DNA of 40,216 nt from Anaerosinus sp. (GTDB taxonomy: Bacteria; Bacillota; Negativicutes; JARBTT01): contig JARBTT010000006.1 in NCBI GenBank assembly GCA_029240055.1, positions 1-40,216 on the forward strand, given 5' to 3'. The notes below the pieces were generated by a model. The model had not been told where the DNA came from. It searched no databases and saw nothing but the letters and a program-made list of their open reading frames with translations. This document shows, one piece after another, positions 1 through 40,216 of this stretch. Each line of letters starts with the position of its first letter. Position 1 is the stretch's first letter. Made by a program: the position numbers and the translations under genes.

Positions 1-572
1 CGAAAGAATATCATGTCGATGGAATTGATTTGCCAAATGCGGTAATCGTGCCAGATGGTAAGTTAACATTTGAGGTTACTTTACCTTATGGTATCAAATA
101 TAATGTTCCAACGAATACGGTGGTACATATCTATATTGACGATCGACTATATAGTAAGTCTACTGTTCGTTTCAAAGTACGGGTCTACGAACAAGTAGCA
201 GTTGTCGGACAAACATTGCCAGTCAAGCATATAGTGACTAGAGACGATTTGCATTTAGAAAAGTTAGATACGAGTAAGCTTAGTCCGGGGTATATAACGA
301 ATATTGATACAGTCCTTGGCTTGGAAACAAGACGAATCTTGCAAAATGGAACGCCACTGAATACCTATATGCTAGAGAAACCAATCATTATCAAACAATT
401 GGCGATGATCAATATCATATCAAATGTGAACGGGATTGTGGTAAAAACATCAGGCCAAGCGTTGCAAGATGGTAGAGAAGGTAATGTGATTCGTGTGAAA
501 AATGTAAGTTCCAATAAAGTTGTTGCTGGAAAAGTGATAGATGGGTCTACAGTTGAGGTTTCAACTCGCTAA
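1..572 (+). CDS. flgA: Flagellar basal body P-ring formation chaperone FlgA (5' truncated by window edge)
   Basis: Frame is open to the left edge (KEYHVDGIDLPNAV precedes the listed start). SAF-like region VVGQTLPVKHIVTRDDL... and C-terminal QALQDGREGNVIRVKNVSSNKVVAGKVIDGSTVEV are typical of FlgA. Followed by flgH and flgI. Confidence 0.93.
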   Translation, partial: KEYHVDGIDLPNAVIVPDGKLTFEVTLPYGIKYNVPTNTVVHIYIDDRLYSKSTVRFKVRVYEQVAVVGQTLPVKHIVTRDDLHLEKLDTSKLSPGYITNIDTVLGLETRRILQNGTPLNTYMLEKPIIIKQLAMINIISNVNGIVVKTSGQALQDGREGNVIRVKNVSSNKVVAGKVIDGSTVEVSTR

Positions 573-587
573 AGGTAGGTGTGTTTT

Positions 588-1184
588 GTGATTAAATTTA
601 ATAAACTATTGATCGTGATGTTACTATTCGCTGGTTTTATGATGAGTATCGTGCCAAGTGCAAATGCAACGTCTTTGTGGTCAGAAGATAATGCTTCTAT
701 GGGGCTTTTTGCGGATCGAAAAGCAAGAGCTGTTGGGGATTCGCTTACGATTGTTATTAATGAAAGCTCTTCGGCTAGTCGTACTGCTACGGGTAGTAAT
801 TCTAAATCTGGTAGCAATACCTTATCAGCAGGTACGGGGATTTTTGATTTTTTAGCGGCTGCTAGTGCCAAGGGATCAGATAGTTTTAAATCTGATGGAA
901 GTTTGAGCAATAAGAATAATGTCAGTGGTAAAATTACTGTTCAAGTGGTGGAAGTTAAACCAAATGGTAATATGGTTATATCTGGAACACAAACCATTGT
1001 GCAAAATACAGATACACATAAAATAACCCTGACTGGTGTCGTCCGCAAGGATGATATAACAGTAGACAACACAGTAACGTCATCCCAAGTTGCTGATGCG
1101 CAACTTAGATTTGATGGTAAAGGTCCACTGAATTCAAAACAACGTCAAGGGATTCTAACTCAAATATTTAATATTTTATTTTAG
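588..1184 (+). CDS. flgH: Flagellar L-ring protein FlgH
   Basis: ADRKARAVGDSLTIVINESSSASRTA and the C-terminal LRFDGKGPLNSKQRQGILTQIFNILF. GTG start at 588 has AAAGGTAGG about 8 nt upstream and is preferred over 579. Confidence 0.93.
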   Translation: MIKFNKLLIVMLLFAGFMMSIVPSANATSLWSEDNASMGLFADRKARAVGDSLTIVINESSSASRTATGSNSKSGSNTLSAGTGIFDFLAAASAKGSDSFKSDGSLSNKNNVSGKITVQVVEVKPNGNMVISGTQTIVQNTDTHKITLTGVVRKDDITVDNTVTSSQVADAQLRFDGKGPLNSKQRQGILTQIFNILF

Positions 1185-1197
1185 TGGAGGCTTAAGT

Positions 1198-2313
1198 ATG
1201 CGTAAACTTATTGCGACAATGACCTTTATGATGGTGTTTTGTTCGCTGATTACATCAGCCTTCGCGGCATCGAGTACGGTGAGTACGAGAATAAAGGATA
1301 TTGCCAAAGTTCAAGGAGTAAGATCCAATCAGTTGGTTGGTTATGGTTTAGTAGTTGGACTTGCTGGTACTGGTGACTCCAATAAAACGCTAGAAACATT
1401 ACAATCTGTTAGTAATATGCTGAAAGAATTTGGTGTATCTATTACAACCGCACAACTGAAAACGAAAAATGTTGCGGCGGTTATGGTTACAGCGCAGCTT
1501 CCACCGTTTGTCAGAGAGGGTGATACGATTGATATCACTGTTTCTTCCATGGGGGATGCAAAAAGTATTGAAGGTGGTACACTTTTACAAACACCGCTCA
1601 AAGCAGCAAATGGTCAAGTATATGCGGTAGGGCAAGGCTCAGTTTCGACAGGTGGTTTTTCTGCTGGTGGCGGTGGCGGCGGAGTGAAAAAGAATTTCCC
1701 AACCGTAGGCATTACGCCTAATGGAGCCATTGTGGAACATAGTGTTGAAGATAACTTAGGCACAGGCGGAACGGTTTCTCTGTCGCTTAGCAACCCAGAT
1801 TTTACTACAGCAACAAGAATTAGTGAAGCAATTAATGCTCGCTATGGTGCGATATCTAGGGCTAGTAACCCAGGCAGGATAGACATTACGTTGCCTTTTA
1901 TGTACCAAAATAAGGTAAATGATTTTGTTGCTGAAATTGAGAATTTGTACGTTACTCCAGATAATATTGCCAAGGTCGTTGTGAATGAAAGGACCGGCAC
2001 AATTGTTATCGGTGGAAATGTCTCAGTGGATGAAGTTGCAATTGCACAGGGTGGCTTAAGTATTAATATCACAAAAAATACCGATGTCAGCCAACCGGCA
2101 CCTTTTTCATTAGGGGAAACGATTACAACAAAAAATACTGATGTTACGGTAACAGAAGATAAAGCACACACGATTGTGCTTCCAGCTACAGCCAATGTAA
2201 GTGATATTGTTGGAGCATTAAATGCTGTCGGAGCAACACCACGTGATATTATTTCAATATTACAAGCGATTAAAGCATCCGGCGCGCTTCATGCAGACTT
2301 AGAAATTATCTAA
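1198..2313 (+). CDS. flgI: Flagellar P-ring protein FlgI
   Basis: 371 aa with signal peptide; RIKDIAKVQGVRSNQLVGYGLVVGLAGTGD and C-terminal DIISILQAIKASGALHADLEII are FlgI hallmarks. RBS GTGGAGG upstream. Confidence 0.97.
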   Translation: MRKLIATMTFMMVFCSLITSAFAASSTVSTRIKDIAKVQGVRSNQLVGYGLVVGLAGTGDSNKTLETLQSVSNMLKEFGVSITTAQLKTKNVAAVMVTAQLPPFVREGDTIDITVSSMGDAKSIEGGTLLQTPLKAANGQVYAVGQGSVSTGGFSAGGGGGGVKKNFPTVGITPNGAIVEHSVEDNLGTGGTVSLSLSNPDFTTATRISEAINARYGAISRASNPGRIDITLPFMYQNKVNDFVAEIENLYVTPDNIAKVVVNERTGTIVIGGNVSVDEVAIAQGGLSINITKNTDVSQPAPFSLGETITTKNTDVTVTEDKAHTIVLPATANVSDIVGALNAVGATPRDIISILQAIKASGALHADLEII

Positions 2314-2330
2314 ATGTAGGTGAAAATGAT

Positions 2331-2699
2331 ATGCAAATTGATGGTATTTCTTCAGATAGTATCATAAGTCAATATTCTGCGGCAAAAAATAGTGCCGATG
2401 GAACCTTTTCCAAGGAATTGGAGCAAGCGACTAAGACGGGAAAGGTTGCAAATACAGCAAAAGATGATGCAAAATTAAAAGCAACCTGTAAAGATTTTGA
2501 ATCGATGTTTTTGAATTATATGTATACTCAAATGCGTGAGACAGTACCTGAAAATACTTTATATGGATCATCAAGTGGCGAAAAAATCATGCAATCGATG
2601 CTCGATACAGAGTTAACGAAAAACATGGCAAATGCAGGCGGTATTGGAATTGCCAATATGATTTATAAACAATTGTCTATGAGTAACAAGAAGTCATGA
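2331..2699 (+). CDS. flgJ: FlgJ-type rod-binding protein (rod-binding domain only)
   Basis: KATCKDFESMFLNYMYTQMRETVPENTLYGSSSGEKIMQSMLDTELTKNMANAGGIGIANMIYKQL matches the FlgJ N-terminal domain; the 122-aa length leaves no room for a peptidoglycan hydrolase domain. Confidence 0.88.
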   Translation: MQIDGISSDSIISQYSAAKNSADGTFSKELEQATKTGKVANTAKDDAKLKATCKDFESMFLNYMYTQMRETVPENTLYGSSSGEKIMQSMLDTELTKNMANAGGIGIANMIYKQLSMSNKKS

Positions 2700-2706
2700 A
2701 ATAATT

Positions 2707-2732
2707 GCCAGGCTCAGCGTAGCCTGGCTTTT
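2707..2732 (+). terminator. Intrinsic terminator after the flagellar genes
   Basis: GCCAGGCT-CAGCGT-AGCCTGGC followed by TTTT. Confidence 0.85.
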
Positions 2733-2773
2733 ATCTATTGTAATTATATTGAATAACAGGAAGTGTAGATTTT

Positions 2774-4180
2774 ATGAATTTCTTCAGTAAACGCATCGTT
2801 GCGTTTGTCATTATGTTATTATTAATTTCGCAAATTGCTTTTGCAGCGAGTTTGCAAAGTAATATTACAGGAATACGTTTTAGTCAAAAAGCCGAAGCTG
2901 TTAGGATCGTTTTTGATATCGATGCTGTGCCGACATATAATGTAAGTACGACCAATAATGGCGTAAGTATCATCATCGATATGCCAAATACAGTAAATAA
3001 TACTTCGTTAGAAAACTTAGCAATAAATGATGATTTGGTTCAAAGTGTTACTTTTGCTGCGATTAACAAAGATACCTTGCGCACGACGATTACTTTAAGT
3101 CGTAATGCCGGTTATAAGGTAAATAAATTAGCAAGCCCCAATCGATTCTATATCGATATTATTAAAAATTCTGATCAAAAAATAGTAGATGAAGTTGCGC
3201 CTGGAATAAAACATATTACTTTAGTGCGAAGCAATGAAAAAGGAATGCTTACAGCAAATTTTTTAGATATTGATGGTACAGCAAATTTTCAGCTTCGCCC
3301 TGTCCTCGCCAATGATGTCATTGCTGGCCGTGAGTCTTTGAGTTCAATGGCACTACATAATAATGCTTTAGCGGCGATCAATGCTTCTTATTTTGCTCCG
3401 AGTGGAGAGATTCTTGGTTTAACGAAGATTGATAATACCATTGTTAGTACAACATATTTGGCGCGTGGTGCTTTTGGTATTCAGACGAATGGCAAACCGA
3501 TGATTGGGCAGGTAGACTATTCTGGTGTTGTTACTTTAGCAAATGGGATGTCCATACCAATATCGGGAGTAAATTGTGAACGCGGTGAGGATAATTTAGT
3601 TCTATATAATTCTTACTTTGATAGCAGTACAAAAACCAATGAGTACGGCATAGAATATGTTGTTAAAAATGGTACAGTGATAGCGATCAATCAAAATGAC
3701 TCACCGTTAGATGCAGGCACGATTGTCGTATCGGCGCATGGTACGAGCAAGGATAAATTAGCAAATGTAAAAATTGGCGATAAACTTAAGATTAACGAAA
3801 ATTTGGGCCAAAATTGGAATCAAGTGCCACAGATCATGGGAGTTGGCCCACTGTTATTAAAAAATAATAGTGTATATTTAACTACCAAAGAAGAAGAATT
3901 TGGACCAGACGTTGCCAGTGGTAGAGCGCCACGTACTGCTGTTGGGATTACCAAAGATAGTCATGTTATTTTAGCGGTCGTGGATGGTAGACAAACCAAT
4001 AGTATTGGGTGTACTTTGTCAGAGATGGCAGTACTTATGCAAGAAATGGGTGCAGTAGATGCAGTCAACTTTGACGGCGGCGGGTCAAGTGAAATGGTTA
4101 TTAAAAATGAAGTTGCAAATAGACCATCAGATGGTAGTGAACGTAAGGTTGGCGCCGCATTGGTAGTTTTATCAAAATAG
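2774..4180 (+). CDS. Secreted protein with AMIN-like N-terminus and phosphodiester glycosidase (NAGPA/DUF2233-type) domain
   Basis: Signal peptide; AMIN-like ITGIRFSQKAEAVRIVFDID; INASYFAPSGEILGL, RAPRTAVGITKDSHVILAVVDGRQ and MGAVDAVNFDGGGSSEMVIKNEVANRPSDGSERKVGAALVV are typical of the NAGPA family. Confidence 0.88.
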   Translation: MNFFSKRIVAFVIMLLLISQIAFAASLQSNITGIRFSQKAEAVRIVFDIDAVPTYNVSTTNNGVSIIIDMPNTVNNTSLENLAINDDLVQSVTFAAINKDTLRTTITLSRNAGYKVNKLASPNRFYIDIIKNSDQKIVDEVAPGIKHITLVRSNEKGMLTANFLDIDGTANFQLRPVLANDVIAGRESLSSMALHNNALAAINASYFAPSGEILGLTKIDNTIVSTTYLARGAFGIQTNGKPMIGQVDYSGVVTLANGMSIPISGVNCERGEDNLVLYNSYFDSSTKTNEYGIEYVVKNGTVIAINQNDSPLDAGTIVVSAHGTSKDKLANVKIGDKLKINENLGQNWNQVPQIMGVGPLLLKNNSVYLTTKEEEFGPDVASGRAPRTAVGITKDSHVILAVVDGRQTNSIGCTLSEMAVLMQEMGAVDAVNFDGGGSSEMVIKNEVANRPSDGSERKVGAALVVLSK

Positions 4181-4256
4181 TAATCAGGTATTTGCTATTT
4201 AGTTGCAATCGGTTATAATTGAGGTAGAATATGATGAAAGTAAGGGGGTAGTTTTA

Positions 4257-4556
4257 ATGCTCCATAAAAAAGCGTTAATCATCCTAGTGGTATTACTACT
4301 AACAGTTACTGGTGTTTGGACGGTAACAGCCAGTTCTTTAATAGAGCAACATTCTGTGTTGTCGGGCACGGTGGTATCAACTGTAGCAGTTGGGACAAGT
4401 GTTAATGAAGGTGCAGAACTTGTGAGAGTAACAACAATTGCTGGTTCAGCTACAGCCGCTAGGGCAACGACGGCAGGGGTTGTGAAAGAAGTGACAGTCC
4501 AAAGGGGAAGTAGAATAAATAGTGGTGATGTTGTCGCTCGTATTGAGGCGCAATAG
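4257..4556 (+). CDS. Small membrane-anchored/secreted protein with a stand-alone biotinyl/lipoyl-like domain
   Basis: ATG 4257 preceded by AAGGGGG. N-terminal hydrophobic segment, then two half-motifs (GTVVSTVAVGTSVNEGAELVRV and AGVVKEVTVQRGSRINSGDVVARIEAQ). Confidence 0.7.
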   Translation: MLHKKALIILVVLLLTVTGVWTVTASSLIEQHSVLSGTVVSTVAVGTSVNEGAELVRVTTIAGSATAARATTAGVVKEVTVQRGSRINSGDVVARIEAQ

Positions 4557-4563
4557 AGAGAGG

Positions 4564-6390
4564 ATGAATTTTTTGTTGCAATGGCTAAAAAGAAGTTTGC
4601 TTATGCTTCTAGTAGTTTTATTACTACCAATGAGCAAGGTAAGTGCAACACCGGAGATTATGACAACAGATCAACTGCAACCCGGGATGCAAGGTATTGC
4701 TAAAACTGTCATTCAAGGAACCACCATTGACACTTTTGATATTGAAATCTTAGGTGTGGTGAAAGAAGGAATCGATAGTGATGGCAGAATTTTAGCAAAA
4801 GCATCTGGCTCAGTGATTGATAAAACTGGTGGAGTATTGCAAGGAATGAGTGGCAGCCCAGTTTATATTGATGGCAAGCTTGTCGGGGCAGTATCTGGCG
4901 GCTGGAAAGACATTGATAGCAGAACATGTATTATTACACCGATTGCCGATATGTTAAAACTATGGGATATGCCAGATTTGAAGAAAGATCAAAAAATTAA
5001 GCAAGTAGATCTGAAAGCAGTACTAAAAGCAGATCAACAAGCAGCAGATAAAACTAAAGAAGTAGATACAACTAAAGAGGTAGGAAAAGAGCTTGCTACA
5101 CCGTTGATGGCAGCAGGGTTTAGCGATGCGGCATTTAATATGCTAACAGAAAAATTGCAACCATTTAATATGGTGCCGTATGCGTCAAGTGGTGTGAACG
5201 GCGATTTTGCGCCAGTTACCATTGAACCTGGGAGTTCGATTGGCGCTCAATTGGTTCGCGGTGATTTTAGTTTAGCGGCAATTGGCACAGTAACAGCGGT
5301 GGAGGATGGAAAAGTATTAGCGTTTGGACATCCTTTCTTACGCAAAGGTAATGTGAATTACTTTATGACCGATGCAAATATTATCAGTACTGCCAGTGGT
5401 TTAAATACTGGGTTTAAAATTGGTGTTCCTGGTAATGCTGTCGGAGTTATTAATCAAGATAGAACCGCGGCGATTGCGGGTTCTCTTGGTAGATATCCAA
5501 GTGTGATTCCGCTTCAGGTTAATGTAACAGACAAACAATTTAATACGACCAAAAGCTATTCAATGCAGATAGCTTATGATGAACAATTAGCTGCAACTTT
5601 AGCAGCGACAATGGTTTATAATAGTATTGATCAGACAATAGATCGTACTGGTGAAGGTACGGCAAAAGTGAGTTTTGAGATCATGTCAAATGCTGCTCCA
5701 GGTGGTATTTTAAAACGTGATAATATGTATTATAATCCGCAAGATGTTGGTAAATTAGCGATTGCAGAAGTTTTCCAAGCTCTGGATATCTTGTGTGGCA
5801 ATAACCAAAATGAAACCGATATTGTTAGTGTAAAAGTAAATGTCGATATTGACCAAACAAGAAAAACTGCTTCGATTATCGAAGCAATTCCCGAAAAAAC
5901 CAGTGTGAAAGCTGGCGAAAAGGTAAATATTGCAGTAAAAATAAAACCATATCGGGAAAATGAAGTAATCCTTAAAGTTCCCTATACAGTACCGAAGCAG
6001 CAAGCCGCAGGTATGGCAGTGTTGGAAGTGCGCGGTGGTGGATTAATTTCTGTAGCACAATTATTAATGCAACAACAAGGTTTTGATCTTAGTGCACAGG
6101 AGGACAAGACGAAAACATTGGATATGATCATCAAAGAATTTTTAGATACCAATAAAAATAATGAAATCATCATTGATCAAATGGTTTCACCTGTTGATAT
6201 GACAAACCAAACAGCACCGCAAAAAGCACCAGTAGTCAAAAAAACTACTAAAGGTAACAAAGAATCTAAAGAAAATAATAAAACGGTAAAAAACAAACCA
6301 GAGGAAGAACCAAACAATACAAAATTTGCTACGGATTATATTATTGATAACGTTGTACAAACGTCAATTAATGTTGAACCAGTAAAATAA
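4564..6390 (+). CDS. SpoIVB/S55 peptidase-like domain protein
   Basis: ATG 4564 with AGAGAGG upstream. LQPGMQGIAKTVIQGTTIDTFDIEILGVVKEG, GVLQGMSGSPVYIDGKLVGAVSGGW and VLAFGHPFLRKGNVNYFMTDA are SpoIVB-peptidase-domain motifs. Confidence 0.85.
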   Translation: MNFLLQWLKRSLLMLLVVLLLPMSKVSATPEIMTTDQLQPGMQGIAKTVIQGTTIDTFDIEILGVVKEGIDSDGRILAKASGSVIDKTGGVLQGMSGSPVYIDGKLVGAVSGGWKDIDSRTCIITPIADMLKLWDMPDLKKDQKIKQVDLKAVLKADQQAADKTKEVDTTKEVGKELATPLMAAGFSDAAFNMLTEKLQPFNMVPYASSGVNGDFAPVTIEPGSSIGAQLVRGDFSLAAIGTVTAVEDGKVLAFGHPFLRKGNVNYFMTDANIISTASGLNTGFKIGVPGNAVGVINQDRTAAIAGSLGRYPSVIPLQVNVTDKQFNTTKSYSMQIAYDEQLAATLAATMVYNSIDQTIDRTGEGTAKVSFEIMSNAAPGGILKRDNMYYNPQDVGKLAIAEVFQALDILCGNNQNETDIVSVKVNVDIDQTRKTASIIEAIPEKTSVKAGEKVNIAVKIKPYRENEVILKVPYTVPKQQAAGMAVLEVRGGGLISVAQLLMQQQGFDLSAQEDKTKTLDMIIKEFLDTNKNNEIIIDQMVSPVDMTNQTAPQKAPVVKKTTKGNKESKENNKTVKNKPEEEPNNTKFATDYIIDNVVQTSINVEPVK

Positions 6391-6393
6391 GAG

Positions 6394-6432
6394 GAAACAG
6401 CTATTACAAAATTGTGATAGCTGTTTCTTGGT
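6394..6432 (+). terminator. Putative intrinsic terminator after the S55-like gene
   Basis: GAAACAGCTATTACAA-AA-TTGTGATAGCTGTTTC inverted repeat followed by a T-rich stretch. Confidence 0.65.
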
Positions 6433-6561
6433 TTAAAACAAATAAAACTAGTGAAAATTGCAGGGAATTGACGAAAAGTATTGAATATAATTCTAAAAAA
6501 TAGTAAACTAATATGTACTATTGTATATCTTAGTATTTATATATATGGGGGAGAAAATGCA

Positions 6562-7335
6562 ATGATGGTTGGTTACCTGGAAAAAATCGGCCGTAGTGTA
6601 CTAAGTTTTTTTGAAAACTTCGGTGCAGTGATGATGCTTATTTATGAAACAATTTGCCAATTAAAACATCCGCCTAATATAAAACACATCATCGTGCAAA
6701 TGTCACATTTAGGTGTTGATTCATTACCGATTGTAACACTTACCATTCTATTTACAGGGATGGTTATTACCTTGCAAACGGCGCATGAATTTATCAAATA
6801 TGGTGCGCAATCTACGGTTGGTGGCATTGTGGCAATCTCTATGGCACGTGAGCTTGCTCCAGTCTTAACTGGGGTTGTGGCTGCTGGGCGTGTTGGTGCT
6901 GCTATTACAGCAGAAATTAGCACGATGAAAGTAACAGAACAAATTGATGCTTTAAAGGTTATGGCAACCAATCCAGTTGGTTATTTGGTCGTACCAAGGC
7001 TAATTGCTTGTATGATTACGTTGCCGTTACTGGTCGTATTTGCCGATGTTATTGGTACTTTTGGTGGTTATTTGGTTGCTACTTTTTATTCTGGGATTAA
7101 CTCGGTAACCTATATGCAGTCAATAAATAATTTTATGGTCGTGCATGACGTTACTGGTGGGGTAATAAAATCAGTCTTTTTTGGGGCAATTATTGCAATT
7201 ATTGGGTGCTATCAAGGATTGAATGCACGAAATGGAGCAGTTGGAGTAGGGAAAGCGACAACAGGATCGGTAGTTAGTTCGATTATTATTATTTTTATTT
7301 TAAATTGTTTTCTATCCTTGATTTTGTATCGCTAG
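6562..7335 (+). CDS. mlaE: MlaE family phospholipid ABC transporter permease
   Basis: ATG 6562 with GGGGGAG upstream. LPIVTLTILFTGMVITLQTAHEF, ARELAPVLTGVVAAGRVGAAITAEISTMKVTEQIDALKVMATNPVGYLVVPRL are MlaE hallmarks. Confidence 0.95.
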   Translation: MMVGYLEKIGRSVLSFFENFGAVMMLIYETICQLKHPPNIKHIIVQMSHLGVDSLPIVTLTILFTGMVITLQTAHEFIKYGAQSTVGGIVAISMARELAPVLTGVVAAGRVGAAITAEISTMKVTEQIDALKVMATNPVGYLVVPRLIACMITLPLLVVFADVIGTFGGYLVATFYSGINSVTYMQSINNFMVVHDVTGGVIKSVFFGAIIAIIGCYQGLNARNGAVGVGKATTGSVVSSIIIIFILNCFLSLILYR

Positions 7336-7347
7336 AGGTGTGTTGGT

Positions 7348-8097
7348 GTGATTAAATTAGTAAATGTACATATGGAGTTCAAAAAAGAAAAAATACTTAA
7401 AAATATTAATTTAGAGGTCAAAAAGGGTGAAGTACTTGCCATTATCGGTGCAAGTGGCTCAGGTAAGAGCACGTTATTACGGTTGATGATTGGGTTGCTT
7501 CGCCCGACGAGTGGTCAAATTTGGGTAGCTGGGACTGAAATATCAAAATTACGTGAAGACCAGTTAGATAAAATTAGACTTCAAATGGGAATGGTATTTC
7601 AATATTCGGCATTGTTTGATTCGATGAGCGTTGGTGACAATGTAGCATTTGGCCTTCGTGAACATACCAAACTTAGTGAGTCTGAAATAAATAAAAAAGT
7701 CCAAGAAAAATTAAAATTAGTTGATTTAGAAGGCTATGAACATCGTCTACCTAATGAGTTGTCAGGAGGTATGAAAAAACGGATAAGCTTAGCAAGGGCA
7801 ATCGCCTTTGAACCAGATATTGTTTTGTATGACGAGCCAAGTGCTGGACTCGATCCTATTATGACAGCGAAGATTGATAGTTTGATTGTAAGCCTGCAAA
7901 AAGTATTAGGGGTTACCTCGGTCGTGGTAACGCACCATATGGAAAGTGCGTTTGCGATTGCTGATCGTATTGCCATGATTCATGAGGGAGAAATTACTCA
8001 GATTGGCAATGTTGAGGATATCAAAAATTCTAGTAATCCAGTTGTGCAAGATTTTATTAATGGCTCCAAAGGTATGACAAAGGAGGTTCATAGATGA
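7348..8097 (+). CDS. mlaF: MlaF family ABC transporter ATPase
   Basis: Walker A GASGSGKST, signature LSGGMKKRISLARAIAFEPDIVLYDEPSAGLDPI; adjacent to mlaE and mlaD. Confidence 0.95.
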   Translation: MIKLVNVHMEFKKEKILKNINLEVKKGEVLAIIGASGSGKSTLLRLMIGLLRPTSGQIWVAGTEISKLREDQLDKIRLQMGMVFQYSALFDSMSVGDNVAFGLREHTKLSESEINKKVQEKLKLVDLEGYEHRLPNELSGGMKKRISLARAIAFEPDIVLYDEPSAGLDPIMTAKIDSLIVSLQKVLGVTSVVVTHHMESAFAIADRIAMIHEGEITQIGNVEDIKNSSNPVVQDFINGSKGMTKEVHR

Positions 8098-9365
8098 CAA
8101 CAGAAGCTAAAGTAGGCGCATTTACAATCTTGGGATTGGCGCTGTTAACCTATATCATCGTTCATCTTGGTGGAATTGGCGTTGGTGATAAAGGCTATCC
8201 TGTTGATGTTCTATTTAATGAAGTCAATGGATTGAAACCTGGTAATCTTGTTCGTTATGCTGGTGTAGATATTGGCAAAGTAGATGACGTTCATGCAGAG
8301 CCCGATGGAGCTAAAGTCAGACTTCTAATTAATTCTGGGGCTAAAATTCCCGATACTGCAATTGTTGGGATTGGTGCAGATGGATTAATGGGAGAAAAAT
8401 ATATCAGTATATCTCCAGGTGCTGAAACAAAGGGATTTTTAAAACCTGGCGATGCTATTACTGGAAAAGATCAGCAAGGCCTAGATCGCTTATTGGTGAC
8501 AGCGGATAGTGTACTGCTGGACATTCAAAAATTAGTGCAATCATTAAATACAGTCTTTGGTGATGAACGTGTACAAAATGCACTGATTGATTCTGCTGTG
8601 AGTGTAAAAGAACTTACTGAGAATTTAAATCGAATGAGCGCTGTCATGGCACGGATGGCAGTTAATAATGAACAAGATGTAAAGGCGATGGTGACGAATC
8701 TGAAATTTATGTCGGGTAGTATGATGAACGCTGCTGGTCGTGTTGACCATATGCTTGCTACAGTAGATAACAATGGCCAAACGGCGACGGATTTGCGAGA
8801 AGCGATTGCCAATCTGAATGCTACCAGTAAACGCGTAGAAAATATGGCCGTTTCAATTGAAGGATTTGTGACTGATCCAGAAACAGCAGAAAATCTAAAA
8901 ACTACGCTTCGTAATGCACGCGGCGTTAGTGAAAAGGCCAATCGTATGATGAACCAGGTGTCGAATATCAAAGCAGAAACCAGCGTAGAAACACTCTATA
9001 GTGCAGGTTCAAAGGATTATAAGACCAATGCTGATATCAAAATCCATACTTCACCGAATGACTTTGTTTTATTGGGAGTGAATGATATCGGTGAAGGAAA
9101 TAAAACAAATGTACAAATTGGTTCTGGTAGTGATAAATTTGCAAGTAGGGTTGGGCTTATTGATAGTAAAGCTGGCGTCGGTTTGGATGCAAAAATAAAC
9201 AATGAATTTCGCATGTCAGTCGATGCTTACGATCCAAATGATTTAAGAGTAAAACTTAGAGCGCAATATGAAGTTGCTCCAGAAACTTTTATTGTGGGAG
9301 AAACCGATAGTATCAATAAAAGTGAGGGGCGAGAGTCTTTTGTAGGCATGCGTCATTCATTTTAA
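8094..9365 (+). CDS. mlaD: MlaD/MCE-domain protein with C-terminal beta-rich extension
   Basis: TTEAKVGAFTILGLALLTYIIVHLGG, VDVLFNEVNGLKPGNLVRYAGVDIGKVDDV, GLMGEKYISISPGAE (MCE). 4-nt ATGA overlap with mlaF. C-terminal ~125 residues alternate in a strand-like pattern and end ...FVGMRHSF. Confidence 0.94.
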   Translation: MTTEAKVGAFTILGLALLTYIIVHLGGIGVGDKGYPVDVLFNEVNGLKPGNLVRYAGVDIGKVDDVHAEPDGAKVRLLINSGAKIPDTAIVGIGADGLMGEKYISISPGAETKGFLKPGDAITGKDQQGLDRLLVTADSVLLDIQKLVQSLNTVFGDERVQNALIDSAVSVKELTENLNRMSAVMARMAVNNEQDVKAMVTNLKFMSGSMMNAAGRVDHMLATVDNNGQTATDLREAIANLNATSKRVENMAVSIEGFVTDPETAENLKTTLRNARGVSEKANRMMNQVSNIKAETSVETLYSAGSKDYKTNADIKIHTSPNDFVLLGVNDIGEGNKTNVQIGSGSDKFASRVGLIDSKAGVGLDAKINNEFRMSVDAYDPNDLRVKLRAQYEVAPETFIVGETDSINKSEGRESFVGMRHSF

Positions 9366-9378
9366 AAATGGATTGTTC

Positions 9379-9407
9379 TTGACACTAAATTTGATAAATA
9401 ATATAAT
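9379..9407 (+). promoter_or_regulatory. Consensus sigma-A/sigma-70-type promoter upstream of the TolC-family gene
   Basis: TTGACA (9379-9384), 17-bp spacer, TATAAT (9402-9407). Confidence 0.9.
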
Positions 9408-9463
9408 AAAGTGTGGTTTTTGACTGCATAGTCAAAACTCTAAAATTAGGAGGAAAATTAGAA

Positions 9464-10759
9464 ATGATAAAATATAATTTTAATAAACAGTTAACAGCGA
9501 TGGTGTTGGGTGCTTTACTAAGTTTCACCAGTGCAACCGTTTTTGCAAATGCTGTAGATTTGACATTAGAAGAAAGTATTGACCTTGCATTAACGAATAA
9601 TCAAAGTATTAAAATCTCTGGTGCGGCTCAGGAAGGCGCAAAATGGGATTTAGCAACAGCCAAAGGTAAGAAAAATTTCTCGATTGATCTTACACATAAA
9701 GACGGTAGAGGTGAAAGCTTTAGTTCTTCGAAAAACAAATTTGTAACAAGTAATGCTTTTTCGAATGCGGTAACGGCTACGTTGCCTATTTATACGGGTG
9801 GTGCATTAGAAAGTACGATCAACAAAGCGAAAATTAATACAGAAGTTAGTGATTTAACGTTTGAGAACACAAAGCAACAAGTAAAATTGGATGTAACTAC
9901 TGGCTATTTTAATATTTTACAATGTGCTGATGTTGTAAAGGTAAGCGAAGAATCCGTAAATAGTTTAAAAGGCCATTTACAAAATGTACAAGCACAATAT
10001 GCTGTTGGTACGGTAGCAAAGTCAGATGTACTTCGTTCTGAAGTAGAAGTGGCAGATGCAGAACAAATACTAATTAAAGCAAAAAATAGCTATGATTTAG
10101 CAGTATCTACCTTTAATAATGTGGTTGGGTTGTCACTAGACACTACGGTGAATATTAAGGATGAATTAAAGTATGAAAAATATGAAATATCTTTGGCAGA
10201 TAGTATTGATTATGCCTTAGCAAATCGTCCAGATGGAATTGCAGCGCAAAAATCAATTGATATGGCCAAAGAAGGCGTAAATATTCAAAAAGCTGGTCAA
10301 AAACCGCAGGTTGATCTTGCTTTGAGCAAGAACTGGGCTGATGACAAATTTGCTGGCACTGATAATAATGGCTGGGCTGTTGGCTTAACGACAACATGGA
10401 ATGTTTTCGATAGTAATGTAACACATTCTGAGGTTAAAAGTTCAGAAGCAGCTTTATTAAAAACTGTGGAAACGGCAAAACAAACAAAAGATTCGATTCA
10501 ATTAGATGTACGCAAAGCATATCTAAATATGACAGAAGCTGAAAAACGAATTCAGACGAGTAAAGTAGCTGTCGATAAAGCGCAAGAAGATTTCAAAATT
10601 GCACAAGTACGTTATAGTGCTGGTGTAGGTACCAATATTGATGTAATTGATGCGCAAGTTTCATTAACAACAGCACAAAATAACTACATCGCAGCATTGT
10701 ATGACTATAACACGGGTAAAGCAACGTTAGATAAAGCAATGGGCGTTGCCGTAAAATAA
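9464..10759 (+). CDS. TolC-family outer membrane protein
   Basis: ATG 9464 with AGGAGG upstream. Signal peptide, LTLEESIDLALTNNQSIKIS, second repeat LADSIDYALANRPDGIAAQKSID, and VRYSAGVGTNIDVIDAQVSLTTAQNNYIAALYDYNTGKATLDKAMG. Confidence 0.93.
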   Translation: MIKYNFNKQLTAMVLGALLSFTSATVFANAVDLTLEESIDLALTNNQSIKISGAAQEGAKWDLATAKGKKNFSIDLTHKDGRGESFSSSKNKFVTSNAFSNAVTATLPIYTGGALESTINKAKINTEVSDLTFENTKQQVKLDVTTGYFNILQCADVVKVSEESVNSLKGHLQNVQAQYAVGTVAKSDVLRSEVEVADAEQILIKAKNSYDLAVSTFNNVVGLSLDTTVNIKDELKYEKYEISLADSIDYALANRPDGIAAQKSIDMAKEGVNIQKAGQKPQVDLALSKNWADDKFAGTDNNGWAVGLTTTWNVFDSNVTHSEVKSSEAALLKTVETAKQTKDSIQLDVRKAYLNMTEAEKRIQTSKVAVDKAQEDFKIAQVRYSAGVGTNIDVIDAQVSLTTAQNNYIAALYDYNTGKATLDKAMGVAVK

Positions 10760-10776
10760 TTTCTTCATGAAGCGGG

Positions 10777-10810
10777 GCTGTTACAAGGTTTTGTGACAGC
10801 TTCGTTTTAT
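10777..10810 (+). terminator. Putative intrinsic terminator after the TolC-family gene
   Basis: GCTGTTACAA-GGTT-TTGTGACAGC followed by TTCGTTTTAT. Confidence 0.65.
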
Positions 10811-10954
10811 TTCCAAGTAGATTTCAAAGAATGCTCGTTTAAACTAGTATTAATTCAGTATCAATGGTAAATTTTTATTACAGGAAGTATGAATGCCGAC
10901 GTCGAAATATGTAAGATATATGGTTACGGGTATTTTGACTTGGAGGATAGATTT

Positions 10955-13900
10955 ATGTGGCGTAAAGCATTGATTATAATTACATTAGCACTGATTATGA
11001 TTGCTGGAATTAGCTTATTGTGGATAAAAAGTCAATCTTTTATGACGACAACAGCGGGAGTTCTATCATCTGAAATCACGAATATTTTAAATACGGATGT
11101 AAAAGTGGATTCTATACAGATAAAATCACCAACAGAAATCTCAGCAGATGGAATTACGATTTATACTAAGAATGGTGAAGTTTTAGCAACTGCAAAAAGT
11201 GTAGAAGTTGCTTTTAGCCTACTTGATATCATACGAGATAAATCTGTCATTCAGGCGATTGATAAAGTGATAGTAAATGATTCCGAAGTCAATATAGTCC
11301 AGCAAAAAGATGGCAAATGGAACTATATGGATCTTTTATCAGGTGAACAAAATGCTTCCAATGAATTTAAAGGAAAAGTAGAACTCAAAAATGCAACAGC
11401 AAATCTCAGTGCTGAAGGAAAAGAGGCAACGTTAGAAGATATTAATGGTACACTAGATTTTGTTAGTCAACCTTCCATTGCTTTAAATATTTCATTAAAG
11501 CACAAAGGCGGTAGTTTAGTAACTTCGGGAACTTTAGGCGGTGAGCACCAAGCACTTAGTATTAAAGCGGAAGATTTTAATTTAGAAAATTATTTAGAGT
11601 TTCTACCAGAAAATATGGCGATTAAAGTACTAAAAGGCAATTTGAAGAAATTCGATGTTACTATGTTAAAAGTAAATGGTGAGTATGAATTTAATGGTGA
11701 AACAATTGTTACGGGCGTTAGTGTAGAGGCGCAAGGTACAATCATTGATAAAATTGACGGTTTAATCCTTTTTAATGAGAAAGAAATCCGTGTATTTAGT
11801 CGCGGTAAGATAGCTGAGCAGCCAATTGTACTGCGAGGTACAACCAATTTAGATGTTGTGGAACCTGTGTTAAATTTACAGGTGAGCTCCAAAGGTTTTG
11901 ATGCAAGTAAGGTTTTAGCTAGTTTTCCACTGAAAGGCGCAATCGCTTTTAAAGCAAATATTACCGGTAAAATGAGTGAGCCAATCATTAATGGTGAGTT
12001 TAATGTTGCAGAAGGAACTTTATATGATTACGACATTCATAATGTAAAAGCACAATTAAAATTCGTTAACAATATGGTGTTTGTTGATCATTTTTCGGCT
12101 TCTATTCTGGGCGGAATTGTTGATGCTCATGGTCAAATCAATACGCTTACTGAAGAATATAACTTACAAGCAAAGGCCGACAATATTTCTTTAACAAGTT
12201 TAGGTGATTATATTCCACAAATTTCAGGTAATGCAAAAGCTGATGTAGCTATTGTCGGAAAAGGTTTAGATTTAAATCATATGACTGCTGTTTATGGCAA
12301 TGCGGGTATTGTCAACGGGACTTATCAAGGGATTGCTTTTGCAAATATGGATACTAGCTTTTACAAGCAAGGTGAAGATATTACGGTTGACTATTTAACA
12401 ATTGCATTACCACAAGGAAAAATTACTGCCGATGGATCGATCAGTGGCAATCAATTGGCTATTAATTTTTATGGTTCTGCAGTTGGACTTGAGCAATTAG
12501 CAAGTATAGATCAAAATCTCATTTTAAGTGGATTTGCTGATTTTTCTGGTCAAGTAACGGGAACTATTAACCAGCCACAAGTGAAAAGTAATTTTTCCGC
12601 GATAGACGGCAGTGCCTTCTATCAACCATTTAAAGTTGCGCAAGGTAGTTTAACTGCAGATAAAAATCAAGTAAATATTGAAAAACTTGATTTGTTAGAT
12701 GGCGTCTCAAAGCATGAAATAAATGGTACTGTTGGTTTGACAGCCGATAAATCACTCAATATAAAAATTTCATCAAGACAGGCAAGAGCTGAAAATATTG
12801 TGAAATTATTATTACCGGGTGAAGCTCTGACGGGTAATGTTGACAACGATGTTGTACTTACGGGGACGCTGGATAATATCAATGCTGATGGGCAAATTAG
12901 CTTCAATCAAGGCAGTTTTAGAGGAATATTATTAACAAAGGCACAAGGTAAGTATCAACGAAAAAATGGGCAAACCGAAATAAAAGATTTTTCTGTTAGT
13001 TCACCTAGTCTAAATGTGAAATTAAAGGGTGTTTTAACAGCAAATGAAGATCTTGATTTTGATATTGTTGCTGACGATATTGATGTCCAAAAACTTCGTT
13101 TACAACTACCATATCCGGTATCTGGTCAAGCAAAATTTATTGGTAAATTACAAGGAAATGTAGATGCACCAAAATTTAATGGACAATTAACGGCCAATAG
13201 TGTCGTTTTCAATGGCCAGAATTTGGAGAAAGTAGACGGCAAAATAAATTATGGCAATGATGTCGTTGATCTTACCTCGTTTAGTTTTAATCAAGAGAGA
13301 AGCAGCTTTAGTTTATCGGCAAATGCAAATATTAAGACAAAACAAATACAAGGTAATTTAGATGTAAAAGATGGTCAATTAGCCTCCATTTTAAAGATTT
13401 TAAATGTTGATCAAAATTGGATTGATGGGACACTCAATGGTAATATTCATTTAGAAGGTACAGCAGACAATCCTAAAGTACGTTTATTGGGTAATTTAAA
13501 AGAGGGGTCGCTTAAAAAATATAAATTAGATAATGTAGATTTAGATGTGTCCTTAGATGATAAAGTAGTTACAATTACTCGGTTTAATGCTGTGCAAGGC
13601 AACGGGAGATTAGTTGCACAAGGTAAGATGGATTTAGCTGGGGAACTTGATGTTGAAGTCGCTGGTCAAAATATTGAAGCTGGTTTATTGACAAATTTAG
13701 CAGATCTTGATGTTGACACTAAAGGAGTTCTAAATTTTGGGTCGCAAATAACCGGCACGATTGACAATCCAAAGGCAGATATCTCAATAGATATTCAAGG
13801 TGGCGGTGTAGGCACGGCAACCTTTGATTCACTCTATGGTATGTTTATATTGCAAGACGGTATTATTAATGTGCAACAAATACTTTTAAATAAGGGCCAG

Positions 13901-15241
13901 TATAAAGCGAGTGCTTACGGTATTGTTCCTTTGGCAGCAATTGTCAAGGGTGAAAGAGAACATGCTGACGTAAAAAACCAAATGGATTTAAAAGTATCGT
14001 TAGATCAAGCAGATCTTAGCATCTTGCCACTTTTAACCAAACAAGTTGATTGGGCAATTGGTCCGACTAAAGGTGGTATTACAATTGGTGGTACGCTTGA
14101 TAAACCACTCCTTAATGGCGCAGTAACTGTTACAAATGGGGCTGTTAAATTTAAACAATTAGCAAAGCCTGTCCAAAAAATGGCGCTTGATATTGAATTT
14201 TTAAATGATAAAATAGATTTGAAAACATTCGAAGGTGTAATGGGAAATGGTTCTTATAAAATTTCGGGAACTAGTCTCATCACAGCCCAAGGACTTGTGG
14301 ATTATAATTTTGCGCTGAATTTAGATAAACTTGATATTGTAAATAAATACTATACAGGTCCTTTGGAAGGTATGTTCACCCTGATTGATGATAAAGGAGT
14401 ACCGAAGATTGCAGGAAATTTGAATTTTGAAAATTGCACTGTGGATATTCCAACAATTCCTGCTAGTGAAACAGAGATGCCACATATACGACTAGATGTA
14501 GATGTGAATGTTGGTAAAAAAGTTCGTTTATATAATTCTTTCCTATATGATATTTGGATAGAAGGGCATGCTAATTTTACTGGTAGCACACTACACCCAC
14601 GGACTTCTGGAGAAATTCATTCTACACGTGGTACGATTAGTTACTTGAAGACACCGTTTAAAGTTAGAGAGGCAAATGCCTACTTTAATCAAGTTGGATC
14701 TTTGTTCCCGAGTCTTCATGTAGAGGCAGATACAAAATTAGAAAAAACGAAAGTCTATTTGAATGTTAATGGACCAGTAGAGACAATGAACTTTAAGTTA
14801 ACATCTGATCCGGAGATGAATGAACAAGAAATTTTATCATTATTGACTTTAAGGAGTCATTATAACAGCAAAGATAATAATGATTCTTCTATGGGGCGCG
14901 ACGAACTTACATCAATGCTTAATATTGGTTTGCAAATGAGCTTTTTAAGTGAAATAGAGAGTATGCTTCGTCAAGCAATTGGTGTAGATGAATTTAATGT
15001 AGTTCGGGATACTCTTTCAGCAAGTAGTGCTAACAATAATGGCTCAAGTCGTGAAGTATATAATGTTGAAATTGGTAAATATATCAATGATAAAACAATG
15101 TTAACATATACAGCAGGGGTAGATTATCAAGCGTATAAATTGGGTATTCGTTACGACTTCAATAATAGATTGAGTTTGAACGGGGATGTTGACCAAAATC
15201 ATAATACTACGATTGGGCTTGAAGCTAGAATTAAGTTTTAA
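10955..15241 (+). CDS. tamB: TamB/AsmA-like translocation and lipid-transport protein
   Basis: ATG 10955 with TGGAGGAT upstream. Single N-terminal TM, ~1430 aa of repetitive beta-rich sequence, and a C-terminal DUF490-like end (TSDPEMNEQEILSLLTLR, YKLGIRYDFNNRLSLNGDVDQNHNTTIGLEARIKF). Confidence 0.9.
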   Translation: MWRKALIIITLALIMIAGISLLWIKSQSFMTTTAGVLSSEITNILNTDVKVDSIQIKSPTEISADGITIYTKNGEVLATAKSVEVAFSLLDIIRDKSVIQAIDKVIVNDSEVNIVQQKDGKWNYMDLLSGEQNASNEFKGKVELKNATANLSAEGKEATLEDINGTLDFVSQPSIALNISLKHKGGSLVTSGTLGGEHQALSIKAEDFNLENYLEFLPENMAIKVLKGNLKKFDVTMLKVNGEYEFNGETIVTGVSVEAQGTIIDKIDGLILFNEKEIRVFSRGKIAEQPIVLRGTTNLDVVEPVLNLQVSSKGFDASKVLASFPLKGAIAFKANITGKMSEPIINGEFNVAEGTLYDYDIHNVKAQLKFVNNMVFVDHFSASILGGIVDAHGQINTLTEEYNLQAKADNISLTSLGDYIPQISGNAKADVAIVGKGLDLNHMTAVYGNAGIVNGTYQGIAFANMDTSFYKQGEDITVDYLTIALPQGKITADGSISGNQLAINFYGSAVGLEQLASIDQNLILSGFADFSGQVTGTINQPQVKSNFSAIDGSAFYQPFKVAQGSLTADKNQVNIEKLDLLDGVSKHEINGTVGLTADKSLNIKISSRQARAENIVKLLLPGEALTGNVDNDVVLTGTLDNINADGQISFNQGSFRGILLTKAQGKYQRKNGQTEIKDFSVSSPSLNVKLKGVLTANEDLDFDIVADDIDVQKLRLQLPYPVSGQAKFIGKLQGNVDAPKFNGQLTANSVVFNGQNLEKVDGKINYGNDVVDLTSFSFNQERSSFSLSANANIKTKQIQGNLDVKDGQLASILKILNVDQNWIDGTLNGNIHLEGTADNPKVRLLGNLKEGSLKKYKLDNVDLDVSLDDKVVTITRFNAVQGNGRLVAQGKMDLAGELDVEVAGQNIEAGLLTNLADLDVDTKGVLNFGSQITGTIDNPKADISIDIQGGGVGTATFDSLYGMFILQDGIINVQQILLNKGQYKASAYGIVPLAAIVKGEREHADVKNQMDLKVSLDQADLSILPLLTKQVDWAIGPTKGGITIGGTLDKPLLNGAVTVTNGAVKFKQLAKPVQKMALDIEFLNDKIDLKTFEGVMGNGSYKISGTSLITAQGLVDYNFALNLDKLDIVNKYYTGPLEGMFTLIDDKGVPKIAGNLNFENCTVDIPTIPASETEMPHIRLDVDVNVGKKVRLYNSFLYDIWIEGHANFTGSTLHPRTSGEIHSTRGTISYLKTPFKVREANAYFNQVGSLFPSLHVEADTKLEKTKVYLNVNGPVETMNFKLTSDPEMNEQEILSLLTLRSHYNSKDNNDSSMGRDELTSMLNIGLQMSFLSEIESMLRQAIGVDEFNVVRDTLSASSANNNGSSREVYNVEIGKYINDKTMLTYTAGVDYQAYKLGIRYDFNNRLSLNGDVDQNHNTTIGLEARIKF

Positions 15242-15256
15242 TTGGGGTTGATACAA

Positions 15257-15895
15257 ATGGAACTTAGTGAATATTTAAAAGAACTAAAAAAAATAAAAAT
15301 GTTAAATATAGAAGAAGAAACTAAGCTTTGGCGAGAGTATAAAATAAATCAAGATATTAAAGCCCGACAAGTTTTAATTGAAAGTTATCAACCTCTTGTA
15401 TTTAAAGCTGTTATGCAATTAAAAGTAAACGATAATGTCATGGATATTGTGCAAGAAGGAACGGTTGGTTTGATTGAAGCCGTAGAAAATTATAACCATG
15501 AGCGTAGTGTGGCGTTTAGTCTATATGCACTGCACCGTATTCGTGGGCGGATGCTTAACTTCCTACAAAAGGAAGGAGGTGCTGAGTTGACTTATATTGA
15601 CAGACCAATGTATAATGGGGACAATGTCACGACTTTAGGTGAAAATATTATCGATTTGGCACCAACAGTGTCAAATCAGGTCGAACAAAGCTTTTTAGTG
15701 GATCAATTAAATCATGCAATACAAAGGTTGCCGGAAAAGGAGCAACTAGTTTTGCAAAGTGTGTATATGAAAGATCAAGATGTAAAAGAAGTTGCAGAAA
15801 GTTTAGATCTCAGTACCACGCATATCTATCGCTTGCAGAAACGAGGGATTAAGAGGATTCGTGGAATGTTATCAAATCTGATGAAACATTGGTAG
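15257..15895 (+). CDS. Sigma-70 family RNA polymerase sigma factor (regions 2 and 4)
   Basis: ATG 15257. ARQVLIESYQPLVFKAVMQL..NVMDIVQEGTVGLIEAVENYNHERSVAFSLYALHRIRGRMLNFL (region 2); QRLPEKEQLVLQSVYMKDQDVKEVAESLDLSTTHIYRLQKRGIKRIRGML (region 4). Confidence 0.9.
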   Translation: MELSEYLKELKKIKMLNIEEETKLWREYKINQDIKARQVLIESYQPLVFKAVMQLKVNDNVMDIVQEGTVGLIEAVENYNHERSVAFSLYALHRIRGRMLNFLQKEGGAELTYIDRPMYNGDNVTTLGENIIDLAPTVSNQVEQSFLVDQLNHAIQRLPEKEQLVLQSVYMKDQDVKEVAESLDLSTTHIYRLQKRGIKRIRGMLSNLMKHW

Positions 15896-16061
15896 ATGCT
15901 TTTTAAATGATGGAAAACAGTCAAGTTACGGTGAATTTGTAAGGATATTGAATAAAAATAAGTGTTTTTGACGAATTAAAGCTAAAAACAACTAGTTTTA
16001 ATATTAACTTTGTATTGGATTATATATATGTTTGTATGATTGACATTAGGGGTGTGATCTA

Positions 16062-16640
16062 ATGGTGGAGTTAAAGGATCGAATGTCAAAACATGTCAAG
16101 GCGGCAAAAGCATGGCTTGGCAGGGCTGAGCAATCCTTTGATAAAGAGCAAAATATTAGAGGTGAGCTTGATTTGATGTTAGCGCAAGCGGAATTAAAGC
16201 GAGCGCAAGAATCAAGAGTAGAAAATAAGAAACAGTATAATAAATATCGACTAATTCACAGTATTCTTGCAGCTTGCATTGCTGGGCTAGTTGTAGTTGT
16301 TGGTTTTAGTGGATGGGAATTTTTAAATGGGAAACCAGCAATAAATACATTTAGTCATGTTAATAAAGTGGAACAAGTAAATAATGAGATTTTAGATAAA
16401 AATCAAAACATGTCAATAAATGATATGGATAAGCCAATGCAAATGGTGGAAAAAAAAGTAGATGTTCCAATCGCAGCTAGTAAAGTGACTAAAGTAAATC
16501 AAGAAAGTGAAACTAAGTCAAAAATTGAAGAAAAACCAAGTACAGCTTCAACGGTTAAAGAAGATGTAGTAAATTTACCGCCAGCACAAATGCAAAATTT
16601 GATGCGAGCTGCAGGTAAGTCACTACGTGGACAGGAATAG
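16062..16640 (+). CDS. Uncharacterised single-pass membrane protein
   Basis: ATG 16062 with AGGGGTG upstream. ~70-aa charged helical N-terminus, TM LIHSILAACIAGLVVVVGFSG, ~100-aa Lys/Gln-rich C-terminal tail. Confidence 0.75.
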   Translation: MVELKDRMSKHVKAAKAWLGRAEQSFDKEQNIRGELDLMLAQAELKRAQESRVENKKQYNKYRLIHSILAACIAGLVVVVGFSGWEFLNGKPAINTFSHVNKVEQVNNEILDKNQNMSINDMDKPMQMVEKKVDVPIAASKVTKVNQESETKSKIEEKPSTASTVKEDVVNLPPAQMQNLMRAAGKSLRGQE

Positions 16641-16662
16641 AGTAGAAATAGGAGGATAATGC

Positions 16663-18477
16663 ATGAATATTAATAAAAATTATAAAGCAATTTTATGTGC
16701 CTTAATGCTTACGACTAGTTTAGTAACAGTTACTACTCCCGTATCTGCGGAAGAGGTAAATGACGTTGAAGCACCAGCTGATGTAGTGGCATCTCCTGAT
16801 GCTGCAAAAACAGCTGAAGCTACAAATCCAGTGAGTGCTTATGTCAGCAAACCAATCATGAATATTAGTGTTGCTGGTAATAAAATTACGAAACAAGATG
16901 ATATTTTAGCGGTAACTAAGACCAAAGCTGGCGATTCCTTAACAGAAGCTGCAATTAAGCAGGATTTACAATCTATTTATGAAATGGGAAACTTTTTTGA
17001 TATTATTGTAAATTTTCAAGAAATTCCAGAAGGTGTAAACGTAGTTTATACTGTAATTGAAAATCCAATTCTCAAAGATATCGTCGTAAAAGGGAATACA
17101 AAAGTTGATACGAACAAAATTTTAGAGATGCTTACCATAAAAAAAGGTGAAATATTAAATACAAAGACATTAAATGCCAATGCACGTAGTATTGAAGCGT
17201 ATTACCATGATAAAGGATTTATCTTTACAAAAGTAAGCGATGTTGCAATGTCAAATGATGGCGTCTTAACGTTGTCTGTTAATGAAGGTGTATTAGAAGG
17301 TTTTCAAGTAAAGGGCAATACGAAAACAAAAGATTATGTTGTTACACGTGAAATGCGCTTAAAACCAGGCGAAGCTTTTAATGTAAAAGCTGCGCGTCGC
17401 AGTATGCAAAGAGTTTACAATTTAGGGTATTTTGAAGACGTTAATATGAAATTAAATCCTGGTCGCGAACCAAATGCTGTTGTTTTAGAAACTGATGTTG
17501 TAGAAAAACGTACAGGATCATTTTCTGTTGGTGCGGGGTATAGTAGTTCTGATGGCTTAATAGGTATTTTTGAAATTGGTGATACTAATTTTAGAGGTAC
17601 GGGAGATGCGATAAAAATTCATTTTGAATTTGGTGGCGATGCCGATACCTATGATAGTTATCAATTTAGCTATACAAAACCATGGTTAGATAGTAAACAA
17701 ACTTCGGCAACTTTTCGTGTATATGATATGACGCATGAATATGATAATAACGATAGAGATGGCCATTTGATAGAAACGTATGATAAAAAATACAAAGGAT
17801 ATGAACTTTCTTTTGGGCGTCCAGTCAGTGAATATTCAACCAACTATATTACGTTTAAAGATCGTAAAGATGAATATATTAAGCATGTTGATGGTACTAC
17901 GAATTATGGTGATGGGACGCATGCGCAATATTTAAAAGACAATTTTGGTGATACGCGTAGTGTAATTCTTGCACATACGACGGATACGAGAGATAACATC
18001 TACAATCCAACCGAAGGTGCAAAAGTTACAGTTAGTGGTGAATTTGCTGGCATTGCTGGTGGCGATTTCGACTATAATAAATATTCTTTTGAAGATCATC
18101 ATTATTTTAAGGTTGGTCGTAATCATGTGATTGCAACTAGGGCAACAGTAGGGTATGCGACTGGCTCAATGCCAGAGGCTGCATTATTTGATGCAGGTGG
18201 ACAAACTACGTTACGTGGTTATAAAGACGATCAGTTCCAAGGTAAAAATTTATTGCTAGGTTCTGTAGAATATCGTTTCCCAATTGTCAACAAAGTACAG
18301 GGAGCATTATTTACTGATTTTGGTAACGCTTGGGATGGTAATTATAGTGTTTCTGGCCTTCATACTAGTATTGGGGTTGGAATTCAAATGGAAACACCGA
18401 TTGGACCAATTCGCCTTGATTATGGTAAAGGTGAAGATGGTGGTAGAACACACTTTAGCTTTGGTGGTAGCTTCTAG
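16663..18477 (+). CDS. bamA: BamA/Omp85 family outer membrane assembly factor
   Basis: Signal peptide, POTRA-like repeats (ISVAGNKITKQDDILAVTKTKAGD; IVVKGNTKVDTNKILEMLTIKKGEILNTK; FQVKGNTKTKDYVVTREMRLKPGEAFN), barrel with LRGYKDDQFQG and C-terminal GPIRLDYGKGEDGGRTHFSFGGSF. Confidence 0.96.
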   Translation: MNINKNYKAILCALMLTTSLVTVTTPVSAEEVNDVEAPADVVASPDAAKTAEATNPVSAYVSKPIMNISVAGNKITKQDDILAVTKTKAGDSLTEAAIKQDLQSIYEMGNFFDIIVNFQEIPEGVNVVYTVIENPILKDIVVKGNTKVDTNKILEMLTIKKGEILNTKTLNANARSIEAYYHDKGFIFTKVSDVAMSNDGVLTLSVNEGVLEGFQVKGNTKTKDYVVTREMRLKPGEAFNVKAARRSMQRVYNLGYFEDVNMKLNPGREPNAVVLETDVVEKRTGSFSVGAGYSSSDGLIGIFEIGDTNFRGTGDAIKIHFEFGGDADTYDSYQFSYTKPWLDSKQTSATFRVYDMTHEYDNNDRDGHLIETYDKKYKGYELSFGRPVSEYSTNYITFKDRKDEYIKHVDGTTNYGDGTHAQYLKDNFGDTRSVILAHTTDTRDNIYNPTEGAKVTVSGEFAGIAGGDFDYNKYSFEDHHYFKVGRNHVIATRATVGYATGSMPEAALFDAGGQTTLRGYKDDQFQGKNLLLGSVEYRFPIVNKVQGALFTDFGNAWDGNYSVSGLHTSIGVGIQMETPIGPIRLDYGKGEDGGRTHFSFGGSF

Positions 18478-18487
18478 AAATTTTTTA

Positions 18488-18517
18488 AAACCAGGCAGCG
18501 GTTTGCCTGGTTTCTCT
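18488..18517 (+). terminator. Putative intrinsic terminator after bamA
   Basis: AAACCAGGCA-GCGGTT-TGCCTGGTTT; the T-tract is short. Confidence 0.65.
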
Positions 18518-18554
18518 TATAAACATTTGCAAGTTCGTATTGAGGTGAACGATC

Positions 18555-19838
18555 ATACGTAAATTTAGTTTGATAATAACTTTTTTTCTACTGGTAGTGT
18601 TTTCACCAAGTATTGTAAGTGCTGCTGCAAATGATACAATAGAGAACATACAAGTGAGTGTGCAAACGGATAGCGGACAGATGATACCAGATAAAATAGT
18701 TAAGAGAATGCAGGCGAGTATTTATACGATTGGTGATAATGTTTTAAGTGGTCATCTTGTAGGCGATGTTGAGTTAAAAAAAGATAAGTATGAAAGTTTG
18801 ATCCACGAGGTTTTGGATCGGATTTTAATTGGTTATTCTATAAAATCTGTAATGATTGAACCACAAGCTAGTACCTCTATTGTTGTAGTTATTTCGCCAT
18901 GGCCAGATATTATCAATAAAGTTAATGTTGATGTTGTGGTGAACGAAGTTTCACCAGAGGTAAAAAATCTTATTTTAGCTGATCTGGCTGAAATTGATCA
19001 AGTGTTTAATACCGTTTTAGTCGGTTTGCCGATTGATGCGGTAGATTGGGCAAGGAGTATCATAAAAATATCACTTACAGATTTTTTATCAGTACAATTA
19101 CCAGAATATGATGCAAGCTTTGAAGTTGTTCCTAGCAATGTAACTACGTTGAAATTAAATTTGTATCCCAAAGGAAATATTATTCATGATGTAAATTTAT
19201 CTTTACACTCAGAATCAATTCCTAATATATTATTATTAAATTTTAGACCTTATATTCAAAAACAATCAGAAAAACTTATTGGGTTACCGGTAGAATTCGT
19301 TAAAAGACATCAGGCTTATTTTGTTAATGAACTTACGGACGTTTTGAGCCATGATAAAAATCTTAAAAATTTTGGTGTGACAACGAATATAAAAATGCAG
19401 GTAGCAAACAATACTGATATCATGATTAGTGCAGAAACGAATAAATATCGAATTTCATTGGAAGGATATTTAGATATCGGGCGAAAAGAAGATAATACCT
19501 CGCTAAAAGTTCACGCTGGTAAGATGATTTCAGAACAGGATGAAGTTTTTGTTGAGGCAGATTTTTTACCTCATAAAGTGCAGTGGAATCTATTACCGGG
19601 AATATCACATGATTTAACACCGCAAACAAGAATTGGTTTTAAGTATGATACGAATGAAAAGGCAACGGTTCTATGGGCAAAGCAACAAGTTGCAGAAAAA
19701 TGGTTGCTACGTTTTGAACATACGTCAAGCCGTGAATTTAATGAATTCGCTGTGCGCTATAAGTTGCATGATTTTGTTGGTGTGGAGTATGTCATAGATG
19801 ATAATGATAGCTGGCTAAGAATGGTTGGATATTTTTAA
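18555..19838 (+). CDS. Predicted exported/outer membrane protein of unknown function (POTRA-like periplasmic part plus beta-rich C-terminus); probable non-canonical ATA start
   Basis: Signal peptide (M)RKFSLIITFFLLVVFSPSIVSAAA. The ORF track starts at TTG 18570, but GAGGTGA (18542-18548) sits 6 nt before ATA 18555. Beta-rich C-terminal region ends in ...WLRMVGYF. Adjacent to bamA. Confidence 0.7.
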   Translation: MRKFSLIITFFLLVVFSPSIVSAAANDTIENIQVSVQTDSGQMIPDKIVKRMQASIYTIGDNVLSGHLVGDVELKKDKYESLIHEVLDRILIGYSIKSVMIEPQASTSIVVVISPWPDIINKVNVDVVVNEVSPEVKNLILADLAEIDQVFNTVLVGLPIDAVDWARSIIKISLTDFLSVQLPEYDASFEVVPSNVTTLKLNLYPKGNIIHDVNLSLHSESIPNILLLNFRPYIQKQSEKLIGLPVEFVKRHQAYFVNELTDVLSHDKNLKNFGVTTNIKMQVANNTDIMISAETNKYRISLEGYLDIGRKEDNTSLKVHAGKMISEQDEVFVEADFLPHKVQWNLLPGISHDLTPQTRIGFKYDTNEKATVLWAKQQVAEKWLLRFEHTSSREFNEFAVRYKLHDFVGVEYVIDDNDSWLRMVGYF

Positions 19839-19844
19839 ACTTTC

Positions 19845-19873
19845 TTGAATAACAAGATGGAGTTTGTTATAAT
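19845..19873 (+). promoter_or_regulatory. Sigma-A-type promoter upstream of the first OmpH gene
   Basis: TTGAAT (19845-19850), 17-bp spacer, TATAAT (19868-19873). Confidence 0.75.
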
Positions 19874-19956
19874 GAATAATGTCTTGCTAATAAAATAAGT
19901 CAAGGCAAAATGAGTTGAGATTTTAATGCCGGATAGGCAAAAAGGAGAATATTTAA

Positions 19957-20427
19957 ATGATAAAATTTGAAAAAAAACAAATCAAAGTTATTAGTGTAGC
20001 GATTGTACTTGCATTTGTATTTAGTGTAGTTGCTATTGGGGTATCTCAATCAGGTAAAGGCTTTGCTAGTGCAGCTGGATCTTCTTCTAATGTTGGAGTT
20101 GTAAATCAACAGATGATTGTTTCTCAACACCCAGATATGGCGGCAGCAAAAGAAGCAATGCAAAAAGAAGTAGAACAAGCAAAAGCAGATTTCGAGTCTA
20201 AATCCGCTAATATGAATGACCAAGATAAACAAGCATATTATCAACAATTGCAACAACGTTTAGCAAGCAAAGAAAAAGAGTTGATTTCTCCTATTATGGA
20301 TAAAGTAGAAGCTACGATTAAAAGTGTCGCAGATGCAAAAGGATTATCTGTTGTTCTTGATAAAAGCAATGTAGTTTACGGTGGACAAGATATTACTGAC
20401 GAAGTTGTAAAAAAGCTTTCTAAATAA
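19957..20427 (+). CDS. Skp/OmpH family periplasmic chaperone-like protein (copy 1)
   Basis: N-terminal export signal, VGVVNQQMIVSQHPDM, charged coiled coil, C-terminal AKGLSVVLDKSNVVYGGQDITDEVVKKL. Confidence 0.88.
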   Translation: MIKFEKKQIKVISVAIVLAFVFSVVAIGVSQSGKGFASAAGSSSNVGVVNQQMIVSQHPDMAAAKEAMQKEVEQAKADFESKSANMNDQDKQAYYQQLQQRLASKEKELISPIMDKVEATIKSVADAKGLSVVLDKSNVVYGGQDITDEVVKKLSK

Positions 20428-20463
20428 AATTGGTAGCGTAATTAAAAATACTGAATTTAGCAT

Positions 20464-20498
20464 GTACCGAGCAAGGGCAACCGCGCTCGGTACTTTAT
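20464..20498 (+). terminator. Putative intrinsic terminator or processing hairpin after the first OmpH gene
   Basis: GTACCGAGC-N12-GCTCGGTAC followed by TTTATT. Confidence 0.65.
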
Positions 20499-20514
20499 TA
20501 GAAAGGGTGGTTTC

Positions 20515-21477
20515 ATGGCGAGTCGAAAAATTTTGATTGCTAGTATCCTTGTTTTAGCTGTTATCGCATTTGCTGGATATTTATTCAAGGCTACAGTTGG
20601 TGACTCAAAAAACCCTAAAGGTTCGACAGCTGTAGCTACCCAAACAGATATTGGTATTATCGATATGAATAAGGCATTAAAAGCACATCCGAAATATCAA
20701 GACTTAGTGCGATTAAAAAAAGAATTGAATTCATTGACTGCCCAAAATGAAGCAGCACAAAACTTTACAATTGACAATCAGGCACCATTGGTAAATCAAG
20801 GTTCGCTTGATGATGCAATGCAGCAAAAACAAAATGAAAAATTAATTGCGAAACACGCTGAAATCAGTGAAAGATTAAAAAGGAAAAATAAAGAACTGAC
20901 AGATCAATTTGGAAAAGAATTTGAAGCTGAAGTAGCGACGATTAATACGTATTATCAACCGATCCTTTTCGATTTGAAATTGAAGGCGGAAACGGCTAAT
21001 ATTACTGAGGAAGCAAGAAAAGAACTAAATAACAAACGAATGAATTTAGAGAGTGAGCGCAACCAGAAAATAGCGCAAAAACAGCAAGAATTTAACAATA
21101 AGCTGAATACTATCATGCAAGATGAAACTAAAAAGGGTGAAATAGAGCTTGCTGAAGAGCGTAAGCAGATAGAAGAAGAAGCAAAGACAGAAAGAAATGT
21201 GAAGCAAGAAGAAATAGATACTCGTAATAACCAGGCGATGACCAATCAGAATGAAGCTATTAAATTAGATATCAATCAGGTAACAAAAGGTAAAGAAACT
21301 ATTATTTATAAAGAGCAAGAAATTGCTGTATTAGAAGAAAGTATGAACAATGATATTGCTAGTAAAGTTGCGAAAATAGCAATTGAAAAAAATTTAGCAA
21401 CTGTATTAGCGGTTGTTCAGGTTAATGTCAATGCAATAGACATTACGGATCTTGTTATTGCTGAGTTTAAGAAGTAA
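20515..21477 (+). CDS. Skp/OmpH-like protein, extended coiled-coil form (copy 2)
   Basis: IGIIDMNKALKAHPKYQDLVRLKKEL, long charged coiled coil, C-terminal EKNLATVLAVVQVNVNAIDITDLVIAEFKK resembling copies 1 and 3. Confidence 0.8.
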   Translation: MASRKILIASILVLAVIAFAGYLFKATVGDSKNPKGSTAVATQTDIGIIDMNKALKAHPKYQDLVRLKKELNSLTAQNEAAQNFTIDNQAPLVNQGSLDDAMQQKQNEKLIAKHAEISERLKRKNKELTDQFGKEFEAEVATINTYYQPILFDLKLKAETANITEEARKELNNKRMNLESERNQKIAQKQQEFNNKLNTIMQDETKKGEIELAEERKQIEEEAKTERNVKQEEIDTRNNQAMTNQNEAIKLDINQVTKGKETIIYKEQEIAVLEESMNNDIASKVAKIAIEKNLATVLAVVQVNVNAIDITDLVIAEFKK

Positions 21478-21533
21478 TGGAAAAGTGTATAATAGAAATG
21501 AAACTATTTAATTTTTTAAGGGAGGCTTCGTAA

Positions 21534-21953
21534 GTGAAATTACAAGCAAAGCGTATGGTAACACTGCTTATGGTAGTAGTGATGTCAGTAATGGTGTCAG
21601 GCTGCTTTAACGCGCAAAAAACAGGGGTTGTTGATGTACAAAGAGTAATGAAGGATAGTGCTAAGGTACAACAGTTCCAAGAGCAATTAAATACAAGTGG
21701 TAAAGATTTAACTCAAAAACTCGAACAAGAAAAAGGAACGCTATCAGCTGAGCAGTTTCAAAAACGTCAGCAAGAAGTATATGCCGATTTTGTAAAACAA
21801 AAACAAGACTTAGAAAATCAAATGGATACTTTAATCAATCAGGCATTGGCAGATATCGCGAAAGAGAAAGGTCTATCCGTTGTATTATATAAAAATAATG
21901 TAGCACAGGGTGGCATAGATGTAACGGATGATGTCATTCAAAAGTTGCAGTAG
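21534..21953 (+). CDS. Skp/OmpH family protein, predicted lipoprotein (copy 3)
   Basis: Lipobox-like VMVSGC after a hydrophobic stretch; TGVVDVQRVMKDS; C-terminal EKGLSVVLYKNNVAQGGIDVTDDVIQKLQ. Confidence 0.87.
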   Translation: MKLQAKRMVTLLMVVVMSVMVSGCFNAQKTGVVDVQRVMKDSAKVQQFQEQLNTSGKDLTQKLEQEKGTLSAEQFQKRQQEVYADFVKQKQDLENQMDTLINQALADIAKEKGLSVVLYKNNVAQGGIDVTDDVIQKLQ

Positions 21954-21971
21954 TATTGGGAGGACGATGTC

Positions 21972-22994
21972 TTGAAAATGACATTACAAGAAATTGCCAA
22001 GTTAGTAGATGGCAATATATTGGGCAAGGCAGAAATTACAATCACAGGTGTGACAAATCTTGATAATGCAACGGCAAGTGATATTTCCTTTGCAGTAGAA
22101 CCTCATATTTCACAAGGTGAGACCTGTAATGCGGGTGCGGTCATTATTCCAGACAATGTTGAACAATACGGCAAGCCAGCAATTCGTGTAGCTAATCCGA
22201 GAGCCGCATTTACTAAGTTATTAGAACTATTTACACCACCACTGAAAATCAAACGTGAAGTCCATAGCACAGTGGTGATTGGTGAAAATGTTACGATTGG
22301 TAACAATGTTGCGATTATGCCTTATGTTGTGATTGCCGATGATGCGATCGTTGGTGATAACGTTATTTTATATCCACACACTTATGTGGGACAAAATGCC
22401 ACGATTGCTGAAGATAGTGTGATCTATCCTAATGTAACAATACGTGAATATTGCAGAGTTGGTAAACGTGTGATTATTCATAGTGGCACAGTGATTGGTA
22501 GTGATGGATTCGGTTTTATTACCGAGCAAGGTAAGCATAGCAAAGTTCCCCAAGTTGGTAATGTAGTATTAGAGGATGATGTTGAAATTGGAGCAAATGT
22601 TGGCATTGATCGTGCAACAACTGGCTCAACGATTATCAAGCAAGGAACAAAAGTAGATAACCTTGTGCATCTTGCACACAATGTAGTCATTGGTGAAAAT
22701 GGCTTGATTTGCTCGCAGACAGGGATTGCTGGCAGTACAAAAGTTGGTAATAATGTTACGTTTGCTGGGCAATGTGGCTCAGTTGGTCATATCAATATTG
22801 GCGATAATTGCGTATTTGTTGCAAGGTCAGCTCCGATTGGTAATGTGCCGGCAGGGTCTTATTATGGTGGTTTTCCAGCACGTCCTCATAAAGAGTGGTT
22901 GCGTAATGAAGCGGCAGCAAACAAAGCCGTAGAACTTGTCAAAAAAGTTCGCGACCTTGAAAAGCGGTTAGCCCAATTAGAAAATAAAAACTAA
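21972..22994 (+). CDS. lpxD: UDP-3-O-acylglucosamine N-acyltransferase LpxD
   Basis: LQEIAKLVDGNILGKAEITITGVTNLDNATASDISF, hexapeptide repeats, GSDGFGFITEQGKHSKVPQVGNVVLEDDVEIGANVGIDRATTGSTII. TTG start with GGGAGGA upstream. Confidence 0.96.
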   Translation: MKMTLQEIAKLVDGNILGKAEITITGVTNLDNATASDISFAVEPHISQGETCNAGAVIIPDNVEQYGKPAIRVANPRAAFTKLLELFTPPLKIKREVHSTVVIGENVTIGNNVAIMPYVVIADDAIVGDNVILYPHTYVGQNATIAEDSVIYPNVTIREYCRVGKRVIIHSGTVIGSDGFGFITEQGKHSKVPQVGNVVLEDDVEIGANVGIDRATTGSTIIKQGTKVDNLVHLAHNVVIGENGLICSQTGIAGSTKVGNNVTFAGQCGSVGHINIGDNCVFVARSAPIGNVPAGSYYGGFPARPHKEWLRNEAAANKAVELVKKVRDLEKRLAQLENKN

Positions 22995-23008
22995 GGTTTA
23001 TGAATTGA

Positions 23009-23036
23009 GGCTGTTGCAATCTGTAACAGCCTTTTT
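23009..23036 (+). terminator. Intrinsic terminator after lpxD
   Basis: GGCTGTTGCA-ATC-TGTAACAGCC followed by TTTTT. Confidence 0.85.
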
Positions 23037-23072
23037 ACTGAAGAAATATGGGATTTTGAAAGGGTTTTATTT

Positions 23073-23690
23073 ATGAAAAAATTATTGCTAAGTACAGCAA
23101 TCTTACTATCCTTAACGAATATGACGTATGCAGCTTCTTCAACTACCGGAACCACAGGGATGATTAATACACCTACGGCGGATGTTCTTCGTGAGGGACA
23201 AGTTTCATTGGGATATTACAATCTCCATGAAGGTAAAACTGCGAGTATTGGTTTTAGTGCAACAAAAAATTTAGAAGTTAGTGTAGCTCGTACAGATTTT
23301 GATTTTTCCGATAAAGCAACTTATGTAAACGCTAAATACGCGATAGCCGCAGAAGGGGTATTGACACCGGGGATTGCTATTGGGGTAGAAGATATTGCTA
23401 ATAAAAGAGATCGTACAGCCTACGCGGTTGTAAGCAAAGGACTGCCACTTGGCTTTAGAGCACATGTCGGCGTTGGGAATGGTAGATATGATGGCATGTT
23501 TTGTTCCCTAGAAAAAAATATCACGCCACTGGGGATCAAAGGGGTATTTCCTGATACGACATTGATTGTTGAAAATGACGGACACGATATCAATTATGGG
23601 GTGCGTATGTCAATCGTACCAGGATTAAAAGTAAATGCTGGTTGGCGCGATAAGGAAACGTATGTTGGCGTAACGTATAATTTATATTAA
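23073..23690 (+). CDS. YjbH-domain-like small exported protein, predicted OM beta-barrel
   Basis: Signal peptide; TTGTTGMINTPTADVLREGQVSLGYYN resembles the YjbH N-terminal motif; beta-rich, ends VTYNLY. Confidence 0.65.
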   Translation: MKKLLLSTAILLSLTNMTYAASSTTGTTGMINTPTADVLREGQVSLGYYNLHEGKTASIGFSATKNLEVSVARTDFDFSDKATYVNAKYAIAAEGVLTPGIAIGVEDIANKRDRTAYAVVSKGLPLGFRAHVGVGNGRYDGMFCSLEKNITPLGIKGVFPDTTLIVENDGHDINYGVRMSIVPGLKVNAGWRDKETYVGVTYNLY

Positions 23691-23718
23691 TAAGGGGATT
23701 ATGGCTGGAGTTGATTCG

Positions 23719-24570
23719 ATGACTTATTTATTGATTAAATTGTTTAGTAAGATTGTTTGCCTGTTACCGTTCAAAATGCAGCAGATGCTTGGAAAGTTTA
23801 TTGGTCACGTTACATGGGGGATTGTGCCTGGAAAACGTAAATTGATGGCAATAGAAAATATTGTTTTAGCATTAGGGGTTGAAGAGTTAGAAGCAAGGCA
23901 GATTGCCAAGCATAGTTGGACTCGTTTTGGTAAAATGCTGATTGAAGTCATGGTATTTCCGAAGCTCAAAAAAGATATCAATTGCTATGTGAAGATTGAA
24001 GGTAGAGAAAATATTGACAAAGCACTTGATTATGGGAAAGGCATAGTGCTTCCAACCGCCCACAGTGGTAATTGGGAACTGATGGGCGGGGCACTGGCAT
24101 TAAATGGCTACCCCATTGTCGGTGTTGCCCAAAAACAAGCCAATGGTGATATGGATCGATTGATTAATGAATATCGGGCTTTAGTTGGTATCCATGTCAC
24201 TTATAAAAATGGCGTGCGCGAAATGATTAAAATGTTAGGTCAGGGTAGTGTGATTGCGCTTTTAATGGATCAAGATGCGGGACGTGATGGTATAGAATTG
24301 GAGTTTTTCGGCAGGAAAGCTTCTTGCCCACAAGGACCAGCTTTCTTGGCTCGAATTAATAATGCTCCACTTCTGCCAACCTTTATTACCGAAAATAGTG
24401 ATGGAACACATACGATCACCATCAAAGAGCCATTTTTTGTCACGAAAACAGAAAATAAGCAAGAGGATATTAAGAAAACGACGGAAAAGTTAACACGAAT
24501 GATTGAAGAGCATATCAGAAAACACCCAATAGAATGGTTTTGGATGCATAATAGATGGAAGCAACGATAA
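23719..24570 (+). CDS. Lipid A biosynthesis (LpxL/HtrB-type) acyltransferase; start uncertain (23701 or 23719)
   Basis: TAHSGNWELMGGALALNGYPIVGVAQKQ, MDQDAGRDGIELEFFGRKASCPQGPAFLARI, HIRKHPIEWFWMHNRWKQR. Confidence 0.9.
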   Translation: MTYLLIKLFSKIVCLLPFKMQQMLGKFIGHVTWGIVPGKRKLMAIENIVLALGVEELEARQIAKHSWTRFGKMLIEVMVFPKLKKDINCYVKIEGRENIDKALDYGKGIVLPTAHSGNWELMGGALALNGYPIVGVAQKQANGDMDRLINEYRALVGIHVTYKNGVREMIKMLGQGSVIALLMDQDAGRDGIELEFFGRKASCPQGPAFLARINNAPLLPTFITENSDGTHTITIKEPFFVTKTENKQEDIKKTTEKLTRMIEEHIRKHPIEWFWMHNRWKQR

Positions 24571-24572
24571 AA

Positions 24573-24600
24573 AATCCCCAAATGGGGATTTTTTTATTTT
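24573..24600 (+). terminator. Intrinsic terminator after the LpxL-like gene
   Basis: AATCCCC-AAAT-GGGGATT followed by TTTTTATTTT. Confidence 0.9.
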
Positions 24601-24669
24601 TGCAAAACATAAAGTCAAACGTTATGGAGCAAAATAATGTGAGGTATTCTATGATTGCGGGGTAGAAAA

Positions 24670-26988
24670 ATGAAATTTTTTAAACGCGATATTATATTAC
24701 TTTTACTTGTTAGTATTTTATTGGGGGCGGCTTTTGCCAAAGCAGTTTCGTATGGAGCAAATTTTTACTTTAAAGAAAAATTAGTAAGTTTAGTTGGTGA
24801 TTATGGAGAATACGATCTGATTGTACAAATACGCGAAGACAACAAAGCAGATGGGCAGATGCAATTAGAAAAGATTATCAACGAAAGTTTAGCGGGGGCA
24901 AAGTATAAAGAAGGGCCAGTCATTACGCAAAAAGCTAATTTCTTTGTGGCGTTACCAAGTGAATACAAAAATAAAGCGGTGTATGAAAATTTAGAACGAA
25001 TTTTTTCGAGTATTCCTGGCGGTGTAGGTATTAGCATTGTGACAGAACCAAAGCTAAATATTCGCGGAGTACCATCAGGTGCTGTAGAGATGATTATAGA
25101 CCAATTGCAAGCAATTCCCGGCGTTGACTTTGTGTATCGGAGTGGCTCGAGCATTGGTGTAGTGTTAGCTGGAGCAGAAAAAATTGCTACTATAACAGCA
25201 CAAGTGGAGGCAATTCTTAGTGCGAATAAAATGGTAGAAGTAAGTTTTCCTGCTGGTTTGGAGCCGGAGAATCCGGTGCTGTTGGCAGAAAATATCGTAA
25301 CTGCTTTATATAAAAATTTACAGCCTAAGATTGCAAAATATGTATCAGTAGATAGTAGCAATGATGATATTGCTCATCTGACAAGTACCATGCAAGAGTT
25401 GCGCAAATTTCTAAAAGCATATCAAACAAAAGTTTTTGTAACACCAGGAAAGAATGTGCAATTAGCAAAAGGAAATACTGTAGTATTGCAGGGAGAAGGA
25501 GAGAAAAAAGTAGAAGTTGGTGATGTCCTGCAAAGAAATAATATTGCTGTGTCATTAACCGAAGCAAATGCGAATGGTTCCTATACTGGAGTGATTACGC
25601 AAGGAGACGGAAGCAACTTAAAAAGTAATCTTGTGTATTTGCTTGATAAAGATAAGGTGACAGCTTATGCTGGAACAGCGACGTGGCAAAGTCCTCGAGA
25701 TGAGCTTCTTTATGCGTTATCGCAAACGGAAAAAATAACGAAAGAATTGCCTAGTTTTGCTAAGGAAAGCAATACGGTAAGCAAATTAGCTTTAGATACC
25801 TTGCAAAGTTATAATGAGAATGAAACAAATGTGCAGAGAACCTTAAGCAATATGGATGATGCGGTCATCTCAATTAATAGTGCCACTGAAAAATTGGAAG
25901 CCGTTGATGTACAAGCAATTCAAGATCGCATTGATAGCTCATCAAAGACAATGACAAAGTTGCTAGGAACGCTGCGATTAGTACGTTTGATTAATCCCGA
26001 TGTATCACTAGCCATGGGAACGTTAAAAGAAACACAAGAGAAAATGAATGCCTTCGGAGAATTGCTTAATGGGCTTAATAGTGTCAATGAACAAGCTATT
26101 GCGACAAAAAATATTTTAGCAACAATGGCTGATAATGGAAATAGATTAAATAGCTCATTGCAAGCATTCAATCAAGGAAAAACAAAAGGAAATTTAATTG
26201 ATGCAAATAAAAGATTGACTCAATTGGCAAACACTGATTTTACAAATGTTAGTGAAGCACTCCAAACGTTACAAGTATCCGCCCCCAAATTGAATGATGA
26301 AGAAATGAATAGTTCCATCACCTTAATGGATAAGATGATCAATGGTCAAGTCATACCAAATAAGAGATTGCAGATTATGATAGATCATTCTATCTGGCTA
26401 GAAAATATTAAGCCAATTATTTATGGGGCTGTTGGGCATCAAAACATTGGCATTTTTGATTCAAATATTGGCGTCATCGAACCGAATGTATACTTACAAG
26501 CTTATCAGGTGTTAAACGAAGTACAAGCAGTACTTGCTGGGCTTACCGCATTTGTGGTTACATTGGCTTTATTGGCGTTTGACCATACTGCAGTTATGTC
26601 AGCTTTGCGTAATCAAAGATTAAGTAACCGTGTGCAAAAACAGCAAAAAGGTATGATCCAAGTTAGTAAACAGTTAATAAAAAGTATAGCTTATCGTGAA
26701 AATGTCTATGGAATGGTGGTAGGGGCTATTTTGCTTAGTTTTATATTTTATTTTTCCGGAGCGGGAATCCCTTACGTTAGTTGGTATCTAGTTCCTATTA
26801 TTGGGATGCTTTTTGGCTTATTGATCGCTTTGATTACGGAAAAAATTACACCGGTTTCGGTAGAAGAAATATTTGCTGGAAAATCACTAGGAATGTCTTT
26901 TACTGAAATCATGCGTGAAATTGTCATTCCAAATGGAAGACCAGGGATACTAGAACGCTTAAATCGGCAGAAGCTAAAATTCAAATAA
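24670..26988 (+). CDS. Large membrane protein, putative ABC transporter permease of unusual architecture (TM + ~560-aa extracytoplasmic region + 3 TM)
   Basis: ATG 24670 preceded by GCGGGG. TM1 IILLLLVSILLGAAFAKAV; alpha/beta region then helical Asn/Gln/Thr-rich region; TM2-4 AVLAGLTAFVVTLALLAF, VYGMVVGAILLSFIFYFSGAG, YLVPIIGMLFGLLIALI. C-terminal SLGMSFTEIMREIVIPNGRPGIL is EAA-loop-like. 20 nt upstream of an ABC ATPase. Confidence 0.7.
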   Translation: MKFFKRDIILLLLVSILLGAAFAKAVSYGANFYFKEKLVSLVGDYGEYDLIVQIREDNKADGQMQLEKIINESLAGAKYKEGPVITQKANFFVALPSEYKNKAVYENLERIFSSIPGGVGISIVTEPKLNIRGVPSGAVEMIIDQLQAIPGVDFVYRSGSSIGVVLAGAEKIATITAQVEAILSANKMVEVSFPAGLEPENPVLLAENIVTALYKNLQPKIAKYVSVDSSNDDIAHLTSTMQELRKFLKAYQTKVFVTPGKNVQLAKGNTVVLQGEGEKKVEVGDVLQRNNIAVSLTEANANGSYTGVITQGDGSNLKSNLVYLLDKDKVTAYAGTATWQSPRDELLYALSQTEKITKELPSFAKESNTVSKLALDTLQSYNENETNVQRTLSNMDDAVISINSATEKLEAVDVQAIQDRIDSSSKTMTKLLGTLRLVRLINPDVSLAMGTLKETQEKMNAFGELLNGLNSVNEQAIATKNILATMADNGNRLNSSLQAFNQGKTKGNLIDANKRLTQLANTDFTNVSEALQTLQVSAPKLNDEEMNSSITLMDKMINGQVIPNKRLQIMIDHSIWLENIKPIIYGAVGHQNIGIFDSNIGVIEPNVYLQAYQVLNEVQAVLAGLTAFVVTLALLAFDHTAVMSALRNQRLSNRVQKQQKGMIQVSKQLIKSIAYRENVYGMVVGAILLSFIFYFSGAGIPYVSWYLVPIIGMLFGLLIALITEKITPVSVEEIFAGKSLGMSFTEIMREIVIPNGRPGILERLNRQKLKFK

Positions 26989-27008
26989 TTTGTATAAAGG
27001 GTGATCAT

Positions 27009-27770
27009 ATGTTTGCAATTTCTAATCTTTCAAAACATTTTGGTGGAGTTCAAGCTGTTGATCATATTAATTTAACGGCAAAGCAAGGTGAGACCGTCGT
27101 TTTAATGGGACCCTCTGGTTGTGGAAAATCGACGACAATTCGCATGATTAATCGCTTAATTGAGCCAGATGAAGGAAGTATCTTCTTTGATTCCATTGAT
27201 GTTACAACGCTGAATGTAACTGAGCTACTTGCTATGCGTAAACGAATCGGTTTTGTTTTTCAGCATTTCAATTTAATAGCGCGGTTGTCTGCGATTGAAA
27301 ATGTGATGCTAGGCTTGGTTATGGGAAATGTGCCAAGGGAAGTGGCTTATGAAAAAGCAAAAATAGCATTAATTAAAGTAGGCTTAGAAAAAGAACTACA
27401 AAAGAAGCCGAATGTACTGTCTGGGGGACAGCAACAACGCGTTGCCATTGCTAGAGCGCTTGTGTTAGAACCAGAACTAATCCTGTGGGATGAACCAACG
27501 GCTTCGCTTGATCCTATGCTAGTTCGAGAGGTTCTCCTTATCATGGAAGAACTTGCAAAATATAGAGCGAGTACAATGCTCGTCGTTACCCATGAATTAT
27601 CGTTTGCTTTAAATGTAGCGGATAAGATCATTTTAATGGATAAAGGAAAGATTGTTGAAACAGGAGCAACCCAAGATATTTTTCTTAATCCGACCTCAAA
27701 TGTAGGACAAAATTATAAAGCATTAATTGAATATCAAATGAATGCTAGTAAGCTTGTTTTGGTAAAATAA
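27009..27770 (+). CDS. ABC transporter ATPase, GlnQ/polar-amino-acid-like
   Basis: Walker A GPSGCGKST, Q-loop FQHFNLI, signature LSGGQQQRVAIARALVLEPELILWDEPTASLDP, H-loop VVTHELSFALNVADKIILMDKGKIVETG. Confidence 0.93.
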   Translation: MFAISNLSKHFGGVQAVDHINLTAKQGETVVLMGPSGCGKSTTIRMINRLIEPDEGSIFFDSIDVTTLNVTELLAMRKRIGFVFQHFNLIARLSAIENVMLGLVMGNVPREVAYEKAKIALIKVGLEKELQKKPNVLSGGQQQRVAIARALVLEPELILWDEPTASLDPMLVREVLLIMEELAKYRASTMLVVTHELSFALNVADKIILMDKGKIVETGATQDIFLNPTSNVGQNYKALIEYQMNASKLVLVK

Positions 27771-27790
27771 ATAAAATTTTTTTTTTATGC

Positions 27791-27819
27791 TTGCAGGATG
27801 AGCTAATTTTTTGTAGAAT
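27791..27819 (+). promoter_or_regulatory. Putative sigma-A-type promoter upstream of lpxC
   Basis: TTGCAG (27791-27796), 17-bp spacer, TAGAAT (27814-27819). Confidence 0.6.
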
Positions 27820-27854
27820 AAACAAAGGTTATCATGTCAGGAGGATTTTTATTT

Positions 27855-28682
27855 ATGCAGTACCAAACGACAATTGAAAAAGATGTAACCTATACTGGGA
27901 TTGGCTTACATTCGGGCTGTGAGGTTACAATTAGGTTAAAGCCTGCTCCAGTAAATACGGGCATTGTGTTTATTCGTGTTGATTTAGAAGATTCACCACG
28001 GGTTGCTGCGATTTCTGACAATGTAACAGCTACCGTTAGAGCAACAACGATTGAATCAGGAACGGCAAAGGTTTTTACAATAGAACATTTGATGTCAGCT
28101 TTTCATGCGCTACAAATAGATAATTGCTATATTGAAATTGATGCCGTAGAACCACCAGTAACTGATGGTAGTGCTTTGGTTTTCTTTGAGTTAATCCAAA
28201 GTGCTGGTGTTAGAGAGCAAGAAGAAGAAAGTAAGGAAATCGTCATTGATCAAACTTATATTGTAAGACAAGATGATAAGTTTGTAATGATATTACCTTA
28301 CGATGGCTTTAGAGTCAGCTTTACTTCTGTCAATCCAAGTGAGCTGGTTGGGATTCAATATGCAGATTATGAGATTACAGCAGAAATTTTTCATAAAGAA
28401 ATAGCACCGGCTAGAACCATTGCCTATGAACAAGAAATAGAGGCCTTGCAAAAAATGGGCTTGGGGTTAGGTGGAACACCAGAAAACGTCATTGTATATA
28501 ATGATGAAAAATGGTTAACGGAACTTAGATTTGTAGATGAATTGGTACGCCATAAGGTACTCGATATCATTGGTGATATTCGTCTGGTTGGACGGGTACG
28601 CGGACATATCGTCGCTGTAAAATCTAGCCATGCCATTAATACAGAACTTGCGAAGCAAATATCCGCTGGGCTTAGTAAGTAA
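27855..28682 (+). CDS. lpxC: UDP-3-O-acyl-N-acetylglucosamine deacetylase LpxC
   Basis: ATG 27855 with CAGGAGG upstream. TTIEKDVTYTGIGLHSG, FTIEHLMSAFHALQIDNCYIEIDAVEPPVTDGSA, RHKVLDIIGDIRLVGRVRGHIVAVKSSHAINTEL. Confidence 0.97.
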   Translation: MQYQTTIEKDVTYTGIGLHSGCEVTIRLKPAPVNTGIVFIRVDLEDSPRVAAISDNVTATVRATTIESGTAKVFTIEHLMSAFHALQIDNCYIEIDAVEPPVTDGSALVFFELIQSAGVREQEEESKEIVIDQTYIVRQDDKFVMILPYDGFRVSFTSVNPSELVGIQYADYEITAEIFHKEIAPARTIAYEQEIEALQKMGLGLGGTPENVIVYNDEKWLTELRFVDELVRHKVLDIIGDIRLVGRVRGHIVAVKSSHAINTELAKQISAGLSK

Positions 28683-28699
28683 AAGAGGAGGAATTTATT

Positions 28700-29143
28700 A
28701 TGATTTTATCAGTAACCGATATACAAAAAATATTGCCGCACCGTTCCCCATTTTTATTAGTAGATAGAATTATTGAGTTAGAACCAATGAAACGAGCTGT
28801 TGGTATAAAAAACGTGACAATGACAGAAACTCATTTTCAAGGACACTTTCCTGGCAATCCTATTATGCCAGGTGTATTAATTTTGGAGGCAATGGCGCAA
28901 GTTGGTGGCGTAGCAATGCTTTATCCAGAAGAAAATCGGGGCAAAGTTACGTTCTTTGCTGGTATGGAAAATGTACGGTTTAGAAAACCTGTTGTACCAG
29001 GTGATCAATTGAAAATGGTAGCGGAACTAGTCAAGATCCGTGGTCCGATTGGTAAATTACATTGTGAAGCGTATGTAGAAGGTCAAATGATCGCCCAAGG
29101 TGATTTTACATTTGCGTTAAAAGCACCGGAAAATAATGAGTAA
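28700..29143 (+). CDS. fabZ: 3-hydroxyacyl-ACP dehydratase FabZ
   Basis: IQKILPHRSPFLLVDRI, THFQGHFPGNPIMPGVLILEAMAQVGG. Confidence 0.97.
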   Translation: MILSVTDIQKILPHRSPFLLVDRIIELEPMKRAVGIKNVTMTETHFQGHFPGNPIMPGVLILEAMAQVGGVAMLYPEENRGKVTFFAGMENVRFRKPVVPGDQLKMVAELVKIRGPIGKLHCEAYVEGQMIAQGDFTFALKAPENNE

Positions 29144-29169
29144 ATCAGCTGTTTTGGTATGAAATATTT

Positions 29170-29201
29170 AGCTATTATAGTACTTTCCTACTATAATAGC
29201 T
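29170..29201. repeat. Perfect 13-bp inverted repeat in the fabZ-lpxA intergenic region
   Basis: AGCTATTATAGTA-CTTTCC-TACTATAATAGCT, followed by GATTTT. Confidence 0.8.
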
Positions 29202-29331
29202 GATTTTGGCGAAATTTGGGTTGTTTATTTTAAACTGACTGTCTGGACTATATATAGGTGTTGGTGAATTAAGGAGAAGTTTACGTGTAGACGTTCATAT
29301 AAATTTAAGAGGAAAAGGAGCTGATATACTT

Positions 29332-30150
29332 ATGAAACCAGAGAAGGTAGTTGTTTTGCGGAATGTACATGAGACGGCAGTTGTACATCCTAGTGCGCGA
29401 CTTGGCAAAGATGTACAAATCGGACCCTATGCAGTTATTGGTGAGAATGTTCTGATTGATGATGGTACAAAGATTGGTGCACATGTTGTTATAGACGGCT
29501 GGACTAGCATAGGTAAAAACTGTGTGATATTCCCAGGCGCATCCATCGGGGCAGAACCACAAGATTTAAAATTTGCTGGTGAAAAGTCCTATGTGTTCAT
29601 TGGAGATAATACTAGAATTCGTGAATGTGCAACTGTAAATAGAGCGACAGGTGAAGGCGAAGAAACACGTATCGGAAATGATTGTTTAATGATGGCATAT
29701 ACACATGTTGCTCACAACTGTATCGTTGGTAATAATGTTATTATGTCCAATGCTGCAACGCTTGCAGGTCATGTTATTGTTGAAGATCGTGCGGTAATTG
29801 GTGGTTTAACGGGAATTCATCAATTTGTAAAAGTTGGTCGTAATGCAATGATTGGTGGGGCTTCGAAAGTTGTACAAGATGTTGTTCCCTATACTATTGT
29901 TGATGGTCATCCAGCAAAAGTGTCTGGTTTAAATAGTGTTGGAATTTCTCGTGCAGGGATTGCGATTGAATCTCGGCGTAATATTAAAAAAGCATATAAA
30001 TTACTTTATCGCTCTAGTCTTAGTTTAACGCAAGCAATTGCATTAATTGAACAAGAAGTTGATTCGTGCAATGAAGTCGAACATCTTTTGCGCTTTTTGC
30101 GTAATGCCGAACGGGGTATTTGTCGCGGACGTAAAGAGACGAGTGAGTAA
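29332..30150 (+). CDS. lpxA: Acyl-ACP--UDP-N-acetylglucosamine O-acyltransferase LpxA
   Basis: VHPSARLGKDVQIGPYAVIGENV, SIGAEPQDLKFAGEKSYVFIGDNTRIRECATVNRAT, GLTGIHQFVKVGRNAMIGGASKVVQDVVPYTIVDGHPAK. Confidence 0.97.
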   Translation: MKPEKVVVLRNVHETAVVHPSARLGKDVQIGPYAVIGENVLIDDGTKIGAHVVIDGWTSIGKNCVIFPGASIGAEPQDLKFAGEKSYVFIGDNTRIRECATVNRATGEGEETRIGNDCLMMAYTHVAHNCIVGNNVIMSNAATLAGHVIVEDRAVIGGLTGIHQFVKVGRNAMIGGASKVVQDVVPYTIVDGHPAKVSGLNSVGISRAGIAIESRRNIKKAYKLLYRSSLSLTQAIALIEQEVDSCNEVEHLLRFLRNAERGICRGRKETSE

Positions 30151-30179
30151 TGAGCTGAATGCTATTCGGAGGAAAATGT

Positions 30180-30983
30180 ATGGAGAGAATTGGGTTATTG
30201 GCTGGTGTTGGTAAATTGCCTGTAGAATTTGCTCGTGCCGCTAAAGGTATGGGCTTTAATGTTTTTACAGTCGCTTTGGTAGAGTCGGTAGAAAAAGAAT
30301 TAGCGGAACACGTTGAAAAAATAGAAAAAATTGGTGTTGGTCAACTAGATACAATTTTTGAATTTTTAAAGCAAAATAATATTACAAGAGTAACGATGCT
30401 TGGCAAAGTTACCAAAGAATTGATGTTTGATGGTAAAGTAATGCTTGATGATCGCATGAAAAAAATCTTAGCAGCTTTGCCAGATAATAACGATGATACA
30501 TTAATGCTGGCGTTCGTTCGCGAGCTTGCGATAGAAGGCATTGCTGTTTTTGATCAAACCGCATTGATCCGTTCTTTGATCGTAAAAGAGGGTACACTTA
30601 CAGAGCGTGAACCAAATGTAGATGAAAAGGCAGATATGGAATTTGGTTTTAAAATGGCCAAGGCGATTGGCGGTCTTGATATTGGTCAAACAGTTGTCGT
30701 AAAAAATCTAGCAGTGATGGCAGTGGAAGCCATTGAAGGTACGGATGAATGTATTTTACGTGGTGGCAAGTTAGGTCGTGGCGGTGTTGTCGTAGCAAAG
30801 GTTGCAAAACCGAAGCAGGATGTCCGTTTTGATGTACCAGCGGTTGGGATAAAGACCATAGAATCCATGTGTACAGTCGGAGCGAAAGCTTTGGTAATGG
30901 AAGCTGGCAAAACAATTTTAGTAGAAAAGGAAAAAGTCCTTGAAATTGCCAATGAAAACGGAATAACAATTGTCGCTCTGTAA
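30180..30983 (+). CDS. lpxI: UDP-2,3-diacylglucosamine pyrophosphatase LpxI
   Basis: ATG 30180 with CGGAGG upstream. ERIGLLAGVGKLPVEFARAAKGMG, VTMLGKVTKELMF, DIGQTVVVKNLAVMAVEAIEGTDECILRGG. Positioned between lpxA and lpxB. Confidence 0.93.
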   Translation: MERIGLLAGVGKLPVEFARAAKGMGFNVFTVALVESVEKELAEHVEKIEKIGVGQLDTIFEFLKQNNITRVTMLGKVTKELMFDGKVMLDDRMKKILAALPDNNDDTLMLAFVRELAIEGIAVFDQTALIRSLIVKEGTLTEREPNVDEKADMEFGFKMAKAIGGLDIGQTVVVKNLAVMAVEAIEGTDECILRGGKLGRGGVVVAKVAKPKQDVRFDVPAVGIKTIESMCTVGAKALVMEAGKTILVEKEKVLEIANENGITIVAL

Positions 30984-30995
30984 ATACTGATGATA

Positions 30996-31046
30996 AGAGG
31001 CGCGACGGATGCTAAAAATTAATAAAGCGTCCTCGCGTCTTTTTAA
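30996..31046 (+). terminator. Putative terminator or attenuator between lpxI and lpxB
   Basis: AGGCGCGACGGATGC...GCGTCCTCGCGTCTTTTT: stem with G-U pairs and one bulge, then a T-tract. Confidence 0.65.
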
Positions 31047-31067
31047 AATTGTTACTGGAGGTTCCTT

Positions 31068-32204
31068 ATGTGCAAAATCATGATATCTGTTGGTGAAGCA
31101 TCGGGTGATTTGCATGGTGCAAGTATAGCCGCAGAATTAAAAAAAATAAAACCTAATATTAAACTGTTTGGTATGGGCGGTAAAGCGATGCGTGAAGCCG
31201 GTGTAGAGCTTAGTCATGATTTTGCGGATCTTGATGTCATGGGATTCGTCGAAGTAATAAAAAATTTACCGCGCTTTTTTCGTTTGCGTGATGAGTTAGT
31301 AGAAATCATGAAAAAAGAAAGACCAGATGTATTACTCATTATTGATTATGCTGACTTTAATATGCGTTTGGCAAAATGCGCTAAACAACTGGGTATTCCG
31401 ATACTTTCTTATATTCCACCATCAGCATGGGCTTGGCGAAAAGGCAGAGCGAAATCAATGGCAAAATTGGTTAATAAAATTGCTAGTATTTTTCCTTTTG
31501 AGGCAGAGGTTTATCGTAAGGCAGGTGCAGATGTTAATTTTGTTGGGCATCCCTTGCTTGATATTGTTAAGCCAAGTATGAATAAAGAAGAGGCCTATCA
31601 ATTTTTTGCTGCTAGCCCTGATGAACCTATTATTCTACTATTACCAGGTAGTCGCAAACAAGAAATTACCAGTTTATTGCCGATTATGCTTGAGAGTGCC
31701 GAAAAAATATTGCAAGAAAATCCAAGTTGTCAATTTTTTTTACCAGTAGCATCGACAATTTCCCGGGAAATGTTGCAAAGTATACTAAATAGTTACAAGG
31801 TTAAAGTTCATTTAACTAGTGGAAATATTTACGATTTAATGAATATCGCCGATACTGCAATTGCCGCATCGGGAACAGTTACATTGGAAGCGGCTATTTT
31901 AGGGTTGCCAGTTGTTGTTGTCTATAAAATGTCGGCAATCACTTATTTTATAGGTAGATTGCTAGTGAAAATTCCTCATATCAGCTTGCCCAATATAGTA
32001 ATGGAAGAACGAATGATTCCAGAATTATTGCAAGATGAGGTTACGGCAGAAAAAGTTGCTAAAGAAGCAATGCGCTTACTAAAGACAAATCCTTATGGCC
32101 AAACAGTTCGTACAAAACTGCAATTAATGAAAGAAAAACTTGGTTTATCAGGGGCTGTGAGGCGCGTTGCTGAGGAAGTTTTAATCATGGCAAATAAAAA
32201 ATAG
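31068..32204 (+). CDS. lpxB: Lipid-A-disaccharide synthase LpxB
   Basis: MISVGEASGDLHGASIAAELK, SYIPPSAWAWRKGRAKSMAKLVNKIASIFPFE, LLPGSRKQEITSLLPIML, AASGTVTLEAAILGLPVVVVYK. Confidence 0.97.
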   Translation: MCKIMISVGEASGDLHGASIAAELKKIKPNIKLFGMGGKAMREAGVELSHDFADLDVMGFVEVIKNLPRFFRLRDELVEIMKKERPDVLLIIDYADFNMRLAKCAKQLGIPILSYIPPSAWAWRKGRAKSMAKLVNKIASIFPFEAEVYRKAGADVNFVGHPLLDIVKPSMNKEEAYQFFAASPDEPIILLLPGSRKQEITSLLPIMLESAEKILQENPSCQFFLPVASTISREMLQSILNSYKVKVHLTSGNIYDLMNIADTAIAASGTVTLEAAILGLPVVVVYKMSAITYFIGRLLVKIPHISLPNIVMEERMIPELLQDEVTAEKVAKEAMRLLKTNPYGQTVRTKLQLMKEKLGLSGAVRRVAEEVLIMANKK

Positions 32205-32252
32205 AAATCTACAATCGGTTTCTCTAAACAGTATGGAATTGGAGGTTATTGA

Positions 32253-33980
32253 TTGAATACTTATAAACGTTTACTTTACTATATGAAACCATATATATCG
32301 AGACTTTGTGTAGCGATTGTATGTATTATTTTTGCAGCATTGGCAAATCTTTATGTACCTTGGGTACTAAAAGATGTGATTGATGGGGTATTAGCACAAA
32401 AAAATATGAGGATGTTAAATACCATTGCTATTGGTATCGTGGTGGTGTTTTTCCTTAGAGGTATTTTCTATTATGGACAAACTTATCTAATGTCATATAT
32501 TGCACAGCGTGTTATTATAGATATTAGAGAAGATTTATATCGCCATTTGCAGAAATTGTCGCTTGCATATTATGAAAAACGTAAGACTGGTACTATTATG
32601 AGTTATATTACCAATGATGTATCGGCTCTGCAGGTTGCCCTTGTTAGCAGTATGGTGGAAATTGTGCAAGAAAGTGCTATTTTACTTGGCTCGCTTGGCA
32701 CTATGTTTTTTCTTCACTGGAAATTGTCATTGCTAACATTGATTACAATGCCGGTTATTGCGCAGGCCATGAAAGTTTTTGGTAAAAAATTAAAAAAAAC
32801 CAGCTTTGTTATGCAAGAACGAATTGCTGATATTACTTCTGTATTACAGGAAACTATTTCTTCTGTACGTGTAGTCAAAACTTTTGTACGGGAAGACTAT
32901 GAAATTGAACGATTCAAGGTACAAAATCAATCTAACTTCCGTGCTCAAATGAAGAATACACAAGTGATGGCGACCTTGACTCCGGTTGTTGAATTTCTAG
33001 CAGCAATTGGGGTTACTTGTATTATTTGGTATGGCGGTGTTGAAGTTGTCAATGGTAGATTGAGTGCTGGAGAGTTAGTTGCGTTCTTAGTATACGCTGT
33101 AAATTTGGCGAACCCCGTCAAAAGGCTTAGCCGTTTATTTGGGGATGTTCAAAAAGCATTAGCAGCAGCAGAAAGAGTATTTGAAGTACTTGATACTGAA
33201 CCGGAAATAAAAGAAAAAGCTAGTGCTATTCAATTACCAACAATTGATGGTAAAGTAAGCTTTAAAAATGTCATATTTGAATATAAACCAAATGAACTGG
33301 CATTAAATAATATTAGTTTAGAAGTAAAAGCAGGCCAAATGATTGCCATTGTTGGTCCAAGTGGTGCAGGAAAAAGTACGATTGCTAACTTGATACCGAG
33401 ATTCTATGATTTAAAATCTGGCAAAATTTTTATTGATGATGTTGATATTACGGACGTAACTTTGGATTCCTTAAGACAGCAAATTGGTATTGTCCCACAA
33501 GAAACCGTATTATTTAATGGATCTATTTATGATAATATTTTATATGGTGATTTAAATGCGAGCAAAGAGCAGGTTATTGCGGCAACGAAAGCTGCCAATG
33601 CCCATGAATTTATTATGGCAATGCCAGAGGGATATGATAGCCAAATTGGTGAACGTGGTGCTAGTCTTTCCGGTGGGCAAAGACAACGGATTGCGATCGC
33701 TAGAGCTATATTAAAAAATCCACGCATTTTGATATTAGATGAAGCAACATCAGCCTTGGATACCGAAAGTGAAAAAATTGTACAAGTTGCATTAGATAAA
33801 TTAATGGTTGGTCGTACTTCTTTTGTGATTGCGCATCGCTTATCAACAGTATTAAATGCAGATTGTATTATTGTTCTGGAAAAAGGGAAAATCGTCGAAC
33901 AAGGTACACATAAAGAGCTACTTCAGTTGAATGGATTATATAGTAGTTTATCTAAAATACAATTTAACAATCATGATTAA
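32253..33980 (+). CDS. msbA: MsbA-type lipid A flippase / ABC exporter
   Basis: Fused TM + NBD exporter: Walker A GPSGAGKST, signature LSGGQRQRIAIARAILKNPRILILDEATSALDTESE; lies between lpxB and waaA-lpxK. Confidence 0.9.
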   Translation: MNTYKRLLYYMKPYISRLCVAIVCIIFAALANLYVPWVLKDVIDGVLAQKNMRMLNTIAIGIVVVFFLRGIFYYGQTYLMSYIAQRVIIDIREDLYRHLQKLSLAYYEKRKTGTIMSYITNDVSALQVALVSSMVEIVQESAILLGSLGTMFFLHWKLSLLTLITMPVIAQAMKVFGKKLKKTSFVMQERIADITSVLQETISSVRVVKTFVREDYEIERFKVQNQSNFRAQMKNTQVMATLTPVVEFLAAIGVTCIIWYGGVEVVNGRLSAGELVAFLVYAVNLANPVKRLSRLFGDVQKALAAAERVFEVLDTEPEIKEKASAIQLPTIDGKVSFKNVIFEYKPNELALNNISLEVKAGQMIAIVGPSGAGKSTIANLIPRFYDLKSGKIFIDDVDITDVTLDSLRQQIGIVPQETVLFNGSIYDNILYGDLNASKEQVIAATKAANAHEFIMAMPEGYDSQIGERGASLSGGQRQRIAIARAILKNPRILILDEATSALDTESEKIVQVALDKLMVGRTSFVIAHRLSTVLNADCIIVLEKGKIVEQGTHKELLQLNGLYSSLSKIQFNNHD

Positions 33981-34019
33981 GGTAGCTTTTTATATTAACG
34001 ATAATTGTGAGGTGCAGGC

Positions 34020-36494
34020 ATGCAGATTATATACAACATAGTGGCGATCATACTGGTAATATTAGCGATACCAGTATTTATGGTACGAGCTATGCGTGAA
34101 AAGGGATTTGTCGAGAGGCTGAGGCAAAGCTTTGGTTTCTTACATAAAGATGCCTTAGAACCAGTAGCAAATAAAGGTTGTATCTGGATACACGCAGCTT
34201 CTGTCGGTGAAATTGTTGCTGCCAGTCCGCTAATCAAGGAATTTCGTTTAGAATTTCCTGAAAAACCGATTTTAGTGTCAGTGGTTACGAATAATGGCTA
34301 TGAAATGGCAAATAGGATCGTCAAAGATGCGGATAGTATTATTTATTTTCCGCTTGATTTGCCATGGCTTAGTAGTGGCGTAGTCAAAAAAGTAATGCCA
34401 AGTGTGTTTTTACCAGTAGAAACAGAGTTATGGCCAAATTTCTTAAAAGCAGCACGCAAATATCATATTCCTGTTATGATGGTAAATGGTAGAATTAGTG
34501 ATAAAAGCGTAAATCGCTACCATCATCTGCGTGGTGTTTTAAAAGATATGATTGGTACTGTGAAAAAGTTTTGTATGCAATCACCCATAGATGCAAAATA
34601 TATTATAAAACTCGGGGCAAATCCTGATTTAGTTACGATAACTGGTAATACGAAATTTGATCAAACTTATACGGATGTAGCGCCAGAAGAAAAACAAAAA
34701 TTGCTTGATGAAATGGGTCTTAATGGTTCAGAAGCGATTTTGCTTGCTGGGAGCACGCATAAAGGCGAAGAAAATTTGATTCTAGAAGCATTTCGTCAGC
34801 TAAAGAAGGAAATCCCTACAGCAAAATTGATTATTGCTCCTCGTGATATTTTACGTGTTGGTGAAATTACCGAAACTGCTAAAATTTTTGGGATGAAAGT
34901 GAAAACACGGACGGCGTTAAATAAAAGCGTAGAAACTGGACATGACGTTGTTCTTTTAGATACGATTGGTGAACTCGGAAAAGTCTATAGTATTGGTGAT
35001 GTTATTTATGTTGGTGGTAGTTTAGTATCACATGGCGGGCATAATATATTAGAACCAGCGGCACATGGCAAAGCGATTATTGTTGGACCCAATATGTTTA
35101 ATTTTAAAGATACCTATGCTTTATTTTCAAACCGTAATGCTTGCATTACGGCTCACGATGCCGCTGAGCTTGGTTCTAATATTTTAAAACTTTTTCGTAA
35201 TCCTGAGTTAAGGCTAAAAATGGAAACAGAAACGCTGGCAATCGTAAAAGAAAACCGAGGGGCTTCAAGAAAAAGTGCAGTACTGCTAAGAGAAATGTTA
35301 GAAACTTATGAACAAAAAAAAGCAAGAAGCCCGAAGAGAACACTACGCCAGATCGAAAACTTTCAGACTTATTTATATAAACTGGTGCATGGTGACGAAA
35401 ATGGTTTTTTTCCTAATATTTTTTTGAGTATTTTGTATGCTTTTTCTTTTGTGTATTGTCAATTGATTGAAATGACGATATCACTATATCGCTCGGGAAT
35501 TTTTAAACAATACAGATTAGATTGTCATGTGATTAGTTTGGGGAATATTACTGTTGGTGGGACAGGAAAAACACCAACGGCACAGCGACTTGCAGCTGCA
35601 ATTCGTGATATGGGGTATCGAGTGGTTATTTTAAACCGTGGTTATCGGGCAAAATGGAAAGGTAAAGTAGGCGTTGTGTCTGATGGTAAGAGAATTTATA
35701 TGTCAGCAGCGGAAGCTGGCGATGAAGCATTTTTACTTGCAAAAAATTTGCCTAAAGTACCAGTACTAATTGGGGCAGATCGGGCAGAGACCGGTAAATA
35801 TGCCGTGGAAAAATTAAATGCCCAAGTTGTTATCTTAGATGATGGGTATCAGCATTGGCGTTTACTCCGAGACTTAGATATCCTGCTAGTAGATGCGATT
35901 AACGTCTTTGGTAATAACTACATGTTACCACGGGGTACGTTACGAGAGCCACTTTCACATTTAAATCGTGCCGATGTTTGTCTATTAACTAAGGTTGACC
36001 AAGCGGATAAAAAAGCTTGTGAAACCATAAAAGAAACGGTAGCTCGGTATAATGACCACGCCCTTGTCGTTGAAAGTATTCATAAACCGCGTTGCTTTAT
36101 TGAAATTGCTGATTGGTATAAGGATACCCCTAGCAAGAGTATTGATGTTAGTACCTTGAAAAATAAGCAAGTAATTGCGGTATCGGCAATTGGAAACCCA
36201 GCATCCTTTGAGCAGACAATTAGCGATATTGGTGCAGTAGTGATCGATAGTGTCCGTTTTCCCGATCATCATGACTATACAATGGCAGAAATGCAAGCTG
36301 TTCTGGACAAAGCAATGGAGCAAGGGGCAGAGGCAATCATTATTACGGATAAAGATGCGGTGAAAATACCAGCAGAAATTATCCATTCCAATCGGCAATT
36401 GCCAGTTTATATTCTAAGCATCGAAATTAGTTTCCAAGCTGGATATGATAACTTTATGAACCTAATCAGCGAAAGCTTGAAAAATAAAAAATAA
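34020..36494 (+). CDS. Bifunctional Kdo transferase (WaaA/KdtA) - tetraacyldisaccharide 4'-kinase (LpxK) fusion
   Basis: N-half: WIHAASVGEIVAASPLIKEF, ETELWPNFLKAARKYHIPVMMVNGRISDKS, GGSLVSHGGHNILEPAAHGKAIIVGPNMFNFKD (WaaA). C-half: HVISLGNITVGGTGKTPTAQRLA, ILNRGYRAKWKG, DEAFLLAKNLPKVPVLIGADR, ILDDGYQHWRLLRDLDILLVDA (LpxK). One continuous 824-codon frame. Confidence 0.95.
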   Translation: MQIIYNIVAIILVILAIPVFMVRAMREKGFVERLRQSFGFLHKDALEPVANKGCIWIHAASVGEIVAASPLIKEFRLEFPEKPILVSVVTNNGYEMANRIVKDADSIIYFPLDLPWLSSGVVKKVMPSVFLPVETELWPNFLKAARKYHIPVMMVNGRISDKSVNRYHHLRGVLKDMIGTVKKFCMQSPIDAKYIIKLGANPDLVTITGNTKFDQTYTDVAPEEKQKLLDEMGLNGSEAILLAGSTHKGEENLILEAFRQLKKEIPTAKLIIAPRDILRVGEITETAKIFGMKVKTRTALNKSVETGHDVVLLDTIGELGKVYSIGDVIYVGGSLVSHGGHNILEPAAHGKAIIVGPNMFNFKDTYALFSNRNACITAHDAAELGSNILKLFRNPELRLKMETETLAIVKENRGASRKSAVLLREMLETYEQKKARSPKRTLRQIENFQTYLYKLVHGDENGFFPNIFLSILYAFSFVYCQLIEMTISLYRSGIFKQYRLDCHVISLGNITVGGTGKTPTAQRLAAAIRDMGYRVVILNRGYRAKWKGKVGVVSDGKRIYMSAAEAGDEAFLLAKNLPKVPVLIGADRAETGKYAVEKLNAQVVILDDGYQHWRLLRDLDILLVDAINVFGNNYMLPRGTLREPLSHLNRADVCLLTKVDQADKKACETIKETVARYNDHALVVESIHKPRCFIEIADWYKDTPSKSIDVSTLKNKQVIAVSAIGNPASFEQTISDIGAVVIDSVRFPDHHDYTMAEMQAVLDKAMEQGAEAIIITDKDAVKIPAEIIHSNRQLPVYILSIEISFQAGYDNFMNLISESLKNKK

Positions 36495-36535
36495 AAGTGC
36501 AGCTCATTATTTCATCGTGTATAGGAGGAAAATAA

Positions 36536-37273
36536 ATGAAAATTCTATGTGTGATACCAGCGCGTTATTCCTCGACGAGATTGCCAGGCAAGCCTCTAGC
36601 CGATATTGCCGGTAAACCAATGATTCAGCGTGTCTATGAACGTGCACAGCTAGCAACAAAACCAACAGAGGTACTAGTTGCGACTGATCATGAAGCGGTA
36701 TTGAAAGTCGTTGAGAGTTTTAATGGACATGTAATGATGACATCACCAGATCATCCAACCGGAACAGACCGTTTAGCGGAAGTTGCGAGAAAATATACCG
36801 ATATTGACGTTATTATCAATGTGCAAGGCGATGAACCACTCATCGAGCCAAGTATTATTGATGAATTAGCGGAGGCTTTTACTGCAGATAATGAGCTTAA
36901 TATGGCGACGATTATGACACCAATCCAAGAAGAAGAAAAGAATAACCCCAATAATGTTAAAGTAGTCACTGACTTAAATGGCTATGCTTTATACTTCTCA
37001 CGGTCCTTATTGCCATATCCCCGCAATGATAGCAATGTGCCAGTGTACAAACATATTGGTATTTATGCTTATCGTCGTGACTTTTTATTAAAATATGCGG
37101 CAATGCAGCCAACGCCGCTTGAAAGCACAGAATCATTAGAACAACTTCGCGCTTTAGAAAATGGTTATAAAATTAAAGTTTTGAAAACTACGTTTAGTTT
37201 TGTCGGCGTTGATACACAAGAAGATTTAGTTAGAGTCAATGAGATTTACAAAAAACTTGAAGTAAAGAACTAA
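36536..37273 (+). CDS. kdsB: CMP-Kdo synthetase KdsB
   Basis: IPARYSSTRLPGKPLADIAGKPMIQRVYERA, VQGDEPLIEP, YKHIGIYAYRRDFLLKYAAMQPTPLESTESLEQLRALENGYKIKV. Confidence 0.97.
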   Translation: MKILCVIPARYSSTRLPGKPLADIAGKPMIQRVYERAQLATKPTEVLVATDHEAVLKVVESFNGHVMMTSPDHPTGTDRLAEVARKYTDIDVIINVQGDEPLIEPSIIDELAEAFTADNELNMATIMTPIQEEEKNNPNNVKVVTDLNGYALYFSRSLLPYPRNDSNVPVYKHIGIYAYRRDFLLKYAAMQPTPLESTESLEQLRALENGYKIKVLKTTFSFVGVDTQEDLVRVNEIYKKLEVKN

Positions 37274-37314
37274 ATCATTTTTGATATTATGATTAATTTA
37301 GAAGAGAGGTAACT

Positions 37315-38139
37315 ATGAATACAATTAATATTAGTAACGTAAAAATTGGTGCAGGACAACCATTAGCATTGCTTGCTGGTCCATGTGTAATTGAAGGCTT
37401 GGAACGGAGTTTGAAAATTGGTCGTGAAATTAAAGCAATTACATCGCGTTTAGGAATTCCTTATATTTTCAAAGCTTCTTTTGATAAAGCAAATCGTTCT
37501 TCGTATGCTGGTTTTCGTGGGCCGGGCTTAGAAGAAGGATTAAAAATATTAAAAATAATTAAAGATGAATTACAAGTACCAGTGGTCAGTGATATTCACT
37601 GTTCAACGCAAATTGAAGAAGCTGCAAAGGTGATTGATTTATTACAAATTCCTGCATTTCTTTGTAGGCAAACTGATTTGTTATATGCGGCAGCTAAGTC
37701 GGGTAAAGCAATCAATGTGAAAAAAGGCCAATTTATGTCGCCTAACGATATGAAAAATGTAATTGATAAACTCCGCGAAGGCGGTAATGAAAATATCATG
37801 CTCACAGAGCGTGGAGCAACCTTTGGTTACAATAATCTTGTGGTCGATATGCGTAGTTTTCCAATTATGCGTTCCTTTGGTTATCCAGTAGTTTTCGACG
37901 CAACGCATAGCGTACAACTTCCTGGCGGTGCAGGCACAAGTTCCGCAGGTAATCGTGAATATGTAGAATATTTAACAAGGGCAGCCGTTGGCGTTGGGGT
38001 AGATGCACTATTTATGGAAGTTCATGATAACCCAGAAGAAGCACTTTGTGATGGACCCAACATGGTATATTTAGATAAACTGGAAGATATTCTAAAAGAT
38101 GCCTTAGCAATTGATAACATCGTGCGCAAACATAAATGA
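37315..38139 (+). CDS. kdsA: Kdo-8-phosphate synthase KdsA
   Basis: [76 protein letters not shown]. Confidence 0.97.
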
Positions 38140-38199
38140 AATTTTGATTCAATTTATCGAAAATAAGATTTCTTAGTGAACGAGAAGAGGGGAAATTTT

Positions 38200-39168
38200 G
38201 TGATTATAGAAAAAGCAGTTGAGGTATTGACGATTGAAGCGGATGCAGTGAAAGCACTCATTCCACGTATCAACGATGAATTTATTCAAGCGATTCATAC
38301 GATTCTTGAGTGCCAGGGTAGAGTCGTAGTAACTGGCATGGGTAAATCAGGCCATATCGGTAAAAAAATGGCGGCTAGTTTTGCTAGTACGGGAACGCCG
38401 TCTTTTTTCATGCATCCAGCTGAAGCATTCCATGGTGATTTAGGGATGGTAACCTGCAATGATGTTGTTATTGCAATTTCTAATAGCGGTGAGAGTTTAG
38501 AAGTAGTCAATATTTTACCGATTATTAAGCGTATTGGTGCTACGATTATTGCGATGAGTGGATGCCGAGAATCAACATTAGGTAAAAATGCGGAAATCTT
38601 TATTGATATCAGTGTAGAAAAAGAAGCCTGCCCACTTGGCCTTGCGCCAACGGCAAGCACTACGGCAACACTAGCAATGGGTGATGCAATGGCCATTGCA
38701 TTATTATCGGAACGCAATTTTACAGCAAAAGATTTTGCTGTGTTCCATCCTGGTGGAGCATTGGGGAGAAAACTACTTTTGACGGTAGAACACGTTATGC
38801 ATTCAGGAGAAGACAATCCTGTAATTGATATTACAAAAACAGCCAAAGAAGCTATTTTTACCATGACTTCGAAAGGGCTTGGGGCAACTTCAGTTATGGA
38901 TGGAAACGGTAAATTGGTTGGTATTATTACCGATGGTGATATTAGACGCAGTTTAGAAAAAGGTCATAAATTTCTTGATGAATCAGCAGAAAAATTAATG
39001 ACGAAGGCACCAAAAACAATTTCAAAAGATAAAATGGCTGCTGAAGCACTTAGTATTATGGAAAAACATAAACCACGCCCGATTACGGTTTTGCCAGTTG
39101 TGGATAAAGAAAATAAGCCGATTGGTATTCTTCATCTTACGGATCTTCTACGTCAAGGAGTGGTTTAA
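38200..39168 (+). CDS. kdsD: D-arabinose-5-phosphate isomerase KdsD (SIS + CBS domains)
   Basis: GTG 38200 with AGAGGGG upstream. VVTGMGKSGHIGKKMAASFASTGTPSFFMHPAEAFHGDLGMV, PLGLAPTASTTATLAMGDAMAIALL, FHPGGALGRKLL, then a CBS pair. Confidence 0.95.
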   Translation: MIIEKAVEVLTIEADAVKALIPRINDEFIQAIHTILECQGRVVVTGMGKSGHIGKKMAASFASTGTPSFFMHPAEAFHGDLGMVTCNDVVIAISNSGESLEVVNILPIIKRIGATIIAMSGCRESTLGKNAEIFIDISVEKEACPLGLAPTASTTATLAMGDAMAIALLSERNFTAKDFAVFHPGGALGRKLLLTVEHVMHSGEDNPVIDITKTAKEAIFTMTSKGLGATSVMDGNGKLVGIITDGDIRRSLEKGHKFLDESAEKLMTKAPKTISKDKMAAEALSIMEKHKPRPITVLPVVDKENKPIGILHLTDLLRQGVV

Positions 39169-39716
39169 TGGAATTTGTGGCTAGAGCCAGTAAGATTAAA
39201 TTGATCATTTTTGATGTAGATGGCGTTTTAACGAGCGGAAAACTTTTTTTTAGTGCAAATGGTGAATCCTTTAAAAATTTCGATGTACATGATGGAATGG
39301 GAATTTCTTTACTCCATAATGCGGGGATAAAGACTGCTATTATTACAGGGCGCAAATCAGATATTGTCAATATTCGCAGTCAAGAATTAAAAATTACTGA
39401 TGTTTATCAAGGATCCAATAATAAACTTGATGCTCTTGAAGAATTGCAAAAAAAATACAAGCTGTCTTTAGACGAAATGGCTTATGTCGGTGATGATTTA
39501 CTTGATTTACCTATTCTGTTAAAAGTCGGTTTTGCCTGTACTGTACATAATGCAGTTACAGAAGTAAAAGAAAGAGCGCATTATATCTCTAAAGCCGAAG
39601 GCGGAAATGGTGGCGTGCGTGAAATTGCTGAGTTTATTTTAAAAGCCCAAGGTAAGTGGGAAGACATTCTTTTGTCCTATATTAATCTCAAACCAATTAA
39701 AGGAATTCGGCAATAA
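39168..39716 (+). CDS. kdsC: Kdo-8-phosphate phosphatase KdsC (HAD family)
   Basis: IKLIIFDVDGVLTSGKLFFSANGESFKNFDVHDGMGISLL, AIITGRKSDIV, YVGDDLLDLPILLKVGFACTV. Overlaps the kdsD stop by 1 nt. Confidence 0.95.
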   Translation: MEFVARASKIKLIIFDVDGVLTSGKLFFSANGESFKNFDVHDGMGISLLHNAGIKTAIITGRKSDIVNIRSQELKITDVYQGSNNKLDALEELQKKYKLSLDEMAYVGDDLLDLPILLKVGFACTVHNAVTEVKERAHYISKAEGGNGGVREIAEFILKAQGKWEDILLSYINLKPIKGIRQ

Positions 39717-39748
39717 TGCAATATTATTAAATTTAGTATATAATATAA

Positions 39749-39778
39749 AAATAACCCACTTAATTAAGTGGGTTATTT
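39749..39778 (+). terminator. Putative (possibly bidirectional) terminator after kdsC
   Basis: AAATAACCCACTT-AATT-AAGTGGGTTATTT, perfect 13-bp stem. Confidence 0.75.
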
Positions 39779-39815
39779 AAAATCATTCGTTTATGATCGA
39801 AAGGGATGGCGATAT

Positions 39816-40216
39816 ATGCAATATAGATTTTTAAAATTTATTAGTTGGGTATTGTGTCTATTGCCACATAGTGTATTACTATGGTTGGGCAAAATTTTAG
39901 GTAGCCTCTATTATCAAATTGCCGCAAAACAGCGTAAGCGGGCAATTGAACAAATGATGAAAAGTTTACAAGTTCCGAAGGAAAAAGCAAGTGAGATTTG
40001 CAGGGATTCGTTTATCAATATAGGTAGAACCTTCTTAGAAATCATGTACATGCCAAAATTAAATCGTCAAAATTTTACAGACTATATGGAAGTTGAACAT
40101 ATTGACAGGTTTAAAAATGCACTAGCAGAAGGCAATGGTGTTGTGATATTAACAGCACATGTTGGCAATTGGGAATGGTTGTCAGCAGCACTTACTTTTT
40201 CCGATATTCCATTAAC
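39816..40216 (+). CDS. LpxL/HtrB-type lipid A acyltransferase, second copy (3' truncated by window edge; absent from the ORF track)
   Basis: Own translation: MQYRFLKFISWVLCLLPHSVLLWLGKILGSLYYQIAAKQRKRAIEQMMKSL...GRTFLEIMYMPKL...GNGVVILTAHVGNWEWLSAALTFSDIPL. The AHxGNWE motif is typical of the family. Confidence 0.88.
   Translation, partial: MQYRFLKFISWVLCLLPHSVLLWLGKILGSLYYQIAAKQRKRAIEQMMKSLQVPKEKASEICRDSFINIGRTFLEIMYMPKLNRQNFTDYMEVEHIDRFKNALAEGNGVVILTAHVGNWEWLSAALTFSDIPL

Follow-up and report, generated by a model that had tools for sequence, protein, structure and literature searches.

An importer-like EAA loop at the C-terminus of a four-helix ABC permease encoded in the outer-membrane gene cluster of diderm Bacillota

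In type I ABC importers, the EAA loop is flanked by TM helices on both sides, within a core of five or more. Can such a loop also form the very end of a permease, behind its last TM helix? This question is raised by a DNA stretch of 40,216 nucleotides from Anaerosinus sp. (hereafter the window), whose forward strand encodes a membrane protein of 772 residues (24670 to 26988) followed by a cognate ABC ATPase of 253 residues (27009 to 27770). An earlier note on this DNA had proposed that the membrane protein combines an importer-type coupling loop with a MacB-like overall topology, and this combination is supported here by the profile of the loop and by a four-helix layout. Whole-protein searches returned no Pfam or NCBIfam match passing cut-off and nothing meaningful in the PDB, and Foldseek with the model of the 772-residue protein gave weak matches only, to RND-type (MmpL5, SecDF) and coiled-coil proteins. 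Permease and ATPase are best read as an ABC transporter of a previously unnamed family, of which we found no description in the literature searched (subscription journals lay outside its coverage).

Hydropathy averaged over 59 homologs places four TM helices in the permease: TM1 at residues 8–26 (24691 to 24747), TM2 at 620–638 (26527 to 26583), TM3 at 682–700 (26713 to 26769), and TM4, the last one, at 703–721 (26776 to 26832). The helices of the AlphaFold2 (AF2) model agree with them, TM1 falling within a helix of residues 2–42. According to both AF2 and hydropathy, TM1 and TM2 enclose a predicted periplasmic region of about 590 residues (24751 to 26514), with an alpha/beta N-terminal part at around residues 50–340 and long helical hairpins at around 342–557 in the AF2 secondary structure. 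The candidate coupling loop spans residues 731–762 (26860 to 26955). Its motif, VEEIFAGKSLGMSFTEIMREIVIPNGRPGIL (residues 731–761; 26860 to 26952), sits after TM4, the protein ends 11 residues further on, and no TM helix follows. Its placement at the extreme C-terminus past the last TM helix is thus confirmed by the translation of the reading frame, by hydropathy over the 59 homologs and by the AF2 helices. In the AF2 model, the segment adopts a helix-turn-helix (731–739 and 744–752), fitting the expectation for an EAA loop.

The end of the protein is also its best-conserved part, with a mean entropy of 0.53–0.69 bits for residues 736–772 versus 0.81–2.37 elsewhere among 59 full-length Negativicutes sequences. 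The pattern G-x9-[I/V]-x-x-P-x-x-[R/K]-P is kept in 85/85 homologs, i.e. G at position 0, [I/V] at +10, P at +13 and P at +17, and it should be read with the search pattern in mind, which demanded G, [VIL], P and [RK]P at that spacing and was present in all 85 sequences. Alanine occupies position −5 in 84 of the 85, and serine position +2 in 57 of the 59 homologs from the class (Negativicutes). The earlier note had staked its proposal on conservation of the LG-x-S...I-P residues among orthologs, and the G, S, [I/V] and P among them are conserved to this extent. The literal E-A-A stands only in part: the alanine at −5 is there, but the position of the glutamate is F735 in the window protein. 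In Negativicutes, this position is mostly hydrophobic or T/S and the canonical glutamate is absent, the invariant glutamate of the motif being E733, two residues before F735. Among deeper homologs, 10 of 26 have the canonical glutamate at −6, as in loci L119 (IEAGEALGLSKTELYRQVIVP) and L125 (VEAARAAGLSLPAVLEYVVAP). L119–L121 form a branch of 616–657 residues with this glutamate, a diverged periplasmic domain and a strong match mainly in the last ∼90 residues. A missing canonical glutamate is not disqualifying, since in E. coli the DppB loop carries the label ‘RTA’ and that of DppC ‘TAS’ (PMC12136057).

How closely does this segment resemble importer loops? Profile alignment of the C-terminal residues against importer EAA regions gave a strong match: with hhalign, the 44-column C-terminal block scored 43.9 (P 3e-8) with a set of 20 importer permeases, of which 19 come from the same genome and one from a same-class genome, and aligned exactly on their EAA loops. 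The maximum among 150 column shuffles was 19.3, other 44-column windows of the permease reached at most 20.4 except for one overlapping the motif, and a wider C-terminal profile with deep homologs scored 53.1. When C-terminal segments were scanned singly, PF00528 was found at E ≤ 0.1 in 28/56 (best 8.3e-6; next family 4/56), and, among matches with a range listed, all end at the EAA region. The PF00528 gathering cut-off of 26.4 was not reached, the window segment scoring 16.9–17.2 bits and the individually listed homolog segments at most 22.5, and the TM helices alone gave no significant hhalign match to importers. The loop is importer-like; the match does not extend beyond it, and no importer likeness could be demonstrated for the TM helices. 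The earlier assignment to PAAT-type importers holds at the level of type I importers but not at that of the subtype, as Pst-like, ModB- and MetI-like loops are equally close. The permease shares with type I importers (PAAT, MetI, Pst, ModB) an EAA loop with the G-x9-[I/V]-x-x-P spacing and a PAAT-sister ATPase, whereas it differs from them by its four TM helices, none of them past the loop, and by its large periplasmic domain. Among the genes of the window covered by the Pfam scans, no substrate-binding protein partner was detected.

The ATPase is encoded directly downstream of the permease at nearly all homologous loci. In a tree of ATPases adjoining importer and FtsX/MacB permeases, plus MlaF, the ATPases of the family form one clade (98/93), which is sister to the PAAT ATPases (99/97) and separate from the FtsX/MacB ATPases of the MacB/LolD/FtsE type (97/93). 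The neighboring ATPase had been described as GlnQ-like, which is right as far as this sister relationship goes; however, it is not nested in the PAAT clade, and its score with the GlnQ equivalog is 231 bits versus a cut-off of 379. Locus L125 (2872 to 5775, minus strand) is a natural permease-ATPase fusion of 967 residues with a literal E-A-A in the loop. In Foldseek, the fusion model matched through its ATPase domain only among the matches listed, and the best solved-structure matches of this domain include PAAT ATPases. The EAA segment of the fusion model (655–695) has a pLDDT of ∼78–89 versus ∼41–67 in the isolated window protein, a comparison that spans different proteins and alignments as well as models of low pTM (0.41 and 0.51; fusion 0.51). 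The higher pLDDT in the fusion fits, indirectly, a docking of the loop on the ATPase.

The layout of four helices, the first two separated by a large extracytoplasmic domain, as seen by hydropathy and AF2, is that of MacB, LolCE and FtsX. To this extent the topology is MacB-like, as had been proposed, but PF02687 was not matched and profile comparison with MacB/FtsX gave nothing significant. MacB has a major coupling helix in its TM2–TM3 loop and a minor one at the C-terminus (PMC5985334), which gives a coupling element after TM4 a precedent; the C-terminal element of the window permease recalls this minor helix. The permease might then be a type VII mechanotransmission protein of the MacB/FtsX kind whose C-terminal minor coupling helix resembles an EAA loop by chance, and the best alignment of both families, although insignificant, puts the end of TM4 and the next proline in register. 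We consider this unlikely. The TM region reaches only E ∼0.1 in hhalign, the loop scores 15.1 with MacB/FtsX versus 43.9 with importers, and the ATPase belongs to another clade than those of MacB, LolCE and FtsX. Moreover, the TM2–TM3 loop is the least conserved stretch of the permease (mean entropy 2.37 in the 59 full-length Negativicutes sequences), so that a major coupling helix at this place, as in MacB, is not supported by the sequences. Since the TM2–TM3 loop is least and the C-terminus most conserved, their coupling roles appear to be reversed with respect to MacB, the conserved motif being C-terminal.

A quite unlikely alternative relates the membrane half to the FetB/UPF0014 permeases (PF03649), as a truncated version in which a TM pair with its coupling loop is grafted behind a periplasmic domain. 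One homolog segment scored 22.3 bits for PF03649 (cut-off 22.6), and a colinear profile alignment of 90 columns covers TM3, TM4 and the loop (P 4.8e-4). However, a single segment of 56 matches UPF0014 at E ≤ 0.1 versus 28 of 56 for PF00528, the loop alone fits importers far better, and FetB has more TM helices, some of them past the loop, and lacks the large periplasmic domain of the window permease. The colinear similarity is weak and may serve as a lead only. MlaE (PF02405; score 11.8, no Pfam match) and MsbA (score 10.9) were also tried as loop sources and rejected. Finally, the loop could be convergent because the TM helices preceding it give no significant importer match, and its docking is something that we infer; yet a structural or regulatory tail that does not dock on the ATPase, such as a lipid- or protein-binding helix, is very unlikely given that G and P are invariant in EAA spacing across the whole phylum, that an importer-class ATPase is consistently paired with the permease, and that no alternative conserved cytoplasmic segment is available for docking.

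What the transporter may serve is suggested by its surroundings. By Pfam scans of its genes, the window is an outer-membrane gene cluster of diderm Bacillota, in the order FlgH/I, MlaE-MlaF-MlaD, TamB, BamA, OmpH-like genes, LpxD, YjbH-like, LpxL-like, the permease-ATPase pair, LpxC, FabZ, LpxA, LpxI, LpxB, MsbA-like and a KdtA-LpxK fusion, where LpxD, FabZ, LpxA, LpxI and LpxB are named from sequence and gene order, and LpxC also by its PF03331 match. The pair shares with MlaFEDB/MlaEFD the character of an ABC system encoded in an outer-membrane lipid gene cluster, but the MlaE loop does not match and the window has its own MlaEFD at 6481 to 9365. Several other genes deserve mention in their own right. 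Directly before MlaE, a protein of 622 residues (4522 to 6390) has a partial SpoIVB peptidase S55 domain. A Sigma-70 family factor between TamB and BamA (15242 to 15895), with no specific equivalog above cut-off, is a possible cluster-specific regulator. LpxD is preceded by a run of three short secreted proteins, OmpH/Skp-like or related (19957 to 21953), the middle one (320 residues) with no Pfam match, and the KDO transferase (Glycos_transf_N, Glycos_transf_1) is fused with LpxK into one protein of 824 residues (34020 to 36494).

The immediate neighbors of the pair are a lipid A acyltransferase gene upstream (LpxL-like; 23701 to 24570, plus strand) and lpxC downstream (27834 to 28682, plus strand), the latter being conserved in this place across the phylum. 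Outside the class, LpxC is present in 63 of the 77 genomes with the transporter; lpxC stands directly behind it in all 61 judgeable ones, the remaining two of the 63 having the genes on separate contigs. In these 61 of 63, it lies mostly 0.8–1.3 kb past the permease, i.e. the length of the ATPase gene (for the fused-type locus L126, the distance was taken from the permease/ATPase reading frames). Even in a lineage that lacks LpxC, the pair has LptA/LptC, FabZ, LpxB, an ABC ATPase and LptF/G around it. Conversely, five Negativicutes without the pair have a gap of 42–198 bp between LpxL and lpxC, the rest being colinear. The pair is a discrete cassette within the outer-membrane gene cluster. Many genomes of the class have second, more diverged permease-ATPase copies outside this cluster (L076–L090, L104–L108), whose neighbors are not conserved beyond one genus-level group.

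A search of genome contigs with the permease as query gave no relatives; homologs came from the genome draws of the class and the phylum. Of the 381 class genomes, 54 have a homolog (58 raw matches minus four weak cross-matches to PAAT binding-protein/permease fusions, which were left out), as do 77 further genomes among the 399 drawn from the phylum (81 raw matches, from which the window's own genome and three PAAT permeases were left out). Taking a genome with Spo0A as that of a ‘spore-former’, a designation that refers to the gene and not to observed spores, the transporter and Spo0A occur together in 51 class genomes, the transporter alone in 3 (all ≤85% complete), Spo0A alone in 5 and neither in 322. 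Among LpxC-positive genomes of the phylum draw, 52 of 59 with Spo0A and 1 of 12 without it have the transporter. The Fisher values of these associations (1e-53 and 1e-7) ignore phylogeny and are not to be taken at face value. In the LpxC tree, the joint absence of transporter and Spo0A falls in two places at least and probably in three, and Spo0A occurs without the transporter in three separate lineages. Nearly all occurrences of the transporter are in Bacillota that have both Spo0A and outer-membrane genes, which makes a link to sporulation suggestive. A basic outer membrane can do without the pair, since non-sporulating Negativicutes with outer membranes lack it.

We favor, with a probability of about 0.72, a new family of four-helix ABC transporters in which the C-terminal EAA tail docks on a PAAT-sister ATPase and which works in the lipid pathway of the outer membrane in diderm Bacillota. 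This reading is built on the motif, its conservation, the gene pairing, the ATPase clade, synteny and distribution, from which we infer docking, stroke, direction and substrate. The permease would consist of an N-terminal TM helix, a large periplasmic domain, three further TM helices and a short cytoplasmic tail acting as a functional coupling loop of type I importer style on the adjoining ATPase. Most likely, two ATPases closing on ATP would push or pull on the C-terminal EAA tails and so move TM4, whose motion would be passed on by way of TM2/TM3 and TM1 to the periplasmic domain. Because the loop follows the last TM helix, the force would come from a C-terminal handle on TM4 in place of the inter-TM loop of importers or the TM2–TM3 loop of MacB. 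The transporter, inserted between LpxL and LpxC, would most likely move or extract a component on the periplasmic side. With the periplasmic part so big and no importer TM core visible, classical import is less likely than a mechanotransmission or extraction mode of the MacB or LolCDE kind. The substrate is most likely a lipid or lipid-linked envelope component, as judged from gene context only.

In diderm spore-formers, an outer spore membrane that is inner-membrane-like becomes the outer membrane by a mechanism stated as unknown (PMC7985256). It is tempting to speculate, at rather long odds, that spore-forming diderm Bacillota have in the pair a dedicated envelope transporter, driven by its C-terminal EAA tail, which assists this conversion of the outer spore membrane at outgrowth. 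The near restriction to genomes with Spo0A leaves the rebuilding of the outer membrane at germination open to a knockout test. Negativicutes have outer membranes but no LolA/LolB (PMC5007114), and undiscovered lipid-trafficking systems have been postulated for Veillonella parvula (PMC10665443); the pair is a further ABC system of the lipid gene cluster besides MlaEFD and MsbA. Coupling through a C-terminal EAA tail is a layout for which no description was found for ABC permeases in the literature searched. Should the predicted coupling through the tail hold true, an importer EAA loop would be able to act as a handle at the end of a protein, in the absence of the importer TM core, which would bear on the evolution of ABC permeases. 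Of greater interest than the loop is the family as such, an unnamed ABC transporter, strictly syntenic in the outer-membrane gene cluster and ending in an importer-type tail.
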